Assembly (NCBI RefSeq): GCF_035917415.1
Contig: NZ_CP109073.1
Location: 2,874,501-2,938,500 of the forward strand
Direction: 5' to 3'
DNA length: 64,000 nucleotides
DNA from: Streptomyces sp. NBC_01803
GTDB lineage: Bacteria; Actinomycetota; Actinomycetes; Streptomycetales; Streptomycetaceae
In this document: piece after piece, positions 1 through 64,000 of the stretch
Position numbering within the stretch: position 1 is the first letter of the stretch
Layout: the number at the start of each line of letters is the position of its first letter
Program-made: the position numbers and the translations under genes
The notes under the pieces: generated by a model
What the model was told of the DNA's origin: nothing
The model's input: only the letters and a program-made list of their open reading frames with translations
Database searches by the model: none

Positions 1-636
1 CCACCACAGTTGAGCCTTCGGACGGGTCAGCATCGCCGGGGACATCGCCTGCTCCAGCCGGTCGTCCTCGTGCGCGAACGCCTCATCGATCACACCGAGA
101 TCGAGCGGCGGCCCGTGGCCGGCCTTCTCCGTGTTCGAGGTGATCCCCAGCTTCGACCGGGTAGAGGTCCAGATGATCGCCTCGTTGCCGTTGTTCTTCC
201 GCGTGCGGTACTTCCCCGCCAGCGAGCTCGCGTCCAGCGTCTCGATGAACTCGTCTTCCCACCGGGTGCGCGCCATACCGCGCGTCTGCGCCGCGTACAC
301 CACGTTCTGCCGCGTCCACGCCGCGATGCGATGCGTCATCACCCCGAGAATCTGCTGCGTCTTCCCCTGCTGCCGTGGCACCGACAGCCCCACCTCGCGG
401 TAGGCGAACCGGCCCGTCTCCGGGTCGATCTCCAGCGCCACGTCCAAGACGTACTGCTGCCATGGCATCGGCGGGTATCCGAGCTTGGTCATGACCTTCG
501 CGACCCGCGGCCCCAGCGTCTTCCGCTCCGGGCGACGGGGAGTTCCCCACCGGGGCGGGCAGCTCAGCTCCCACAACTCCCGGCACTGGGCGGCGAACTC
601 ACTCGGGGGTGTCCAGGTCTCCGAGGTCATCGTCAT
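1..636 (-). CDS. Phage terminase large subunit, partial (C-terminus outside window)
   Basis: This is the motor ATPase/nuclease that packages phage DNA into the prohead. The frame is open from an ATG at 634-636 to the window edge, giving about 212 residues, so only the ATPase part is present. A Walker A-like PRQQGKT lies near residues 87-93 and a Walker B GVIDEAF near 181-187, with the conserved DEAF-type acidic pair. An ATG two codons downstream (628-630) is an alternative start. The start overlaps the end of the upstream terminase small subunit gene by 38 nt, which is usual for the pair. The nuclease domain and the rest of the late genes must lie to the left of the window. Identification is by motif and context. 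Confidence 0.88.
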   Translation of the reverse strand, partial: MTMTSETWTPPSEFAAQCRELWELSCPPRWGTPRRPERKTLGPRVAKVMTKLGYPPMPWQQYVLDVALEIDPETGRFAYREVGLSVPRQQGKTQQILGVMTHRIAAWTRQNVVYAAQTRGMARTRWEDEFIETLDASSLAGKYRTRKNNGNEAIIWTSTRSKLGITSNTEKAGHGPPLDLGVIDEAFAHEDDRLEQAMSPAMLTRPKAQLWW

Positions 637-844
637 CTTCGGCGGCCCGCCCTTCCAGCAACTGCGCGAGCGTCTGCCGCAACTCCCGGTTCAGCGCGGG
701 CAGCTGCTTGCCCTCCTCCCCGCCACCTGCGTCGATCTCCCGCGCCAGCGTGTACGCCATCTCGGCCAGCGACGGCTCCACGCCGACCAGGTCCCCGAGC
801 TGCGCCACGTCGTCGCGCACCGCAGCCTCAACCGGCCCCGCCAT
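599..844 (-). CDS. Phage terminase small subunit, actinophage type
   Basis: An 81-residue acidic protein directly upstream of, and overlapping, the terminase large subunit gene. It is largely helical by composition, with a central AYTLAREID / ALNRELRQTLAQLL helical stretch and a very acidic C-terminus (DDDDLGDLD). Small terminases recognise the packaging site and load the motor; this short form is common in actinobacterial siphophages. The ATG at 842-844 has a good ribosome binding site (AGGGGGCG). The call rests on position, size and general resemblance, with no diagnostic catalytic residue to check. Confidence 0.7.
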   Translation of the reverse strand: MAGPVEAAVRDDVAQLGDLVGVEPSLAEMAYTLAREIDAGGGEEGKQLPALNRELRQTLAQLLEGRAAEDDDDLGDLDTPE

Positions 845-961
845 GGCGCCCCCTCAAGATCGTTCCCGTGGTGATCGGCTGGGAGAGAGAAAAGAAAAAG
901 CTGGGCACGGGGCTGAGAAATGTCCGATTTCTAAAAATCCCAGGGCCGACGGCCGATCAGA

Positions 962-1249
962 TCACTCCGCGTACCAGTCACGAGACGTCTTCAGCCTCGT
1001 GACCTGCGACAACGGCCGGTCCGACTTCTCGTTGTTGCATTTGCGCCCGCACGTCGGGCAGCCGGTCACGCCGTGGATCGGGGCCATGTTGTCCGGGTCC
1101 AGCCGCGCACCGCCGCGAGCGACGGGAGTGACGTGGTCGACGGCGTCTGAGTCGGGGTGGCCGCAGATGATGCACACGTCGGATTCGGCCAGGACCCGGG
1201 CGCGCATCTTGCGGTAGGCGTAGCTGGTCAGCTCGGTGCGCTTGGCCAT
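962..1249 (-). CDS. HNH endonuclease
   Basis: A 95-residue protein with the HNH fold signature: a CIICG zinc knuckle near residues 27-31, DHVTPVARGG near 38-47 giving the catalytic His, a central Asn region (DPDNMAPIH) and a second zinc knuckle CPTCGRKCN before the final His/Asn positions. Phage HNH proteins beside terminase genes are known to act with terminase during cos-type DNA packaging, and the position here, just upstream of the terminase pair, fits that role. The ATG at 1249 follows a GGGAGG ribosome binding site. A homing-type role is possible but less likely, because the gene does not interrupt another one. Confidence 0.88.
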   Translation of the reverse strand: MAKRTELTSYAYRKMRARVLAESDVCIICGHPDSDAVDHVTPVARGGARLDPDNMAPIHGVTGCPTCGRKCNNEKSDRPLSQVTRLKTSRDWYAE

Positions 1250-1287
1250 CGGCGGCGCCTCCCTCCGGGGCGGCAGGGGGGTGGGGG

Positions 1288-1575
1288 CTACCCGCCGACG
1301 GGAACCAGGTCGCCGTCGGCGGTACGGCGAAGGCGCCCGCCGCAGGCCGTGCAGCAGTGGAGTGCGTCAGGGCCGTCCCGGTGGGTGCCGATGTCGGTGG
1401 TCTCCGGGTGCGGGCAGTGCTCGCGTGCGGCGTCCAGCCCGGTGAGGGTAAGGCCGCAGGTACAACTCGCCGTAACCGGGCCCGCCACGTACTCGGCCCA
1501 GGGGTTGGCGTCCGTCTCGCTGGGCGGGATCAGGATGGCCTCGCGCGTCAAGCGCAGCTCGTGGACGACGGACAT
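1288..1575 (-). CDS. Small Cys/His-rich phage protein, possible zinc binding
   Basis: A 95-residue protein of unknown function read from the ATG that gives MSVVHELRL; the longer frame to 1653 would add a low-quality Arg/Gly leader. It contains paired cysteines in SCTCGLTLTG, a CPHPE motif and CCTACGGRL near the C-terminus, consistent with one or two structural zinc sites. It lies between the HNH nuclease and lipoprotein genes on the same strand. No family can be named from sequence alone. Confidence 0.65.
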   Translation of the reverse strand: MSVVHELRLTREAILIPPSETDANPWAEYVAGPVTASCTCGLTLTGLDAAREHCPHPETTDIGTHRDGPDALHCCTACGGRLRRTADGDLVPVGG

Positions 1576-1674
1576 GGGTCCTGCTCCTCTCGCGGTGTGC
1601 CACGGCCCCGGGAGCCGCACGCTCCCGGGGCCGCTGCTCCCCGTCCACCGCACCAGGTGGTCTGTGATACTCGG

Positions 1675-2073
1675 CTATTCGGCCGGGCAGGTCGCGGCAG
1701 CGACCGGTTCGAACTCGCTCTCCCCGGCAGGCAGGCCGGTGGCGGCGGCGCCGGAGTCGCCGCGGGCGTAACGGCCGTTGGCGAGGCGGTTGTCCGCCGC
1801 CTCAGTGGCGCCGGTTGAGCAGTTGATGTCCACGAAGTAGCCGCCGTCCTCGTCCAGGTCGGCGATCACCGCGTCAAAGACGGCCTCGAGGTCGTCGGCG
1901 GTCTCTACCTCGACGTCGAGGTAGGTCTGGGCGCCGCGGTTGTCGTCACCCGTGACGGTGTATGCGACGTCCTGGTTCGCCTCCGTGTCATCGCTGTCGG
2001 AGCTGCTGCACCCGGTGGCGAGGGCAGCGAGAGCTGCGGCGGCGAGCGCTAAGGCGGTGCGGGTGTGTGTCAT
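1675..2073 (-). CDS. Prophage-encoded secreted lipoprotein
   Basis: A 132-residue protein with a clear lipoprotein signal peptide: positively charged MTHTR, a hydrophobic Ala/Leu core and the lipobox LATGC, with Cys near residue 22 followed by a Ser/Asp-rich linker. The mature part is small and acidic, with two further cysteines that could form a disulfide. It would be anchored outside the cell membrane. A lipoprotein inside a phage early/late boundary is a typical cargo (moron) gene; phage lipoproteins in Gram-positives can exclude superinfecting phage, but nothing in the sequence proves that role here. The function of the mature domain is not recognised. Confidence 0.8.
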   Translation of the reverse strand: MTHTRTALALAAAALAALATGCSSSDSDDTEANQDVAYTVTGDDNRGAQTYLDVEVETADDLEAVFDAVIADLDEDGGYFVDINCSTGATEAADNRLANGRYARGDSGAAATGLPAGESEFEPVAAATCPAE

Positions 2074-2142
2074 GCGGTCAGCATGTCGGCCGGGCGCCGG
2101 GCCCGTTGGCGTCGTGACGGAGATGTGACCGCGCCGGCCGGG

Positions 2143-2877
2143 TCAGGTGAGTGCGGGGGTGATCGCTCGGAGCCGGGTACGGGCGGTTTCGGCGTAGTGG
2201 GCGGATTGCTCGATGCCGATGAAGTTCCTGCCCCCCCTGAGGGCGGCGGCGCCGGTTGTCCCGCTGCCGGCGAAGGGGTCGAGCACGGTGCCGTCCTCGG
2301 GGACGATGCGCACGAGCTGCCGCATGACGTCCTCGGGCTTTTGGGTGATGTGCTGCCGCTGGCTGCCGCGGGGCTGGCTTCCGGTGAAGTGTCCGGGCAG
2401 GTATACCGGGTCGTTGCCCGGGATCATGGCGCCGTTGCTGCCCCAGACGATGAATTCACAGTCCTGCCGCATGCGTCCGGGCTGGGGGCGTGCGGTGGGT
2501 TTGTGCCAGACGGCGATGCCGCGCCAGGTCCATCCTCCGGCCTGGAGGGCGTCGGTGGTGGCGGGGAGCTGGCGCCAGTCGGTGAAGACGAGGGCGGCAC
2601 CGCCGGGGCGGGTGAGGCGGAAGCACTCGGCCAGGAGCAGAGAGAGCCAGTAGCCGTAGGCGCGTTGGTCGCGGTTCTCGCCGGTGAAGTCGCCGAGGTC
2701 GTGGCCGTGGTGGCGTCCGTCGTTGGTGAGGTACTTCTCGCGGGCGGTACGGCTGGTGCGTTCGGTCATCGTGCGTCCGCCGGAGTTGTACGGGGGGTCG
2801 GCGATGACGGCGTCGATGGGGGTGTTGAGGGTGGGCAGGATCAGGAGGGCGTCTCCGTGATGCAGGGTCCAGGTCAT
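2143..2877 (-). CDS. Beta-class DNA N6-adenine / N4-cytosine methyltransferase
   Basis: This enzyme transfers a methyl group from S-adenosylmethionine to the exocyclic amine of A or C in DNA. It is 244 residues long. The catalytic motif IV is DPPY at 27-30 and the SAM-binding motif I, DPFAGSGTT, comes late at about 200-208, the motif order of beta-class enzymes. The segment between, including QHITQKPEDVMRQ, is the conserved pre-motif I region. No restriction nuclease partner is encoded beside it, so it is an orphan phage enzyme, probably protecting phage DNA from host restriction. The target base and site cannot be read from the sequence. Confidence 0.92.
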   Translation of the reverse strand: MTWTLHHGDALLILPTLNTPIDAVIADPPYNSGGRTMTERTSRTAREKYLTNDGRHHGHDLGDFTGENRDQRAYGYWLSLLLAECFRLTRPGGAALVFTDWRQLPATTDALQAGGWTWRGIAVWHKPTARPQPGRMRQDCEFIVWGSNGAMIPGNDPVYLPGHFTGSQPRGSQRQHITQKPEDVMRQLVRIVPEDGTVLDPFAGSGTTGAAALRGGRNFIGIEQSAHYAETARTRLRAITPALT

Positions 2878-2950
2878 GGGCAGCCTCCGGGCAAGTCGCC
2901 TGCGCGGCCGGTGGGCAGCGAGCTAGCCAGTGTGCGGCGGGAGAACAGGC

Positions 2951-2981
2951 GAAGGCCCCTGCCGGGTGCGGCGGGGCCTTC
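2951..2981 (-). terminator. Hairpin between phage genes
   Basis: A perfect 9-bp stem (GAAGGCCCC with GGGGCCTTC) encloses a 13-nt GC-rich loop. It lies in the 181-nt gap between the methyltransferase gene and the upstream coupled genes, all on the minus strand. No T-run follows, so it would be a weak or processing-type terminator. The rest of the gap shows no credible gene. Confidence 0.5.
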
Positions 2982-3058
2982 GGGAGGTTCTGTGTCCGGG
3001 CACGCCGGACTTGCGGCCCAGTGTGCGGCATGATCGCCCGGGACGCAACTACGGGGCG

Positions 3059-3742
3059 TCACGCTGCTGCGGTGGTGAGATGCCAGGTGCGTCCGCAGCG
3101 TCCGCAGACCGCTCCGGGTTCGCCGCCATCGCCGCCTTCGATGGTGATGTCGCCGCCGCAGCCGTCGTGCTGACGCCCGGTTGATGCGCGCCGTCTCGCG
3201 ATGTGGAGGATGCGGTTGGTGGTGATGGCGCAGGCAGCGGCCACGTCGGCGATGAGGCGGCTCTGCGCGGTGTTGAGGGGGCGGAACGGGCCGTCGGTAG
3301 GGCCGTCGAGGCGGGCAAGGAGCCAGGTGGCGGCCTGCACGGCGGTGTTGGTGGTGTGGCCGATGCGCCAGCGGCGGGGGTCTGCGGCGTCGCGGGCGGC
3401 GAGGAGGACGGCCTGGCGGTGGAGGTCGTCGGTCCACCCCTGCCGTGTTGAGGCGTAGATGGGCTGGCGCTGGATCTGGCTGGCGGTGTGGTCGGTCAGC
3501 TCGGTCAGGGTGTCGGTGATCTCGCGCATGGCGTCGAGGACTTCGGGGGCGATGGGGAGCTGGCGGACGTCTCCGGGCCGGCCGTCGCCGAACTCGTCGG
3601 GCTCGCGGAGGCGCTGGATGCCCATAGCGGGGGGCCAGTCGGTGTTCTGCCGGAGGGCGACGGCGTCGCCGAGATCGGGCCAGTGGCGAAGGATGAGCCG
3701 GAGGTTGTCGGCGGCCTGCCGGGTGTCGGTGCGGGCGTTCAT
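3059..3742 (-). CDS. Phage protein with C-terminal zinc-ribbon-like end, unknown function
   Basis: A 227-residue protein from the ATG at 3742, which overlaps the stop of the upstream resolvase gene by four bases (ATGA), indicating translational coupling. The N-terminal two thirds are helical and charged. The C-terminus has CGG, then CGRCGRTWHL, resembling half of a treble-clef or ribbon zinc site. The middle contains an RIGHTTNTAVQAATWLLARL segment that suggests a helical DNA-binding region of WhiB-less type, but no family is recognised. Its place between replication and modification genes suggests a role in DNA metabolism or regulation; this is inference. Confidence 0.75.
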   Translation of the reverse strand: MNARTDTRQAADNLRLILRHWPDLGDAVALRQNTDWPPAMGIQRLREPDEFGDGRPGDVRQLPIAPEVLDAMREITDTLTELTDHTASQIQRQPIYASTRQGWTDDLHRQAVLLAARDAADPRRWRIGHTTNTAVQAATWLLARLDGPTDGPFRPLNTAQSRLIADVAAACAITTNRILHIARRRASTGRQHDGCGGDITIEGGDGGEPGAVCGRCGRTWHLTTAAA

Positions 3743-4353
3743 GCTGCGAGTCCTTCCGTGTCGGGCCACTGGCAGCCGGCCAGGGCGGTGGCGTTGCGTT
3801 CGGGGACGGGGGCGAGGGGGTGGCCGAGGTGGTGCAGGCCGGCGGCGAGGAGGGCGTAGGCGTCGGCGCGGTCGTAGCGGGCGGGGCCGTCGAGTTCGAT
3901 GCCGTACCGGTCGGTGATGGCGGTGCGGACTTCGCCTTTGGAGGCGTTGCCGCGGCCGGTGGCGTACATGGCGCGGTTGGACGGGGGGACGACGGCGTAG
4001 GGGATGCCGCGTTTCCAGCACCAGTGGCGGAGCATGACGCGGAGGCCGGCGAGGTCTTCATGGCGGTGGCGGACGCCGTTGCCGTAGGAGGGCCCTTCGA
4101 AGACGACGAGGTCGGCGTTGCGGATGAAGTCGCCGATGTGGTCGACGAGGTGGGCGAGGCGGGGGTGGCCCTTCAGGTTCTTCGGCCGGACGAAGTCGGT
4201 CCACCCGGCGCCCGCGAGGCCCGTACAGGTCAGGGAAAGATCGGCACCGATGACCAGAGGGGGCGCGGGGGCGACAGTGTTCCCGCCGGGGAGGATCACG
4301 CCGCGCTCGGCGCGGTCGAGGAGGTCCGCGGCGCGGGCGGGTGTGGCGGTCAC
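3739..4353 (-). CDS. RuvC-like Holliday junction resolvase
   Basis: A 204-residue member of the RNase H-fold resolvases. The expected four acidic residues are present in order: D38 in VIGADLS, E86 in VVFEGPSYG, and D161/D164 in RYDRADAYALLAAG. These enzymes cut four-way DNA junctions that arise during recombination and before packaging. It is coupled by four-base overlaps both to the small gene upstream and to the unknown gene downstream, forming one translational unit. It differs from the host RuvC in length and motifs, as phage forms do. Confidence 0.85.
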   Translation of the reverse strand: MTATPARAADLLDRAERGVILPGGNTVAPAPPLVIGADLSLTCTGLAGAGWTDFVRPKNLKGHPRLAHLVDHIGDFIRNADLVVFEGPSYGNGVRHRHEDLAGLRVMLRHWCWKRGIPYAVVPPSNRAMYATGRGNASKGEVRTAITDRYGIELDGPARYDRADAYALLAAGLHHLGHPLAPVPERNATALAGCQWPDTEGLAA

Positions 4354-4568
4354 AGGGACTTCCCTCCCTTGTCGAGGGCGTTCTGGATGAGCGAGGCGCC
4401 GCGGTCGTCGCCGGTCTCCCTCAGGACGTCGCGCAGCTTCTCCATGCCTGCGCGGTCGATCAGGATCTCCGTCCGTCCGAAGGCGTCGGTGTACGCGCGG
4501 GTGTTGATGCCGAGCGCGGCCGGGGTGGCCTTGAAGGCGGCGGGGTCGAAGTCGTCGGGTGGGGTCAC
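4350..4568 (-). CDS. Small phage protein, unknown function
   Basis: A 72-residue acidic protein (MTPPDDFDPAAFKATP) with no recognised domain. Its stop overlaps the start of the RuvC-like gene by four bases, and it lies 12 nt downstream of the DECH-box helicase, so it belongs to the same replication/recombination operon. The conserved-looking core is TEILIDRAGMEKLRDVLRE followed by GASLIQNALD. Confidence 0.65.
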   Translation of the reverse strand: MTPPDDFDPAAFKATPAALGINTRAYTDAFGRTEILIDRAGMEKLRDVLRETGDDRGASLIQNALDKGGKSL

Positions 4569-4579
4569 GGCGGGCTCCT

Positions 4580-6178
4580 TCAGGCGGCGAGGGCGGAGGG
4601 GATGCGTTCGAGAACGCTGGAGACGCGCTTCAGCGCCTGGAGGTCAGCGACTTCGCCGGCGGTGGCGTCGGGCGGGACGGCGATGCGGTGGTACCGGCAC
4701 CAGGCCCGTTGCTTGCCGCTCGGCGGCCTCTCCCTCCAGTTCGCCGAGCGCTGGACGAACGCGGGCGGCGCGAGCTGCCGGGCCTGCTTCTCCGTCCACT
4801 GCATGGCGAACTGGAGCGACGTCTCCAGATCGGGGTTCGGGGCCCGGACGCCTTGGCCGACGTCCCACCTCCGCACCCGGTACATCCCGGGGGTGGCGCC
4901 GCGGATCAGGAAGAGGAACAGCTCGTTGGTGAGCGGGACGAACCAGGTGCCGCTGTCGGTGCGCAGCCAGCGCACGGGCGAGTTGTGGAAGAGGTCGACG
5001 TCCTCCCAGTCGACCTCGCCGAGCGGCTGGTCGGAGGCTTCGGCGTCGGCTGCCTCGCCGAGGGTCCGCCCTTCCTCGACGTCGGCGATCTCCCGCCCGG
5101 TCAGGTCGACGATCGAGGCGAGCTTGTGGCGGGTGGAGGCGCCCATGACGTCGAGGATCAGCGCGTCCTTCTTGCCCTCCCACATCCGCAGCCCGCGGCC
5201 GGCCATCTGGCAGTACAGGCCCGGGGACTTCGTCGGCCGGGCTATGACGACGCACGACGTCCAGGGGGCGTCGAACCCTTCGGTGAGCACCGCGCAGTTC
5301 GTGAGGACCTGGATGTCCCCGGCCTCGTACCACTTCAGGACGGTGGCGCGGCTCTCCTTCGGCATGTCGCCCCAGACAGTGGCCGCGCGTATCCCGGCGT
5401 CGTTCAGGGCGTCGGCCATGGACTGGGCCGTGGCCACGGTGGGGGTGAAGACGACACCGGGCCGGTCGGCGGCGTACTGCTTGTAGGCGCCGGCGACGAC
5501 GCCGGCGGCTCCGGAGTCGTCGAGGGCCTGGGCGAGCTGCCCGTCCTGGAGATCGCCCGCGCGGGTCTTGACCTTGTCGAGGTTGAGGCCCTGGACGACG
5601 ACGCGCTTGCCGCGGACGTCGACGAGGTACTCGGGGATCATGTCGAGGATGTCGAGGGTGAAGACGACCTCTTCCCAGACGTCGGCGAGGCCGCCGTCCT
5701 GCCGGGTCATGGTGGCGGTGAAGCCGGCGGTGGGGATGCCGCGCCAGGCGCCGAAGTGCTCCAGGACGGTCATGTAGGTGGGGGCGGCGGCGTGGTGGCA
5801 CTCGTCGACGATGATCAGGCCGATGTCGCGGATGGCTTCACGGCGCTTGCGGACGGCGAGGGTCTGGATGCTGGCGACGATGACGTCGGCGTCGTGGTGC
5901 TCGTCGCGTTCGGCTTTGACGATGCCGACGCGGAGTCCGGGGGCGACGGCGCGGATCTTGTCGGCGGCCTGCTGGATGAGTTCCTCGCGGTGGGCGATGA
6001 CGAGGGCGCGGCGGCCGTTGAGCGCGGCGAGGATCGCGAGGATCAGGTTGGCGAAGACGACGGTCTTGCCGGCGCCGGTGGGCAGGACGACTGCCAGGCG
6101 GTTGTGGGGGCCCTTCCAGCCGTTGGTGAGCGCGTTGATGGCCTCGGTCTGGTAGGGGCGCGGGGTGAATGCGGGCAT
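4580..6178 (-). CDS. Phage superfamily II DNA helicase (DECH box)
   Basis: A 532-residue ATP-dependent helicase. Motif I PTGAGKT lies at 33-39, the DECH box at 124-127, TAT motif III near 153-155 and motif VI QMAGRGLR at 323-330, so both RecA-like domains are complete. It resembles the phage UvsW/RadD-like helicases that remodel forks and recombination intermediates. The ATG at 6178 is preferred; a longer frame reaches 6271 but runs into the repeat-rich intergenic region. It is the first gene downstream of the GTACGC repeat cluster and heads the coupled genes that follow. Confidence 0.9.
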   Translation of the reverse strand: MPAFTPRPYQTEAINALTNGWKGPHNRLAVVLPTGAGKTVVFANLILAILAALNGRRALVIAHREELIQQAADKIRAVAPGLRVGIVKAERDEHHDADVIVASIQTLAVRKRREAIRDIGLIIVDECHHAAAPTYMTVLEHFGAWRGIPTAGFTATMTRQDGGLADVWEEVVFTLDILDMIPEYLVDVRGKRVVVQGLNLDKVKTRAGDLQDGQLAQALDDSGAAGVVAGAYKQYAADRPGVVFTPTVATAQSMADALNDAGIRAATVWGDMPKESRATVLKWYEAGDIQVLTNCAVLTEGFDAPWTSCVVIARPTKSPGLYCQMAGRGLRMWEGKKDALILDVMGASTRHKLASIVDLTGREIADVEEGRTLGEAADAEASDQPLGEVDWEDVDLFHNSPVRWLRTDSGTWFVPLTNELFLFLIRGATPGMYRVRRWDVGQGVRAPNPDLETSLQFAMQWTEKQARQLAPPAFVQRSANWRERPPSGKQRAWCRYHRIAVPPDATAGEVADLQALKRVSSVLERIPSALAA

Positions 6179-6224
6179 GGCTCTACCTCGATCCGGAGGC
6201 GGGGATTTGGTGGCTGGGCGGGGC

Positions 6225-6497
6225 GGTACGCGGTGCGTACCGCTGCGTACCGGGTGCGTACCAGGGGCCATAAAGGCTTTGACCTGCTATTTCTCTTAGA
6301 AATAGAGGGGTGGTACGCAAGGTACGCAGAAACAGACCCCTAGATACGTGTGCGCACACGCGCACGCGCACGCCCACACACGCACGCCCGAGGGGTGTCT
6401 GTTCGGTGCCAGTGCGTACCGCGTACCGGCCCCCCTCTACAGGGGGTGTGACCTGCTGAAACGCTCTCCGAAGGGTGGTACGCGCCGACTGCGTACC
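6225..6497. repeat. Iteron-like cluster of GCGTACC / GGTACGC heptamers
   Basis: Ten exact copies of a 7-bp word occur in 273 bp. In GGTACGC orientation they start at 6225, 6312, 6321 and 6477. In GCGTACC orientation they start at 6235, 6245, 6256, 6414, 6421 and 6491. Three neighbours are spaced 10 and 11 bp apart, one helical turn. The array fills the gap between the primase-helicase and DECH-helicase genes and surrounds an AT-rich patch. Such geometry is typical of replication origins bound by an initiator, or of multimeric operators. Which protein binds cannot be told. Confidence 0.8.
6287..6305. promoter_or_regulatory. Perfect AT-rich palindrome
   Basis: Eight-base arms CTATTTCT and AGAAATAG flank the 3-nt spacer CTT. 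It is strikingly AT-rich for this genome and sits at the centre of the heptamer cluster, between the left group (6225-6262) and the pair at 6312-6327. It could be an operator for a dimeric regulator or a cruciform/unwinding element. Confidence 0.6.
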
Positions 6498-6517
6498 ACC
6501 TGCGCCCGGGGTGAGGT

Positions 6518-9500
6518 TCACGCCGCCCCCACCCGGTCGTAGCCGAAGGTGATGCCCTCCGGGGTGAAGGACAGGCACTTCGCGCGGGTGCCGTCGAAGC
6601 GCTTGGGGATCAGGTGCGGGGGACGCTGTGAGGGCAGGACGTCGAGGTACCCGGCGTCGATCCAGCTGCCGACCACGGCATCCAGGGAGTAACCGGAGTC
6701 GGCGAGGATCTTCCGCACGCGCTCGGGGAGGAGGGCGACCTTCCGGCCCTTCTCCGCCTCGGTGATGACGCCGAGCCAGCCCTGGAACGGCGGCCGGTCG
6801 TCGGCGTCCCGCTGCGGGGTCCACAGTTCCCAGCTGTGGGCGGCGACGTACTCGCGGACCACGTCCATGGCCATCTCGGGCCGGTTGTCGGTGGGGCTGT
6901 GCGCGGCGAACATCGCCTGCCAGCGTGCGGCGGGCAGCGGCTCGTAGGGCAGCAGGCCCATGCCGCACGCGAGGATCTCGGCGAGGGCGAGGATGGCGAC
7001 CATCGGGGCGCGGCGGCCGGTCATGTCGCTCTCGCCGCGGAACGTCTCGGCGAGGTCCTGGTGGCGCTGCTTCAGGGCGTCCCGGCCGCCGGGTGCGGCG
7101 AGCCTGGGGATGATGAACTCGACGAACGCCGGTCCGGCGTGGCCGTAGTTCTCGAAGACGCCTTCGCGGGCTTGGACGGCGACCCGGCCGCCGTTCTCTC
7201 CGAAGGGCGGGATGGTCGTGCCGAGGATGCGGGCGGCGGCGCCCTGGGCGGTGGTGAAGGACAGCGCGGGCCGCTCGCCGGAGGACAGGAGGATCGTCTC
7301 CCAGGGCAGCATGGTGCCGAACGCGCCGCCCGAGCGTGCCTTGCCGTGGTTCATCGGCAGCTGGTAGAGGACCTCGTCGATGATGGCCTCGTCCGTGACG
7401 GCCATGGTCTCGTCGAAGACGGTGACGATGCCGCGCACCAGGTTGAGCCGCTTCTCGATCGCGTACAGGGTGGTGCGCCAGTTCGACATGGCGTTGGCGT
7501 GCTCGCTGGGGTTGGCCCAGCAGCTCAAAGAGCACTGCAACGAGGTGGTCTTGCCCTTGGTACTGCGCGAGGAGATGTCGAGGGTGAAGGAAGGCAGGCC
7601 GAGGGGGCGAAGGAGCGGCGCGGCCAGGGCGGCGGCGATGGCTATACGCGGCACGGGGAACGGTTCGAGGAGGGCGACGGTCTCCTTCCAGCCTTCCAGG
7701 GTGCCCTTGCGGCCGTGGGCCTTGGCCGGGCCGCGCATCTCTTCGTAGACGACGTCGACCTTGGTGCCGTCCTCCGGTGAGGAGACGAAACTCCCGTCGT
7801 CCTGCCAGCCGAGCCAGCGGGCGAGCTTCTCGCTCGGGATGTTCTTGCCGTCGGCGTTGGCGGCCTCGAACTCGGCGAGCCAGCGTTCCAGGACGCGGGC
7901 GTCGCCCTCGACGGCGGGCAGGCCGCCACCGCCGAGCTGCTCGATCAGCTTCCGGCCGCGCTTGGCCGTCTCGCGGGAGACGATGCGGGAGATCTTCCGC
8001 TCGAACGGCATCGTACGGTCGATCCACGACAGCTCGATGTACTGCTCCCCTTCGGGGTCCTCGAAGGTGGCCGTGATGACGAGGGGGGCGAACGCGAAAC
8101 GGACCCAGACCTCTTCCTTGCCGACCGGCCGCAGGATCGCGACGCCGGTGTCCTTGATGCGGTAGCCCCGTGGGGTCTTCGTCTTGGCGGGCAGGCCGAA
8201 GACCTTGGCGTAGTCGAACGGCTTGGCCGCGTCCGGCGGCGCGTCCTCCCCACTCTCGGGCTGGGGCTGGGGCTCGGGATCGGCGGCCGGGTCGAGCGCG
8301 GCCGTGCCCTCGACCGGCGGGACGGATCGAAGGTGCTGCCCCCGCCCCACACCGCGTGCCGTCTTGATCTCCGCGAGGGCGGCGGCGGGCAGGGCGCGCG
8401 CGGCCGGGGTGGCCTCGGGGTGGCCGTCCGCCGCACGGCGGATGTCACGGGCAGCGGCGGACTGGTCGCCGCGGTGGTGGATCGCGGCGAACAACTGGCC
8501 GGGCGAGAGCACGTGGTTGAGCGACCCGGGGTCGAAGCCGGGGAAGTTGTCGGTGCGCACGGTGGCGGCGAAGCCGCCCTTGTGCACGGCGATGCCGTCG
8601 ACCGAGTTGCCCTCGCCCCAACCGGGCCGCAGCCAGCGCTGGCAGTCGCCGCCGCAACCGGGCAGAGAGCAGCTTCCGGGGTATTGCTCGCGGTAGGTCG
8701 CGCCGGCGAACTCCAGGATCTCGCCGCAGCAGGCGTGATCGCCGAGGATCTGCAACGGCCCGGGGCCGTCGTGAGTCCGGCCGCTGGCGGCGGCGCGCTG
8801 GGGCCGGTCGGACTTCGGCGGCGGCGTGCGCTTGGGCGGGGCGGGCTTCAGCTCGGCCGCCAGGCGCAGCAGCTCGTCCAGGGGGTACCGCGGCCCGGCC
8901 GTCTCGGTGACGACGCGGGCCATGACCGGCATGCGGCCGACCTTCCGGTTGATGGTCCCGGGCAGGCGCAGGACGCGCGCCAGGTCCTTCACGCCGGTGC
9001 CGTAGCCGACGCCCATCTTCTTGGCGCCCGCAGCCAGGATGTTCTGCCAGTCGGCAGCCAGCTGGACGGCAGCGTCGAAGTCGATGTCCTCGCCGATGAC
9101 GACGGGCGCGGAGAGGATCCAGCGGGCGTAGAGCCCGCCGCCGGAGTGCTCCACGCGGCTCGGCGAGGGGAGGCGCGCGAACTTGGCGATATCGATGGCC
9201 TCGCGCTCGTCCTTGGGCAGGCCGGCCGTCTTGTGGCCGTCGTCGCCGAAGTCGAGGTCCGACCACATGTCGAGCAGGGCGTGGGAGTCGCGGGCGGCGC
9301 CGCGGGACCCGGCGGCGAGCCGCTCCTTGACGGTGGTGACGCGGGTGTAGATGCCTTCGACGCCCGCGCGGTCCTCGGTCATCGCCCACTGGACGGCGGT
9401 ATCGAGGTTGTCGGTCTGGATGCCCGTCCAGTTCCGGGTGGAGCAGAGCGCGATGAGACCCGGGGCGGTGCCGAAGTGCGAGGTGAGCCAGGCCCGGACG

Positions 9501-9541
9501 ATCTCCGGGTCTGCGGTCAGCGGCTCGGGGGTGGTGTTCAC
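6518..9541 (-). CDS. Phage DNA primase-helicase (primase-polymerase N-terminus, DUF927 helicase)
   Basis: A 1007-residue multidomain replication protein from the GTG at 9541. The N-terminal 220 residues look like an archaeo-eukaryotic primase-polymerase: DLDFG at 95-99 for metal binding and SGGGLYARW at 133-141. Residues 269-300 hold a Cys cluster (ACCGE, CSLPGCGGDC) that may bind zinc. After a Pro-rich linker near 410-440 comes a DUF927-type ATPase/helicase module with Walker A SRSTKGKTT near 658-666 and Walker B TVFDE near 707-711. The fused enzyme would prime and unwind phage DNA. It lies immediately beside the heptamer cluster, its probable site of action. The long upstream frame to 10195 is spurious. 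Confidence 0.88.
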   Translation of the reverse strand: MNTTPEPLTADPEIVRAWLTSHFGTAPGLIALCSTRNWTGIQTDNLDTAVQWAMTEDRAGVEGIYTRVTTVKERLAAGSRGAARDSHALLDMWSDLDFGDDGHKTAGLPKDEREAIDIAKFARLPSPSRVEHSGGGLYARWILSAPVVIGEDIDFDAAVQLAADWQNILAAGAKKMGVGYGTGVKDLARVLRLPGTINRKVGRMPVMARVVTETAGPRYPLDELLRLAAELKPAPPKRTPPPKSDRPQRAAASGRTHDGPGPLQILGDHACCGEILEFAGATYREQYPGSCSLPGCGGDCQRWLRPGWGEGNSVDGIAVHKGGFAATVRTDNFPGFDPGSLNHVLSPGQLFAAIHHRGDQSAAARDIRRAADGHPEATPAARALPAAALAEIKTARGVGRGQHLRSVPPVEGTAALDPAADPEPQPQPESGEDAPPDAAKPFDYAKVFGLPAKTKTPRGYRIKDTGVAILRPVGKEEVWVRFAFAPLVITATFEDPEGEQYIELSWIDRTMPFERKISRIVSRETAKRGRKLIEQLGGGGLPAVEGDARVLERWLAEFEAANADGKNIPSEKLARWLGWQDDGSFVSSPEDGTKVDVVYEEMRGPAKAHGRKGTLEGWKETVALLEPFPVPRIAIAAALAAPLLRPLGLPSFTLDISSRSTKGKTTSLQCSLSCWANPSEHANAMSNWRTTLYAIEKRLNLVRGIVTVFDETMAVTDEAIIDEVLYQLPMNHGKARSGGAFGTMLPWETILLSSGERPALSFTTAQGAAARILGTTIPPFGENGGRVAVQAREGVFENYGHAGPAFVEFIIPRLAAPGGRDALKQRHQDLAETFRGESDMTGRRAPMVAILALAEILACGMGLLPYEPLPAARWQAMFAAHSPTDNRPEMAMDVVREYVAAHSWELWTPQRDADDRPPFQGWLGVITEAEKGRKVALLPERVRKILADSGYSLDAVVGSWIDAGYLDVLPSQRPPHLIPKRFDGTRAKCLSFTPEGITFGYDRVGAA

Positions 9542-9586
9542 GAACGGTGGCTCGCTTCTGTGGTGCCGACGGGTGTTCGTGTGGTG

Positions 9587-9620
9587 CGGGCCGGGGCGGT
9601 GTGGGGTCCGCCCCGGCCCG
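9587..9620 (-). terminator. Strong GC hairpin upstream of primase-helicase gene
   Basis: Perfect 13-bp arms (CGGGCCGGGGCGG and its complement) flank an 8-nt loop in the 86-nt gap between two minus-strand genes. No T-run is present. It may attenuate or terminate readthrough, or set a processing point, so that the primase-helicase is expressed separately from the genes upstream. Confidence 0.55.
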
Positions 9621-9627
9621 CGGCCTG

Positions 9628-10338
9628 CTACCCGGTGCCTCCGTCTCCCCGCCGGAGCGCGCCGAACGGGCCTTGCGCGATCTGGTGCTTGGCCACCTCG
9701 GCCGAGGGAAGCGGGCCGTCGGCGAGGATCACGTCCGTGAGCGTCTCGCCGGTGTAGGTGGCGGTTCCGTCCCCGGCGAGACGGGCGACCTTGAAGCGGT
9801 CGCCGAGGCCGGAGGCGATCACGGAGCGGCGCAGCGCGGGCTGGATGTTGTCCATCAGCTCGTTGCCCCAGGGGCCTTCGAGGGCGAGGAGCAGCGCCAT
9901 CTGCCAGTTGCAGACCGGTACCGGATAGGTGCGGCCGTCGGGCATGTGGACGGTGTACTCGTCGATGCGCGGCGCGACGGGCGGGTCCTGGCTGGCCTCG
10001 GCGATCTCGTCGTCCCGCATGCGGTGCCACTGCTCCGGGGTGGCGCCGGTGATGGACAGGACTTCGTGGACGAAGAACCAGTCCGCGTCTCGGCCCGTGT
10101 CGGCGAGGACGCACCGGAGGCTGCCCAGCCCCATGAAGCCGATGGGATCTGGGAGTTGGGGGATCAGGCGTCCCTGCCGTTCGGCGAGGTCGCATACGGA
10201 CAGCAGGGTCCGGGCGCGGTACCGGCGCAGGCGTCCGGCTTTGCGGTCGCGGCGGATGGTGGCCCGGTACGTCTTGGGGTCGGCGGGGCCGGGGCGGCCG
10301 GGGGTGTCGCCGGCCGTCGGCGTGCTGTCCGCGGTCAC
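9628..10338 (-). CDS. Phage protein, unknown function
   Basis: A 236-residue protein from a GTG at 10338 whose first bases overlap the stop of the upstream gene (GTGA). The N-terminus is very basic (TYRATIRRDRKAGRLRRYRA), suggesting nucleic-acid contact. The middle carries a VHMPDGRTYPVPVCNWQ segment that resembles a small beta domain. No family is recognised. Coupling with its neighbours places it in the early operon that feeds the primase-helicase. Confidence 0.72.
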   Translation of the reverse strand: MTADSTPTAGDTPGRPGPADPKTYRATIRRDRKAGRLRRYRARTLLSVCDLAERQGRLIPQLPDPIGFMGLGSLRCVLADTGRDADWFFVHEVLSITGATPEQWHRMRDDEIAEASQDPPVAPRIDEYTVHMPDGRTYPVPVCNWQMALLLALEGPWGNELMDNIQPALRRSVIASGLGDRFKVARLAGDGTATYTGETLTDVILADGPLPSAEVAKHQIAQGPFGALRRGDGGTG

Positions 10339-11081
10339 CGGGTGGCCGCCTCGGTGTCGTGCAGGCGGTTGTTGGCCTCTTCGCAGGAGAGGAACTCGGC
10401 GAGCTTCTCCAGTTCGCCGCAGTGGTCGCGGATCCGCTTGGCCTCGGCCCGCAGCCCGGCTGAGTCCAGGCCCGTCCAGCCGCCCCCCGCCTCGAAGCCG
10501 AGGGAGACCTGGTTGCCTTCGGTCTCCTCGGCCATCAGGGAGGCGCCGAGGTAGTTGCCGGTGCCGTCCGGGTCGGGCAGGGCCAGCTCGCGGGAGGTGT
10601 GGACGTTGTGCTCGCCGGTCTCCTTGCACCAGGGGAACTCCGGGCAGAACTCCGGCCGGGGCTCGTGGGCCTGGCGGGCGAGGTGCCGTACCTGGGCGGC
10701 GAAGGCGTCGAGCCGGTCGGCGTACTCGTCGGCCTGCTGCGGCGTGAGGATGGTGTACGGGTCGTCCTCGGTGCCGACGGTCAGGTGCACGTTGGGCGTG
10801 GGGTTGGTGCAGTTGTCGTTGCCGTACAGCACGGCGTGCATGAGGGGACCGGTGATGCCCTCCATGCCGGGCGGCGGGGCCAGGTCGACGCGGGCGGACT
10901 CGTGGGCGGTCGGCTCGTCGTCGTCGCCGGGCTCGATGCACCACGAGTAGCAGGGGGTGCGGAACAGCGCCGAGGCGGTGGAACGGGCGGCGGCATCGGT
11001 CGCGGTGGTCGCGGCGGTGGTCGCGGGGCGTCCGGCCTGGGGGGTGGGCACCGGCGCGGGCGCGGTGGTCTCGATGCTCAT
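10335..11081 (-). CDS. Phage/actinobacterial protein with two Cys-containing repeats (DUF6907-like)
   Basis: A 248-residue protein starting at ATG 11081, overlapping the upstream stop by four bases. Two segments echo each other: TPCYSWCIEPGDDDEPTAHES near 43-63 and a later PEFPWCKETGEHNVHTSRE, each with a WC followed by an acidic turn and an H..S. The intervening part has a beta-rich PNVHLTVGTEDDPYTILTP stretch. This layout reminds me of the small actinobacterial family called DUF6907, found in Streptomyces chromosomes and phages; that assignment is from memory. Function unknown. Confidence 0.7.
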   Translation of the reverse strand: MSIETTAPAPVPTPQAGRPATTAATTATDAAARSTASALFRTPCYSWCIEPGDDDEPTAHESARVDLAPPPGMEGITGPLMHAVLYGNDNCTNPTPNVHLTVGTEDDPYTILTPQQADEYADRLDAFAAQVRHLARQAHEPRPEFCPEFPWCKETGEHNVHTSRELALPDPDGTGNYLGASLMAEETEGNQVSLGFEAGGGWTGLDSAGLRAEAKRIRDHCGELEKLAEFLSCEEANNRLHDTEAATR

Positions 11082-11341
11082 CGGGCGGCCTCCGTCCCGG
11101 TCTGCTCGGCGGCGAGCGCCGCGGTGCCTTCGTCCCAGAACACGACCGTGAACCGGTTCTCGTCGGCCTCGTAGCGGATCTCGCCGAACTCCGCTTGGAT
11201 GCGGACTTCGTGCAGGCCGTCGGCGTCCTCGCGTGCCTTCATCTCCGTCAAGGCGGTGGCGGCGATGTCGTACAGGTCGGTGGTGGAGGCGCCGCGCATG
11301 AGGCGGGCCAGCAGCCCCTCGTCGGGGTTGATCAGGCTCAT
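11078..11341 (-). CDS. Small phage protein, unknown function
   Basis: An 87-residue acidic protein (MSLINPDEGLLARLMRG) from ATG 11341, overlapping the antirepressor stop by four bases at its start and the next gene by four at its end. Its C-terminal half predicts alternating strands (VRIQAEFGEIRYEADENRFTVVFWDE with short breaks). No domain is recognised. The chain of ATGA overlaps from 12153 to 10335 shows these genes are co-translated. Confidence 0.65.
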   Translation of the reverse strand: MSLINPDEGLLARLMRGASTTDLYDIAATALTEMKAREDADGLHEVRIQAEFGEIRYEADENRFTVVFWDEGTAALAAEQTGTEAAR

Positions 11342-12153
11342 CGGGCGCTCCACTTCGTGATGACCAGGTCCAGGCCGGTGCTGGTGGCGTAGGCGACGGG
11401 GAACTTCGCCCGTCCGCGCCGTTCGGGGATGACCTCGAAGTGGCCGGAGCGCTGCCATTCACGGCGGGGCATGTTGCGGGTCTTGGGCCCGGACTGGCCC
11501 TCGGAGACCTGTTTGCGGAACAGGCCCTGCTCGACAAGCCAGTCGGTGAGGTCCCCGACGTAGACGTCGAGCATGTCGGCGATGGCGGTCATCCCGACGA
11601 GGCCGTCGGCGTCGAGGAGCCGGTCGTACTTGGCGGCCTTGGGTTCCAGGGCAGCGACCTGCGCTTGGGCGGCTTCGAGTTCGCGCTGCTGGGCGGCGGC
11701 GAGTTCCAGCGCCTCAGCGAAGGTCTGGGGTACCGCTGCGGCCTGGTAGCGGCCGGTCTCGCGGATCTCGCGGAGGATCGCCTTGACCTGCTTCTTGATG
11801 GCCTTGGCGCCGGGGAGGGTGCTGCGGAAGATCAGCTCCCACAGGCCGTCCTCGAAGATGACCCACTGCTTGCGCTTCTGCCATTCGCCAACGCTCTGAC
11901 CTGCGTGGTTAACCTCCTGGGGTACCCAGGTAGAGACGTACTCCCGCCCCTTCTCGTCGGCGTCGACGATCTGTAGGGCTTTCTGGGTCGTGGAGTAGTC
12001 GAGGGTCTTGGCGAAGTCGGCGGCCACGGCGTAGGCGGTGCCGTCGTCGGTGATGCCGAATCTGATCTGCTCTCCGGAGATGTCGAAGAGCTGAAGGGCG
12101 TCGATACCCGGTCCGGACTGCTCGATGGGAGGTGGCTGTGTCACGATGGTCAT
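11338..12153 (-). CDS. Phage antirepressor (Bro-N plus KilA-C/ANT domain)
   Basis: A 271-residue protein. Residues about 20-125 form a Bro-N domain (FDISGEQIRFGITDDG, then DYSTTQKALQIVD and a GLWELIFRSTLPGAKAIKKQV helix pair). After a coiled coil rich in Ala/Gln/Glu near 145-175, residues about 180-265 form the KilA-C/ANT DNA-binding domain (GMTAIADMLDV). Such proteins inactivate the phage repressor or act as early regulators at induction. It follows two HTH genes on the same strand, the usual place for an antirepressor. Confidence 0.9.
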   Translation of the reverse strand: MTIVTQPPPIEQSGPGIDALQLFDISGEQIRFGITDDGTAYAVAADFAKTLDYSTTQKALQIVDADEKGREYVSTWVPQEVNHAGQSVGEWQKRKQWVIFEDGLWELIFRSTLPGAKAIKKQVKAILREIRETGRYQAAAVPQTFAEALELAAAQQRELEAAQAQVAALEPKAAKYDRLLDADGLVGMTAIADMLDVYVGDLTDWLVEQGLFRKQVSEGQSGPKTRNMPRREWQRSGHFEVIPERRGRAKFPVAYATSTGLDLVITKWSAR

Positions 12154-12167
12154 GAGTGCGCTCTCTT

Positions 12168-12524
12168 CTACTTACCGGTAGGTGTGGTGTTGCGCTCGAC
12201 AGACGGCGCCGGCTCGACCCCGGCGCTGTCGTCGTTTTCGGTGATCTCGGCCAGCCCGAGGAAGGCGAAGACGTGCGCGGTGCGCACGTAGTGCTTCCGG
12301 GCAACCTGGACGGGCTCGACGGGCAGGCGCCCCTCGGCAAGGAGCTTGTAGGTCGTGGATTCGGCGAGTCGGAGGACGCCACGCCCGAAGTCGGGCCACA
12401 GCGGCATGAGCGGCGGCTGCCGGCACAGGTCGCCGATGGTCAGGACCGTGTCGCTGGGCTGCTGAGCCGTGGAGGTAATGCGGTCGCGGGCGGCCACGTC
12501 GGTGGCGCTATCGAGCCGGGTCAC
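12168..12524 (-). CDS. Excisionase-like helix-turn-helix protein
   Basis: A 118-residue protein from a GTG at 12524 that overlaps the stop of the upstream HTH gene. A winged-helix, MerR/Xis-type motif lies near 55-105 (LAESTTYKLLAEGRLPVEPVQVARKHYVR, read in two parts), the form used by recombination directionality factors. Acting with the nearby integrase it would promote prophage excision. A longer start at 12629 is possible but its leader is poor. An acidic tail follows the HTH. Confidence 0.75.
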   Translation of the reverse strand: MTRLDSATDVAARDRITSTAQQPSDTVLTIGDLCRQPPLMPLWPDFGRGVLRLAESTTYKLLAEGRLPVEPVQVARKHYVRTAHVFAFLGLAEITENDDSAGVEPAPSVERNTTPTGK

Positions 12525-12775
12525 GCCGACTCCTGCCGGGTAGCCAGGATCTGTCTGCGCAGCTCGGCGATGAGCTTGGCGTACTGCAGAGCACCGTGCC
12601 CGCAGGGGCGTCTCGTTCCCTTCTCCCACCGCCAGACGGTGGACTGATCGACCCCACAGGCGCGAGCGACCTCTCCGATGGACAGATCTGCGGCGACTCG
12701 CAGCCGCCGCGCTTCGCCGTTGCTCACGGCGGCGCGGATCTCGGCGAGCCGCAAGGCTGATTGTGGTTGAAGCAT
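12521..12775 (-). CDS. XRE-type helix-turn-helix regulator
   Basis: An 84-residue protein containing a Cro/CI-type HTH: LSIGEVARACGVDQSTVWRWE near 31-51, followed by a short helix. The ATG at 12775 is preferred; an in-frame ATG at 12811 would add 12 residues. It is transcribed divergently from the lysogeny-side gene at 12889 and starts the early operon, so it is the natural Cro-like or CI-like switch protein of the prophage. Confidence 0.8.
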   Translation of the reverse strand: MLQPQSALRLAEIRAAVSNGEARRLRVAADLSIGEVARACGVDQSTVWRWEKGTRRPCGHGALQYAKLIAELRRQILATRQESA

Positions 12776-12830
12776 AGGCCGTACCCTAGCCAGAACCCTG
12801 ACCATTCTCAAGGGGCGAGGGGTTGTGATC

Positions 12831-12845
12831 GTCCGAAACGCGGAC
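12831..12845. promoter_or_regulatory. Inverted repeat in the divergent early/lysogeny promoter region
   Basis: GTCCG and CGGAC arms flank the 5-nt spacer AAACG, in the short region between the XRE gene (leftward) and the gene at 12889 (rightward). Its position is right for the operator of the phage genetic switch. The short arms make this only a candidate. Confidence 0.4.
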
Positions 12846-12888
12846 AGGCTCTTGCCGCACCCTTGCCGCTATGTGCAGGATGGATGCC

Positions 12889-13689
12889 ATGAGCGACTAC
12901 CTGACCCCACCGCCAGACTGGCGATACGAGGCGCTTCCGTGGTTCGCCTGGGACGACATGGAAGAACTGCCACGCTTGGTGCAGGTGGGGGCCACGCTGC
13001 TCCCGGAGTTCTTCCACCTGGCGATCGGCAATGAGCGCATGTGGGGGCCGGCGCGTGATGAGAAGCCGGACGACGTCATGCTGTTTTTGAACTTTCAGGT
13101 GTTCGACGGGTCGATCGAGATGGCGGAGGCGCGGTCGGTTCCGTTCGATGTCGGGCTCGTTTGTGCGAAGGTGCAGAAGGTCGTACCGGCAAGCAAGTGG
13201 AAGAGTCTGGGTATCCACTACATGACGAGATACCTGGTGACCTTCATGGAAGATGAAGGGCTGCCCGAAGAAGATCCGATGGCTGAGCGCCGGGCGTGGA
13301 GGCACCATGCGGACTATCGGCGCCCGACAGCTGCGGTGCAGTGGATCGAACGCCTGCAGACGCATGCAGCGGACGCCTACGCGATCGCTCGTGACCAGCC
13401 CACCCCCCGACGCCGCCGGAATCGGATGACGGTGGAGTTCCTACGGCAGGTGGCCGAGCAGTACACATTCGCCGAGGACTCCGACCAACCCCCAACGCGA
13501 TGGGTCGCCGACTACTTCAAGACCCCTCACTCGACGGCCGCGAAGTGGGTGGCAACAGCTCGGCGAAAGGGACTCCTCCCGCCAGCTGAATCAGCCAGGA
13601 ACGATGCAGCCCGCGCGGCGGTACGCCCCTCGGTCCGGCTAGCAACTGAGGAAGAGATCAAGGATCTTCAGGAGAGGTTGGGGACGTGA
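12889..13689 (+). CDS. Integrase-associated protein, possible lysogeny regulator
   Basis: A 266-residue protein of unknown function that runs with the integrase and opposite to the early operon. The ATG at 12889 is chosen because an AGGATGG ribosome binding site precedes it; in-frame ATGs at 12871 and 12880 exist. The C-terminal third is basic and contains PTRWVADYFKTPHSTAAKWVATARRKGLL (in two parts), which looks like a helix-turn-helix for sequence-specific binding: the protein ends with a charged helix. Similar genes sit upstream of integrases in other Streptomyces elements, as far as I recall. A superinfection repressor or maintenance role is plausible, not proven. Confidence 0.72.
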   Translation: MSDYLTPPPDWRYEALPWFAWDDMEELPRLVQVGATLLPEFFHLAIGNERMWGPARDEKPDDVMLFLNFQVFDGSIEMAEARSVPFDVGLVCAKVQKVVPASKWKSLGIHYMTRYLVTFMEDEGLPEEDPMAERRAWRHHADYRRPTAAVQWIERLQTHAADAYAIARDQPTPRRRRNRMTVEFLRQVAEQYTFAEDSDQPPTRWVADYFKTPHSTAAKWVATARRKGLLPPAESARNDAARAAVRPSVRLATEEEIKDLQERLGT

Positions 13690-13706
13690 CAGATGGCGGG
13701 TAACCG

Positions 13707-15290
13707 ATGAAGGGTTCGACGTACAGGCGCTGTTACTGCCGCGGTGAGGATGGCAGGCCGCTGGGTAAGACGTGCCCGCAGCTGACGAGCAAGCGGCACG
13801 GCACGTGGGCGGTCCGGCAGGAGCTGCCGCCGCGTGAGGACGGCGGCCGCCGCTCGTTCTCCCGCTCCGGCTACACGTCGGCGGCCAAGGCCCAGGAAGT
13901 GCTCGACCAAGTCCGGGCGCTCCTGGCTCTGCCCGATCACGACGACCTTGAGGCGCTGACCCGGCTCGGTGACCGTCTTGAAGAGGTCAGCAAGGACAAG
14001 AAGGCACCCCTGCCGGACCCCTCGGAAACACGCCGCCGACTGCGCCGCGGGCAGAAGCTCACCTCCACCATGACCGTGGCGGATCTGCTGGAGGAATGGC
14101 TGGAGGCGAAACGCAAGGCCGAGCGCCGGAAGACGACCCTCAACGGCTACGCCAGCCATGTGCGGGTCCACCTGATCCCGGGCATCGGCGACGTGCGCCT
14201 GGACCGGCTCACCGTCGGGCACTGCCAGGCGATGTTCGACGCGATCGACGACCGCAACGACGTCATAGCCGCCGAGAACCGGGCCCGCCGGGAGCAGGCC
14301 GCGCGCTGCAAGTGGACCAAGAAGAAGGGCCGTCCGCCGGCCGCTGAGCGGGCGAAGCTGGACGCCGAGCGGGAGCAGCTGGCGGGGATGCCGCCGTTCC
14401 GCAAGCTGACCGGGCCGGCGACCAAGCAGGCCATACGGCGCACGCTCCGCACGGCGCTGAACTACGCCATCGGACGCGAGTACTACACGTCGAACAATCC
14501 TGCCCGGTTCGTTGAACTGGCCACCGCGCGCCGCCCGAAGGGCCTTCTGTGGACCGCCGAACGGGTCGAGCGCTGGCGGGAGACCGGCGAGAAGCCGAGC
14601 CCGGTGATGGTGTGGACCCCGGTACAGCTCGGCGCGTTCCTGGACGCCGCCGAGGATGAGCCGCTGTACGCCTGCTTCCACCTGATCGCCTATCACGGCC
14701 TGCGGCGCGGCGAGGCCGTCGGACAGGAGTGGGGGGACATCGACTTCCAGCGCAAGGTGCTGACCGTCGCGAAGGAGATCACCGTCGACGGGTGGACGCC
14801 GTATGAGTCCGCACCAAAGACGGACGGCTCGGCCGGCGCCGTGCGCATCGACAGCGGCACCGTGGCGGTGCTCCAGGCGCACCGGCTGCGGCAGCAGGCA
14901 CAGCGGGAGAAGCGCCTGGAGGCGGGCCTGCCGTGGACGGACACGGGCAAGGTCTTCACGGCCGAGGATGGCGCCTGGCTGCACCCGGAGACGGTCAGTG
15001 ACGAGTTCCGCCGGATCGTTGCGGAGGAGGATCTGCCGCCGATCAACCTGAGGGACCTGCGGCACGGGGCTGCGGCGCTCGTGAAGGCGGGCGGAGGCGA
15101 TCTGCACGACGCGAAGGAGAAGCTCCGGCACTCCTCGATCACGCTGACGTCGGACACCTACATGGCGCTGTTCGAGGAGGCGACGGAGGAGCTGACGGAG
15201 AAGGCGGCGGCGGTGGTTCCACGGGCCAGGAGGGCGCCCGCTGGGACCGGCGCTCACGCATCGCTCACGCAGGAGCCCGGAAACAGCTGA
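13707..15290 (+). CDS. Tyrosine-family site-specific integrase
   Basis: This 527-residue recombinase inserts and excises the prophage. An N-terminal Arg-rich arm and AP2-like part is followed by a SAM-like core-binding domain near 120-260, which has a charged insertion (KWTKKKGRPPAAERAK), and a catalytic domain near 300-495. Catalytic residues visible are R333 in YHGLRRGEA, R452 in RDLRHG, H475 in LRHSS and nucleophile Y485 in SDTYMALF. At the HxxR box the first His position is Arg (R449). The gene ends 77 bp from the 3' end of tRNA-Lys, the expected attachment site. Confidence 0.95.
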   Translation: MKGSTYRRCYCRGEDGRPLGKTCPQLTSKRHGTWAVRQELPPREDGGRRSFSRSGYTSAAKAQEVLDQVRALLALPDHDDLEALTRLGDRLEEVSKDKKAPLPDPSETRRRLRRGQKLTSTMTVADLLEEWLEAKRKAERRKTTLNGYASHVRVHLIPGIGDVRLDRLTVGHCQAMFDAIDDRNDVIAAENRARREQAARCKWTKKKGRPPAAERAKLDAEREQLAGMPPFRKLTGPATKQAIRRTLRTALNYAIGREYYTSNNPARFVELATARRPKGLLWTAERVERWRETGEKPSPVMVWTPVQLGAFLDAAEDEPLYACFHLIAYHGLRRGEAVGQEWGDIDFQRKVLTVAKEITVDGWTPYESAPKTDGSAGAVRIDSGTVAVLQAHRLRQQAQREKRLEAGLPWTDTGKVFTAEDGAWLHPETVSDEFRRIVAEEDLPPINLRDLRHGAAALVKAGGGDLHDAKEKLRHSSITLTSDTYMALFEEATEELTEKAAAVVPRARRAPAGTGAHASLTQEPGNS

Positions 15291-15326
15291 GGGCCTTACG
15301 CCGACCCGGGTCGGCGTAAGGCCCTC
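15289..15326. terminator. 38-bp perfect palindrome, integrase terminator
   Basis: Two 19-nt arms (left arm starting GAGGGCCTTACGCC) meet without a spacer, beginning inside the integrase stop codon region. It would form a very stable hairpin and probably ends integrase transcription; being symmetric it could also stop transcription coming out of tRNA-Lys on the other strand. Confidence 0.75.
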
Positions 15327-15339
15327 CGGTGCAGGTCAC

Positions 15340-15415
15340 CGGGCAGATGAGATGACCGCGATTCGGTAGGCCGTGTGGGACTCGAACCCACAACCAAAGG
15401 ATTAAAAGTCCTCTG
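15340..15415. other. Predicted prophage attachment site (att) region
   Basis: Inference from layout: the integrase ends just before the 3' end of tRNA-Lys. In tyrosine integrase systems the crossover core normally overlaps the T-arm to anticodon-arm part of the tRNA 3' half, here about 15367-15405. The other junction lies left of the window and cannot be compared, so the exact core is unknown. Confidence 0.55.
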
Positions 15416-15439
15416 CTCTGCCAATTGAGCTAACGGCCC
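15367..15439 (-). tRNA. tRNA-Lys(UUU)
   Basis: A 73-nt cloverleaf on the minus strand. The acceptor arms GGGCCGT and ACGGCCT pair with one G-U, and the T-loop region is GGGTTCGAGTCCC. The anticodon loop CTTTTAA reads AAA/AAG lysine codons. CCA is not encoded. Its 3' end points at the integrase gene, so the 3' half of this tRNA is the likely attB/attR core of the prophage. Confidence 0.95.
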
Positions 15440-15468
15440 GCACCGAGCAGCATAGCCTCCGCACGGGT

Positions 15469-15504
15469 CCGGCCTCGAAGCGAGATATCTCGCTTCGAGG
15501 CCGG
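15469..15504. terminator. 36-bp perfect palindrome, DEAD-box helicase terminator
   Basis: Eighteen-nt arms meet at GAT/ATC with no spacer (left arm starting CCGGCCTCGAAGCG). It lies 12 nt beyond the stop codon of the minus-strand RNA helicase gene and should form its terminator. Together with the similar palindrome at 15289 it brackets tRNA-Lys. Confidence 0.75.
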
Positions 15505-15515
15505 TCGTCGGAAGG

Positions 15516-17387
15516 TCAGCTGTCGCGCTTCCAGCGGGGCTTGTCGGCGCGCCGGTCGAAGCCGGCGGCCGGACGGTCGTCCCGGCGGTCGTAACCGCCG
15601 GTGGCCGGGCGGTCGTCCCGGCGGTCGTAACCGCCGGTGGCCGGGCGGTCGTCCCGGCGGAAGCCGCCGCTCGGACGGCGGTCGTCACGGCGGTCGTCAC
15701 GGCGGAACGACGAGCCGCCGCCGCTGCCACTGCCGCCACCACGCCGGTCGTCACGACGGAACCCGGAGCCGCCGCCGCTGCCGCTGCCGCCACCACGCCG
15801 GTCGTCCCGGCGGAAGCCGCCGCCCTGCGGACGACGGTCACGGTCACCGTTGCGGAATCCGCCCCGGTCGCCCCGGTCGCCGCGCTCCTCACGCTGGTCC
15901 TGGCGGGCCGCCTCGGCGCGGGCCGCCGCCTTCTCGATCCGGCGCGCCTCGCGGTCGTCCTCGGCCAGCGCGAGCTGCCGCGCCTCGGCCGCCGCCGCGA
16001 TCGCCTCGGCCGGGTCGTCGCCGCGCTCGCGCGCCGCGCGCGCGGTCAGGCGCTCGGCCTCCTCGCGCAGCTCCTCCGACCGCGCCGCGGCCCGCTCCAG
16101 CTCGCGCGTGAGCCTGGCCACCTCGCGCTCGGCGTGCCGCACCGCGCCCATCGCCGCCTCGGCCTGCACCTCGGTCAGCGAACGGGCGCCGATGACCTCG
16201 GCGATGTCGTCGTCGAAGAGATCGCCCCGGCCGATGATGTGGCGCCCGGCGTCCACGCCCGCGTCCTCCATCAGCCGGAAGATCGTCCGCCGCTGGTGCG
16301 GGAGCGCCAGCGAGACGACCGTGCCCGAACGCCCGGCCCGCGCCGTGCGGCCGGAGCGGTGCAGGTAGTCCTTGTGGTCGGCGGCCGGGTCGACGTTCAG
16401 CACCAGGTCGACGTTGTCCACGTGGATGCCGCGCGCCGCGACGTCGGTGGCGACCAGGACGGCGACGCGGCCGTCCTTGAACTCCGACAGCGTGCGCGTG
16501 CGGGCGCCCTGCGTCATGCCGCCGTGCAGCGCGTCCGCGCGGATGCCCGCCTCGCGGAGCTGCGCCGCGACGCGGTCGGCGCCGAGCTGGGTGCGCACGA
16601 AGACGATCGCGCGGGTGCCCTCGCGAGCGGCGATGGCAGCCGTCAGCGGTGCCTTGTCGCGCGGCTTCACGATCAGCACGTGGTGGGTCATCGTGGTGAC
16701 CGCGCCCTGGGCCGCGTCGACCTCGTGGCTGACCGGGTCCACCAGGTAGCGCTTGACGAGCGTGTCGATCTCGTGCTCCAGCGTCGCCGAGAACAGCATC
16801 CGCTGCCCGCCCGGCGGCACCTGGTCCAGCAGCTCGGTGACCTCGGGCAGGAAGCCGAGGTCGGCCATCTGGTCGGCCTCGTCCAGCACCGCCACCTCGA
16901 CGTCCTCCAGCGAGCACGCCCGGCGACCGATGAGGTCGCGCAGACGGCCGGGGGTGGCGACGAGGATGTCGACGCCGCGCTCCAGGGCGTAGATCTGGTT
17001 GCCCATGGAGGTGCCGCCGCAGACGACCTTCAGCCGCAGCCCGAGCACGTCGCCGTACGGCTCCAGCGCGTCGGAGACCTGCATGGCCAGCTCGCGGGTC
17101 GGTGTGAGGATGATGGCGCGCGGGCGCTTGGGGGTGGTGCGGCGGCCGGTGAGCCGGGTCAGCAGGGGCAGACCGAAGCTCAGGGTCTTGCCGGAGCCGG
17201 TGCGGCCACGGCCGAGGATGTCCATGCCGGCGAGCGCGTCGGGGATGGTCGCGGCCTGGATCGGGAACGGCGAGGTGACGCCGTTCTCGGCCAGCTTGCG
17301 GACCACGTTCTGGGGCAGGCCCAGGTCGGCGAAGGTGGTGGTGGGCTCGTCGAGCGGGAGTAGTGCTTCAGCAGTCGTTACGGACAT
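15516..17387 (-). CDS. DEAD-box ATP-dependent RNA helicase with Arg/Gly-rich tail
   Basis: A 623-residue RNA helicase that remodels structured RNA, typically in ribosome assembly or cold adaptation. It has a Q-motif (FPIQAATIPDAL) near 41-52, motif I RTGSGKT 62-68, DEAD 169-172, SAT 200-202 and motif VI HRSGRTAR further on. After the RecA2 domain a charged Ala/Glu/Arg coiled region spans about 405-500. The last ~120 residues repeat RRDDRR blocks with GGGSGSGGG linkers, an unstructured RNA-binding tail. It is transcribed alone; a 190-bp region upstream is non-coding and probably a long leader. Confidence 0.93.
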   Translation of the reverse strand: MSVTTAEALLPLDEPTTTFADLGLPQNVVRKLAENGVTSPFPIQAATIPDALAGMDILGRGRTGSGKTLSFGLPLLTRLTGRRTTPKRPRAIILTPTRELAMQVSDALEPYGDVLGLRLKVVCGGTSMGNQIYALERGVDILVATPGRLRDLIGRRACSLEDVEVAVLDEADQMADLGFLPEVTELLDQVPPGGQRMLFSATLEHEIDTLVKRYLVDPVSHEVDAAQGAVTTMTHHVLIVKPRDKAPLTAAIAAREGTRAIVFVRTQLGADRVAAQLREAGIRADALHGGMTQGARTRTLSEFKDGRVAVLVATDVAARGIHVDNVDLVLNVDPAADHKDYLHRSGRTARAGRSGTVVSLALPHQRRTIFRLMEDAGVDAGRHIIGRGDLFDDDIAEVIGARSLTEVQAEAAMGAVRHAEREVARLTRELERAAARSEELREEAERLTARAARERGDDPAEAIAAAAEARQLALAEDDREARRIEKAAARAEAARQDQREERGDRGDRGGFRNGDRDRRPQGGGFRRDDRRGGGSGSGGGSGFRRDDRRGGGSGSGGGSSFRRDDRRDDRRPSGGFRRDDRPATGGYDRRDDRPATGGYDRRDDRPAAGFDRRADKPRWKRDS

Positions 17388-17580
17388 GCGTGGTGAGAAC
17401 CTTCCGGAGTCTTCATGCGGGCACGCGCCTTAGCTCCGTAGGTGCTCTGGACCGCCTGGATGCGGTCAGCCACGGCTAGACGAGGAACGCGCCACACGGC
17501 GCGCTACTTCGGGGCGCCGGGCAAGTGGGATCAAACGATCTACAAGCATACGCACGGTGCGGCCCCGGGCGCAAACGGCG
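17388..17580. promoter_or_regulatory. Non-coding leader/promoter region of the DEAD-box helicase gene
   Basis: No gene is apparent in these 193 bp. A GCGCC/GGCGC hairpin occurs near 17488-17503, and AT-richer spots such as GATCAAACGATCTACAAGC lie around 17530-17548. Long structured leaders are common for cold-responsive RNA helicases; here that is only a possibility. Confidence 0.35.
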
Positions 17581-18153
17581 TCAGCCGCCCCCTTCGGACG
17601 CGGGCTCGGACGGGGACGCGGCCGGCTCCTCGGTGGGCTCCGGCTCGGGCTCGGGCTGGGGCTCGGGCTCCGGCTCGGGCAGCGGATGCGGCGCGTCCTC
17701 GCCGGAGCCGCCCCCGTCGCCGCCACCTCCGCCGCCACCTCCGCCGCCACCTCCGCCGTCCCCGGAACCACCCGCGCCACCGAGTTCGCCGGCCCCCGCG
17801 GCGGGCGCCGGATCGGGCTCGGCCGCCTGCCCGTGGCCGCCCTCGTCGCCGTGGTCGTCGTTCTCGCCCCGCTCGGAGCTCCCGCCCGCGTCGGGTGAGG
17901 GCGAGCCGGACGACGCCGCCTCCCCGGACCGCTCGCCGTTCTCCCCGCTCCCGGCCCCGGCCGCCCCGCCCGAGGCCGCCGGGACGCCCCGGTCCCCCTG
18001 CGACCGGTCCTCCCCCGGCACCTGGCCGCCCATCTCGGAGGCGGGCTCGTCGGTCGGGTCCGGCTCCACGCTGACGCACCCGCCGAGCGCGACGGCCACA
18101 GCGGAGGCCAGCAGGAGCAGAAGAACAGGGGCGGAACGGCTGGCACGGCGCAC
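17581..18153 (-). CDS. Lipoprotein with Glu/Pro- and Gly-rich low-complexity body
   Basis: A 190-residue secreted lipoprotein. The GTG at 18153 is chosen because a strong GGAGGTGG ribosome binding site stands 8 nt before it and the signal peptide then begins VRRASRSAP; the frame stays open to 18204. The lipobox is LGGC near residues 21-24. The rest is low complexity: Gly/Ser/Glu stretches, a 13-Gly run, and an EPEPEPQPEPEPE segment. No folded domain is visible, so it may act as a wall-spanning spacer. Repeat composition makes the true protein boundary of homologues hard to judge. Confidence 0.7.
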   Translation of the reverse strand: MRRASRSAPVLLLLLASAVAVALGGCVSVEPDPTDEPASEMGGQVPGEDRSQGDRGVPAASGGAAGAGSGENGERSGEAASSGSPSPDAGGSSERGENDDHGDEGGHGQAAEPDPAPAAGAGELGGAGGSGDGGGGGGGGGGGGGDGGGSGEDAPHPLPEPEPEPQPEPEPEPTEEPAASPSEPASEGGG

Positions 18154-18241
18154 GGTGAGGCCACCTCCGGGAGAGGACGGGGTCGTCGGTCGGCTTCCGC
18201 TCACCTCAACTCCCGCACCCGGACGGAGGACACGGAGAACC

Positions 18242-18622
18242 TCAGCCGTAACCGAGCGCGTGCAACCGTTCGTCGTCGATCCCGAAGTGGTGCGCGATCT
18301 CGTGGACCACCGTGATCTCCACCTCTTCGATCACCAACTCCCGGCCGCCACCCTCCCGTTCGCACAGCCGCAGGGTCGGGCCCATATAGACGGAGATCCG
18401 GTCGGGCAGCACGCCCGCGTACCACTCGCCCCGGTCGGTGAGCGGCGTGCCCTCGTACAGCCCGAGCAACTCGGGCTCCTCGGGGTGGAGGTCCCCCCGG
18501 TCGAGGTCCGGGGGAGGCTCGTCCTCGACGAAGATGGCCACGTTGTCCATCAGCCGCGTCAGCTCGGCGGGAATCCGGTCCAGCGCCTCGCTGACCAGCC
18601 CCTCGAACTCCTCGCGCGTCAT
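18242..18622 (-). CDS. Metallopeptidase family protein (zincin, HEIAHHFG)
   Basis: A 126-residue protein with the zinc-binding motif HEIAHHFGIDD near residues 109-119, the mark of the small bacterial zincin-like metallopeptidase family (PF06262). The N-terminal helix MTREEFEGLVSEALDRIP and the DNVAIFVED strand are also typical. The ATG at 18622 matches the usual start of the family; a GTG at 18631 would add three residues. No signal peptide, so cytoplasmic. Its substrate is not known. Confidence 0.9.
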   Translation of the reverse strand: MTREEFEGLVSEALDRIPAELTRLMDNVAIFVEDEPPPDLDRGDLHPEEPELLGLYEGTPLTDRGEWYAGVLPDRISVYMGPTLRLCEREGGGRELVIEEVEITVVHEIAHHFGIDDERLHALGYG

Positions 18623-18748
18623 TTCCAGCACGTCCCCATTGTCCGCCCGGGACGACCTCCGGGGGAACGGTGGCGGTGGCGGAAACGGCAGGGGAACCGT
18701 TTTGCCGATCGCTCTGGGTATCCCATATGCTTCTCGCGTCCCCCACCG

Positions 18749-18821
18749 GCCCCCATCGTCTAGTGGCCCAGGACGCCGCCCTTTCAAGGCGGTAGCGCGG
18801 GTTCGAATCCCGTTGGGGGTA
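18749..18821 (+). tRNA. tRNA-Glu(UUC)
   Basis: A 73-nt cloverleaf: acceptor GCCCCCA with TGGGGGT (one G-U), anticodon loop CTTTCAA, T-arm CGGGTTCGAATCCCG, discriminator A. CCA is not encoded. Confidence 0.96.
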
Positions 18822-18835
18822 CCCGGATCAAGGAC

Positions 18836-18884
18836 CGCCCAGGTGGCCGCCCCTCGCGGGCGCGGCGCCTGGGCGTTCGGTTTT
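18836..18884 (+). terminator. Hairpin terminator after tRNA-Glu
   Basis: CGCCCAGG pairs with CCTGGGCG, enclosing a second hairpin (CGCCCCTCGCGGGCG), followed by TTCGGTTTT. The position just downstream of the tRNA supports a terminator role. Confidence 0.6.
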
Positions 18885-18938
18885 CACCCTGTCTGTTCGG
18901 CCGTCCGTCGTCTGTTCGGCCGTCCGTCCCGCCGTCCG

Positions 18939-19147
18939 TCAGAAGGCCCAGGGGTCGGGGTGCGGGGTGCGGGTCCTGTCCTCGGACCAGCGGAGGCGGG
19001 CTGCCAGGTCGTCGCCCAGCAGACCGGTGAGCCGGTCGGCCGCCCAGCCGTTCCCGTGGACGCCGCCGGGGAACTCCGGCACCCGGAACACCGCCGGGCC
19101 GGTGGGCAGCGCGTCGGGACGGGCACAAGGGACCGTCGCGCGGGCCG
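18939..19147 (-). pseudogene. Coding-like remnant without a start codon
   Basis: Between tRNA-Glu and the siderophore-interacting protein gene, one minus-strand frame shows strong third-position G/C bias over about 60 codons. It reads through segments such as GPAVFRVPEFPGG and GNGWAADRLTGLLGDDLAARL and stops at 18939. No ATG, GTG or TTG exists in frame downstream of the SIP stop codon. It may be the 3' remnant of a decayed gene, or a short gene that starts at an unusual codon behind the GGAAGGAG sequence that overlaps the SIP stop. Function unknown. The remainder of this 328-bp gap holds only the terminator and a repeated CCGTCCGTC(G/C) motif at 18900-18939. Confidence 0.45.
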
Positions 19148-19149
19148 GG

Positions 19150-19995
19150 TTACGGCTCCTTCCGTTCCTGTTCCCGCTCGATCCGGCGGTTCCACTCGGC
19201 CTTGCCGGCCTGCCAGCCGTCCTCGTCGGCGCCGAGGCGCCAGTAGCCGGAGACGGACAGCCGCTCGCGCGGCAGGCCGCGTTCGTGCCGGAGGTGGCGG
19301 CGCAGCTCCTTCACGAAGTGGGCCTCACCGTGGACGAACACCTGCGGCGTACCGGGCGGGATCCGCGCCGTGGTGACCGCCGTCACCAGCGCGTCGCCGG
19401 GTCGGCCCGCTCCCCGGTGGAGCCAGCGGATCTCCGCGCCGGCCGGGGCCTCCAGCTTCTGTTCCTCCGCCGGCCCGGCCACCTCGATGAAGGCCAGGGC
19501 CACCGCCGAGGCCGGCATCGCGGCCAGGGCCGCCGCGATGGCGGGCAGCGCGCTCTCGTCCCCGGCGAGCAGGTGCCAGTCGGCGGTCTCCTCGGGCGCG
19601 TATCCGCCGCCGGGGCCGAGGAAGAGCAGCTCGTCGCCGGGCCGCGCGGCGGCGGCCCAGGGGCCGGCCAGGCCCTCGTCCCCGTGGAAGACGAAGTCGA
19701 GGGTCAGCTCGGCCGCCGCCGGGTCCCAGGCGCGCACGGTGTAGGTCCGCGTCCGGGGCCACTGGTCCCGGGGGAGGTCGCGCCGGATGGCCGCGATGTC
19801 GAACGGCTCCGGGTAGACCGCCCCCTCCGCCGGGAACAGCAGCTTCACGTACTGGTCGGTGTCCGGGCGGGCGGCGAACGAGCGCAGCCCGTCGCCGCCA
19901 AGGACCACCCTGATCATGTGCGGGGTGAGGCGTTCGGTGCGCAGCACCCGGCCCCGGTTGAGGCGGGGCGCGTCGCGAACGGGACGATCGGTCAT
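19150..19995 (-). CDS. Siderophore-interacting protein (FAD-dependent ferric-siderophore reductase)
   Basis: A 281-residue cytoplasmic flavoprotein of the ViuB/SIP family, which reduces ferric siderophores to release iron. The FAD-binding barrel includes RTRTYTVRAWD near 81-91, then a GDELLFLGPGGGY loop; the C-terminal NAD(P)H domain has LLAGDESALPAIAAAL near 142-157 and ends with VSGYWRLG near 250, the SIP signature. The ATG at 19995 has a GAGGAG ribosome binding site. An iron-box palindrome 35 bp upstream indicates repression by a DmdR/IdeR-type regulator when iron is sufficient. Confidence 0.93.
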   Translation of the reverse strand: MTDRPVRDAPRLNRGRVLRTERLTPHMIRVVLGGDGLRSFAARPDTDQYVKLLFPAEGAVYPEPFDIAAIRRDLPRDQWPRTRTYTVRAWDPAAAELTLDFVFHGDEGLAGPWAAAARPGDELLFLGPGGGYAPEETADWHLLAGDESALPAIAAALAAMPASAVALAFIEVAGPAEEQKLEAPAGAEIRWLHRGAGRPGDALVTAVTTARIPPGTPQVFVHGEAHFVKELRRHLRHERGLPRERLSVSGYWRLGADEDGWQAGKAEWNRRIEREQERKEP

Positions 19996-20026
19996 CTGTG
20001 CTCCTCGATCGAGGGAAGCGAGTTAT

Positions 20027-20046
20027 TTATTAGGCGAGCCTAACCT
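20027..20046. promoter_or_regulatory. Iron box (DmdR/IdeR-type operator)
   Basis: The core TTAGGCGAGCCTAA is a perfect 6-bp inverted repeat with a 2-nt centre and matches most of the actinobacterial DtxR/IdeR consensus (TTAGGTTAGSCTAACCTAA). It lies upstream of the SIP gene, where Fe-bound repressor would block transcription. Confidence 0.75.
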
Positions 20047-20068
20047 TGGTGTGAGCGCTTCCCCCGGT

Positions 20069-20119
20069 CGCGGTGGCCGGTCCTGTCGCGGTGGCCGGTC
20101 CTGTCGCGGTGGCCGGTCG
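20069..20119. repeat. 18-bp tandem repeat, about 2.8 copies
   Basis: The unit GCGGTGGCCGGTCCTGTC occurs at 20070-20087 and 20088-20105, and the first 13 bases again at 20106-20118. It lies between the SIP promoter and the SpoIIE-type gene. It may be neutral slippage or a repeated binding site. Confidence 0.6.
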
Positions 20120-20185
20120 CCGGTCGGCGCTCTTCTTCCTACGCTGGAGACAGGCGTACCCGGGAGAGTCGGAGGCGACGGAATC

Positions 20186-20218
20186 ATGCGACATCCGATG
20201 GGGCACGGTCCGCTGTGA
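20186..20218 (+). CDS. Ten-codon upstream ORF coupled to the SpoIIE-type gene
   Basis: ATG at 20186 stands 6-11 nt after a strong GGAGG and encodes MRHPMGHGPL before TGA at 20216-20218. The stop overlaps the GTG start of the next gene (GTGA). The best ribosome binding site of the locus therefore serves this mini-ORF. It may be a leader peptide coupled to the main gene, or the true N-terminus of that gene separated by a frameshift or deletion. Confidence 0.45.
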   Translation: MRHPMGHGPL

Positions 20219-22671
20219 CGGCGCGGGGCCGGGCGTTCGGCGGGGTGACGCTGGTCGCCGTCTACGCGCTGCGCCGGGAGACCGACGAGCTGCGCCTGGT
20301 CGAGACGTCGGGCGGCTCGCTCTCCCGGTACGGGCTGCGGTTCGCGTACCCGGTGTCCGCCCGTTCCCCCGCCGCCGACGCCTGCCGCACCGGCCGGCCC
20401 CTGTGGCTGGATGCCGCGGGGCTCGCCGCGTACAGCGGCGCGCCGCCGGCCGGCATCTCGCTGGCCGCGCTGCCGCTCGGCGGGAACGGCGACAGCGGCC
20501 CGCTGGGGTGCCTGGTCGCCGTGGACGAGTCCGGGGAGGGATTCGGCACCGATCGGCGCGGCCTGCTGGAGCTGTACGCGCGGCACGTCGGCGAGGGCCT
20601 CGAAGCCGGTGGCGAGCCGGGCCAGGGATCGGTGCTGGGCCACGCCGTGGAGGAGGGCTGGTTCGGCTCGTTCGCGATGGAGCCGCGCGGCGGGCGGGTC
20701 GAGGCGGACGCGCAGACGCTGGAGCTGATGGACCTCCCCCCGGAGGAGTTCGACGGCCGGGTCGACACCTTCCTGGCCCACGTCGTTCCCGAGGACCGGC
20801 CACCGGTGATGTCCCTCATCGCGCCAGGCGCGGAACCGGGGGCCGCGCCCGGCGCGGCGGGCACCGACGGCCGGGCACTGGAGTTCCGCGTCCGGCGCCG
20901 CACCGGGGAGCTGCGCTGGCTGCACCTGCGCTGCCGGGTGCTCGCGGACGACGTCACCGGCGCTCCGGGCCGGGTGCTGGGCGTGCTCGGTGACGCCGCG
21001 CGCCGACGGCCGAGCGCCGACGAGGTGTCCCGGGTACAGCGGCTGTCGGCGACCCTGGCCACCGCGGTGACCGTCCAGGACGTGAGTGAGGTGGCGGTGG
21101 CCGCCATGCGCGAGCTGGGGGCCGACCGGGTGGCGCTGGCCGAGTCCGAGGCCGACCGGCTGCTGATCACCGCGCTCGATCCGCCGGGGACCGGCGCTTG
21201 GCCGGAGAGCTGGCACGCCGAATGGCCCCATGTGCCGACGCGCGTCCTGCCGGCCCTGGAGGCCGTGCTGCGGCTGGGCCGGATGAGCGTGTGGTCCGCG
21301 GACACCGCGCTCGACCCGGGGCTGGCGGGCGTCGGCCCCGGCGGACTGGCCGTGCTGCCGCTCCCGGCCGACGGCCGGCTGGCCGGGGTGTGCCTGATCG
21401 GGTGGGAGGAGCCGCACGAGTTCGGCCCGGAGGAGCGGGTCCTGCTGACGGCCGCCACAGGGCTGGTGGGGCAGGCCGTGATGCGCGCCCGCGCGTCCGA
21501 CGCCCAGCACGAGTTGGCCGCGATGCTCCAGCGCAGCCTGCTGCCGCGCACGCTCCCGACGCTGCCGGGCGGAGTGGCCATCGCCCGCTATCTGCCCGCG
21601 ACCGTCGGGCTCGGCGTGGGCGGGGACTGGTACGACGTGATCCCGCTCACCGACCGCCATGTGGCGCTGGTCATCGGCGATGTCCAGGGGCACAGCGCCG
21701 GGGCCGCGACGATCATGGGCCAGATCCGCACGGCGATCCGGGCCTACGCCGTGGAGGGCCACTCGCCGGACGTGGTCATCTCGCACGCCAACCGGCTGCT
21801 GATGGGCATGGAGACCGACCTCTTCGCCACCTGCTGCTATGTCGCCATGGACATGGAGGAGGGCGACACCTGGTTCGTCCGGGCGGGGCACCTGCCGCCG
21901 GTGATCCGCGATCCGGACGGCGGCACCCGGGAGATCCAGGTCGAGGGCGGCCCTCCGCTGGGCGTCGTCGCGGACCCGGAGTACCCGATGACCGTGATCG
22001 GCCTCGCCCCGGGCAGCGTGCTCACCCTGCTCACGGACGGCCTGGTCGAATCGGCGAGCCTGAGCCTGGAGGACGGCCTGCGCCGGGTCCGCGACGCCCT
22101 CTCCGCCACCGGGCCGGCCGACCTCGGGCGGATCGCGGACGCCCTGCTCGGTGAGGCGGACCGGAGGGACGACGACGTGGCGCTGCTGCTGCTGCGCTAC
22201 GACGGGATGAGAATCAAACCGCGTCGAGCGAGCTGGACACTGTGGCGGCTGCCGGACGCCGTCGGGCACGCGCGCCGTTTCACCGCGCGGACGCTGCGGA
22301 CGTGGGACGTGGCGGACGCGGTGGACACCGTGCTGCTGGTCGTCTCGGAGCTGGTGACGAACGCCCTGACGCACACGCAGGGCCAGACGCGGCTCGACCT
22401 CACCCTGACGGGTGACCGCCTGCGGGTGGCGGTCAGCGACTCGTCGCCGCGCACGCCTGTGAAGTCGGCGCACACGGACTGGGAGGCGACGGGCGGCCGG
22501 GGCCTGCTGCTGGTCGAGGCCGTGTCGGCGTCCTGGGGCTCGGTGCCGCTCAGCGGCGGCAAGCAGGTGTGGAGCGAGATCACCGTGCCGTCCGACGAGC
22601 CGGAGCCCGCGGTGGCCGGGCCGGAGCCGGGGGTGGCCGGGCCGGAGCCGGGGGCCGGATCCGGACGGTGA
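20215..22671 (+). CDS. GAF-PAS-GAF-SpoIIE phosphatase-HATPase signalling protein
   Basis: An 818-residue regulator of the partner-switching type. An apparent truncated GAF domain (1-135) is followed by a PAS-like domain (about 145-260), a second GAF (about 265-430) and a PP2C/SpoIIE Ser/Thr phosphatase with the metal motif GGDWYD near 472. An anti-sigma-type ATPase ends the protein, with its N-box ELVTNALTH near 711 and a GRGLLLVE G-box near 762. It can dephosphorylate anti-anti-sigma factors and perhaps phosphorylate them through the kinase domain, adjusting sigma factor use to signals sensed by GAF/PAS. The C-terminal tail repeats PEPGVAGPEPG. The GTG start at 20215 follows the coupled mini-ORF. 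Confidence 0.9.
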   Translation: MTARGRAFGGVTLVAVYALRRETDELRLVETSGGSLSRYGLRFAYPVSARSPAADACRTGRPLWLDAAGLAAYSGAPPAGISLAALPLGGNGDSGPLGCLVAVDESGEGFGTDRRGLLELYARHVGEGLEAGGEPGQGSVLGHAVEEGWFGSFAMEPRGGRVEADAQTLELMDLPPEEFDGRVDTFLAHVVPEDRPPVMSLIAPGAEPGAAPGAAGTDGRALEFRVRRRTGELRWLHLRCRVLADDVTGAPGRVLGVLGDAARRRPSADEVSRVQRLSATLATAVTVQDVSEVAVAAMRELGADRVALAESEADRLLITALDPPGTGAWPESWHAEWPHVPTRVLPALEAVLRLGRMSVWSADTALDPGLAGVGPGGLAVLPLPADGRLAGVCLIGWEEPHEFGPEERVLLTAATGLVGQAVMRARASDAQHELAAMLQRSLLPRTLPTLPGGVAIARYLPATVGLGVGGDWYDVIPLTDRHVALVIGDVQGHSAGAATIMGQIRTAIRAYAVEGHSPDVVISHANRLLMGMETDLFATCCYVAMDMEEGDTWFVRAGHLPPVIRDPDGGTREIQVEGGPPLGVVADPEYPMTVIGLAPGSVLTLLTDGLVESASLSLEDGLRRVRDALSATGPADLGRIADALLGEADRRDDDVALLLLRYDGMRIKPRRASWTLWRLPDAVGHARRFTARTLRTWDVADAVDTVLLVVSELVTNALTHTQGQTRLDLTLTGDRLRVAVSDSSPRTPVKSAHTDWEATGGRGLLLVEAVSASWGSVPLSGGKQVWSEITVPSDEPEPAVAGPEPGVAGPEPGAGSGR

Positions 22672-22743
22672 GATTGCGGTGTTTGCCCGTTTAGCCTTAC
22701 ATGTGAAGTCGGTGAGCCACGCACGCCGGGGAAGGAGGCAGGG

Positions 22744-23848
22744 ATGGCAACGGTGACCTGCGGTGCCGCCGTCATCGCCGCCGCGGTGCTCCTGACCTCC
22801 TGCCTCGCCGCCCGCGGCGAGCGGCACGACGGAGCGGCGGACGACGACGGCCTCAGGATCGGCGTGCTGCTCCCGGACACTCTGATCCCCCGCTGGCGGC
22901 ACTACGACAAGCCCCTGATCGAGCGCGGCGTCCGCGAGCTGTGCGGCGAGTGCGCCGTGGAGACCGTGAACGCGCAGAACGACGTGGCCACGCAACAACA
23001 GCAGATGGACTCCACGATCACCAGCGGGGCCGAGGTGCTGATCCTCAACCCGCTCGACGCCAAGGCGACGCGCTCCGCCGTCGAGCACGCGGACGAGGCG
23101 GGCATCCCGGTCGTCGCCTACGACCGGCTCGTCGAGGGCCCGGTCTCGGGATATGTCTCCTTCGACAACGAACGGGTCGGCGCGCTTCAGGCCGAGGCGC
23201 TGCTGCGGGCCATGGGGGACGAGGCGGACGGTGGCCAGATCGTCATGATGAACGGCGCCTCGACCGACCCGAACTCCGCCCAGCTGAAGGAGGGCGCGCT
23301 CGCCGTCCTCCGGGACCGGGTGCGAATCGGCGCGACGTACGACACGGCGGGCTGGACCCCGCAGAACGCCTATGCCAACGGCGCCGGGGCCGTCGCCGCC
23401 CTCGGCCCCGACCGGATCAACGGCTTCTACGGCTTCTACGGCTTCTACGGCCGCGAACGACGGCCTCGCGTCCGGGGTCATCGCCGCCCTCAAGGCGGCC
23501 AGCGTCGAGCCGCTGCCGCCGGTCACCGGCCAGGACGCCGATCTCGGGGCCGTGCAGCGCATCGTCGCGGGCGGCCAGTACATGACCGTCTACAAGCCCT
23601 TCACCGAGGAGGCGGAGGCCGCCGCCGAGATGGCCGTCGCGCTGGGCCGGGGCGAGCCGCTGGACAGGGTGGCCGAGGAGGAGGTCGCCAACGGAACGTT
23701 CGAGACCATCCCGGCCGTCCTGCTCTCCCCGATCCCCGTGACCGTCGACGACATCCGCGACACCGTGGTGCGGGACGGGGCCCTCACGGTCGGCCAGATC
23801 TGCACCCCGAAGTACGAGACCGCGTGTGAGCGGGCCGGGCTCCTCTGA
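22744..23848 (+). pseudogene. Sugar ABC transporter substrate-binding lipoprotein (XylF-type), frameshifted
   Basis: Two overlapping frames together make one periplasmic-binding-protein-like xylose/ribose receptor. The first frame (from 22744) encodes a signal peptide with lipobox LLTSC, LRIGVLLPDTLIPRW, and sugar-binding segments through DRINGFYG. The second continues with AANDGLASGVIAALKAA to the stop at 23848. The switch falls at a triple 9-bp repeat GGCTTCTAC at about 23422-23451, where one extra base moves the frame by +1 compared with the expected FYAANDGLAS. Unless this is a sequencing error or the ribosome slips, the receptor is truncated after about 235 residues. Transporter genes follow directly. 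Confidence 0.85.
23422..23451 (+). repeat. Triple 9-bp tandem repeat at the frameshift
   Basis: Three adjacent copies of GGCTTCTAC, encoding GFY, followed by GGC. Homologues would be expected to have a single GFY/GVY before AANDG, so two copies and one extra base look inserted. Slipped-strand replication explains the structure. Confidence 0.8.
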
Positions 23849-23883
23849 CCGGGAGCCGGACGCCGCGCCGAAAGGTGGTTCAT

Positions 23884-24657
23884 GTGTCACCAGCCCCCGA
23901 GCCCCTGCTGAGGGTGCGCCAGGTCTCCAAGCGGTTCGGCGCCGTCCAGGCGCTCGCCGGCGTCGATCTGGAGCTGCGCGCGGGCGAGGTGACGGCCCTG
24001 GTGGGCGACACCGGCGCCGGCAAGTCCACGCTGGTCAAGGTGATCGCGGGCGCGGACCCGGCCGACGAGGGCGTCATCGAGTGGAAGGGCCGTCCGGTCG
24101 GCGTCGGCCGCCCGTACGACGCCCGCGAGCTGGGCATCGCGACCGTGTACCAGGATCTCGCGCTGTGCGAGAGCCTCGATGTCGTCGGCAACCTCTTCCT
24201 CGGCCGCGAGATCCGCCGGATCGGCGTCCTGGACGAGGTCGAGATGGAGCGCCGCGCCCGTGAGCTGCTGGCCACGCTGGTCATCCGCATCCCCAGCCTG
24301 CGGGTGCCGGTCTCCGCGCTGTCCGGCGGGCAGCGGCAGACGGTCGCCTTGGCGCGGGCCCTGCTCGGCGAGCCCGAGGCCGTGCTGCTGGACGAGCCGA
24401 CCGCGGCCCTGGGTGTCGAGCAGACCGTCCAGGCCCTCGACCTCATCGAGCGACTGCGCGACCGGGGGCTCGCGGTGCTGCTCATCACCCACAACCTGGC
24501 CAACGTGAAGGCCGTCGCGGACCAGGTCATGGTGCTGCGGCTGGGTCGCAACAACGGCTTCTTCGACGTGAACACCACCTCCCAGGAGCAGATCACCTCA
24601 TCGATCACCGGCGCCACCGACAACACCGCGATGCGCGCCGTACGGACGTGGCCGTGA
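23884..24657 (+). CDS. Sugar ABC transporter ATP-binding protein (XylG-type)
   Basis: A 257-residue single-domain ATPase energising sugar import. Walker A GDTGAGKST, signature SALSGGQRQTVALARAL, and Walker B VLLDEPTAAL are intact. Unlike the classical double-domain XylG/RbsA it has one domain, as in many actinobacterial carbohydrate-uptake (CUT2) systems. The GTG at 23884 is preferred because of GAAAGGTGG just upstream; the frame opens at 23875. Its stop overlaps the permease start. Confidence 0.9.
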   Translation: MSPAPEPLLRVRQVSKRFGAVQALAGVDLELRAGEVTALVGDTGAGKSTLVKVIAGADPADEGVIEWKGRPVGVGRPYDARELGIATVYQDLALCESLDVVGNLFLGREIRRIGVLDEVEMERRARELLATLVIRIPSLRVPVSALSGGQRQTVALARALLGEPEAVLLDEPTAALGVEQTVQALDLIERLRDRGLAVLLITHNLANVKAVADQVMVLRLGRNNGFFDVNTTSQEQITSSITGATDNTAMRAVRTWP

Positions 24658-25895
24658 AGACCGCCGCCTCCGCCGACACCGCCAGCGATCCGCGCCTGAT
24701 CACGCGCGAACGCGGCGTGCGGGGTTATTTCCGGGAGCTCGGAGGCAGGGCGCGCGACGGCGACCTCAGCTCGGCGCCGGTCGTGGCCGGCCTCGCCGCG
24801 CTCTGGATCACCTTCCAGGCCCTGGACACCGCCTTTCTGTCGCCGCGCAACCTGTCCAACCTCAGCGTCGACATCGCCGGAATGGGCCTGATCGCCGTGG
24901 GCATCGTCTTCGTCCTGCTGGTCGGGGACATCGACCTGTCGGTCGGCGCGGTCAGCGGCCTGTGCGGGGCCGTGTTCGCCGTGCTGAACGTGAACAACGG
25001 CATGGCGGAGTGGCTTGCCGCCGTCCTCGCGGTGCTCTTCGGGGCGGCGGTCGGGGCCGTCCACGGATTCTTCGTGGCGCGGGTCGGCGTGCCCGCGTTC
25101 GTCGTCACCCTGGCGGGTCTGCTGGCCTGGAACGGTCTGATGCTCCAGATCCTGGGCCCCAGCGGCACCATCAACATCGACGACGAGGGGCTGGTCGCCA
25201 TGCTGACCAACCACTACTTCGGCGGTGCCGCCCCCGCCTTCGGGGTCGCGGCGGTCGCGGTGGCCGGGTACTTCCTCGTCTCCTGGCGGCAGGCGCGGCG
25301 CGGCGCGTCCGCCGGTCTGCCGAACCGGCCGTTCGGCGAGATCGTGGCGCGCACGGGCGTGCTGGCGGTGCTGGTCTGCGCGGCGGCCTGGGTGCTCACG
25401 GCGTTCCAGGGGCTGCCGCTGGCGCTGATGATCTTCCTGGCCGTGGTCGTCGGCCTCGACTTCGTGCTGCGCCGCACGTCCTACGGGCGGGCGATCCTGG
25501 CCCTTGGCGGCGGTATGGAAGCGGCCCGCCGCGCGGGGCTGAACGTGCCGGGCGTGCGCCTGTCCGTCTTCATGATCGCCGGGGTGATGGCCGCGATCGG
25601 CGGGCTGTTCCTGGCCTCGCGCATCGCCTCGGTGAGCCAGACCTCGGGCAGCGGCAGCCTGCTGATCAACGTCATCGCCGCCGCCGTCATCGGCGGCACC
25701 AGCCTGTTCGGCGGGCGGGGCTCGACCTGGTCGGCGCTGCTGGGCGTGCTGGTGATCCAGTCGATCGCCTCCGGCATGGCGCTCCTGGGCATCCAGGTGG
25801 CCGTCCAGTTCATGATCACCGGCGGGGTACTGCTCGCCGCCGTGGTCGTCGACTCGCTGTCCCGACACCTGCGGAAGGCCCGCGGCCGGGCCTGA
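24648..25895 (+). CDS. Sugar ABC transporter permease (XylH-type)
   Basis: A 415-residue membrane protein of the BPD_transp_2 family with about ten to twelve hydrophobic segments. The family markers GDIDLSVGAVSGL near 90-102 and the SLFGGRGS / ALLGVLVIQSI region near 345-365 are present. It forms the channel for a xylose-like pentose with the preceding ATPase and the (frameshifted) binding protein. GTG at 24648 overlaps the ATPase stop; a second GTG at 24654 is also possible. The order binding protein-ATPase-permease matches the S. coelicolor xylose-type operon as I recall it. Confidence 0.92.
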   Translation: MAVKTAASADTASDPRLITRERGVRGYFRELGGRARDGDLSSAPVVAGLAALWITFQALDTAFLSPRNLSNLSVDIAGMGLIAVGIVFVLLVGDIDLSVGAVSGLCGAVFAVLNVNNGMAEWLAAVLAVLFGAAVGAVHGFFVARVGVPAFVVTLAGLLAWNGLMLQILGPSGTINIDDEGLVAMLTNHYFGGAAPAFGVAAVAVAGYFLVSWRQARRGASAGLPNRPFGEIVARTGVLAVLVCAAAWVLTAFQGLPLALMIFLAVVVGLDFVLRRTSYGRAILALGGGMEAARRAGLNVPGVRLSVFMIAGVMAAIGGLFLASRIASVSQTSGSGSLLINVIAAAVIGGTSLFGGRGSTWSALLGVLVIQSIASGMALLGIQVAVQFMITGGVLLAAVVVDSLSRHLRKARGRA

Positions 25896-25928
25896 GACGG
25901 CGCGGCCCAGCGTCGGAGGCGGACCGGA

Positions 25929-26663
25929 TCAGAAACAGACGAAGAAAACCTGGACGAGGCAGTCACCCTCGTTGTTGGGCCACCGGAAATCCTCCGGCCC
26001 GGTCGGCGTGGGCGAGGGCTCCGGCTCGGGCGGCGGGGTGGTCCGCTCCGGCTCCGGGGGGTCGGGCCGCTCGGTGGGCTCCTCGGCCACCGCCTCGGTC
26101 GGCGGGGGCGGGGGTGGGGGCGGCGGCGGCGCGGGGCTCTCCGAGGGCTCCTCGGTCTCCTCGGGCGTGGTCTCGGCCGGCGAGGGCGACGGTGACGGCT
26201 CGGGGCTGCTGGTCGACGGCGAGGGGGTCGGCGTGGGGGTGGGCGTGGGGGTGGGGGTGGGGGTGGGGGCCGACGTGGGCAACGACTGCGTCTCGGCGCT
26301 GCTGGCCGAGTCGTTGAGCGGGATCGGCATCTCGTCAGCCCGGGCCAACACGATGCCGAGCAGGACGCCGCACAGCAGGCCGACGTAGAGGAGGCGGGTT
26401 CTGGCGGGGCGGGGCTCGTCGGCGTCCCCGGCCTTCCGGCCGGTGCCCTCGTCGAACAGCGCGGGGCCCGCGGCCCACGGGGACTCGTCGGGATCGAGGG
26501 GAACGATGTGCGTCGCCGTGCCGTCCGGCGGGAGAGCCGGGAACCCTGGGAACGCGGGGAGAGCGGGCGCCTCCACCTCCCCGGCCGGGGAGGGCGCCGC
26601 ACCGCAATCGGGGCATATCGCGGCGCCATCGAGCGCTCGGCGGCAGGTGCTGCAGTCGTCCAT
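25929..26663 (-). CDS. Zinc-ribbon membrane protein with Pro-rich extracellular part (SCO2400 family)
   Basis: A 244-residue protein. The N-terminus is a zinc ribbon (CSTCRRALDGAAICPDCG, near 4-21), followed by a cytoplasmic linker, one transmembrane helix near 91-106 (YVGLLCGVLLGIVLA) and an extracytoplasmic Thr/Pro, Ser/Pro and ten-Pro low-complexity region. It ends with a short conserved-looking motif NNEGDCLVQVFFVCF. It resembles the SCO2400 family, which in S. coelicolor lies close to the xylose-type transporter genes, as here. Role unknown. It converges on the transporter operon. Confidence 0.8.
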   Translation of the reverse strand: MDDCSTCRRALDGAAICPDCGAAPSPAGEVEAPALPAFPGFPALPPDGTATHIVPLDPDESPWAAGPALFDEGTGRKAGDADEPRPARTRLLYVGLLCGVLLGIVLARADEMPIPLNDSASSAETQSLPTSAPTPTPTPTPTPTPTPSPSTSSPEPSPSPSPAETTPEETEEPSESPAPPPPPPPPPPTEAVAEEPTERPDPPEPERTTPPPEPEPSPTPTGPEDFRWPNNEGDCLVQVFFVCF

Positions 26664-26826
26664 GACTCCCGATCCATTGTGCGACGGACCCGTGGGGTAG
26701 CGAACACCTTAGCGGCACAAGGGAAGGTGGGCGCCCCCTTCGGGAAAGGTCTCCGTCGCGCGACGAAGGACCCGCGGCGAACATGGACTTCGGCCCGCAC
26801 CGGCCACACGTTCTAGGATGCGTCGT

Positions 26827-27396
26827 ATGAGTTCACCGGCTGCCGGTCGCGGTCCCTCCCCGGAGGGAAGCGCGGAGCCGCTGTCCCTGAGCCCTTCCTC
26901 CTATCTGGTCCTCGGCCTCATCGCCCGGCACGGACCGATGACTCCGTACGCCCTGAAGATCAGGTCCGGGGAGTCGGTCGGGCCCTTCTGGTCGTTCCCG
27001 CACGCCCAGCTCTACAGCGAGCCGGACCGGCTGGCGCGCGGCGGGCTGCTGAGCGAGGAGCGGGAACCGGGCGGCCGACGCCGCCGCACATTCCATCTGC
27101 GGCCCGCCGGGCGCAGGGTGCTCGACGAGTGGCTCGGCGACCCGGGGACCGAGCCCGCGCAACTGCGCGACCCGGCGCTGCTCAAGCTCTCCTTCGCCGA
27201 CCTCGGCGACGAGGAGGGCGTGCGCCGCCTGGCCGAGCGGCAGGGGGAGGCGCACCGGGCACGCCTGGCAGACTACCGGCGGCGGGCCGAGGAGCTGACC
27301 GACACCCCGGAGGACACCGCCCGGCGGCGGGTGCTGACCATCGCGGTGTGCATCGAAGAGGCGCATCTCGCCTTCTGGCGGAGCCTGCTGGATTGA
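26827..27396 (+). CDS. PadR-family transcriptional regulator
   Basis: A 189-residue winged-helix regulator. The PadR domain spans about 20-105, starting LSPSSYLVLGLIARHGPMTPYALK (in two parts) and containing SVGPFWSFPHAQLYSEPDRLARGGLL, the recognition-helix and wing region; a helical C-terminal dimerisation domain follows. It lies directly upstream of an MFS exporter gene in the same direction, so it is the likely local repressor, released by the drug or metabolite exported. Confidence 0.92.
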   Translation: MSSPAAGRGPSPEGSAEPLSLSPSSYLVLGLIARHGPMTPYALKIRSGESVGPFWSFPHAQLYSEPDRLARGGLLSEEREPGGRRRRTFHLRPAGRRVLDEWLGDPGTEPAQLRDPALLKLSFADLGDEEGVRRLAERQGEAHRARLADYRRRAEELTDTPEDTARRRVLTIAVCIEEAHLAFWRSLLD

Positions 27397-27424
27397 ACGC
27401 GCCCTTCAACGCTCCACAACGGAC

Positions 27425-27470
27425 GGTCTAGTCTGAACTGTTGAGTCCGGACCGTCTGATCCGGACCGTG
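27425..27470. promoter_or_regulatory. Repeated TCCGGACCGT operator candidate upstream of MFS gene
   Basis: Two direct copies of TCCGGACCGT start near 27446 and 27461, and a related GGACGGTCTAG precedes them; TCCGGA itself is palindromic. The sites lie between the PadR gene and the MFS gene, where PadR would be expected to bind. Confidence 0.4.
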
Positions 27471-27498
27471 GCCTCACCCTGCCGACAGGAGGGTTCCC

Positions 27499-29181
27499 GT
27501 GTCCGACGCCGGACGCCGGAAGAGGGCATCCGTGCTGGCCGTGACGTGTCTCGGCCAGTTCATGGTGCTGCTGGACAACACCATCGTCATGACCGCGCTC
27601 CCGGACATGCAGCGGGACCTCTCCACCCCCCTGACCGGCCTGCAGTGGATCGTCGACTCCTACGTCCTGGCGCTGGCCGTCCTGCTGCTGACCGGCGGAG
27701 CGATCGGCGATCGCTACGGCAGGAAGCGGCTGTTCCTCGCCGGACTGGCAGTCTTCACCTGCGCCTCCGTGCTGTGCGGGCTGGCCGGCGGCACGGGCTG
27801 GCTTATCGCCGCGCGCGCACTCCAGGGCGCCGGGGCCGCCGCGCTCAGCCCGGGCAGCCTGTCGCTGCTCGCCTCCGCCTACACCGAGCCGCGCGAGCGG
27901 GCCCGCGCGATCGGGCTGTGGGCGGGGATCAGCGGCTTCGGTCTCTCGGCCGGACCGCTGCTCGGCGGGGCGCTGGTCGACTCCTTCGGCTGGCAGGCGG
28001 TCTTCCTGGTGAACCTGCCGGTCGGCCTCCTCACGCTGGTGCTCGGACTGAGGGTGTTGGACGAGTCCCGCGCCCCCCGCCGGCGCGGGCTGGACCCGCC
28101 GGGCATGCTCCTGGCGACGGCCTGTGTCGGGACGCTGACCTTCGGGCTGATCAACGCGGGCGACGAGGGCTGGTCCTCGGGCACGACCACGGGCTGCCTG
28201 GGCGCGGCGGCGGTGCTGCTGGCCGCGTTCGTGATCGCGCAGGCCCGCTCGCCGGAGCCGATGCTGCCGCTCGGGCTGTTCGGAGAGCGGCTGTTCACCG
28301 TGTCCCACACCGCCATCCTCGGCGTCGGGTTCGGTCTGCTGGGCACCACCTTCTTCTTCTCGCAGTTCTTCCAAATGGTGCAGGGCTGCTCGGCGTTCGA
28401 CGCCGGGGTGCGGACGCTGCCCACCACGGCCGGGATCCTGGTGTGCGGCCCCCTGGCCGGGCGCCTGGCCGCCCGGTACGGCTACCGGCTGCCGGTGACC
28501 GCCGGCCTGCTGTCCGCCGGGGCCGGCCTGACCGCCCTCGGTGCCGTGCACGGCGACAGCGCGTACGGCGCGGTGTGGTGGCGGCTGGCCCTGGTCGGCC
28601 TCGGATTCGGGCTGGCGCTGTCGCCGCTCACCGCCGCCGCGGTCGCGTCCGTGCCCCGGGAGCGCAGTGGTCTGGCTTCCGGCACCAGCAACACCGGCCG
28701 CCAGCTCGGAGCCGTGCTCGGCGTCGCCGTGCTGGGCGCCCTCGTGCACGCCCGGCAGGCCGATGGCATCGCGGACCGGCTCAACGGCCTGGGACTGGCG
28801 CCGGAGGCGCGGGCCGCCGCCATCGAGGCGCTGTCCTCCGGTGGCGGACTCGCGCCCGCGGAATCCGTGCCCGGGCTGTCCACCGCCGCCCAACGCCTCG
28901 TCGTCGGCGGCGCGTTCACCGACGCGCTCAACGTGGCCTTCCTCACCGCGGGCGTCGTCATGCTGGCCCTCGCGACCCTCGCCGCGCTGGGCCTCACCCG
29001 CTCCACACCGCAGGCCACCCGGACCGCCCCGGGCCCCGACGCCCCCGACGCCCCCGACGCCCCCGACGCCCCCGACGCCCCCGACGCCCCCGACGCCCCC
29101 GACGCCCCCGACGCCCCCGACGCCCCCGGCGCCCCCGACGCCCCGCACGAGACCACGCCCGCCGGACCGGGCCGCCCGTGA
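27499..29181 (+). CDS. MFS drug exporter, DHA2 (14-helix) type
   Basis: A 560-residue proton-driven efflux transporter. The DHA2 markers are present: LDNTIVMTALPDM near 24-36, motif A GAIGDRYGRKRLF near 67-79, and motif C ISGFGLSAGPLLGGAL near 144-159. Fourteen transmembrane segments can be traced. The cytoplasmic C-terminus ends in about ten PDA triplets encoded by a 9-bp tandem repeat, unlikely to be folded. With the upstream PadR gene it forms a classic regulator-exporter pair. Confidence 0.92.
   Translation: MSDAGRRKRASVLAVTCLGQFMVLLDNTIVMTALPDMQRDLSTPLTGLQWIVDSYVLALAVLLLTGGAIGDRYGRKRLFLAGLAVFTCASVLCGLAGGTGWLIAARALQGAGAAALSPGSLSLLASAYTEPRERARAIGLWAGISGFGLSAGPLLGGALVDSFGWQAVFLVNLPVGLLTLVLGLRVLDESRAPRRRGLDPPGMLLATACVGTLTFGLINAGDEGWSSGTTTGCLGAAAVLLAAFVIAQARSPEPMLPLGLFGERLFTVSHTAILGVGFGLLGTTFFFSQFFQMVQGCSAFDAGVRTLPTTAGILVCGPLAGRLAARYGYRLPVTAGLLSAGAGLTALGAVHGDSAYGAVWWRLALVGLGFGLALSPLTAAAVASVPRERSGLASGTSNTGRQLGAVLGVAVLGALVHARQADGIADRLNGLGLAPEARAAAIEALSSGGGLAPAESVPGLSTAAQRLVVGGAFTDALNVAFLTAGVVMLALATLAALGLTRSTPQATRTAPGPDAPDAPDAPDAPDAPDAPDAPDAPDAPDAPGAPDAPHETTPAGPGRP
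29035..29148 (+). repeat. 9-bp tandem repeat GCCCCCGAC in the MFS C-terminus
   Basis: About eleven near-perfect copies encode Ala-Pro-Asp repeats; one unit is changed to GGC. The unit length keeps the frame, so copy number can vary without inactivating the transporter. Confidence 0.9.
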
Positions 29182-29194
29182 GAGCGGGGCCGGC

Positions 29195-29632
29195 TCAGAA
29201 CAGGCTGTGCTCCCGGCACCACTCCTCGACGCTGCGGCCCCCGTCCTCGACGGCACCGCGCCAGCACCCGTCCGCCGCGATGGCCTCGGGCAGCGACGAG
29301 TGATAGGGGAAGACCCGCGTCAGACCGGTGACCTGGAAAACCCGGAGAATCCGGTCGGCGTCGATGACGAGCGAGAGCGTCCCCTGGCTGGTGCGCAGCC
29401 GCTTGAGGCCGCCGACCAGGGCGCCCAGGCCCGTCGAATCTATGAACTCCACCCCCCGCATGTCCGCGATGATGTGCACGGTCCCCCGCCCGGCCAGGTC
29501 GAAGACCTGCTCGCGCAGCCTCGGCGCGGTGTACACATCGATCTCGCCCACGATCCGGAGCACCGCGCGATCGTCCCCCGCCGCGATCGGCTCCACCTGG
29601 AAATCCCGCACGTCCGTCTCCCTGCGTCCCAC
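29195..29632 (-). CDS. STAS-domain anti-sigma factor antagonist
   Basis: A 145-residue SpoIIAA-like protein. The STAS fold is seen from VRDFQVEPI to about residue 110, with the regulatory serine in EFIDSTGLGAL near 78-88. The GTG at 29632 is preferred since AAGGGGGTGG precedes it; ATG at 29650 is an alternative. Unphosphorylated, such proteins capture an anti-sigma factor and free its sigma factor. The C-terminal 35 residues (WCREHSLF end) extend beyond the domain. The SpoIIE-type phosphatase at 20215 could act on it, but they are not adjacent. Confidence 0.88.
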   Translation of the reverse strand: MGRRETDVRDFQVEPIAAGDDRAVLRIVGEIDVYTAPRLREQVFDLAGRGTVHIIADMRGVEFIDSTGLGALVGGLKRLRTSQGTLSLVIDADRILRVFQVTGLTRVFPYHSSLPEAIAADGCWRGAVEDGGRSVEEWCREHSLF

Positions 29633-29650
29633 GGGCCACCCCCTTGTCAT

Positions 29651-29769
29651 TCCATACAATGACAGCGCATGCCTTGGAGTTACACTACTGCGACTCGCCA
29701 GCAGTTGTCAATGTCCGAGCATCACCGTCATCATGGAAGATGACAGCGACTGACACGAAGGGAATCAGG
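29651..29769. promoter_or_regulatory. Divergent promoter region with repeated ATGACAGCG
   Basis: This AT-richer region separates the STAS and XRE genes. ATGACAGCG occurs at about 29659 and again at about 29738, and TTGTCAATG lies between, giving possible operator sites for the XRE protein. Confidence 0.4.
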
Positions 29770-30222
29770 ATGCGGGTGGAAGAGGCCATCGGATCGCAGA
29801 TCGCACGCCTCCGCGAGTCACGGCGGATGTCACTGTCGCAGCTGGGTGAGGCGCTGGGCCGGTATCTGGAGAGGCCGTGGAGCCGCCAGGCCGTCCACCA
29901 GGCCGAGCGCGGGCGGCGGGCCTTCACCGCCGCCGAGCTGGCCGCGATCGCCCTGGTCCTCGACACCTCGGTGCCCGCCCTCTTCCTCGCCGAGCCGGAG
30001 TCCGGCGCGTCCGCCGGGATCGACCTCCCCGGCGGCAGGGTCACCCCGGAGGAGTACCGGGGGATCCTCCTGCACGACGCCAAGGACGCTCCGCTGGACG
30101 GCGTCGAGGAGCTGATCGTGGCGCTGCACGACATAGGAGAGGTGCTGTCGCGGCCCACCCTGGCCCGGCTCGCCAAGATCGGCCGCGTCGCCGAGCAGGT
30201 GGCCGGTCCCACCGCCGTCTGA
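29770..30222 (+). CDS. XRE-family transcriptional regulator
   Basis: A 150-residue regulator with a Cro/CI HTH near 5-68 (EEAIGSQIARLRESRRMSLSQLGEAL in two parts, then WSRQAVHQAERGRRAF), followed by a segment of unknown role. The ATG at 29770 has a ribosome binding site AAGGGAATC; the longer frame from 29644 crosses the divergent promoter. It is transcribed away from the STAS gene and shares a 137-bp AT-rich promoter region with it. Confidence 0.82.
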   Translation: MRVEEAIGSQIARLRESRRMSLSQLGEALGRYLERPWSRQAVHQAERGRRAFTAAELAAIALVLDTSVPALFLAEPESGASAGIDLPGGRVTPEEYRGILLHDAKDAPLDGVEELIVALHDIGEVLSRPTLARLAKIGRVAEQVAGPTAV

Positions 30223-30265
30223 GCCCCTCCCCCGCCGGCCGTCGCGCCCCGCCCCGGCGGCGGTC

Positions 30266-31225
30266 TCAGTTTTCCTCTCCCGCCCGCCCGTTCGCGGTCA
30301 GCGGCGAGCGGTCGTAGGACTCCTTCACCACCCACAGGTGCGTCCACGACTCCACCGTGCGGACTCCGGGCGTCGCACGCAGCTCCTCCAGGGAGCGGAA
30401 GACATCCTCCGCCGAGTATCCGGTGAGGGTGCCGACCGCGTCGCAGCGCCCTATCGCCGTCGCGAGGTACTGCACGCGGTCCAGCGTGCGGATGCGCTCG
30501 ACGGCCGTCTCGGCGCCGTCGCCGAAGGTCAGCTCGAAGCCCGTGTGGTGCGCCAGCCCCAGCGCCTGCGGGTAGACGCGGGCGCCGACGTGCACCGCGC
30601 CCGCCTCCAGCAGGCGCAGCACCCGCGTGCGGGCGGCGCCGGGCGACAGACCCACCGCCTCGCCGAGGGTGGCGAACGGCGCGCGGCCGTCCCGTTGCAG
30701 CTCCGCCAGCAGCACCCGGTCGGTGTCATCGATGGGCATCGGCGTGTGCGCGGAGTCCTGCGGCGGGAAGTAAGCGTCCTTGAGGATCTCCGTGTAGACC
30801 GTGGTGTCGACGCGGCGCACGCCCGGCAGCGCGGCGATGCGCCGTATGTCCTCCGCGAGCGCCGCCCGGTCCGGGCAGCGCAGCTCGGCCACCAGCGCCC
30901 ACCGGCCGGTCACCGCGGAGACGAACGGCGCGGTGTCCAGCGCCACCACCCGCTCGGCCACCGGGCCGACCGGCCCGTCCACCGCGATGGCCGCGTGCGC
31001 GTACGCGGTCAGGCCGAAGACGGACGGGTGCACGACACCGACGATCCGCACCAGACCGGAGTCCAACAGCCGGCGCAGCCGCGTGCGGGCGGCGGCGCGG
31101 GACAGGCCGAGGAGACGGCCGAGCGTCTCGTACGTGGCGCGGCCGTCGCGCCGCATCTCTTCGAGGAGCGCCATGTCGACCGGATCGACGTCCGGTTGAG
31201 GCGCGAGCGGAGTCATGAACCGCAT
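30266..31225 (-). CDS. Double Lrp/AsnC-type transcriptional regulator
   Basis: A 319-residue protein made of two Lrp/AsnC units in tandem. Unit one has an HTH near 17-60 (LLEEMRRDGRATYETLGRLL in part, LSRAAARTRLRRLLDSGLV) and a RAM-like ligand domain to about 150. Unit two begins PMPIDDTDRVLLAELQRDGRA with HTH to about 210 and a second RAM domain. ATG at 31225 or 31216. Single-unit Lrp proteins form dimers; this fusion would make the asymmetric dimer covalently. It is transcribed divergently from the polyamine-type transporter operon and probably controls it in response to an amino acid or amine. Confidence 0.9.
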   Translation of the reverse strand: MRFMTPLAPQPDVDPVDMALLEEMRRDGRATYETLGRLLGLSRAAARTRLRRLLDSGLVRIVGVVHPSVFGLTAYAHAAIAVDGPVGPVAERVVALDTAPFVSAVTGRWALVAELRCPDRAALAEDIRRIAALPGVRRVDTTVYTEILKDAYFPPQDSAHTPMPIDDTDRVLLAELQRDGRAPFATLGEAVGLSPGAARTRVLRLLEAGAVHVGARVYPQALGLAHHTGFELTFGDGAETAVERIRTLDRVQYLATAIGRCDAVGTLTGYSAEDVFRSLEELRATPGVRTVESWTHLWVVKESYDRSPLTANGRAGEEN

Positions 31226-31408
31226 TGTGCACGCCCGGCGTACCGGCCCGGCGACGGCCCGTGGCCTCGCTGTTTCACTGCGGTAAAAACTGCATCACTA
31301 ACGCCCTTTTTGCTGTCCATATGTGAGACGTGTGGTTAGTTTTCTTCTGAATCGGCAGTGACAAGCGCTCATTTGAAGCAGATTCGTCCACCTGCGAGGA
31401 GACGCCCC
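31226..31408. promoter_or_regulatory. AT-rich divergent promoter region of the transporter operon
   Basis: No gene here. The 183 bp contain unusually A/T-rich tracts for this genome (GGTAAAAACTGC near 31282, CCCTTTTTGCTGTCC near 31304, GGTTAGTTTTCTTCTG near 31333), as expected for Lrp-type binding and bending. ACTAAC at 31297 and GTTAGT near 31334 are inverted copies. Confidence 0.45.
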
Positions 31409-32536
31409 GTGAACCGTTCCAGATCCTCCCGCCGCGAGTTCCTGTCGCGCATGTCGCTGGTCCTCGGCGGCGCCGCGGCGGGACCGGCGCTGCTGACCGC
31501 CTGTGGCTCGTCCGACTCCTCCGGCGGGTCCGGCGGTTCGTCGGCCGCGCCCGAGGGCGTCGACGCCGAGTGGCCGCGGCTCACCTCCCGCCAAGTGGTC
31601 GTCGCGGGCTTCGGCGGCGAGACCTACGAGCTGCGCGACAGCGAGCAGTTCCGCCCGTTCACCGAGGTGTCGGGCGCGCGTGTCGTCCAGGCCGCGTGGG
31701 ACTACGGCAAGTTCGTCTCGATGGTCGAATCGGGCACCCCCGAGTGGGACATGATCGACTTCGACGGGTACTCCATCGCCGCACTGATCGAACAGGGCAC
31801 GCCGCCCGGCGAGTTGGCCCCCTGGGTGCGCCGCTGCGACCTGGTGGACGAGCGGTACCGCGACTACGCGGCGGGCAGCTACGCCTACAGCGTCGTCCTC
31901 GGCTGGTCCACGGATCTGGACGCCACCCCCCGCACCTGGGCCGATTACTTCGACACCCGCCGCTTCCCCGGCAAGCGGGCGTTCCCCAAGTCGATCTACG
32001 CGGGCACCGCCGAGATAGCCCTGCTCGCCGACGGCGTGCCCGCCGACCAGCTCTATCCCCTGGACCTGGACCGGGCGTTCGCCAAGCTGGACACCATCAA
32101 GGACGACCTCGTCTACTACGACTCCTACGCCCAGGGCCAGCAGTACATGACCCAGGGCAGCGCGTCGATGATCGCCACCGCCAACAGCCGCATGATCCAG
32201 CTGAAGAACGACGGACAGCCGGTCGACTGGACCTACCAGGACGCGATCCTCTACCCCTGGGGCGGCTTCGCGATGCCGCAGCAGCCGCAGCACGCCGACG
32301 CGGCCAACGCCCTCATCGACTACCTCTCCACGCCCGAGTCCCAGGCGTGGACGGCCAGAACGCTGTACCTCGGACCGACCGTCTCCGCCGCGTTCGACTC
32401 GCTCACCGACGAGGAGCGCGCCCTCCAGCCCAGCGCGCCGGAGAACGTCGAGGTCCAGGTCACCGTCGACGTGCCCGCCGCCGCGCGCCAGGACACCGAG
32501 TACGTCGAGCGGTTCTTCTCCTGGATAGCCGAATGA
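31409..32536 (+). CDS. Polyamine/amine-type ABC transporter substrate-binding lipoprotein
   Basis: A 375-residue extracellular receptor. It has a twin-arginine-like signal (SSRREFLSRM) and a lipobox LLTAC near residues 29-33, so it is exported folded and lipid-anchored. The fold is that of spermidine/putrescine (PotD) type receptors, with VVVAGFGGETYELRDSE at the start and a WDMIDFDGYSIAALIEQG segment. The GTG at 31409 follows GAGGAG. Its stop overlaps the first permease start (ATGA). The ligand cannot be read from sequence; a cationic amine or guanidino compound fits the neighbouring ureohydrolase. Confidence 0.9.
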   Translation: MNRSRSSRREFLSRMSLVLGGAAAGPALLTACGSSDSSGGSGGSSAAPEGVDAEWPRLTSRQVVVAGFGGETYELRDSEQFRPFTEVSGARVVQAAWDYGKFVSMVESGTPEWDMIDFDGYSIAALIEQGTPPGELAPWVRRCDLVDERYRDYAAGSYAYSVVLGWSTDLDATPRTWADYFDTRRFPGKRAFPKSIYAGTAEIALLADGVPADQLYPLDLDRAFAKLDTIKDDLVYYDSYAQGQQYMTQGSASMIATANSRMIQLKNDGQPVDWTYQDAILYPWGGFAMPQQPQHADAANALIDYLSTPESQAWTARTLYLGPTVSAAFDSLTDEERALQPSAPENVEVQVTVDVPAAARQDTEYVERFFSWIAE

Positions 32537-33384
32537 GCCGGACGGCGACGGCTCGCACGGGAACGGGCGCGCGGTGGCTGCTGCTGCCGCCCACGCTCCT
32601 CCTCGCCGTCGGCCTCGCCGGCCCGCTGGTCGCGCTGATCGCCGCCGCCTGGTCCACGCACGGACCGGCCGGCGTCCTCACCGAGCCCTTCGAGAGCGAC
32701 CTGTTCATCGGCGCCACCGCCCGCACCCTGTGGCTGTCGGCGGTGGTCACCGCGGTCTGCTGGCTGGTCGGCACCGGCTACGCGCTGGCCCTCGCGCTCG
32801 CCCCCGCCTGGCTCGGGCGGCTGCTCACCGCCGTGCTCTTCCTGACCTTCTGGGTCTCCCTGTTGGTGCGCACCTACGGCTGGGTGCTCACCCTCCAGCC
32901 CGGCGGCGCCCTGGACGAGCTGGTCCAGCGATTGGGCCTGTCGGCCGACGGCGAGAGTCTCGGCCTGTACCAGACGACGCCCGGCCTCCTGCCCGCCATG
33001 GTCCACGTGATGCTGCCGTACATGGTGCTGCCCATCTACGCGGGCCTGCGCGCCATCGACCCGGCCCAGCTGCGGGCCGCCCGCAGCCTGGGCGGCGGCG
33101 ACCTGCTGGTGCTGCGCAAGGTCGTGCTGCCCGCGCTGCGTTCGGGCTCGCTGGCCGGCGCGGTGCTGGTCTTCGTGCTCAGCCTCGGTTTCTACGTCAC
33201 CCCCGCGTTCCTCGGCGGCCCCGGCGACCAGGTCGTGTCCATCGTCATCGGCACCGAGTTCGGCCGGCTCCAGAACCTCGGCGGCGCCGCCGCGATGGGC
33301 GTGGTGCTGCTGCTGGCCATCCTCGCCATCTACCTGATCGCGGACCGGTATCTGCGCATCGGCGAACAGTGGGAGCGGCTGTGA
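32533..33384 (+). CDS. ABC transporter permease (PotB-type)
   Basis: A 283-residue inner-membrane protein with six hydrophobic segments and the EAA-type loop LRAARSLGGGDLLVLRKVVLPAL near 181-203 that contacts the ATPase. ATG overlaps the stop of the receptor gene by four bases and its stop overlaps the next GTG, so the four transporter genes are translationally coupled. Confidence 0.92.
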   Translation: MSRTATARTGTGARWLLLPPTLLLAVGLAGPLVALIAAAWSTHGPAGVLTEPFESDLFIGATARTLWLSAVVTAVCWLVGTGYALALALAPAWLGRLLTAVLFLTFWVSLLVRTYGWVLTLQPGGALDELVQRLGLSADGESLGLYQTTPGLLPAMVHVMLPYMVLPIYAGLRAIDPAQLRAARSLGGGDLLVLRKVVLPALRSGSLAGAVLVFVLSLGFYVTPAFLGGPGDQVVSIVIGTEFGRLQNLGGAAAMGVVLLLAILAIYLIADRYLRIGEQWERL

Positions 33385-34253
33385 GCGACGAACTCCGCCA
33401 ATCCCTGCCGCGCTCCCGGGCGTTGTTCGTGGCGGTCGGCTGTCTGGCCGGGGGCTTCCTGCTCGCGCCGCTGCTCGTCATCGTGCCGATCGCGTTCAGC
33501 GGCAGCGCCTATCTGACCTTCCCCCCCGAGACATGGTCGACCCGCTGGTTCACCGACGTGTTCAACGACCCGGCCTGGCAGGACTCGTTCACGCTGTCGC
33601 TGCGCGTCGCCGCCGTCGCCACGCTGCTGGCGTCCGTCGCCGGCACCGCCGCCGCGTTCGCGCTGCGCCGGATGACGCGCGGCCGGCGGCTGCTGCGCAC
33701 CGCCCTGATCGCGCCGATGGTCGTGCCCCAACTCGTCCTCGCCCTCGGCCTCTACCTCGCCGTCGAGGACCTGGGCGGTCAGGCGGGCATCCGGACGCTG
33801 ATGCTCGGCCAGGCGGCGCTCGCCACGCCGATGGTCTACCTCACCGTGACCGCGGGCCTGGCGGGCGTCGATCCGGCGCTCTCCCGCGCCGCGTTCAGCC
33901 TCGGGCATCGCTGGCCCTCCGTCCTGCTGCGCGTCGAACTGCCGCTGGTGGCGCGGAGCGTGATCGGCTCGGCGATCCTCGCCTTCGGTCTGTGCTTCGA
34001 CGAGTCCGTCCTCTCCTACTACCTGAGCCCGCCGGGCCAGGAGACCCTGCCCACCCACATCTGGCTGGCGGCCGGGCAGAGCGCGTCCCCCGACATCGCC
34101 GCCGTGAGCACGCTGATCATGGGCCTCGCCCTCGCCCTCCTCGGCGGCGCCCTGGCGGTCGGCGCCGCGGGGACCCGGAAGTCCGCGCCGAGCCGCAAGG
34201 CCGCGTCGCATCAAAAGGCCGCGTCGCATCAAAAGAAAGGGAAGACCTCATGA
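33381..34253 (+). CDS. ABC transporter permease (PotC-type)
   Basis: A 290-residue second permease subunit with six transmembrane segments and an EAA loop SRAAFSLGHRWPSVLLRVELP near 171-191. The C-terminus carries a basic tail in which an 18-bp direct repeat encodes KAASHQ twice. GTG at 33381 and the final TGA overlap both neighbours. Confidence 0.92.
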   Translation: MSDELRQSLPRSRALFVAVGCLAGGFLLAPLLVIVPIAFSGSAYLTFPPETWSTRWFTDVFNDPAWQDSFTLSLRVAAVATLLASVAGTAAAFALRRMTRGRRLLRTALIAPMVVPQLVLALGLYLAVEDLGGQAGIRTLMLGQAALATPMVYLTVTAGLAGVDPALSRAAFSLGHRWPSVLLRVELPLVARSVIGSAILAFGLCFDESVLSYYLSPPGQETLPTHIWLAAGQSASPDIAAVSTLIMGLALALLGGALAVGAAGTRKSAPSRKAASHQKAASHQKKGKTS

Positions 34254-35290
34254 GCGTCGCCGTCGCCATCGACCGGCTCACCGTCGACCTGTCAGGCAAC
34301 CGGATTCTCGACGGCGTCAGCCTCGATGTCCCGGCCGGGGCGTTTGTCACCCTGCTCGGCCCGAGCGGCAGCGGCAAGACGACCACCCTCAACGTGCTGG
34401 CCGGCTTCGCCGCCGCGGTCTCCGGCCATGTGCTGCTGGGCGACCGCCCGATCGACGCGGTGCCCGCCCACCAGCGCGACATCGGCTTCGTCTTCCAGAA
34501 CTACGCGCTCTTCCCGCACCTGTCCGTCGCGAAGAACGTCGAATTCCCGCTGCTGGCCCGCAAGATCCCCGCCCGGCGGCGCGCGGAGCTCGTCGCACGG
34601 GCGCTGGAGCTGGTCCATCTCCCGCAGGCCGGGCCACGGCCCATCCGCTCGCTCAGCGGCGGCCAGCAGCAGCGCGTCGCGCTCGCCCGCGCCCTCGTCT
34701 TCTCGCCCGCCCTGCTGCTGCTCGACGAGCCACTGGCCGCGCTGGACAAGCAGTTGCGCGAGGCGATGCAGATCGAGCTGAAGCGAATCCAGCGCGAGAC
34801 CGGCGTCACGACCGTGGCCGTCACCCACGACCAGACCGAGGCGCTGTCCATGTCCGACCGCGTCGCGATCATGAACGGTGGCCGGATCGAGCAGGTCGGC
34901 ACCCCGGATGAGGTGTACCACCGGCCCGCCACCGCCTTCGTGGCGCGCTTCCTCGGCGAGGCCAACCTGCTGGCCGTGCGCGACGGCCGCGTCGAGGCCC
35001 TCGGCGCGCCCGTGGAGGGGGACCGCGACGGCACCACGGTGATCCGCCCCGAGGACCTGCGCGTATCGCCCGAGCCGGGCGAGGGGTTGGCGGGAACGGT
35101 CACCGAAGTCGTCTACCAGGGCCCGCGCCTGCGGCTCACGGTCACCGCCGGCCCTCTCGACCTCCTCGCCACGGTGGTGCCGAGCGAGCTGCCCGCGACG
35201 CCCGTCCCCGGCGACCGCGTCCACGTGTCCTACCGCGGCCGGGTCCTCCACACCCTGTGCCCCGAGCCGGGCGCGGCCATCGCCGCCTGA
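34250..35290 (+). CDS. ABC transporter ATPase (PotA-type) with TOBE domain
   Basis: A 346-residue import ATPase. Walker [10 protein letters not shown] near 37-45, Q-loop [10 protein letters not shown], signature [15 protein letters not shown] near 136-150, Walker [12 protein letters not shown] and the switch His in VTHDQTEA are all present. The C-terminal 100 residues form a TOBE-like regulatory barrel (VIRPEDLRV onward). It energises the PotBC-like permeases encoded upstream. Confidence 0.94.
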
Positions 35291-35387
35291 GCCCCCCTGC
35301 CCGCCCCGCCAACCCCCGCCGCCCCCCGCCGCCCCCCGCCGAGCCGCACCGAGCCGCACCGAGCCGCGCCGAAGAGAGAGCCCCGCC
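35291..35387. other. C-rich intergenic repeat run
   Basis: Ninety-seven bases of imperfect repeats of CCGCCCCCCGCCG and CCGAGCCGCAC separate the ATPase and ureohydrolase genes. A GAAGAGAGAG ribosome-binding stretch precedes the next ATG. No hairpin terminator is evident, so transcription may continue. Confidence 0.5.
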
Positions 35388-36374
35388 TTGCCCGTTGAGC
35401 CCACGGTTCCCCCCGTTCCCCTTGTCCCCGCCACCGTCCCGATCGGCCCCGTGGACGCCTCCCGTGTCCCGCGCTTCGTCGGCCCGGCGACGTTCGCCCG
35501 GCTGCCCCGTGTGGACGAGGTGACGCGGGCCGATGTCGCCGTCGTCGGCGTCCCGTTCGACACCGGCGTCAGCTACCGGCCCGGCGCCAGGTTCGGCCCG
35601 GCGCACGTCCGGGAGGCGTCCCGGCTGCTGCGGCCCTACAACCCGGCCGTCGACATCTCCCCGTTCGCCGCCATGCAGGTGGCCGACGCGGGCGACATCG
35701 CCTGCAATCCGTTCGACATCGAGGAGGCCGTCGGCACGATCGAACGCGGCGCCCGCGACCTGATCGGCACGGGCACCAGGCTGCTGACCATCGGCGGCGA
35801 CCACACCATCGCGCTGCCCCTGCTGCGGGCCGTCGCCGGACGGCACGGGCCGGTCGCGGTCGTCCACTTCGACGCCCATCTGGACACCTGGGACACCTAC
35901 TTCGGCACCGCGTACACGCACGGCACGCCGTTCCGCCGGGCCTGGGAGGAGGGGCTGATCGACGGCGAAGCCAGCATGCACGTCGGACTGCGCGGCCCGC
36001 TGTACTCCCCGCAGGACCTCGTGGACGACCGGGGGTTCGGCTTCGCGGCGGTGAGCTGCCCGGAGATCGAGGCGGACGGGATCACGGGTGTCATCGAACG
36101 GGTCCGCGCCCGCGTCGGGGACCGCCCGGTCTATGTCTCGGTCGACATCGACGTCCTCGACCCGGCGCACGCCCCGGGCACCGGAACCCCCGAGGCGGGT
36201 GGCCTGACCAGCCGCGAACTGCTCACCGTGCTGCGGGTCTTCGGGGAACTCAACCTGGTGTCGGCGGACGTGGTCGAGGTCTCGCCCGCCTACGACCACG
36301 CCCAGCTCACCGGCATCGCCGCCGCGCACGTCGGCTACGAGCTGCTGAGCGCGATGGCGCCGCGCGCCTCATGA
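35388..36374 (+). CDS. Agmatinase-family ureohydrolase (agmatinase or guanidinobutyrase type)
   Basis: A 328-residue Mn-dependent enzyme that hydrolyses a guanidino group to urea plus an amine. The metal ligands are visible: GGDHT near 135-139, FDAHLD near 163-168 and [10 protein letters not shown] near 250-259, followed by [11 protein letters not shown]. The strand [19 protein letters not shown] (near 53-71) is typical of agmatinases and guanidinobutyrases. Its place just after a polyamine-type importer and in the same direction suggests the imported substrate carries a guanidino group. Its 3' end overlaps the next gene start. Confidence 0.9.
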
Positions 36375-37315
36375 ACCGCGTCGTGCTGCTCGACGCCTGG
36401 GGCAGGGCCGAGGACGTCGCCGCTGAACTGGCCGGTCTCCCGGTCGAGGTGCTCACGGCCGACGCTGTTCCGTCCGGCCCCGGGATCGTGGCCCTGCTGC
36501 TCGGCCCCGAGACCCCGCTGACCGCCGCCCAGGTCCGCGCCCTGCCCGACCTGCGCATCGTCGCGGTCACCTCCACCGGGTACGACCACGTCCCGGTCGC
36601 GGCGGTGACGGCGGCGGGCGCGTAGGTCACGGCCAGCGCGGGGTACTGCACCGAGGAGGTCGCCGACCACACCCTCGCCTTCGTCCTCGACCTGGTCCGA
36701 GGCATCACTGCGCTCGACCGCTCGGTGCGGGTTGGGAGTTGGGACGTCCGCCGGGCGTCCCCACGCCGGATCGCGGGCACGGTGCTGGGCCTGGCCGGCC
36801 TCGGCCGGATCGGCCAGGCGGTCGCCCGGCGGGCGACGGCGCTCGGCATGCGGGTGACGGCCTACGACCCGGGCCGCCCGGCGCGGACGTTCGACGCCTG
36901 CGGCGTGGAGCGGCGCGACACGCTGCCTCAAGTCCTCGCGGAGGCCGATGTGGTGAGCCTGCACCTGCCCCTTACGCCGGAGACGCGCGGCCTGTTCGAC
37001 GCACGGGCCTTCGCCACGATGAAACGGGGCGCCTGCCTGGTGAACGTGGCCCGTGGCGATCTGGTGGACGACGAGGCCCTGGCCGCCGCCCTCCGCACCG
37101 GCCATCTGTCGGGCGCGGCCCTGGACGTCCTCCGCGTCGAACCCCCGCTCCCCACTGACCCGTTGCCGACTCTGGACGGCGTCGTGATCACCCCGCACGC
37201 CGCCTGGTACTCCCCCGAGGCGACCACCCGCCCGTTCACCGAAGCCGCCCGGAACGTGGCCGCCGCGCTGCGGGGCCGGAAGCCCCCCGCCGCGGTCGCC
37301 TCCCCGACACCATGA
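36371..37315 (+). pseudogene. D-isomer-specific 2-hydroxyacid dehydrogenase interrupted by an amber codon
   Basis: One continuous frame of 314 codons encodes a NAD-dependent dehydrogenase: N-terminal part to TAAGA, then TAG at 36623-36625, then VTASAGYCTEEVADHTL, the dinucleotide-binding motif GLAGLGRIGQAVARRA, the RGDLVDDEAL segment and the catalytic HAAW near the end. The amber replaces a position where relatives commonly have Trp, so a TGG to TAG change is the simplest explanation. The GTG-started remainder (36725-37315) keeps the NAD domain but lacks the first half. It overlaps the ureohydrolase stop by four bases, so it was the last step of that operon. Confidence 0.87.
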
Positions 37316-37479
37316 CGGCCGAGCCTCCGGCCCCGGACCGCCCGGCGAGCGACAGCGAGCCCAGCCGGGCGACCGCGCACGCCGCCCGCCCGGCAGCGCC
37401 GCGCCGACCACCCGACCAGGCCCCCGCCGACCCGCCGGACCGAGACGGCCGACCGTTCGCGCCCCCGGGCGGCGCGCGG

Positions 37480-38337
37480 CTACGACCCGGCGGCGGCGAA
37501 CAGTTCCTCCGCCCACTCCTTCAACAGCAGCGCCTCCGCCCAGCGGTCGGAGAGCTCGGCACCGTCCGCACCGGTGATCGCGTAGGGCACCGCGCCCAGT
37601 TCGCAGTGGAACACGCACTCGTCGCCCGCGCCCGCCCGCGCCCGCCAGGACGCGAAGCCCCGGGCCCACCAGGCGCGGAAGCGCTCAACCGCCGCCCGGT
37701 GCTGTGCGAACCCGAGCGGCACCTGCACCTGGCCCCGGGTGGCGACCCGGCCCTGGAGCGAGCCGGCCCGGTCCAGCAGCAGGCCGACCAGCTCCTCGAC
37801 GCGCGAATCGGGGCCGTCCGGCAGCTCGTTGCCCACCACGTAGTGCGAGAGGTCCACGGACAGCTCCACCTCGGGCACCTCCGCGAGCAACCGCGCCGTG
37901 AAGCCGAGATCGTTGGTCACCGTGTAGCGGTGGGTCTCCAGTTGGACCGCGATCCCGGCGTCCCCGGCCCGCGCCAGCCACTCCCGCACCATGACCGCCG
38001 CCTCCGCCACCGTCGCCGGGAAGACCTGTCCGCAGACCACCACCCGCTCGGCGCCCGCCTCCGCCGCGTACGCGAGCGCGGCCTCCAGCGGACGCCCCTC
38101 TCCCACGAACGCGAACACCTGGCAGCGCAGCCCGGCTTCACGCAGCAGCGGTCCGATCTCGGCGGCGGCGGGCGCCTCCCGCGCGCCCAGATCGACGGCC
38201 GCGCCGGCGAATCCGGCGCCCGCGACCCGGGCCACGCGCTCCCGCAGCGGCCAGGGCTCGGCCGTCCGCCAGGGCAGCCCCTCCATGGCCCACAACGACT
38301 GGAAGACGGCGAGGGTCTGTTGCTGCGACTGCGTCAT
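37480..38337 (-). CDS. Sugar phosphate isomerase/epimerase-like TIM-barrel protein
   Basis: A 285-residue protein of the AP endonuclease 2-like TIM barrel family (hydroxypyruvate isomerase, xylose isomerase-like). Metal-ligand-type segments are visible: VQLETHRYTVTND near 131-143 and ELSVDLSHYVVGNE near 157-170, then an ERF..WW region and FHCELG near 246. ATG at 38337 is preferred over the longer frame. It diverges from the Rieske oxygenase operon and shares its promoter region. It probably isomerises a product of that pathway, but its substrate is not evident. Confidence 0.82.
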   Translation of the reverse strand: MTQSQQQTLAVFQSLWAMEGLPWRTAEPWPLRERVARVAGAGFAGAAVDLGAREAPAAAEIGPLLREAGLRCQVFAFVGEGRPLEAALAYAAEAGAERVVVCGQVFPATVAEAAVMVREWLARAGDAGIAVQLETHRYTVTNDLGFTARLLAEVPEVELSVDLSHYVVGNELPDGPDSRVEELVGLLLDRAGSLQGRVATRGQVQVPLGFAQHRAAVERFRAWWARGFASWRARAGAGDECVFHCELGAVPYAITGADGAELSDRWAEALLLKEWAEELFAAAGS

Positions 38338-38390
38338 GACGCTGAGTCTCCTGTCGACAAATCCGGACCGGCCGATTAAAGTCACCGTAG

Positions 38391-38406
38391 CCTATCAATC
38401 GATAGG
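38391..38406. promoter_or_regulatory. Palindromic operator candidate in the divergent promoter
   Basis: CCTATC and GATAGG arms flank AATC, 17 bp before the start codon of the Rieske gene and in the shared promoter of the TIM-barrel gene. A dimeric regulator, perhaps the TetR protein encoded at 41800-42489, could bind here and control both directions. Confidence 0.5.
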
Positions 38407-38423
38407 GAGCTCAGGAGGAGCCC

Positions 38424-39662
38424 ATGGCAGCACCCACCCAGCCCACCCGGACGGCCCAGACGGACCCGTCCCCGCGGGCGTCCGCCCAGCCCGCGCCCCC
38501 GTTCCCCGGCCCCCTCGACGGCCGTCCGGTGGGCCGCGGCATCCTGCCGGCCGACGCCTACACGGACCCCGCCGTGTTCGCCGCCGAGACCCGCGCCATC
38601 TTCGAACGCCGCTGGGTCTGGGCCGGGTTCGAGCACTGGGTGGCGACCCCCGGCAGCTCCCGGCCCATCACGGTCGCCGGCCGCCCCCTGCTGCTGGCCC
38701 GCGACAAGGACGGCACGCTGCGCGTCTTCCACAACGTCTGCCGGCACCGGGGCCTGGTCCTGTCCGAGGAGCCGAGCACCCGCTCCCGGCTGCGCTGCCC
38801 GTACCACTCCTGGACCTTCGAGCTCGACGGATCCCTGTGCGGCACGCCCTACTTCGCCCGCACCAAGAACTCGGCCCCGGACGACGAGACCCGCGCGGCC
38901 CTCGGCCTGCTTCCGGTGCGGCACACCGAGTGGGCGGGCATGATCCTGGTCAACCTGGACGAGCACGACAGCACGTCGGCCGATGAGCTGCTCGCGCCGC
39001 TGCGCCGCCGCTGGCAGCCCGTCGGCTTGGACCGCCTGCACCTGGCCGCCGAGCGCCGCTACGACATCGCCGCGAACTGGAAGCTGGTGGTGGAGAACTT
39101 CCTGGACTACTACCACCTGCCGTTCGTCCACCCCCAGGTCGGCCCGGCCACCGCCGCGCTCGACATCGACGACGTCGTCCTGTCCGACCGGATCCTCGGC
39201 GGCTGTTACCCGCGCGGCGCCATGGGCAAGGCGCGCAAGACCGAGACGCCGCTGCCGCTGTTCGCCGACGACCTGCCGCAGGAGATGGCCGACCGGCAGG
39301 ACATCTTCTGTGTCTTCCCCAACGCCCTGGTCTTCCTGGAGGCCGACTGGTTCCAGGTCATCGGCTACGAGCCCGTCGCCCCCGGCCAGACCGTTGAGCA
39401 CCTGGCGGTGTTCGTGGACGCCGCCGCCGCGACCGACACGTACGCCGACGCCCGCGCCGCGCTGTGCCAGGTGCTGTTCGAGGTCAACGACCAGGACGTG
39501 CCCATCCTCGAACGGATGCAGCGCGGCCGGCACTCCCCCGCCGCCGACCGCAGCCACCTCGTGCCGCACTGGGACCAGGTCACCGCCCGCTTCCAGCTCC
39601 TGGTGGCCGAGGCCCTCACCGACGTCAGGGCGGCTGGGACGGAAGGAGCCGACCGTGGCTGA
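38424..39662 (+). CDS. Rieske-type non-heme iron oxygenase, catalytic subunit
   Basis: A 412-residue oxygenase alpha subunit. The Rieske [2Fe-2S] ligands are C106-R-H108 and C125-x2-H128 (CRHRG, CPYHSW). The mononuclear iron site has H231 and H236 in the NFLDYYHLPFVHP segment. It most resembles the group of amine-directed Rieske monooxygenases (choline monooxygenase, betaine and carnitine demethylases) rather than aromatic dioxygenases, judged by the NWKLVVENFLDYYHLPF pattern; this is from memory. Its electron partners are encoded directly downstream, the first one overlapping its stop. GGAG ribosome binding site at 38414. Confidence 0.92.
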   Translation: MAAPTQPTRTAQTDPSPRASAQPAPPFPGPLDGRPVGRGILPADAYTDPAVFAAETRAIFERRWVWAGFEHWVATPGSSRPITVAGRPLLLARDKDGTLRVFHNVCRHRGLVLSEEPSTRSRLRCPYHSWTFELDGSLCGTPYFARTKNSAPDDETRAALGLLPVRHTEWAGMILVNLDEHDSTSADELLAPLRRRWQPVGLDRLHLAAERRYDIAANWKLVVENFLDYYHLPFVHPQVGPATAALDIDDVVLSDRILGGCYPRGAMGKARKTETPLPLFADDLPQEMADRQDIFCVFPNALVFLEADWFQVIGYEPVAPGQTVEHLAVFVDAAAATDTYADARAALCQVLFEVNDQDVPILERMQRGRHSPAADRSHLVPHWDQVTARFQLLVAEALTDVRAAGTEGADRG

Positions 39663-40710
39663 CTCCCATCCCGACTCCCACCCCGAAGTCCCCTTCTACG
39701 ACCTGCTGTTCGTCGGCGCCGGCCCCACCGGCCTGTACGGCGCGTACTGCGCGGGCTTCCGCGGCCTGCGGGCCGCCGTGCTCGACAGCCTGCCGCAGCC
39801 GGGCGGCCAGATCGCCGCGCTCTTCCCGGAGAAGTGGATCTACGACATCGCCGGTCTGCCCCGCGTCCGCGGCCGAGTGCTGGTCGACCGGCTCCTGGAG
39901 CAAGCCGCCGCGTACGACCCGGCCTACCTGCTCGGCCGCCAGGCCGTCACCCTCCACGACGAACCGGACGGCGGGCTGCGGATCGGCTGCTCCGACGGCA
40001 CCGCCGTCCGCTGCCGCGCCCTGGTGATCACGGCCGGCGTCGGCCGTTTCCAACCCCGGCCGCTGCCCGCCGCGGCCGACTGGGCGGGCGACGGCGTGCA
40101 CTACTTCGTGCCCGACCCCGGCGCCCACCGCGACCAGGACGTCGTCGTGGTCGGGGGCGGCGACAGCGCGCTCGACTGGTGCCTCGCGCTGCGGCCCATC
40201 GCCCGGTCGGTCACGCTGGTCCACCGGCGCGACACGTTCCGCGCGCACGCCGCCACCGTCGTCCAACTCCACGCCGACGAGGCGCTCCCGCTGCTGCTCA
40301 ACAGCGAACTCACCGCGCTGCGCGGCGGATACGACGGCGGCACGCTGCGTGCCGTCGAGGTCCGCTCGGTTGTGGACGGCACTGTCACCCGCCTCCCCGC
40401 GCAGGCCGTCGTCGCCGCGCTCGGCTTCCTCGCCGACCCGGGTCCGCTGCGCACCTGGGTGGAGCTGCGGGAACGCCGAGTCGTCACGGACAGCAGGATG
40501 CGCACCAGCAGACCCGGCGTGTACGCGGCCGGCGACATCGCCACCTACCCGGGGAAAGTCCGGCTGATCAGCGTCGGCTTCGGCGAGGTCGCCACCGCCG
40601 TCAACAACGCCGCCATCGCCCTCGATCCGGCCCAGCCACTCGCCCCCGGCCACAGCAGCGATCGCCCCCAGCCCCCACCCCGGCCCCACCTCCAGGAGAT
40701 CCCGGCATGA
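39655..40710 (+). CDS. Ferredoxin-NADP+ reductase, thioredoxin-reductase-like type
   Basis: A 351-residue FAD/NADPH flavoprotein. The FAD motif GAGPTGLYGAY lies near 19-29, the second Rossmann motif VVGGGDSALDW near 166-176, and the C-terminal GDIATYPGKVRLISVGFGE closes the FAD site. It lacks the CxxC disulfide of thioredoxin reductases, so it is of the bacterial FNR type. It passes electrons from NADPH to the ferredoxin encoded next and from there to the Rieske oxygenase. GTG at 39655 overlaps the oxygenase stop; its TGA overlaps the ferredoxin ATG. Confidence 0.92.
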   Translation: MADSHPDSHPEVPFYDLLFVGAGPTGLYGAYCAGFRGLRAAVLDSLPQPGGQIAALFPEKWIYDIAGLPRVRGRVLVDRLLEQAAAYDPAYLLGRQAVTLHDEPDGGLRIGCSDGTAVRCRALVITAGVGRFQPRPLPAAADWAGDGVHYFVPDPGAHRDQDVVVVGGGDSALDWCLALRPIARSVTLVHRRDTFRAHAATVVQLHADEALPLLLNSELTALRGGYDGGTLRAVEVRSVVDGTVTRLPAQAVVAALGFLADPGPLRTWVELRERRVVTDSRMRTSRPGVYAAGDIATYPGKVRLISVGFGEVATAVNNAAIALDPAQPLAPGHSSDRPQPPPRPHLQEIPA

Positions 40711-41048
40711 GCTACGTCATCGGCGGCGCCTGCGTCGACGTCCACGACATGAGCTGCGTCGAGGAGTGCCCGGTCGACGCCATCTACCGAGGCGACCGCA
40801 AGCTCTACATCCAGCCCGACGAGTGCATCGACTGCGGCCTGTGCCAGTCCGCCTGCCCGGTCGGCGCGATCAGCGACGCCCACGCCGTTCCCGACCAGGA
40901 CCTGCCCCATGTCGCCGACGCCCGCCGCTTCTTCTACGAGCCGCTGCCCGGCCGCGCCGAGCCCCTCGGCAGCCCGGAGGGCGCTCAGCACACCGGTCCG
41001 GCGGGCGTCGACACGGCGCTCGTCACCGTCCTCCCGCCGAACGCCTGA
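40707..41048 (+). CDS. 7Fe ferredoxin (3Fe-4S / 4Fe-4S)
   Basis: A 113-residue electron carrier. Cysteines at 9, 17 and 21 and at 40, 43, 46 and 50 (ECIDCGLCQSACPVGAI) match the pattern of actinobacterial seven-iron ferredoxins. The C-terminal tail is rich in Gly/Pro and divergent. It links the FNR-type reductase to the Rieske oxygenase and lies between coupled genes. Confidence 0.93.
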   Translation: MSYVIGGACVDVHDMSCVEECPVDAIYRGDRKLYIQPDECIDCGLCQSACPVGAISDAHAVPDQDLPHVADARRFFYEPLPGRAEPLGSPEGAQHTGPAGVDTALVTVLPPNA

Positions 41049-41812
41049 TGGGACTCCCCATGGAAAAGGAAGAAGAGCGACTGCGCCGCGAACTCGCCGC
41101 CGTCTACCGGCTGGTGGCCCACTTCCGGCTCACGGACCTGATCTTCACCCATATCTCCCTGCGGCTGCCCGGGCCCGACCACCACTTCCTGATCAACCCC
41201 TACGGCCTGCTCTTCGAGGAGATCACCGCCTCCAACCTGGTCAAGATCGGCCTCGACGGCCGGCCCGTCGAGGCCACCCGACACCGCGTCAACCCGGCCG
41301 GCTTCGTCATCCACGGCGCCGTCCACGCCGCCCGCCCCGACGCCCACTGCGTTCTGCACACCCACAGCCGGGCCGGCTGCGCGGTGGCCGCTCAGGAGAG
41401 GGGCCTGCTGCCGCTCAACCAGATCTCCCTGGAGTTCTACGACCGTGTCGGCTACCACGACTACGAGGGCGTCGCGCTCAACCTCGCCGAACAGGAGAGG
41501 CTGGTGGCGGACTTGACCGACCACCCGGCGCTGATCCTCCGCAACCACGGCCTGTTGACCGTGGGCGCCACGGCGGCCCAGGCGTTCCTCCGCATGTACT
41601 ACCTGGACAAGGCGTGCGAGATCCAGCTGGCCGCCCAGGCCGGCGGCGCCGCGCTGACCGTTCCGCCGCCCGACGTCTGCGAGTACGCCGCGCGGCAGCT
41701 CACCGGCGAAGGCGAGGCCGACTCGGACTACACCGACGACGACGCCTACGACCTCGCCTGGGCCGCGCTGCTCCGCCTGGTCGAACGGGTCGCACCCGAC
41801 TACGCGGACTGA
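41048..41812 (+). CDS. Class II aldolase/adducin-family protein
   Basis: A 254-residue zinc-dependent aldolase or decarboxylase. The family markers are THISLRLPG near 34-42, then VIHGAVHAARPDAHCVLHTHS near 93-113 with metal-binding HTH, and ILRNHGLLTVG near 160-170. Its ATG overlaps the ferredoxin stop (TGATG), so it belongs to the Rieske operon. It probably cleaves or decarboxylates the oxidised carbon skeleton made upstream. The end overlaps the convergent TetR gene by 13 nt. Confidence 0.9.
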   Translation: MGLPMEKEEERLRRELAAVYRLVAHFRLTDLIFTHISLRLPGPDHHFLINPYGLLFEEITASNLVKIGLDGRPVEATRHRVNPAGFVIHGAVHAARPDAHCVLHTHSRAGCAVAAQERGLLPLNQISLEFYDRVGYHDYEGVALNLAEQERLVADLTDHPALILRNHGLLTVGATAAQAFLRMYYLDKACEIQLAAQAGGAALTVPPPDVCEYAARQLTGEGEADSDYTDDDAYDLAWAALLRLVERVAPDYAD

Positions 41813-42489
41813 ACGGGCCGCCCGGACCGCGGCGCGCCGGCCGGCCACTCCAGCGCCGGCCACAGCGCGCGGCCGGCGTCCCGCACCGCCGCGTACGCCC
41901 GGTCGCCGCCGGGCAGCAGCCCGCGCAGCACGAACGAGGCGCCCGCCTCGGCCAGTTCACCGGCGCGCTCCGGGCCGCCGGCCCAGCCCTCTTGGCGCAC
42001 GCGGATGTTGGCGAGGAGCACGCCGGTGATCATCTCCTGCGCGAGCCTCGGCTCCACCACGACGAACTCGCCGGACTCCGCCCCCTGCGCGACGATGCGC
42101 CGCAGTCCCGCGTGCAGCCGCTCGGCGAGCGTCTCCGAGGCGGCGAACGCGGGGTCGCCGAGCACCTCGTCGGTGTGCAGCCCGTGCAGGTCGTAGGGCG
42201 AGCGGTGGATGTAGGTCAAGTCCCAGGAGACGTAGGCGTACAGCCGGGGCGCGGCCGGCCCCGGCAGCGCGGCCAGATGCTCGCAGGTGCGGACGGTCGG
42301 CCCATAGCTGTAGGCCAGCAGCTCGCTGAGGATCGACGCCTTGGACGGGAAGTGGTGGAACAGCGACGGCTGCCGGACCCCGACCGCCGCCGCGATGTCC
42401 CGCGTCGACGCCGCCCGGTACCCCACCCGCGCGAACAACCGCGCGGCCTCCACGAGGATCCGCTCCCGCATCGGCACCTGGTCACTCAT
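41800..42489 (-). CDS. TetR-family transcriptional regulator
   Basis: A 229-residue regulator. The N-terminal HTH is clear (LVEAARLFARVGYRAASTRDIAAAVGV in two parts, then QPSLFHHFPSKASI) near 12-55, followed by a helical ligand-binding domain. ATG at 42489. It converges on the Rieske/aldolase operon and is the nearest candidate regulator for it; an inverted repeat upstream of its own gene suggests autoregulation. Confidence 0.93.
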   Translation of the reverse strand: MSDQVPMRERILVEAARLFARVGYRAASTRDIAAAVGVRQPSLFHHFPSKASILSELLAYSYGPTVRTCEHLAALPGPAAPRLYAYVSWDLTYIHRSPYDLHGLHTDEVLGDPAFAASETLAERLHAGLRRIVAQGAESGEFVVVEPRLAQEMITGVLLANIRVRQEGWAGGPERAGELAEAGASFVLRGLLPGGDRAYAAVRDAGRALWPALEWPAGAPRSGRPVQSA

Positions 42490-42568
42490 GCCCCCATCAT
42501 CGCCCGAGCGCGCCGAGGCCCGAGCGGCGCCCGCCCGTTCGACGGAACACCCCCTTCGCATTCGACAA

Positions 42569-42587
42569 TGCCGAACATGGGTCGGCA
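42569..42587. promoter_or_regulatory. Inverted repeat upstream of the TetR gene
   Basis: TGCCGA and TCGGCA arms are separated by seven bases. It stands about 80 bp before the TetR start codon, a suitable place for an autoregulatory operator. The wider gap from 42490 to 42803 otherwise shows only a CCCC-GAAAC-GGGG hairpin near 42723-42736 and no credible gene. Confidence 0.4.
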
Positions 42588-42803
42588 ATGCTACGTTCCA
42601 CGCCGCCCGACAGCCGCGAAGAAGCGGCGAACGGGATATTTCACGCCCGCCGACGGCATGGACCTGATCCGCGAGGCCGTCCGGTCCGACACCCCGTCCC
42701 CCCTCCCGGGCAGGCCCCGCACGACCCCGAAACGGGGCCTGTCCGACCGTGATAGGCTGCTTCAGCGACATCGGCCCGGCATCCGGGCGATCGCGACAAG
42801 CCG

Positions 42804-42878
42804 GGTCCTGTGGAGCAGTTTGGAGTGCTCGCCACCCTGTCAAGGTGGAGGCCGCGGGTTCAAATCCCGTCAGGACCG
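42804..42878 (+). tRNA. tRNA-Asp(GUC), copy 1
   Basis: A 75-nt cloverleaf with acceptor GGTCCTG/CAGGACC, anticodon loop CTGTCAA, T-arm GCGGGTTCAAATCCCGT and discriminator G. The same sequence recurs at 48088. tRNA-Phe follows after 4 nt. Confidence 0.96.
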
Positions 42879-42882
42879 CTCC

Positions 42883-42956
42883 GGCTGGGTAGCTCAGTTG
42901 GTACGAGCGTCCGCCTGAAAAGCGGAAGGTCGCCGGTTCGACCCCGGCCCCAGCCA
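42883..42956 (+). tRNA. tRNA-Phe(GAA)
   Basis: A 74-nt cloverleaf with acceptor GGCTGGG/CCCAGCC, anticodon loop CTGAAAA, T-arm GCCGGTTCGACCCCGGC and discriminator A. It is cotranscribed with tRNA-Asp. Confidence 0.96.
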
Positions 42957-42972
42957 CCTCTTCTTTCTCCTC

Positions 42973-43974
42973 TCATTCCCTGCCCCCCGGGTGGCGGTGT
43001 CGCCACACCCAGAAGACCGTGCAGGACAGTGCCGCCCAGCCGGTCAGGACCAGGTAGGGCTGCGGGTGCTGGTGATCGTTGAAGTAGACCGCCGTGTGCT
43101 GGGCGTTCACGCTGGCGCCCGGGATCAGCCAGCGGCCGATCGCGCCGAGGACCGACGGCAGCAGGGGCCAGGAGACCGCGCCACCCGACGAGGGGTTGCC
43201 GAGCATCACCATCAGGACCCAGGTCGGCAGGATCGCCCAGCGTCCGACCAGGGTGTTGAACATCGTGAAGACCATGCCCGAGGCGAACATGGTCAGCGTG
43301 AGGATCCCCCACGACTGCGCGAACGGCAGCCGCACCGCGTCCAGGGCCCAGTCCACCGCCGCCGCGATCGCCAGGCCGCCGAGCACCGCGTAGCCCCCCG
43401 TGAAGGCGATCCGCTCGCCCGGCCTGAGGGCGCCGGCTTGCACGCTGAGCTGCACCGTGCCCAGGAAGCCGACGATCACGGCCGCGATGGAGACGTAGAA
43501 GAGGGCGAGGCCCCTCGGATCCCCCGGTGAGAGCGGCTTGATGTCCTCGATGGTGAGATCGACACCGGCCGAGCGGGCGGCGGGGCGCGCCTCGGCGGCC
43601 AGCAGCTCGGCCACCGAGGCGCCGGCCGCGCTCGCGGTGTCGAGCGCCACGCCGTCGCCACCGGGGTCGCTGTCGCGGACGATGGCGAAGACGCGCTGCG
43701 CCTCCACGGCGTCCACAGCCTGTGGATAGCGTGCGTAGGAGTGCGTTTCCAGCGTGGTGTCGAGGCGGCGCTCCAGCGCGCTGATGAACGTGTCGCTGAG
43801 CCGCCGCTCCGCCGCCTCCCCGACAACGGCCACCGGAACCTCGCTCGGCGTCGGATTGGTGATCGCATAGGTGTACGAGCCGGCGAAGAGCCCGGCCGAG
43901 GCGGCGACGATCAGCGCCACCACGGCGGCGGGGAGGTACGGCGAGTGCCGCAGCCTCTCCCGGATTCCAGTCAC
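42973..43974 (-). CDS. ABC-2-type membrane protein of the YhgE/DUF3533 kind
   Basis: A 333-residue integral membrane protein. One N-terminal helix (YLPAAVVALIVAASAGLFAG, near 13-32) is followed by an extracytoplasmic domain (to about 165) and five or six C-terminal helices, among them GLALFYVSIAAVIVGFLG and WAILPTWVLMVMLGNPSSGG. The NPSSGG turn is characteristic of this family, which resembles ABC-2 exporter permeases. Its cargo and partner ATPase are unknown. It converges on the tRNA pair and diverges from the HrpA-type helicase gene. Confidence 0.8.
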   Translation of the reverse strand: MTGIRERLRHSPYLPAAVVALIVAASAGLFAGSYTYAITNPTPSEVPVAVVGEAAERRLSDTFISALERRLDTTLETHSYARYPQAVDAVEAQRVFAIVRDSDPGGDGVALDTASAAGASVAELLAAEARPAARSAGVDLTIEDIKPLSPGDPRGLALFYVSIAAVIVGFLGTVQLSVQAGALRPGERIAFTGGYAVLGGLAIAAAVDWALDAVRLPFAQSWGILTLTMFASGMVFTMFNTLVGRWAILPTWVLMVMLGNPSSGGAVSWPLLPSVLGAIGRWLIPGASVNAQHTAVYFNDHQHPQPYLVLTGWAALSCTVFWVWRHRHPGGRE

Positions 43975-44066
43975 ATCACCACGATAAGGGGTTAAATCAC
44001 CCCCAACACGCCCAGTGCGATAACGGCTCGCCGCCGGCCACGTCGAGGTGAGACGCTTGAGTGCGT

Positions 44067-47000
44067 ATGTCTACCGATCCCTCCCCCGTATCAGCCCTGG
44101 CCGAGCGGCTGCCCGGACTGATGGCGCGCGACCAGCGGCGGCTCGGCCGCCGCCTCGACGGAGCGCGCCGCATCCGCAAGCCGGCCGCCCAGCAGGCGGC
44201 GCTCTCCCAGATCGCCGAGGCGATCGACGCAGCCGAGCTGCACATCGAGCGCCGTCGCGCCGCCGTGCCCGCGATCACCTATCCCGAGCAGCTCCCGGTC
44301 AGCCAGAAGAAGGACGAGATCCTGGCGGCGATACGCGACCACCAAGTGGTGATCGTGGCCGGGGAGACCGGCTCGGGCAAGACGACGCAGATCCCCAAGA
44401 TCTGCCTGGAGCTCGGCCGCGGTGTGCGCGGGCTGATCGGCCACACCCAGCCGCGCCGGATCGCCGCCCGCACCGTCGCGCAGCGGGTCGCCGATGAGCT
44501 GAGGACGCCGCTGGGCGAGGCGGTCGGCTTCAAGATCCGGTTCACCGACCAGGCGAGCGACAACACTCTGGTCAAGCTGATGACGGACGGCATCCTGCTG
44601 GCGGAGGTCCAGCACGACCGCGAGCTGCGCCACTACGACACGATCATCATCGACGAGGCCCACGAGCGCAGCCTCAACATCGATTTCCTGCTGGGCTATC
44701 TCGCCCAGCTCCTCCCCCGCCGCCCCGACCTCAAGGTCGTCATCACCTCGGCCACCATCGACCCCGAGCGCTTCGCCCGCCACTTCCGGGACGCCGAGGG
44801 GCGCCCCGCCCCGATCGTCGAGGTGTCCGGGCGGACGTATCCCGTCGAAGTCCGGTACCGGCCGCTGCTGGAGGAGGACAGCGAGGCACCCGATCGCGAC
44901 CAGATCACCGCGATCTGCGACGCGGTGGACGAGCTCCAGGCCGAGGGCCCCGGCGACATCCTCGTCTTCCTCTCCGGCGAGCGCGAGATCCGGGACACGG
45001 CCGACGCGCTGGAGAAACGGAACCCGCGGCACACCGAGGTGCTGCCGCTCTTCGCCCGCCTGTCGCACGGCGAGCAGCAGCGCGTGTTCCAGCCGCACCC
45101 GGGACGCCGGGTCGTGCTGGCCACCAACGTCGCCGAGACGTCGCTGACCGTCCCCGGCATCAAGTACGTCGTGGACCCCGGCGCCGCCCGCGTCTCGCGC
45201 TACAGCCACCGCACGAAGGTGCAGCGGCTGCCCATCGAGCCGGTCTCGCAGGCCAGTGCCAACCAGCGCAAGGGCCGCTGCGGCCGGACCAGCGACGGCA
45301 TCTGCGTCCGGCTGTACACGGAGGAGGACTTCCTCTCCCGCCCCGAGTTCACCGAAGCCGAGATCCTGCGCACCAACCTGGCCTCCGTCATCCTCCAGAT
45401 GAACGCGGCGGGGCTCGGCGAGATCGAGCGCTTTCCCTTCATCGACCCCCCCGACCACCGCTCCATCAAGGCGGGCGTGCAGCTCCTGGAGGAGCTGGGC
45501 GCGCTGGACGGCGCGAAGCTGACGCCGATGGGCCGCAAGCTGGCGCAGCTGCCGGTGGACCCGCGGCTGGCGCGGATGGTGCTGGAGGCGGACCGCAACG
45601 GATGCGCCCGCGAGGTCATGGTGATCGCCGCCGCGCTGTCGATCCAGGACCCGCGCGAACGCCCGGCGGACAAGCAGCAGCAGGCGGACGCCAAGCACGC
45701 GCGGTTCCGCGAGGGGCCGGCCGAGGAGTCGGACTTCCTGGCGTTCCTGGCCCTGTGGCGCTATGTGCGCGAGCGTCAACGGGAGCTGTCGTCCTCGGCG
45801 TTCCGCCGGATGTGCAAGACCGAGTTCCTCAACTACCTGCGGATACGCGAGTGGCAGGACATCTTCGCGCAGCTCCGTACGGTGGGCCGGTCGTTGGACA
45901 TCGAGCTGAACGACGAGCGCGAGGACGCCGATCCGCGGCTCCTCCACCAGTCGCTGCTGGCCGGGCTGTTGTCGCACATCGGCCTGAAGGACACCGAGAA
46001 GCACGAGTATCTGGGCGCCCGGGGCGCGAAGTTCGCGGTGTTCCCGGGCTCCGCGCTGTTCAAGAAGCCCCCGCGCTGGGTGATGTCGGCCGAGCTGGTG
46101 GAGACCTCCCGGCTGTGGGCGCGGATCAACGCCAGGATCGAGCCGGAGTGGATCGAGCCGCTCGCCGGGCACCTGGTGAAGCGGACCTACAGCGAGCCGC
46201 ACTGGGAGCAGAAGCAGGCGGCGGTCATGGCGTACGAGCGGGTGACGCTGTACGGCGTGCCGATCGTGGCGCAGCGCAAGGTCAGCTACGGGCGGATCGA
46301 CCCGGAGGCGTCCCGGGACCTCTTCCTCCGCAACGCGCTGGTCGAGGGCGACTGGCGGACGCGCCATCAGTTCTTTCACGACAACCGGAAGCTGCTGGAG
46401 GAGGTCGAGGAGCTGGAGCACCGCGCCCGGCGCCGCGACATCCTGGTGGACGACGAGACGCTTTACGACTTCTACGACCAGCGCGTCCCGGCCGATGTCG
46501 TGTCGGGCGCGCACTTCGACGCCTGGTGGAAGCGGAAGCGCCAGGAGGAGCCCGACCTGCTCAGCTTCGAGAAGTCGATGCTGATCAACGAGCGGGCGCA
46601 GGACATCACCAAGGCCGACTACCCCGACACGTGGCGCCAGGGCCGGCTCACCTTCCCCGTCACGTACCAGTTCGAGCCGGGCGCGGACGCCGACGGCGTG
46701 ACCGTGCACGTGCCGCTCCAAGTGCTCAACCAGGCGACCCCCGACGGCTTCGACTGGCAGATCCCGGGCCTGCGCGAGCAGTTGGTCACGGAGCTGATCC
46801 GCTCGCTGCCCAAACCACTGCGCCGGCACTGCGTTCCCGCGCCGAACTTCGCGCAGCGCTTCCTGCGCGAGACGCCGGAGCCGACCGCCGAGTCACTGCG
46901 CGGCGCCCTGGCACGCGGGCTGACCCGGATGACCGGAGTGCGGATCGCGCCCGAGGACTTCGACGAGGAGCGGATCCCCGGCCATCTGCGGATCACGTTC

Positions 47001-48026
47001 CGGGTGGTGGACGAACGCCGGGGAAAGCTGGGCGAGAACGCCGAGAGCAAGGACCTGGACGCCCTGAAGGTGCGGCTGCGGCCCAACGCGCGGGCCGCCC
47101 TCGACCGCGCCTTCACGGCCGCCGCGAGCCGGGACCAGCCGGCCCTGGAGCAGCGCACCGGGCTCACCTCCTGGACGGTCGGCACGCTGCCGCGCACGTT
47201 CGAGACGCGGCGCGGCGGGCAGCCGGTGAAGGCGTATCCGGCGCTGGTGGACGAGGGCGCGACGGTGGCGGTGCGGCTGTTCGACACGGAGGCCGAGCAG
47301 GACCGGGCGATGCGGCGCGGCACGCGCCGGCTGCTCCTGCTCAACCTCCCCTCCGATCCCGCGAAGTTCGCGCTGCGGCAGCTCGACAACGCGAGCAAGC
47401 TGGCCTTGTCCAGCACCCCGCACGGCGGCGTGCACGCCCTGTTCGAGGACTGTGTGACGGCCGCGGCCGATCAGCTCGTCGCGACGCACGGCGGGCCCGT
47501 GTGGGACGAGGAGGGCTTCCGCAAGCTCTTCGACGCGGTCCGCGCGGACATCGTGGACCTGACGCTGAAGATCGTGCGGCAGGTGCGGGAGGTGCTGACC
47601 GCGTGGCAGGCGTGCGAGCGGCGGCTGGCCTCGCTGACCAGCCCGGTGCTGGCGCCGCCGCTGGCGGACGTCCGGGAGCAGCTGAACGCGCTGGTGCGGC
47701 CCGGGTTCGTGACCGAGCACGGGGCGCGGCGGCTGCCGGACCTGCTGCGCTATCTGATGGCGGCCGACCGGCGGCTCCAGCAGCTTCCGCACCAGGCCGA
47801 ACGGGACCGCGCCAGAATGGCGAAGGTCCACGAGATGCGGGACGAATACCTGTGGCTCCTGGAGCAGTTCCCGCCGGGCCGGCCGGTGCCGGCGCGGGCC
47901 GGTGAGATTCGTTGGATGATCGAGGAGCTGCGCGTGAGCTACTTCGCGCACGCCCTGGGCACCGCGTATCCGATCTCCGACAAGCGGATCATCAAGGCCG
48001 TGGACGCCCTGGCGCCTCCGCGCTGA
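44067..48026 (+). CDS. hrpA: ATP-dependent RNA helicase HrpA
   Basis: A 1319-residue DEAH-box helicase that recent work on E. coli HrpA links to rescue of stalled ribosomes. Motif I is GETGSGKT at 99-106, DEAH at 196-199, SAT near 232-234 and motif VI QRKGRCGR near 402. Helicase-associated and OB-fold parts follow, then the long DUF3418 C-terminal extension typical of full-length HrpA. Length matches the family (about 1300). ATG at 44067; a GTG at 44061 is in frame. It stands next to bldC and valine dehydrogenase, the conserved Streptomyces order. Confidence 0.95.
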   Translation: MSTDPSPVSALAERLPGLMARDQRRLGRRLDGARRIRKPAAQQAALSQIAEAIDAAELHIERRRAAVPAITYPEQLPVSQKKDEILAAIRDHQVVIVAGETGSGKTTQIPKICLELGRGVRGLIGHTQPRRIAARTVAQRVADELRTPLGEAVGFKIRFTDQASDNTLVKLMTDGILLAEVQHDRELRHYDTIIIDEAHERSLNIDFLLGYLAQLLPRRPDLKVVITSATIDPERFARHFRDAEGRPAPIVEVSGRTYPVEVRYRPLLEEDSEAPDRDQITAICDAVDELQAEGPGDILVFLSGEREIRDTADALEKRNPRHTEVLPLFARLSHGEQQRVFQPHPGRRVVLATNVAETSLTVPGIKYVVDPGAARVSRYSHRTKVQRLPIEPVSQASANQRKGRCGRTSDGICVRLYTEEDFLSRPEFTEAEILRTNLASVILQMNAAGLGEIERFPFIDPPDHRSIKAGVQLLEELGALDGAKLTPMGRKLAQLPVDPRLARMVLEADRNGCAREVMVIAAALSIQDPRERPADKQQQADAKHARFREGPAEESDFLAFLALWRYVRERQRELSSSAFRRMCKTEFLNYLRIREWQDIFAQLRTVGRSLDIELNDEREDADPRLLHQSLLAGLLSHIGLKDTEKHEYLGARGAKFAVFPGSALFKKPPRWVMSAELVETSRLWARINARIEPEWIEPLAGHLVKRTYSEPHWEQKQAAVMAYERVTLYGVPIVAQRKVSYGRIDPEASRDLFLRNALVEGDWRTRHQFFHDNRKLLEEVEELEHRARRRDILVDDETLYDFYDQRVPADVVSGAHFDAWWKRKRQEEPDLLSFEKSMLINERAQDITKADYPDTWRQGRLTFPVTYQFEPGADADGVTVHVPLQVLNQATPDGFDWQIPGLREQLVTELIRSLPKPLRRHCVPAPNFAQRFLRETPEPTAESLRGALARGLTRMTGVRIAPEDFDEERIPGHLRITFRVVDERRGKLGENAESKDLDALKVRLRPNARAALDRAFTAAASRDQPALEQRTGLTSWTVGTLPRTFETRRGGQPVKAYPALVDEGATVAVRLFDTEAEQDRAMRRGTRRLLLLNLPSDPAKFALRQLDNASKLALSSTPHGGVHALFEDCVTAAADQLVATHGGPVWDEEGFRKLFDAVRADIVDLTLKIVRQVREVLTAWQACERRLASLTSPVLAPPLADVREQLNALVRPGFVTEHGARRLPDLLRYLMAADRRLQQLPHQAERDRARMAKVHEMRDEYLWLLEQFPPGRPVPARAGEIRWMIEELRVSYFAHALGTAYPISDKRIIKAVDALAPPR

Positions 48027-48087
48027 GCCCGCGCCGGGGCGATTGGCTACGCGCCCCTACGCTGCGGTAGAGTCGCGTCCGCAGCGA

Positions 48088-48162
48088 GGTCCTGTGGAGC
48101 AGTTTGGAGTGCTCGCCACCCTGTCAAGGTGGAGGCCGCGGGTTCAAATCCCGTCAGGACCG
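48088..48162 (+). tRNA. tRNA-Asp(GUC), copy 2
   Basis: Identical over 75 nt to the copy at 42804: acceptor GGTCCTG/CAGGACC and anticodon GTC. A GGTAGAGT element about 20 bp upstream fits a -10 box. It is followed by its own terminator. Confidence 0.96.
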
Positions 48163-48184
48163 CTCGTCCCAGGAGAAGTACGTC

Positions 48185-48223
48185 AGCCCGGATCCCCCAT
48201 GAGGGGTCCGGGCTTTCTGTTTG
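48185..48223 (+). terminator. Intrinsic terminator after tRNA-Asp
   Basis: AGCCCGGATCCCC pairs with GGGGTCCGGGCT (one bulge) around a short loop, and TTTCTGTTT follows, the classical intrinsic form. Confidence 0.85.
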
Positions 48224-48433
48224 GGTAGGCGTGAGGGGTAAGAGCGGCGGAGACGGCGGAGGAGGGCCCACCGGGAGGCTTACTACCGCAAGATCATTAC
48301 TACCATCAAGGCAAGTAGAGTGTGACGGGTGTCACCTAACTCCGTTGCGCGCTGAGCTCGTTCGACCCCGTAGAGACACCCGCCAATTTTATATGTGCAA
48401 TTGCACTGGGTGTACGTAACGTCACGGACACAT
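48224..48433. other. Non-coding stretch between tRNA-Asp and bldC
   Basis: About 210 bp with no credible gene. It is AT-richer than average in places, with ATTTTATATGTGCAATTGCA near 48385-48404 and GTGACGGGTGTCAC near 48321-48334, a 5-bp inverted repeat. A small RNA or an old insertion is possible but not shown. Confidence 0.4.
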
Positions 48434-48473
48434 AAAAAGATCGCGTCGGACCCGGCGGAGTCCGACGCGATCT
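48434..48473 (-). terminator. Intrinsic terminator of bldC
   Basis: A perfect 14-bp stem (AGATCGCGTCGGAC with its complement) and 8-nt loop; on the minus strand it is followed by TTTTT. It lies about 105 bp downstream of bldC and points the right way for it. Confidence 0.9.
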
Positions 48474-48578
48474 ACAGCCAAGCGACCCGGAGTGGGGGCT
48501 CCGGACGCCCGGTTCGTACTGAGTCATGCTGAGTCGTGCTGAGTCGTGCTGTCCTGCTGCTGGGTCGTGCTGTCCTGC

Positions 48579-48785
48579 TCAGGCCTCGCCGCGCTGCTGC
48601 GGGATGCCCGCGAGCAGCGCGCGCACCTCCGCTTCGCGGTAGCGGCGATGCCCGCCGAGCGTGCGGATAGACGTGAGCTTGCCCGCCTTTGCCCAGCGTG
48701 TGACCGTTTTCGGGTCTACGCGGAACATCGTGGCAACCTCAGCCGGGGTCAGCAGCGGCTCGGCATCAGGGGTGCGAGCGGTCAT
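48579..48785 (-). CDS. bldC: Developmental regulator BldC (MerR-type HTH)
   Basis: A 68-residue DNA-binding protein that in Streptomyces delays the onset of differentiation by controlling early sporulation genes. The sequence, with LLTPAEVATMFRVDPKTVTRW and LGGHRRYREAEVRALL, is the almost invariant BldC winged-HTH without effector domain; length is exactly that of the family. It sits between the HrpA-type gene and valine dehydrogenase, as in S. coelicolor. ATG at 48785. A long AT-rich upstream region separates it from the next gene, consistent with complex regulation. Confidence 0.97.
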   Translation of the reverse strand: MTARTPDAEPLLTPAEVATMFRVDPKTVTRWAKAGKLTSIRTLGGHRRYREAEVRALLAGIPQQRGEA

Positions 48786-49179
48786 GAGCGGCCTCCTCGG
48801 GAGAACCGAACCATCACGGTTCTTTCCTCTAAATTCTGCACCTTGACCCGCGTTGCCCGAAATGGCAGGCGCGAGTCGAGTCGGTTATAGGACGAACGGC
48901 TTGTCCTCGGCACTACAACTACACCATCCGTCCAGCCGGGTCGGCCAAACCGATGGAATTGCCCTCTCAGGTGTTCAACCTCGGCGGAAGCCCACTGGAC
49001 TATGCCAGAACGGACAGTCACTCGCCCGTAACGGACTGTCACCGCGTGATGACTCGCCATCGACCCTGCCGAGAATGGAACCCCTCCGGACTCCTTGTCC
49101 TATTTTGACACGAGGAGACTACTTGAAGGCAAGAGTTCCTTACAGTGCCTTCCATCACGCTTAGGGCATTAGTCCCGGA
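48786..49179. promoter_or_regulatory. Long bldC upstream region with paired GGACAGTCAC-type repeats
   Basis: No credible gene lies in these 394 bp; a minus-strand frame overlapping the bldC start has no gene-like composition. AACGGACAGTCAC at 49009-49021 and AACGGACTGTCAC at 49030-49042 are direct repeats 21 bp apart, and their GACAGTC/GACTGTC cores are also inverted to each other. AT-rich stretches such as TATTTTGACACG near 49101 could be promoter elements. Confidence 0.5.
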
Positions 49180-50037
49180 TCAGTTGGCGAACTGCCGCTC
49201 CCTGATCGTCATCCAGCGATCGGTGAGCTCCTCGTAGACCCTGCTCGCGCGCTCCAGGTCGCCCGCCGCGAGCGCCGCGAGCCCCTCGGTCACCTCGGCC
49301 GCCGAGTGATCGGCCGCGAGCTGGTCCGGGGAAATCGTATAGATCAGCCCCCCGTAGTCCAGTTCGACCAGTGACCGAGGGTGGAACTCCTCCAGCCACC
49401 GCCCCACATCGGTGAGCGCCTCGACCAACGGCCCCTGCGGCATCGCCTCTCGGACCGTGCGCAGCCCGCGCGCCACCCGCCGCCGCGCCTGCACCATCGG
49501 CGTCCGGTAGAGCAGCCCGGCCGCCGTCTCGTCCACCGGGCCACCCTCCGCCGCCGCCTCCCCCGCCTTGCGGAAGATCCGCTCCTCGTCCGTGAAGAGC
49601 GCGAACCACCGCACGGGCACGTGCCACAGCGCCGAACGGATCCACGGCCTGGCGTCCGGGTTCCGCTCCCGCCAGCTGGCGTAGTCGGCCGCCGCCCGCC
49701 GCCGCACGCCCGGCGGCAGCGCGGCGTCCAGCACCGAGTCCGGCATCAGCCAGTGCCCCACCTCGCCCAGGGCCTGCCAGGAACGCAGCCGCGTCCGCCA
49801 CGGGCACACGCACACCACACCGTCCACCGCGGCCACGAAGGCGTCCGCGCTCTCCCGAGCCGGGGCGACCCGCGGCGGCATGGCCAGCAGCCCGCCCATC
49901 GCGTGACGCACCTCGTCCTGCGCGGTGGGCAGCCGGTCACGCCGGGCGTACTCCGCCCAGTACGAGCGCTCCGGCTCGGGAAAGGCCGCCAGCGGCTCGT
50001 AGACCCTGAGATACGCCGCGTACGGAACCTTCGCCAC
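49180..50037 (-). CDS. Conserved Streptomyces protein of unknown function
   Basis: A 285-residue cytoplasmic protein lying between bldC and valine dehydrogenase. It starts MAKVPYAAYLRVYEPLAAFPEPER, is rich in Trp and Arg, and contains RPWIRSALWHVPVRWFALFTDEER near 128-151 and LVELDYGGLIYTISPDQL near 234-251. No known domain is apparent. A gene of this kind occupies the same place in S. coelicolor (next to SCO4089/SCO4091), from memory. No signal peptide or membrane helix. Confidence 0.85.
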   Translation of the reverse strand: MAKVPYAAYLRVYEPLAAFPEPERSYWAEYARRDRLPTAQDEVRHAMGGLLAMPPRVAPARESADAFVAAVDGVVCVCPWRTRLRSWQALGEVGHWLMPDSVLDAALPPGVRRRAAADYASWRERNPDARPWIRSALWHVPVRWFALFTDEERIFRKAGEAAAEGGPVDETAAGLLYRTPMVQARRRVARGLRTVREAMPQGPLVEALTDVGRWLEEFHPRSLVELDYGGLIYTISPDQLAADHSAAEVTEGLAALAAGDLERASRVYEELTDRWMTIRERQFAN

Positions 50038-50197
50038 GCCACCCTCCCTTGCTCACCGACGACCGTCGCCGGCTTCCCGATCGTGTCAGTCCCCCCGACC
50101 CGCGGCACCCCACAGGCCGTGATCGCCGTAGTCTCATCTCATCAATGCCCTCCCAACCAGCCGAGGGCATCCGCCGCGACATACAGGAGTCACCACC

Positions 50198-51322
50198 GTG
50201 ACTGACGTACGTCCCGCTGTCGGCGTCGACAGCCCTGCCGAGGCCGACCTGTTCGACACCCTGTTCCACTCGGACCAGAGGGGTCACGAACAGGTCGTGC
50301 TGTTCCAGGACCGGCCGACGGGCCTGAAGGCAGTGATCGCCATCCACTCCACCGCCCTGGGCCCGGCCCTCGGCGGCACCCGATTCCACGCCTACGCCGG
50401 GGCCGCCAGGCCCGAGGAGGCGGCCCTGCGCGACGCGCTCAACCTCGCCCGGGGCATGAGCTACAAGAACGCCCTCGCCGGCCTCGCGCACGGCGGCGGC
50501 AAGGCCGTGATCATCGGGGACCCCGAGCGGATCAAGACCGAGGAGCTGCTGCTCGCCTACGGGCGCTGCGTGGCCGCGCTCGACGGGCGCTACGTCACCG
50601 CGTGCGACGTCGGGACGTATGTGCGGGATATGGACGTCGTCGCCCGCGAGTGCCGGTGGACCACCGGCCGCTCGCCCGAGCAGGGCGGCGCGGGCGACTC
50701 CTCCGTGCTGACCGCCTTCGGCGTCTTCCAGGGCATGCGCGCCTCGGCCGCGCACCGCTGGGGCTCACCCGACCTGGCCGGCCGGACGGTCGGGGTGGCG
50801 GGCGTCGGCAAGGTCGGCCACCTGCTGGTCGACCACCTGATCGAGGCGGGCGCCCGGGTGGTGATCACCGATGTCAGCCGGGAGGCCGTCGACCGCGTCC
50901 TGGCCGTGCACCCCGGCGTCGCCGCCGCGGCCGGCATCGAGGAGCTGATCACCACCGAGGGGCTGGACCTCTACGCCCCCTGCGCGCTGGGCGGGGCACT
51001 CAACGACCGCACCGTGCCGCTGCTGACCGCGAGCGTGGTCTGTGGCGCCGCCAACAACCAGCTCGACCACCCGGGCGTCGAGAAGGACCTCGCCGACCGG
51101 GGCATCCTCTACGCCCCGGACTACGTGGTGAACTCGGGCGGCGTGATCCAGGTCGCCGACGAGCTCCACGGCTTCGACTTCGCTCGTGCGAAAGCAAAGG
51201 CCGCGCTGATCCACGACACGACGCTGGAGATCTTCGAGCGCGCCGACACCGAGGGCGTGCCGCCGGCGGTCGCCGCCGACCGGATCGCCGAGCACCGGAT
51301 GGCCCAAGCGGGGGGCCGCTGA
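50198..51322 (+). CDS. vdh: Valine (branched-chain amino acid) dehydrogenase
   Basis: A 374-residue NAD-dependent enzyme that oxidatively deaminates valine, leucine and isoleucine, feeding short branched acyl-CoA precursors for fatty acids and polyketides. The Glu/Leu/Phe/Val dehydrogenase fold is clear: [12 protein letters not shown] near 49-60, [11 protein letters not shown] near 92-102 with the catalytic Lys, [12 protein letters not shown], and the NAD motif GVAGVGKVG near 191-199, then VCGAANNQL near 279-287. ATG at 50198 after CAGGAG. It diverges from the unknown gene at 49180. Confidence 0.95.
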
Positions 51323-51583
51323 ACGCGCGTTTACGTAAGACATGTCACCCCCCGCGGGCGAGTCGCGCCGCGAAAGAAGGTAAAATCGCGGCTGACCAGC
51401 AAAGAGAGGTCCATCGGGCATCGTGCGCGCGGCCCGGTCCTGCGGACGGCGTACCGTAGGCCCGGATAAGCAGGTACGGTTGAAGGCCGATGGATCGGGC
51501 TCTCATCGAGGGCTCGCTCTCGATCATGAACGGATGTCAACACTCCGGGGCCGTCGTGCCCCGTCGTTGAGGGGGTCGAGCCA
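51323..51583. promoter_or_regulatory. Leader/promoter region of the DUF3073 gene
   Basis: These 261 bp hold no clear gene. GGTAAAATCG near 51379 is a -10-like element, a CGGGGC..GCCCCG hairpin lies near 51545-51562, and GGCTCTCATCGAGGGCTCGC near 51497-51516 is a near-repeat. A GAGGGGG ribosome binding site precedes the next ATG. Confidence 0.35.
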
Positions 51584-51847
51584 ATGGGGCGCGGCCGGGC
51601 CAAGGCCAAGCAGACTAAGGTCGCCCGCCAGCTGAAGTACAACAGCGGCGGGACGGACCTTTCTCGCCTGGCCGAAGAGCTGGGTGCATCGTCAACACCT
51701 GAGCCGCCGCCGAACGGCGAGCGGTTCGAGGAAGACGATGAGCTGGACGACGACCTGTACGCACGGTACGCGGAGATGTACAACGAGGAGGATGACGACG
51801 AGGACGAGTCCTCGCCCGACGCTTCCTCGAAACGGCGTGGTGCCTGA
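51584..51847 (+). CDS. DUF3073 family protein
   Basis: An 87-residue protein. The N-terminus MGRGRAKAKQTKVARQLKYN is basic and near invariant in this actinobacterial family; the rest is strongly acidic (DDELDDDLYARYAEMYNEED) with a basic end. It could bind nucleic acid through the basic arm. Function unknown. It always lies near purM in Streptomyces. Confidence 0.93.
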   Translation: MGRGRAKAKQTKVARQLKYNSGGTDLSRLAEELGASSTPEPPPNGERFEEDDELDDDLYARYAEMYNEEDDDEDESSPDASSKRRGA

Positions 51848-51886
51848 TACACATCTCCGAGCGCGCGAGACGACCAGTCGCACCCG

Positions 51887-51914
51887 ACCCGGTCCGGCGA
51901 CCGCCGGACCGGGT
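51887..51914. terminator. Hairpin terminator after the DUF3073 gene
   Basis: A perfect 12-bp stem ACCCGGTCCGGC/GCCGGACCGGGT with a GACC loop, followed by TCAGTG. It lies between convergent genes and may serve both. Confidence 0.75.
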
Positions 51915-51948
51915 TCAGTGCGTTGACCTGCCCGGACGGGCCCCGTAG

Positions 51949-52021
51949 GCGCCCGCCGGGCCGCCCCGCCGACCCGGCCCACCGGGCCGCGCCGGGATCA
52001 CCGGTGCGGCCCGGCGGGCGC
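51949..52021 (-). terminator. Nested GC hairpins after purM
   Basis: Sixteen-bp perfect arms (GCGCCCGCCGGGCCGC and its complement) enclose a 41-nt loop that itself holds GGCCC/GGGCC. It ends just before the purM stop codon region, so it is a likely terminator for the purM operon. Confidence 0.6.
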
Positions 52022-52026
52022 GCGCG

Positions 52027-53103
52027 TCAGCGCGGGTGGTCTCCGGTCACGGTGGCCGCCGCCGGGGCGAGGGTGTCGGCCGCCGGAGTGATATCGCCCA
52101 CCACCCAGGCGGGGACCCCGCGGGCCGACAAGGTGGACAGCGTGGCGTCGACCGCCCGCCGGGGCACCACGGCGACCATACCGACGCCCATGTTCAGCGT
52201 CTTCTCCAGCTCCTCGCGCGCCACCCCGCCGAGCTCGCCGACCAGGCCGAAGACCGGCGGCGGGGTCCACGTCGCGCGATCGATCCGCGCGTGCAGGCCG
52301 TCCGGGATCACCCGGGCGAGGTTGGCCGCCAGGCCGCCGCCCGTCACATGCGCGAACGCGTGTACCTCCACCGCGCGGGCCAGCGCGAGGCAGTCCAGGG
52401 AGTAGATCCGGGTGGGCCGCAGCAGCTCCTCGCCCAGCGTCCCGCCCAGCTCCGGGACCTCCCGGTCCAGCGCCCAGCCGGCCCGGTCGAAGAAGACGTG
52501 CCGGACCAGTGAGTACCCGTTGGAGTGAAGCCCGGAGGAGGCCATCGCGATCACCGCGTCGCCCGCCCGGACGCGGTCCGCGCCCAGCAGCTCGTCCGCC
52601 TCGACCACGCCCGTGCCGGCGCCCGCCACGTCGTACTCGTCGGGGCCCAGCAGTCCCGGGTGCTCGGCGGTCTCGCCGCCCACCAGGGCACAGCCCGCCA
52701 GCACGCAGCCTTCCGCGATGCCCTTGACGATCGCGGAGACCCGCTCGGGGTGAACCTTGCCGACGCAGATGTAGTCGGTCATGAACAGCGGCTCGGCCCC
52801 GCAGACCACCAGGTCGTCCACGACCATCGCGACGAGGTCGTGGCCGATCGTGTCGTGCACGCCCATGCGCTGGGCGATCGCGACCTTGGTGCCGACGCCG
52901 TCGGTGGCCGAGGCGAGCAGCGGGCGGCGGTACCCCTTCAGGGCCGAGGCGTCGAAGAGGCCCGCGAAGCCGCCGAGGGCGCCCACGCTCTCCGGTCGCT
53001 GGGCCTTGCCGACCCACTCCTTCATCAGCTCGACGGCGGTGTCGCCCGCCTCGATGTCGACGCCCGCCGCCGCGTAGCTGGCTCCGGGCACGTTCTTGGT
53101 CAT
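52027..53103 (-). CDS. purM: Phosphoribosylformylglycinamidine cyclo-ligase (AIR synthetase)
   Basis: A 358-residue enzyme that closes the imidazole ring of purines, turning FGAM and ATP into AIR. Family motifs are SATDGVGTKVAIAQRM near 65-80, GHDLVAMVVDDLVVCGAEPLF, GGETAEHPGL near 144-153 and AHVTGGGLAANLARVIP near 247-263. ATG at 53103. It lies 37 bp downstream of purF on the same strand, so the two are one operon. Confidence 0.97.
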   Translation of the reverse strand: MTKNVPGASYAAAGVDIEAGDTAVELMKEWVGKAQRPESVGALGGFAGLFDASALKGYRRPLLASATDGVGTKVAIAQRMGVHDTIGHDLVAMVVDDLVVCGAEPLFMTDYICVGKVHPERVSAIVKGIAEGCVLAGCALVGGETAEHPGLLGPDEYDVAGAGTGVVEADELLGADRVRAGDAVIAMASSGLHSNGYSLVRHVFFDRAGWALDREVPELGGTLGEELLRPTRIYSLDCLALARAVEVHAFAHVTGGGLAANLARVIPDGLHARIDRATWTPPPVFGLVGELGGVAREELEKTLNMGVGMVAVVPRRAVDATLSTLSARGVPAWVVGDITPAADTLAPAAATVTGDHPR

Positions 53104-53140
53104 CGGGTCTTCCTCGTGCTCGTGAACGCGCGTGCGCGCT

Positions 53141-54694
53141 CTACGGACGGCGCAGCGCGTCGGCGCCGCCGGGGTGGCCGGACAGCAGGGGCAGCGGCTC
53201 GCGGGGCTCGCCTCCGCCCCGCGGCTGCTCCAGCACGTCCTTGCCGAGCACCGCCGGGTCGGGCAGCTCCATCGGATACGAGCCGTCGAAGCAGGCCCGG
53301 CACAGGTTGGGCTTGGCGATCGTGGTGGCCTCGACCATCGCGTCCAGGGAGATGTAGGCCAGCGAGTCGGCGCCCAGCGAGGTGCCGATCTCTTCGACCG
53401 ACAGGCCGTTGGCGATCAGCTCCGCGCGGGTGGCGAAGTCGATGCCGAAGAAGCACGGCCACTTGATCGGCGGCGAGCTGATCCGGACGTGCACCTCGGC
53501 CGCGCCGGCCTCGCGCAGCATGCGGACCAGGGCCCGCTGGGTGTTTCCCCGGACGATCGAGTCGTCCACGACGACCAGCCGCTTGCCGCGGATGACCTCT
53601 TTCAGGGGGTTCAGCTTGAGGCGGATGCCGAGCTGCCTGATGGTCTGGCTGGGCTGGATGAACGTCCGGCCCACGTAGGCGTTCTTCACCAGGCCGGAGC
53701 CATAGGGGATGCCGCTGGCCTCCGCGTATCCGATGGCGGCCGGGGTGCCCGACTCCGGGGTCGCTATGACCAGGTCGGCGTCGGCCGGCGCCTCGGCCGC
53801 GAGCCGGCGGCCCATCTCCGCGCGGGAGAGGTAGACGTTGCGGCCGGCGATGTCCGTGTCGGGCCGGGCCAGGTAGACATACTCGAAGACACAGCCGCGC
53901 GGCTTCGCTTCCGCGAACCGTGTGGACCGCAGTCCCCGCTCGTCCACCGCGATCATCTCGCCGGGCTCGATCTCGCGGACCGTGGAGGCGCCGACGATGT
54001 CGAGCGCGGCGGTCTCGGAGGCGACCACCCAGCCGCGCTCCAGTCGGCCGAGGACCAGCGGGCGGATGCCCTGCGGGTCGCGGGCGGCGTAGAGCGTGTC
54101 CTCGTCCATGAAGACGAAGCTGAAGGCCCCGCGCACGCGCGGCAGCACCTTCGGCGCGGCCTCCTCGACGGTCAGCGGCGCGCCGTTCTCGTCCGTCTGC
54201 CCGGCGAGCAGCGCGGTGACGAGGTCGGTGTCGTTGGTGGCGGCGGTACGGTGCCGCGGACCCCGGCCGCCGGGCAAGGCGGCGACGAAGTCGGCGAGCT
54301 CGGCCGTGTTCACCAGGTTCCCGTTGTGGGCCAAGGCGATGGAGCCGTGGCCGGTGGCCCGGAAGGTGGGCTGGGCGTTCTCCCAGGTGGAGGCGCCCGT
54401 CGTCGAATAGCGGGCATGGCCCACGGCGATGTGCCCCTGGAGAGCGCCGAGGGATGTCTCGTCGAAGACCTGGGACACCAGGCCCATGTCCTTGAAGACC
54501 AGGATCTTGGAGCCGTCGCTGACAGCGATGCCCGCGGACTCCTGTCCCCGGTGTTGGAGTGCGTAGAGTCCGAAGAAGGAGAGCTTGGCGACCTCTTCGC
54601 CCGGAGCCCAGACTCCGAAGACGCCGCACGCGTCCCTCGGGCCCTTCTCGCCGGGGTCGAGGTCGTGGCTGAGAAGACCGTCACCACGTGGCAC
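53141..54694 (-). CDS. purF: Amidophosphoribosyltransferase
   Basis: A 517-residue enzyme of the first committed purine step (PRPP plus glutamine to phosphoribosylamine). The N-terminal glutaminase nucleophile is C23 in GPRDACGVFGVW, exposed after removal of a propeptide. HARYSTTG and RDPQGIRPL mark the Ntn domain; the PRPP loop VVVDDSIVRGNT lies near 362. GTG at 54694 gives VPRGDGLLSHD, which matches Streptomyces PurF N-termini; the frame open to 54763 would add an unlikely leader. Cotranscribed with purM. Confidence 0.97.
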   Translation of the reverse strand: MPRGDGLLSHDLDPGEKGPRDACGVFGVWAPGEEVAKLSFFGLYALQHRGQESAGIAVSDGSKILVFKDMGLVSQVFDETSLGALQGHIAVGHARYSTTGASTWENAQPTFRATGHGSIALAHNGNLVNTAELADFVAALPGGRGPRHRTAATNDTDLVTALLAGQTDENGAPLTVEEAAPKVLPRVRGAFSFVFMDEDTLYAARDPQGIRPLVLGRLERGWVVASETAALDIVGASTVREIEPGEMIAVDERGLRSTRFAEAKPRGCVFEYVYLARPDTDIAGRNVYLSRAEMGRRLAAEAPADADLVIATPESGTPAAIGYAEASGIPYGSGLVKNAYVGRTFIQPSQTIRQLGIRLKLNPLKEVIRGKRLVVVDDSIVRGNTQRALVRMLREAGAAEVHVRISSPPIKWPCFFGIDFATRAELIANGLSVEEIGTSLGADSLAYISLDAMVEATTIAKPNLCRACFDGSYPMELPDPAVLGKDVLEQPRGGGEPREPLPLLSGHPGGADALRRP

Positions 54695-54772
54695 GTGCAC
54701 GAGTCTAGGCCAGGTCCGGGGGGCACGGAGAACCAGCGATGGTGAGAGATGCCCCATAGCCACGGTGTGCGG

Positions 54773-55579
54773 TCAGCCGAGCACGGGCAGCTCCGCCGCG
54801 AGGGCCGCGGCCCGCTCGCCGCCGGCCCGCAGCCGGCCGGCGGCGGTGGCCGCGCTCCAGGTGGTCCGGCCGGTGGCCAGCCGCACCCAGGTGACGGGAT
54901 CGGTCTCCACGACGTTCGGCGGCGTTCCCCTGGTGTGCCGGGGGCCGGGCATGCACTGGACGGCGGCGAACGGCGGGACGCGCACCTCGGTCGAGGCACC
55001 CGGCGCCTTGGCGGCCAGGGCGTCGGCCAGCACCCGGACCGTGATCGCGAGCGCCTGCCGGTCGAGCCGGACCGGGACGGCGGTGGCCCGCGTCAGGTCG
55101 TCGCTGTGCACCACCAGCTCCACGATCCGGGTGACGGTGAAGTCCAGGGCGCGCATCGCGCCGAAGCGGTGCGGGATCAGCACGTCGTCCCGGACGGCCG
55201 TCTCCAGCACGGCTTCCATCTCCTCCGCCGCGGCGTCGATCGCGGCCACCTGGTCCGGCGTGGCCTCGGCGTCCTGCCGCGTCCGCTTGTCGAGGTCGTC
55301 CGCGATCACGGCGGTGGAGACGGCCCAGCGGTTGAGATCGGTCTCCGGCCGGGTGACGGGCGGCGCGGGCTGGGCGAGGAGGCGGGGCAGGGCGTCGATC
55401 TGGCCGGCGATGTGGGCCAGCAGGGCACACACATTCCAGCCCGGCAGCCCCGACGGCTTCGCCCGCTGCTGGGGGGTCAGCCCATGCGCGGCCAGCCGTA
55501 CGAATTCGACCTGGGCGAGCAGCGCGTCGCGGACCCGATCGGGATGGTAGGCACGGGGTTTGCCTCGGACTGCGGACAT
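54773..55579 (-). CDS. DinB-like / maleylpyruvate isomerase-fold protein with sterol-carrier-like C-terminus
   Basis: A 268-residue protein. The N-terminal half is a four-helix bundle of the mycothiol-dependent maleylpyruvate isomerase/DinB type (GLPGWNVCALLAHIAGQIDALP near 44-65, with the His of the metal site). The C-terminal segment (DPVTWVRLATGRTTW near 227-241) is the SCP2-like ending common in these actinobacterial proteins. The substrate is unknown; mycothiol-linked chemistry is possible. ATG at 55579, upstream of purF on the same strand. Confidence 0.82.
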   Translation of the reverse strand: MSAVRGKPRAYHPDRVRDALLAQVEFVRLAAHGLTPQQRAKPSGLPGWNVCALLAHIAGQIDALPRLLAQPAPPVTRPETDLNRWAVSTAVIADDLDKRTRQDAEATPDQVAAIDAAAEEMEAVLETAVRDDVLIPHRFGAMRALDFTVTRIVELVVHSDDLTRATAVPVRLDRQALAITVRVLADALAAKAPGASTEVRVPPFAAVQCMPGPRHTRGTPPNVVETDPVTWVRLATGRTTWSAATAAGRLRAGGERAAALAAELPVLG

Positions 55580-55682
55580 ACGAGGGAGCTTACGACGAAC
55601 CTTCCCGCCCGGAAGGTGACAAGGTCATACCAAGTGGATCGTCCGGACGACCCGCCCCGGGGCGCTGTGCCACCATGCGCGC

Positions 55683-56192
55683 ATGGCTATATCGGACCAC
55701 CATCTGGCCGAGGACGAAGAGCTGATCTACGAGACGCGGCAGCACTGGACCACGATGGTCGGCGAGTTCCTCCAGCTCTGCCTGACCGTCGCCGCGGCCG
55801 CCCTCCTGATCCGGGCCCTGCCGGACGACGAGGCGTGGGGTGGGACGGCCGTGTGGGTGGTGCTGGGGGCGGCGCTGGTCGTCGCGGTCTGGCGGTGGCT
55901 GGTGCCACTGCTCCAGTGGCGGGCCACGGTCTACTTCCTGACCACCAAGCGGCTGCACAAGCGCTCGGGATTCCTGACCAAGACCGGCACCAGCATCCCG
56001 CTGAGCCGGGTGAACGACGTGACGTTCACGGCCACCCTGTGGCAGCGGATCATGGGCTACGGCACGCTGCGCGTCCAGTCGGCGTCCGAGCACGGGCTGC
56101 TGACGCTGCGGGCGGTGCCGGAGCCCGAGGCACTGAAGAACCGGATCTACCAGGCCGTCGACGAGCTGGAGAGCGACGAGCACGGCCACTGA
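55683..56192 (+). CDS. PH-domain (bPH2) membrane protein
   Basis: A 169-residue protein. Two transmembrane helices (EFLQLCLTVAAAALLIRAL and TAVWVVLGAALVVAVWRWLV, near 28-76) precede a bacterial PH domain: ATVYFLTTKRLHKRSG, then IPLSRVNDVTFTATLWQRIMGYGTL. Such proteins are small, widespread and of unknown role, possibly membrane stress-related. ATG at 55683, divergent from the DinB-like gene. Confidence 0.9.
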   Translation: MAISDHHLAEDEELIYETRQHWTTMVGEFLQLCLTVAAAALLIRALPDDEAWGGTAVWVVLGAALVVAVWRWLVPLLQWRATVYFLTTKRLHKRSGFLTKTGTSIPLSRVNDVTFTATLWQRIMGYGTLRVQSASEHGLLTLRAVPEPEALKNRIYQAVDELESDEHGH

Positions 56193-56260
56193 CCGGGGCC
56201 CCTGGCCCGAGAGCCGCGCCGGAGCTGAATCGGCTCCGCCCCGGTGGGTACTCCGTCCAC

Positions 56261-56713
56261 ATGGCTGGAATCAACCTACGCAGTAGCGCTTTCAACGATC
56301 AGGCACCGATCCCCGACCGTTACGCCAAGGACGGCGGCAACCTGTCGCCACCCCTGGACTGGTCGCGGCCCCCGCCCGGCACCGAGGAGCTGGTCCTGCT
56401 CTGCGAGGACCCGGACGCGCCCTCCGGCACCTTCGTGCACTGGCTGGTCACCGGTATCGACCCGGTCGGCGGGGGCGTGCGCGGCGGCGAGCTGCCCCAG
56501 GGCGGTATCCCCCACACCAACGGCTTCGGCGGCCGGGGCTGGGACGGTCCCAGGCCCCCGGTCGGCGACCCCGCGCACCGCTACTTCTTCCGCCTCTACG
56601 CGCTTCCCGAGCACGTCGAGCTCCCGGAGCGCGCCTCGGCGGCGGAGGTGCACCGGAGGCTGGACGGCCGGTCCCTGGCCAGCGGCACGCTGCTGGGCCT
56701 ACATCAGCGATGA
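56261..56713 (+). CDS. YbhB/YbcL family (phosphatidylethanolamine-binding-like) protein
   Basis: A 150-residue protein of the PEBP/Raf-kinase-inhibitor-like fold. Family signatures: RYAKDGGNLSPPLDWS near 20-35, CEDPDAPSGTFVHWLVTGI near 48-66 with the ligand-pocket DPDAP and HW, and GGRGWDGPRPPVGDPAHRYFF. Its biochemical role in bacteria is unknown. ATG at 56261. Confidence 0.93.
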   Translation: MAGINLRSSAFNDQAPIPDRYAKDGGNLSPPLDWSRPPPGTEELVLLCEDPDAPSGTFVHWLVTGIDPVGGGVRGGELPQGGIPHTNGFGGRGWDGPRPPVGDPAHRYFFRLYALPEHVELPERASAAEVHRRLDGRSLASGTLLGLHQR

Positions 56714-56735
56714 GGACGATGAGGAGGACATCCCC

Positions 56736-57065
56736 ATGACTTCCACCGACGTCGGCGAGATCCTGCGCGTCGTGAAGAACGTCGACTTCCCGGCCGGCAA
56801 GGACGAGCTGATCCAGGAGGCGAAACGGGCCGGCGCCTCCGAGCCCGCCGTCAAGGCGTTGCGCGGCATCCCGCCGGAGCAGTACGGGAACCGGGCCGAG
56901 GTGGCCCGTTCCGTGCGGCTGCCCGCCGACTCCGACCTGGGCCACAGCCCGGCGCAGCGGGCCGAGCAGGCGCGCGAGGGCGGCAAGCACGGGCAGTCCG
57001 AGCAGCTGCGGGACGTGCCCAAGCCACCGATTCAGGAAGAGCTCGACCGCGACAGGAGGGCGTGA
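56736..57065 (+). CDS. DUF2795 family protein
   Basis: A 109-residue soluble protein. The DUF2795 core is ILRVVKNVDFPAGKDELIQEA near 9-29 and a short helical repeat to about 60; a charged, disordered tail follows. Strong GAGGAGG ribosome binding site. One base separates it from the next gene, so they form an operon, often stress-induced in actinobacteria; the function is unknown. Confidence 0.88.
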   Translation: MTSTDVGEILRVVKNVDFPAGKDELIQEAKRAGASEPAVKALRGIPPEQYGNRAEVARSVRLPADSDLGHSPAQRAEQAREGGKHGQSEQLRDVPKPPIQEELDRDRRA

Positions 57066-57066
57066 C

Positions 57067-57576
57067 ATGGTGCGCAAGAAGGTCGAGGGCGACGAGAACC
57101 AGCGGCGTGCCTGGGCGCGCGAGGCCGAGCGGGTGGGCGAGCTGCCCAGCGGCCGGGGCACGACCACCGGCGCGTCGAAGCAGCGGACCCACGTTTCGCA
57201 CCGCTCCTCGCTCACGCACGACGAGAAGACCGAGCCGCTGGAGCGCGGCAAGCAGCGCAGCGAGCAGCGGGAGGTCGCGGCGGCCCGCGAGGCCGACCGG
57301 CCCGAGCCCCCGGTGGGGCGCACGTTCACCGGCCGGGGCAGGCCCGAGTACGGCCCGGAGCACGAGAAGGTCTTCCAGGCCCTCGGCGACGCGGAGCGGC
57401 GGCACGGCGGCGAGGCCGTGTACGCGCAGGAGATCGCCCGCACGGCCGGGATGCCCGAGGAGCGGACGCGGGTGCTGCTGCACGACCTGGTGTCGGTGCA
57501 CCGGCTCGCGACCGAGCTCCAGCGGACGGACCAGCCCGACCTCGGTCCCCGTTACGAGACCAAGCCGGGCCGGTGA
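57067..57576 (+). CDS. Small charged protein coupled to the DUF2795 gene
   Basis: A 169-residue basic/acidic protein. The N-terminal two thirds are low complexity with many Arg/Glu. The C-terminal part (HEKVFQALGDAERRHGGEAVYAQEIARTAGMPEERTRVLL, in segments) looks like a winged-helix fragment. No family is recognised. Its start lies one base after the DUF2795 stop. Confidence 0.78.
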   Translation: MVRKKVEGDENQRRAWAREAERVGELPSGRGTTTGASKQRTHVSHRSSLTHDEKTEPLERGKQRSEQREVAAAREADRPEPPVGRTFTGRGRPEYGPEHEKVFQALGDAERRHGGEAVYAQEIARTAGMPEERTRVLLHDLVSVHRLATELQRTDQPDLGPRYETKPGR

Positions 57577-57635
57577 GCCGTTGCCCCGGTGAGCCGCCGC
57601 CGCTGATCGGGCGGGCGCGCTGATCGGGCGGGCGG

Positions 57636-59902
<2,267 letters not shown>

Positions 59903-59903
<1 letters not shown>

Positions 59904-60589
59904 CAGGCGACCAGCTTCCTGAGAACCGAGGTGGTGACGGAGGTGAAGAAGCCGAGGCCGTCGGTCGTCGGACCGGTCAGCGCCTCGACGGCGTGCTCGG
60001 GGTGCGGCATGAGGCCGACGACGTTCCCGGCGGCGTTGGTGATGCCGGCGATGTCCCGGCGGGAGCCGTTGGGGTTGACGTCGAGGTAGCGGAAGACGAC
60101 GCGGCCTTCGGCCTCCAGCTCGTCCAGGGTGCGCTCGTCCGCGACGTAGCCGCCCTCGCCGTTCTTCAGCGGGATGGTGATCTCGTCGCCCACCGCGTAG
60201 TCGCCCGTCCAGGCGGTGTCGGCGTTCTCGACGCGCAGGCGCTGATCGCGACAGATGAAGTGCAGATGGTCATTACGGGAGAGCGCGCCCGGCAGAAGGT
60301 GCGATTCACACAGGACCTGGAAGCCATTGCAGATGCCAAGGACGGGCAACCCGGCCCGTGCCTCTTCAATGATCGTCTCCATCACGGGAGAGAAACGGGC
60401 GATGGCTCCGCAGCGGAGATAGTCGCCATAGGAGAATCCGCCGGGCAAGATCACGGCATCGACTCGTCGCAGCGATTTGTCGCCATGCCAGAGCGCGACG
60501 GGTTCGGCTCCGGCGAGCTTTACGGCGCGTTGCGCGTCGCGGTCATCGAGCGAGCCGGGAAATGTGACGACTCCCACACGAGTAGTCAC
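59903..60589 (-). CDS. purQ: Phosphoribosylformylglycinamidine synthase subunit PurQ
   Basis: A 228-residue class I glutamine amidotransferase that supplies ammonia to PurL. The nucleophile is C87 in [11 protein letters not shown]; the His-Glu of the triad is in [11 protein letters not shown] near 199-209. ATG at 60589 overlaps the purS stop by four bases, and its end overlaps the purL start, so the three are translationally coupled. Confidence 0.98.
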
Positions 60590-60849
60590 CGGGACTCCCC
60601 CTCCATGACCTCGACCCGCACATCGAAGTCCTCGATCACGGTGTTCGCGAGAAAGGTCCTCGCCATCTCCCGGACGCGGTCGAGAACGGCGTCGTCGACC
60701 GGGCCCTCCAACTCGAGCTCGAACCGTTTGCCCTGACGGACGTCACGGACGCCGTCAAAGCCGAGCCGGGGCAGTGCGCGCTGCACCGCCTGGCCCTGGG
60801 GGTCGAGGATCTCCGGCTTGAGCATGACGTCGACTACGACGCGAGCCAC
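60586..60849 (-). CDS. purS: Phosphoribosylformylglycinamidine synthase subunit PurS
   Basis: An 87-residue structural subunit that bridges PurL and PurQ for ammonia transfer. [22 protein letters not shown] and [10 protein letters not shown] are the usual conserved segments. It is the first gene of purSQL and is preceded by a promoter region with a dyad at 60921. Confidence 0.96.
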
Positions 60850-61193
60850 TGGTACTCCCGGTGGTGGTGCGGTGGTGTTGTGCGAGACGCTGCACGACCT
60901 CAGCGTACCCGGCCCGGAAATCTACGCGAGTAGAAAGACCGGATTCGGTCACGTTAAGGTATCGAGGGCAGAAAACGCCTCCAAGAAACCGTCAAGAAAA
61001 AGTAAGGTCCGCAGTGGGGGAACGACGCGCGGGTGGGGAATTCTCCACTTGGCATTAACCTGCCTGAGCGCGTACGAATAAAAGAACCATAGTCGCGAAC
61101 TAGTGGGAGCGTCAGCATCGCGGCAGGCGAATCGCCGGTGACAGTGCCCGGCGCCGTCGCACGGTTGCGAGCCTCCAGGAAGGACCGATACCC
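60850..61193. promoter_or_regulatory. Divergent promoter region of purSQL and the lsr2-like gene
   Basis: These 344 bp contain no credible gene. TCTACGCGAGTAGA at 60921-60934 is an inverted repeat (TCTAC/GTAGA) about 75 bp before purS, a candidate purine operator. The right half is AT-rich for this genome (GAAAACGCCTCCAAGAAACC near 60970, GAATAAAAGAACCATAGTCG near 61076-61095), as expected for the promoter of the Lsr2-like gene. Confidence 0.5.
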
Positions 61194-61523
61194 GTGGCAC
61201 AGCGTGTAGTGGTCAGCCTCGCCGACGACATCGACGGCGGTGAAGCATCGGAAACGGTTGCCTTCGGACTCGACGGAAAGACATACGAGATCGATCTCAG
61301 TCCGCGCAACGCGGAGAAACTGCGGACCGCTCTCGCCCCCTTCGTGGAGGCCGGACGCAAGCGCGCCCGGTCCGGCAAGACCTTCCACCACACCGAGGTG
61401 GCCCCCGACCCCAGGACCGTCCGCGCCTGGGCGGGCTCGCACGGCATGGGCGTGCCGGCCCGCGGGCGCATCCCGAAGAAGGTCTATGACGCCTTCAACG
61501 AGGCCCACGCACCCGCACATTGA
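61194..61523 (+). CDS. Lsr2-type nucleoid-associated protein
   Basis: A 109-residue H-NS-like protein that coats and silences AT-rich, often foreign DNA. The N-terminal dimerisation domain (AQRVVVSLADDIDGGEA, then VAFGLDGKTYEIDLSPRNAEKLR) and the C-terminal AT-hook-like domain are complete. The DNA-binding loop reads PARGRIPKKVYDAFNEAH near 89-106, with RGR as the minor-groove hook. Streptomyces have two paralogues; position beside purSQL suggests this is the second one (LsrL). GTG start at 61194. Confidence 0.95.
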   Translation: MAQRVVVSLADDIDGGEASETVAFGLDGKTYEIDLSPRNAEKLRTALAPFVEAGRKRARSGKTFHHTEVAPDPRTVRAWAGSHGMGVPARGRIPKKVYDAFNEAHAPAH

Positions 61524-61610
61524 GCCGACTTGCCATCAACCCCCGGTGATCGGCTAGAGTCTGAAGCGCGCCGCGGGGCAGGGCCGAAAGGCCGAAGTCC
61601 CGGGAGCCGC

Positions 61611-61682
61611 GCGGGTGTAGTTCAGTAGCAGAACACCCTCTTTCCAAGAGGGAGGCGCAGTGTGCGATTCCTGTCACCCGCT
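61611..61682 (+). tRNA. tRNA-Gly(UCC)
   Basis: A 72-nt cloverleaf with acceptor GCGGGTG/CACCCGC, anticodon loop TTTCCAA and discriminator T; the 3' CCA is encoded in the genome at 61683-61685. TAGAGT at 61555 is a possible -10 box. Confidence 0.93.
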
Positions 61683-61771
61683 CCATCCACTGGCTCGTCC
61701 CTGAGGTCCCGAGGACACTTGGGGATCGGGTAGAGTGGATATCGCCTCATCCGGTTTCGGGTGGCGCGTAT

Positions 61772-61844
61772 GCGGACGTGGCTCAGTTGGTAGAGCATCA
61801 CCTTGCCAAGGTGAGGGTCGCGAGTTCGAATCTCGTCGTCCGCT
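61772..61844 (+). tRNA. tRNA-Gly(GCC)
   Basis: A 73-nt cloverleaf with acceptor GCGGACG/CGTCCGC, anticodon loop TTGCCAA, T-arm GCGAGTTCGAATCTCGT and discriminator T. GGTAGAGTGG near 61729 fits its -10 box. Confidence 0.96.
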
Positions 61845-61850
61845 CCGTGC

Positions 61851-61881
61851 GAAGGGCCCGGTCCTGTGGACCGGGCCCTTC
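61851..61881 (+). terminator. Terminator after tRNA-Gly(GCC)
   Basis: A perfect 14-bp stem GAAGGGCCCGGTCC with its complement around TGT. No long T-run, as is common in Streptomyces. Confidence 0.85.
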
Positions 61882-61934
61882 GGCGTGTGCGGTTCGCGCT
61901 TCGCGCTTCGGCCGCGCTTCGGCCGCGTTCACGG

Positions 61935-62576
61935 CTACGTGACGTCGAGGCCGAGGGCGGTGGCGATGACGACCGCCTGGTCCAGCCCGATCTTCGCGCC
62001 GGCCAACTCGACGGTCAGCGGGTCGAGGCTGGACAGGTCGCTGCCGCGCAGGTCGGCACCGGTGAGCTTGGAGCTGTGCAGCATCGCCCCGGACAGGTCC
62101 GTGCCGGTGACCGTGGCCTTCTCCAGGCGGGCGGCCGTGAGGTCCGCCTCGCGCATGCGCACGCCGTCGAAGACCGCCTCGCGCAGGTCGGCGCCGGGCA
62201 GGCCGACGAAGGACCAGTCGCCCCGGGAGACGCGGAAGAGGGTGAACGCGCACTGCTGGAAGAGGCTGCCGACCAGCTTGCAGTCGGTGAAGTGGGTGTC
62301 GAAGAAGACGCAGCGCTTGAAGGTGCAGTTGGTGAACGCCGCGGCGGTGTGGCGGGAGGCGTTGAAGCGGACGCCGGAGAAGGCGCAGTGCTCGAAGACC
62401 GCGCCCTCGTCGGTGACCTCGGTCCAGTCGGTGTCGATGAAGGAGTGGTGCGCGTAGCGGCGGCCGGAGAGGTCGTGGCCGTACCAGTCCTGGTCGCGGA
62501 TCACGAGCTCGGGATCGGGGATGAGCGGCTCGTGGGAGACCGGGTCGATGTTGGCGCGGGGGCGGTCCGGGGTCAT
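61935..62576 (-). CDS. Pentapeptide repeat protein
   Basis: A 213-residue protein built from A(D/N)LxX-type five-residue repeats, for example GADLREAVFDGVRMREADLTAARLE near 130-154 and SKLTGADLRGSDLSSL near 174-189, which fold into a right-handed quadrilateral beta-helix. Relatives include DNA mimics that protect gyrase (QnrB/MfpA kind), but most are of unknown role. ATG at 62576; the frame is open far upstream but changes composition there. Confidence 0.88.
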   Translation of the reverse strand: MTPDRPRANIDPVSHEPLIPDPELVIRDQDWYGHDLSGRRYAHHSFIDTDWTEVTDEGAVFEHCAFSGVRFNASRHTAAAFTNCTFKRCVFFDTHFTDCKLVGSLFQQCAFTLFRVSRGDWSFVGLPGADLREAVFDGVRMREADLTAARLEKATVTGTDLSGAMLHSSKLTGADLRGSDLSSLDPLTVELAGAKIGLDQAVVIATALGLDVT

Positions 62577-62803
62577 GGGAGATATCCGACCACATTGTCG
62601 AACGACGGGTGGGGCGGGATGGACCGCGGGCGTGTCCGAAGAACGGGGGAATCCTCTTTCCCGACAGCGCCGACGCCTTCGACGCCCGTGGCTCGACGAG
62701 CATGGCGCCTCCTCGCCCGGATCTGGCTGAAGCCGCGCGAGCAGGCCCCGTTGGGGTACGCGCGGGCGCTCAAGGTCGTCGCTGTGCACGGCGGGATCGC
62801 CGG

Positions 62804-63160
62804 TCAGAAGGGCCGACGGGATCGGATCGGCGTGCACGGGTGGGGCGCGACCATCAGGTGGGACGGGAGCCGCTCCGGCACACAGCCGTTCGGACGCCGC
62901 GGGAGGCGGCCGAAGGCGGCCAGGTCGTGGGTGACGAGGTCCGTCTCGACGGCGTCCTCCGGATGCCGCGGCGGCTTGGCCAAGCCGCCCGAAGGTCCTC
63001 GGTCGGGGCGACGAGGACGCCGCGGCGGTCGGTGTCGGAGGAGGCCCTGGCCGGGCCGAACGCGCGTGAGCCCGCGATCACCGTCAGGGTGTCCCGCGGG
63101 GCGTTCTCCTGGCGGGCGAAGGAACGCCGGGCCAGTGGATGGACGCCGCGCCAAGCGGGT
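62804..63160 (-). pseudogene. Decayed nucleotidyltransferase-superfamily gene
   Basis: Parts of one protein appear in different minus-strand frames. One frame gives DTLTVIAGSRAFGPARASSDTDRRGVLVAP (in two parts) with the GSRA(F/Y)G and DxD nucleotidyltransferase motif, around 63000-63105. After an apparent frameshift near 63000 another frame gives GLAKPPRHPEDAVETDLVTHDL and AAFGRL. The head and tail of the protein are missing. It is a non-functional remnant of the predicted nucleotidyltransferase family. The rest of the 62577-63185 gap shows nothing else I can support. Confidence 0.65.
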
Positions 63161-63185
63161 GGGGCTCGGCGCGGCGGGGGGCTGG

Positions 63186-64000
63186 TCAGTCCCAGGACTG
63201 GCCGGTCAGGAAGTGGTACGCCTCCGTGTAGCGGGCCCGGGTCTGGTCCACCACTTCCTGGGGGAGGGCGGGGGGCGGGGTGTCGCCGGTGCGGTCCCAG
63301 GTGGCTTCGGGGGAGGTCAGCCAGTCGCGGATGTACTGCTTGTCGTAGGGCTTCTGCTGCTTGCCCGGCTGCCATTCGTCCTTGCGCCAGAACCGGGACG
63401 AGTCCGGGGTCAGCACCTCGTCGGCGAGGACCAGCGGGTCGTCCGGACCGGCGCCATCCGCCTGGCCGAACTCGAACTTGGTGTCGGCCAGGATGAGCCC
63501 GCGGTCCCTGGCGATGGTCCGGGCGCGGCCGTAGAGGGCGATGGTGGTCTGGCGCAGCTTCGCGGCGATGTCCGCGCCGACCTGGCGGGCGACCTCCTCA
63601 TAGCTCACGTTCTCGTCGTGGGCGCCGACGGCGGCCTTGGTGGCGGGGGTGAAGATCGGGCCGGGCAGCTCGGAGCCGTCGGACAGGCCCGCGGGGAGGG
63701 CGAGACCGCAGACCGTGCGGTCCCGGTTGTACTCTTCAAGGCCCGAGCCGGTCAGGTAGCCGCGGGCGACGGCCTCGACCGGGATCATCCGCAGCGAGCG
63801 GCAGATCATGGTGCGGCCCGCCCACTCGGCGGGGGCCCCGGGGGGCGGGGTGGCGGAGATCAGGTGGTTCGGCACGAGATCGGCGAGCTGGTCGAACCAC
63901 CACAGGGAGAGTTTCGTCAGGATCCGGCCCTTGTCCGGGATCTCGCTGCCGAGCACCCAGTCGTAGGCCGACACGCGGTCGCTGGCGACCATGACGAGAT
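63186..64000 (-). CDS. purC: SAICAR synthetase, partial (N-terminus outside window)
   Basis: Phosphoribosylaminoimidazole-succinocarboxamide synthase, which joins CAIR and aspartate in purine synthesis. The frame runs from 63186 off the right edge; 268 residues from an internal ATG are visible. ASDRVSAYD near its start, KGRILTKLSLWWF, VEAVARGYLTGSG and LADTKFEFG are family motifs; the C-terminal part (DKQYIRDWL near 223-231) is complete. The real start lies at least about 30 residues beyond the window. Confidence 0.96.
   Translation of the reverse strand, partial: LVMVASDRVSAYDWVLGSEIPDKGRILTKLSLWWFDQLADLVPNHLISATPPPGAPAEWAGRTMICRSLRMIPVEAVARGYLTGSGLEEYNRDRTVCGLALPAGLSDGSELPGPIFTPATKAAVGAHDENVSYEEVARQVGADIAAKLRQTTIALYGRARTIARDRGLILADTKFEFGQADGAGPDDPLVLADEVLTPDSSRFWRKDEWQPGKQQKPYDKQYIRDWLTSPEATWDRTGDTPPPALPQEVVDQTRARYTEAYHFLTGQSWD

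What the first reader, a model, noticed from the sequence alone, without database searches (positions are those of the whole stretch)
6225..6497. Ten-copy GCGTACC/GGTACGC heptamer cluster between phage helicase genes
Ten exact copies of a 7-bp word lie in 273 bp in both orientations, three of them phased at 10 and 11 bp. For this base composition well under one copy would be expected by chance. The array surrounds an AT-rich patch and lies exactly between the primase-helicase and DECH-helicase genes. I propose it is the phage replication origin with initiator iterons, or a cooperative master operator of the early region. I do not know of a described element with this repeat.
Basis: partly seen in the sequence, partly recalled or inferred. 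Interest (0 to 1): 0.78.

Follow-up and report, generated by a model that had tools for sequence, protein, structure and literature searches.

The report
Swappable replication origin of Streptomyces prophages
The cluster of ten short repeats is very probably the DNA replication start site of a virus dormant in a Streptomyces chromosome, and related viruses carry it together with the matching start protein as an exchangeable cassette whose repeat word differs from group to group.

The parts
6225..6497 (.). Iteron array: ten exact TGCGTACC-type sites (GCGTACC core)
   Evidence: same layout in 17 aligned relatives
6225..6262 (.). Set of four iterons (starts spaced 10, 10, 11 bp) on one side of the AT-rich patch
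   Evidence: spaced 11, 11, 10 bp in most relatives
6267..6309 (.). AT-rich patch, candidate melting element (40-mers of 0.38 GC, lowest of the prophage); holds an inverted repeat CTATTTCT-CTT-AGAAATAG at 6287-6305
   Evidence: the hairpin sequence is not conserved in relatives
6312..6327 (-). Pair of iterons on the other side of the AT-rich patch
6345..6388 (.). GT/GC-rich, largely alternating purine-pyrimidine tract, similar in kind but not identical in class-A relatives
   Evidence: read from the alignment, not scored
6414..6427 (+). Further pair of iterons (one site only in the 17 aligned relatives)
6477..6497 (.). Inverted pair of iterons 20 bp after the initiator stop; three flanking base pairs also match in the window
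6280..6286 (-). CAGGTCA, second conserved motif, copy 1
6449..6455 (-). CAGGTCA, second conserved motif, copy 2
6518..9541 (-). Initiator: primase-like N-terminal region fused to a DUF927 (SaPIbov1 Rep/Cch-type) helicase with a predicted C-terminal winged helix (residues about 872-990, counted from the codon at 9517)
   Evidence: phrog_2478 primase 3.3e-10; PF06048 4.8e-33 and PF18662 0.0011, the latter below cut-off; PDB profile 8tch and 5dgk only; model. GTG at 9541 is my choice of start
4580..6178 (-). DEAD/DEAH-box (RadD-like) helicase, right neighbour of the cassette
   Evidence: PF04851/PF00270, phrog_16, NF053632 6.5e-49 below cut-off
15366..15413 (.). One attachment-site copy of the prophage, in tRNA-Lys (15365-15439, -); 48-bp direct repeat of a copy that starts 40,139 bp upstream, outside the window

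Best explanation
The array is the replication origin of an apparently complete temperate Streptomyces phage. Shown by sequence: a nearly fixed set of 8-10 TGCGTACC sites directly 3' of an initiator gene, surrounding an AT-rich patch, kept in all fetched relatives with this initiator module and replaced as a unit where the initiator is a different one. Inferred: after induction or infection the DUF927 protein binds the sites through its C-terminal winged helix, assembles as a helicase ring or rings, melts the AT-rich patch, loads itself without a host loader, and its fused primase-like N-terminal region primes. The neighbouring DEAD helicase is an accessory outside the specificity unit.
Against: No experiment. 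GC skew has no turning point at the array. The lowest-GC 40-mer of a locus lies in the array in only 12 of 53 loci; the array minimum has a median rank in the lowest 0.2-0.5% by class, the worst about 2%. Initiator and array are adjacent, so joint exchange is partly expected from linkage; and initiator class is itself clustered on the DEAD-helicase tree (0 of 200 shuffles as low), a quick tree without bootstrap. Three other genomes carry the double-site pattern with 2-3 clustered sites and no relative of the initiator in about 10 kb. The model is middling (pLDDT 68, pTM 0.52) and PF18662 is below its cut-off. An added role in regulating the DEAD helicase gene is not excluded.
Confidence: 0.86

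Rival explanations
1. Cooperative operator: a repressor or antirepressor binds the sites and controls the DEAD-helicase gene and those after it.
For: The array lies in the leader of the DEAD helicase gene and ends 46 bp before its start; HTH and Ant proteins are encoded nearby.
Against: Ant and HTH12521 have no homologue in the 23 array-bearing loci held, though some hold little upstream DNA; no second cluster in the prophage; L018 keeps the array without the DEAD helicase; no sigma-70-like promoter found, in a scan that does not cover other types; the word follows the initiator.
Confidence: 0.06
2. Dual-use array: origin and, besides, a control site through which the initiator regulates transcription, as known for iteron plasmids (recalled). 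Overlaps with the best explanation.
For: The array is the leader of the next gene.
Against: It lies 3' of the initiator gene, not at its promoter, so it could only regulate downstream genes; no direct evidence either way.
Confidence: 0.2
3. Array read by a host protein, or a packaging or partition site.
For: CAGSTCA, a second motif, is shared by arrays of different initiator classes and could have a host or shared reader.
Against: The main word differs between prophages of the same genus and follows the initiator; the terminase gene fragment ends about 6 kb away, at window coordinate -102.
Confidence: 0.03
4. RNA element or terminator of the primase-helicase transcript.
For: The first inverted pair can form a hairpin; its outer pairs change on both sides in L019 and L023.
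Against: No Rfam match up to E 1, no terminator-like site; the direct phased repeats need no RNA pairing.
Confidence: 0.02

Closest known systems
SaPIbov1 Rep and its origin; PICI pri-rep-ori replicons
   Same: DUF927-type self-loading helicase whose C-terminal domain recognises an origin of iterons directly downstream; sets of iterons around an AT-rich region; primase sometimes fused (passages of PMC7581432; PMC6092414; sequence and fold)
   Different: Here the element is a prophage with its own structural genes, in Streptomyces; a DEAD helicase follows; several iteron words circulate in the same slot
SCCmec Cch (DUF927)
   Different: 32.9 bits against a cut-off of 700, so no Cch orthologue; here fused to a primase-like region
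Vibrio PLE RepA and origin modules
   Same: Initiator DNA-binding domain and origin iterons vary together and are exchanged as modules (passages of PMC8263062)
   Different: RepA_N initiator with three ~30-bp iterons, in a satellite (same passages); proteins not compared here
Phage P4 alpha protein with ori/crr
   Same: Primase-helicase-initiator in one protein with iterons (recalled, not tested)
   Different: Sites and helicase family not compared here
Mycobacteriophage stoperators
   Same: Many short asymmetric phage sites (recalled)
   Different: Those are dispersed over the genome (recalled); these are one cluster

Membership tests
SaPI/PICI-type pri-rep-ori replicon | Initiator helicase of the SaPIbov1 Rep/DUF927 family | tested here: met
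SaPI/PICI-type pri-rep-ori replicon | C-terminal DNA-binding (winged-helix) domain that recognises the iterons | tested here: inconclusive
SaPI/PICI-type pri-rep-ori replicon | Origin directly 3' of the initiator gene, made of short iterons | tested here: met
   First site 20 bp after the stop; same in relatives. Met as to position and repeats; origin activity not tested
SaPI/PICI-type pri-rep-ori replicon | Iteron sets on both sides of an AT-rich region | tested here: met
   6225-6262 | 6267-6309 | 6312-6497
SaPI/PICI-type pri-rep-ori replicon | Drives autonomous replication with its Rep | not testable with these tools
   Needs a bench assay
PICI (the element) | Satellite depending on a helper phage, without a full set of structural genes | tested here: not met
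   Terminase, portal, protease, major head, major tail, tape measure and endolysin families matched in the same prophage; helper dependence itself not tested
SCCmec Cch1 | NCBIfam equivalog NF047345 | tested here: not met
   32.9 bits against a cut-off of 700
Dispersed phage operators (stoperators) | Sites spread over the phage genome | tested here: not met
   10 of 15 copies in one 273-bp cluster, the other 5 single
P4 alpha/ori/crr | Homologous initiator | not tested
   Recalled parallel only

The most novel reading that the evidence does not exclude
Streptomyces temperate phages are divided into replication-specificity groups by repeated exchange of one cassette of roughly 2.1-2.5 kb (initiator helicase with its winged helix, plus array) between conserved flanks, and by concerted change of the sites of an array (GCGTACC to GCGTAACG; GCAGGGA to GCGGGGA). 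The exchange is driven by selection on origin specificity itself, such as escape from incompatibility with resident prophages or from origin-targeting parasites.
Probability: 0.3. Interest if true: 0.8.

Novelty: new variant of a known kind. Interest (0 to 1): 0.64.

Why it matters
[quoted passage not shown] Here a closely similar design stands in prophages with their own structural genes in Streptomyces, which bears on where satellites got their replicon. The family also gives natural pairs of reader and word: at least five words beside related DEAD helicases, two of them (classes A and A2) with alignable winged-helix domains, so how these helicases read origins becomes directly testable. My paper searches turned up no described origin for this prophage group; most subscription papers are outside that library.

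Tried and rejected
Phage GenBank records gave nothing for the array DNA and 17 records with distant relatives of the initiator, all under 60% identity and none covering 80% of it. GC skew gave no origin signal. Rfam and terminator scans were empty. A search for stand-alone copies of the winged-helix domain (decoys or origin nucleases) found 4 proteins among 90 candidates, two named partial and all on contigs under 10 kb; none was followed up, and the search is not sensitive. PDB profiles of class B and C initiators gave nothing usable. CAGSTCA is in all 24 class A/A2/C arrays of the tree set but in only 7 of 29 class B arrays, so it is not universal. The hairpin 6287-6305 is not conserved. DEAD-helicase relatives at 54% identity or less had no array in the 550 bp upstream; one search looked at loci L036-L076 and L118-L130 only, not at L034, L035 and L077-L117. 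L025 and L027 (N-terminal relatives) have other repeated words, not placed; the other N-terminal relatives without the DEAD helicase (L026, L028, L029, L031) showed no clear array there. The genome-contig scan gave few relatives (5 of 91 stretches).

Rows left out of the 53-row tree: same contigs or taken as the same strain (L039, L040, L044, L045, L150, L154, L161, and L123, L127, L129, L131, L136, L177-L179), L018 (no helicase), L032 and L047 (cut), L165 (dropped by the script, helicase piece too short), and the distant helicases. Near copies remain (L164/L174, L143/L163, L014/L037, L155-L157), so counts of loci are not counts of independent events. The four pairs were chosen for high helicase identity across classes. 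Papers: passages read of PMC7581432, PMC6092414, PMC5862659, PMC8263062, PMC10111431; all others seen as search listings only. Ubeda 2007 is known only through those passages. GCGTACC/GGTACGC as a word in print: 1 unrelated paper. Streptomyces + prophage + DUF927: 0 papers; other searches.

Full report
WHAT IS THERE. The ten heptamers are exact and in the places given. They lie in the 339-bp gap between two minus-strand genes: the stop codon of a primase-helicase at 6518-6520 and the ATG of a DEAD-box helicase at 6178. Chance is excluded: local shuffles give 0.27 copies on average and at most 3 in 2,000, and no 7-mer of any kind exceeded 5 in 500. In the 5.85-Mb genome, same-orientation pairs with a gap of up to 30 bp occur at 7 places, 4 of them here. 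The core site is TGCGTACC (T 91% in 208 sites of 23 arrays).

WHERE IT LIES. A 48-bp direct repeat, one copy in tRNA-Lys (15366-15413) and one starting 40,139 bp upstream, bounds a prophage of about 40.2 kb. Ten proteins of the part outside the window were scanned; they match terminase, portal, protease, major head, major tail, tape measure and endolysin families, a regulator and two families of unknown function. The genus is Streptomyces by inference: genome G093, listed as same genus, has a contig of 8,270,461 bp, the length of the Streptomyces sp. WAC 01529 chromosome. The 40-mers starting at 6267-6270, inside the array, have the lowest GC of the prophage (0.38 against a mean of 0.71).

RELATIVES WITH THE SAME WORD (class A). 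One search gave 26 viral loci. In the 17 in which the DUF927 C-terminus and the DEAD helicase are both held next to each other, the gap is 333-363 bp and holds 8-10 exact words in nearly the same order and orientation, with diverged spacers. L018 has nine words without the DEAD helicase; five genome loci have 9-10. Across these 23 loci, some of them probably the same strain twice, the DUF927 module is present in 23, the DEAD helicase in 22, the window's N-terminal primase, Ant and HTH12521 in none (12 window genes or segments tested). A protein-independent scan of viral contigs for a double-site pattern returned 18 contigs, the same 18. In 392 genus genomes the pattern occurs in 5: this one, G093 with a full array, and three with only 2-3 clustered sites and no initiator relative in about 10 kb, one of them a short tandem before a membrane-protein ORF.

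RELATIVES WITH OTHER WORDS. The DEAD helicase is a landmark. Upstream of homologues 61-76% identical to the window's stand arrays of other words. Class A2 (genome G070): the initiator aligns over residues 1-995 at 58%, yet GCGTACC is absent and GCGTAACG is repeated in a similar layout. Class B: another initiator, without a DUF927 match; 27 of 27 loci have arrays, 9 mainly of GCAGGGA and 18 of GCGGGGA or ACCCCGC; so do G082 and G198, while G167 mixes GCAGGAA with GCAGGGA. Class C: three loci with N-terminal primase and DEAD helicase related to the window's but another helicase ORF, words CGGTCCAG or GGGCCAG. Helicases at 54% identity or less had no array among the loci examined.

THE CASSETTE. 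Initiator family, assigned by sequence, agrees with the word in 53 of 53 rows; 36 arrays hold no word of another class, 16 one, one three. Within class B some arrays mix close variants of the word. On the DEAD-helicase tree the initiator family changes at least 10 times, and well-supported branches force 7 changes of the class-B label; the label is nevertheless clustered (quick tree). L046 (class B) has a DEAD helicase 97% identical to that of L012 (class A). L046 and L011 share 85% DNA identity over 5.5 kb up to position -2400 before the helicase, then one 82-bp piece at 77%, then nothing to the helicase start, and 93% from there for 2.8 kb; L046 against L012, and L166 against L013 and L019, show the same gap with identities of 74-95% in the flanks. 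In L046 the break falls after the Prim-Pol match of its initiator (residues 7-158). What was exchanged is the initiator helicase module plus the whole array; the upstream DNA and the DEAD helicase stayed. Physical linkage alone favours joint transfer, but no endpoint falls inside an array in these four pairs, and none of the 53 arrays is a hybrid of classes.

HOW IT WOULD WORK. PMC7581432 (passages) says that SaPI Rep recognises, with its C-terminal domain, an origin of iterons directly downstream of its gene, apparently as two hexamers, and that Cch (DUF927) is related to SaPIbov1 Rep. [quoted passage not shown] The window shows these structural features in a prophage with its own structural genes. 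Binding, melting, self-loading and priming here are inference. A second motif, CAGSTCA, occurs in 20 of 20 class A, 1 of 1 A2 and 3 of 3 class C arrays, usually twice, but in 7 of 29 class B arrays (mean 1.04 per array against 0.09 in shuffles); its reader is unknown.

AGAINST. No bench evidence; GC skew is silent; the lowest-GC 40-mer of the locus lies in the array in 12 of 53; the model is middling; A2 rests on one locus and C on three. An added regulatory role for the DEAD helicase gene is open.

VERDICT. Origin of replication with initiator iterons, confidence 0.86; design known from SaPI/PICI satellites, here in actinobacterial prophages with exchangeable specificity cassettes: a new variant of a known kind.

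Noticed in passing
window 8300-9541: The window's initiator looks chimeric: its N-terminal region is like those of class A2/C loci (61-63%), its C-terminal module like class A (71-74%), whose fetched members have another N-terminal region.
   Followed up: partly
window 6280-6286 and 6449-6455; class A, A2, C arrays: Second motif CAGSTCA, usually two copies per array, shared by classes with different iteron words; reader unknown.
   Followed up: partly
L018:6540-8040: Array-bearing locus without the DEAD helicase; the frame read in its place looks like a C5 DNA methyltransferase (motif recalled, not searched).
   Followed up: no
L025:7469-7846, L027:11527-11729: Elements sharing only the N-terminal primase carry other repeated words (GCGGAAC x12, CGGGTAC x7), possibly further origins.
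   Followed up: no
L046, L011, L012, L166, L013, L019, at about +1.6 and +2.6 to +2.8 kb from the DEAD helicase start: A ~75-80-bp DNA stretch recurs between these phages at different distances downstream of the DEAD helicase.
   Followed up: no
window 29034-29144: Tandem repeat, 9-bp unit CCCCGACGC x 12.3, outside the prophage.
   Followed up: no
G305:C32 near 30796 (L205:4786-4820): Short 11-bp tandem with three GGTACGC copies upstream of a membrane-protein-like ORF, no initiator relative nearby.
   Followed up: partly
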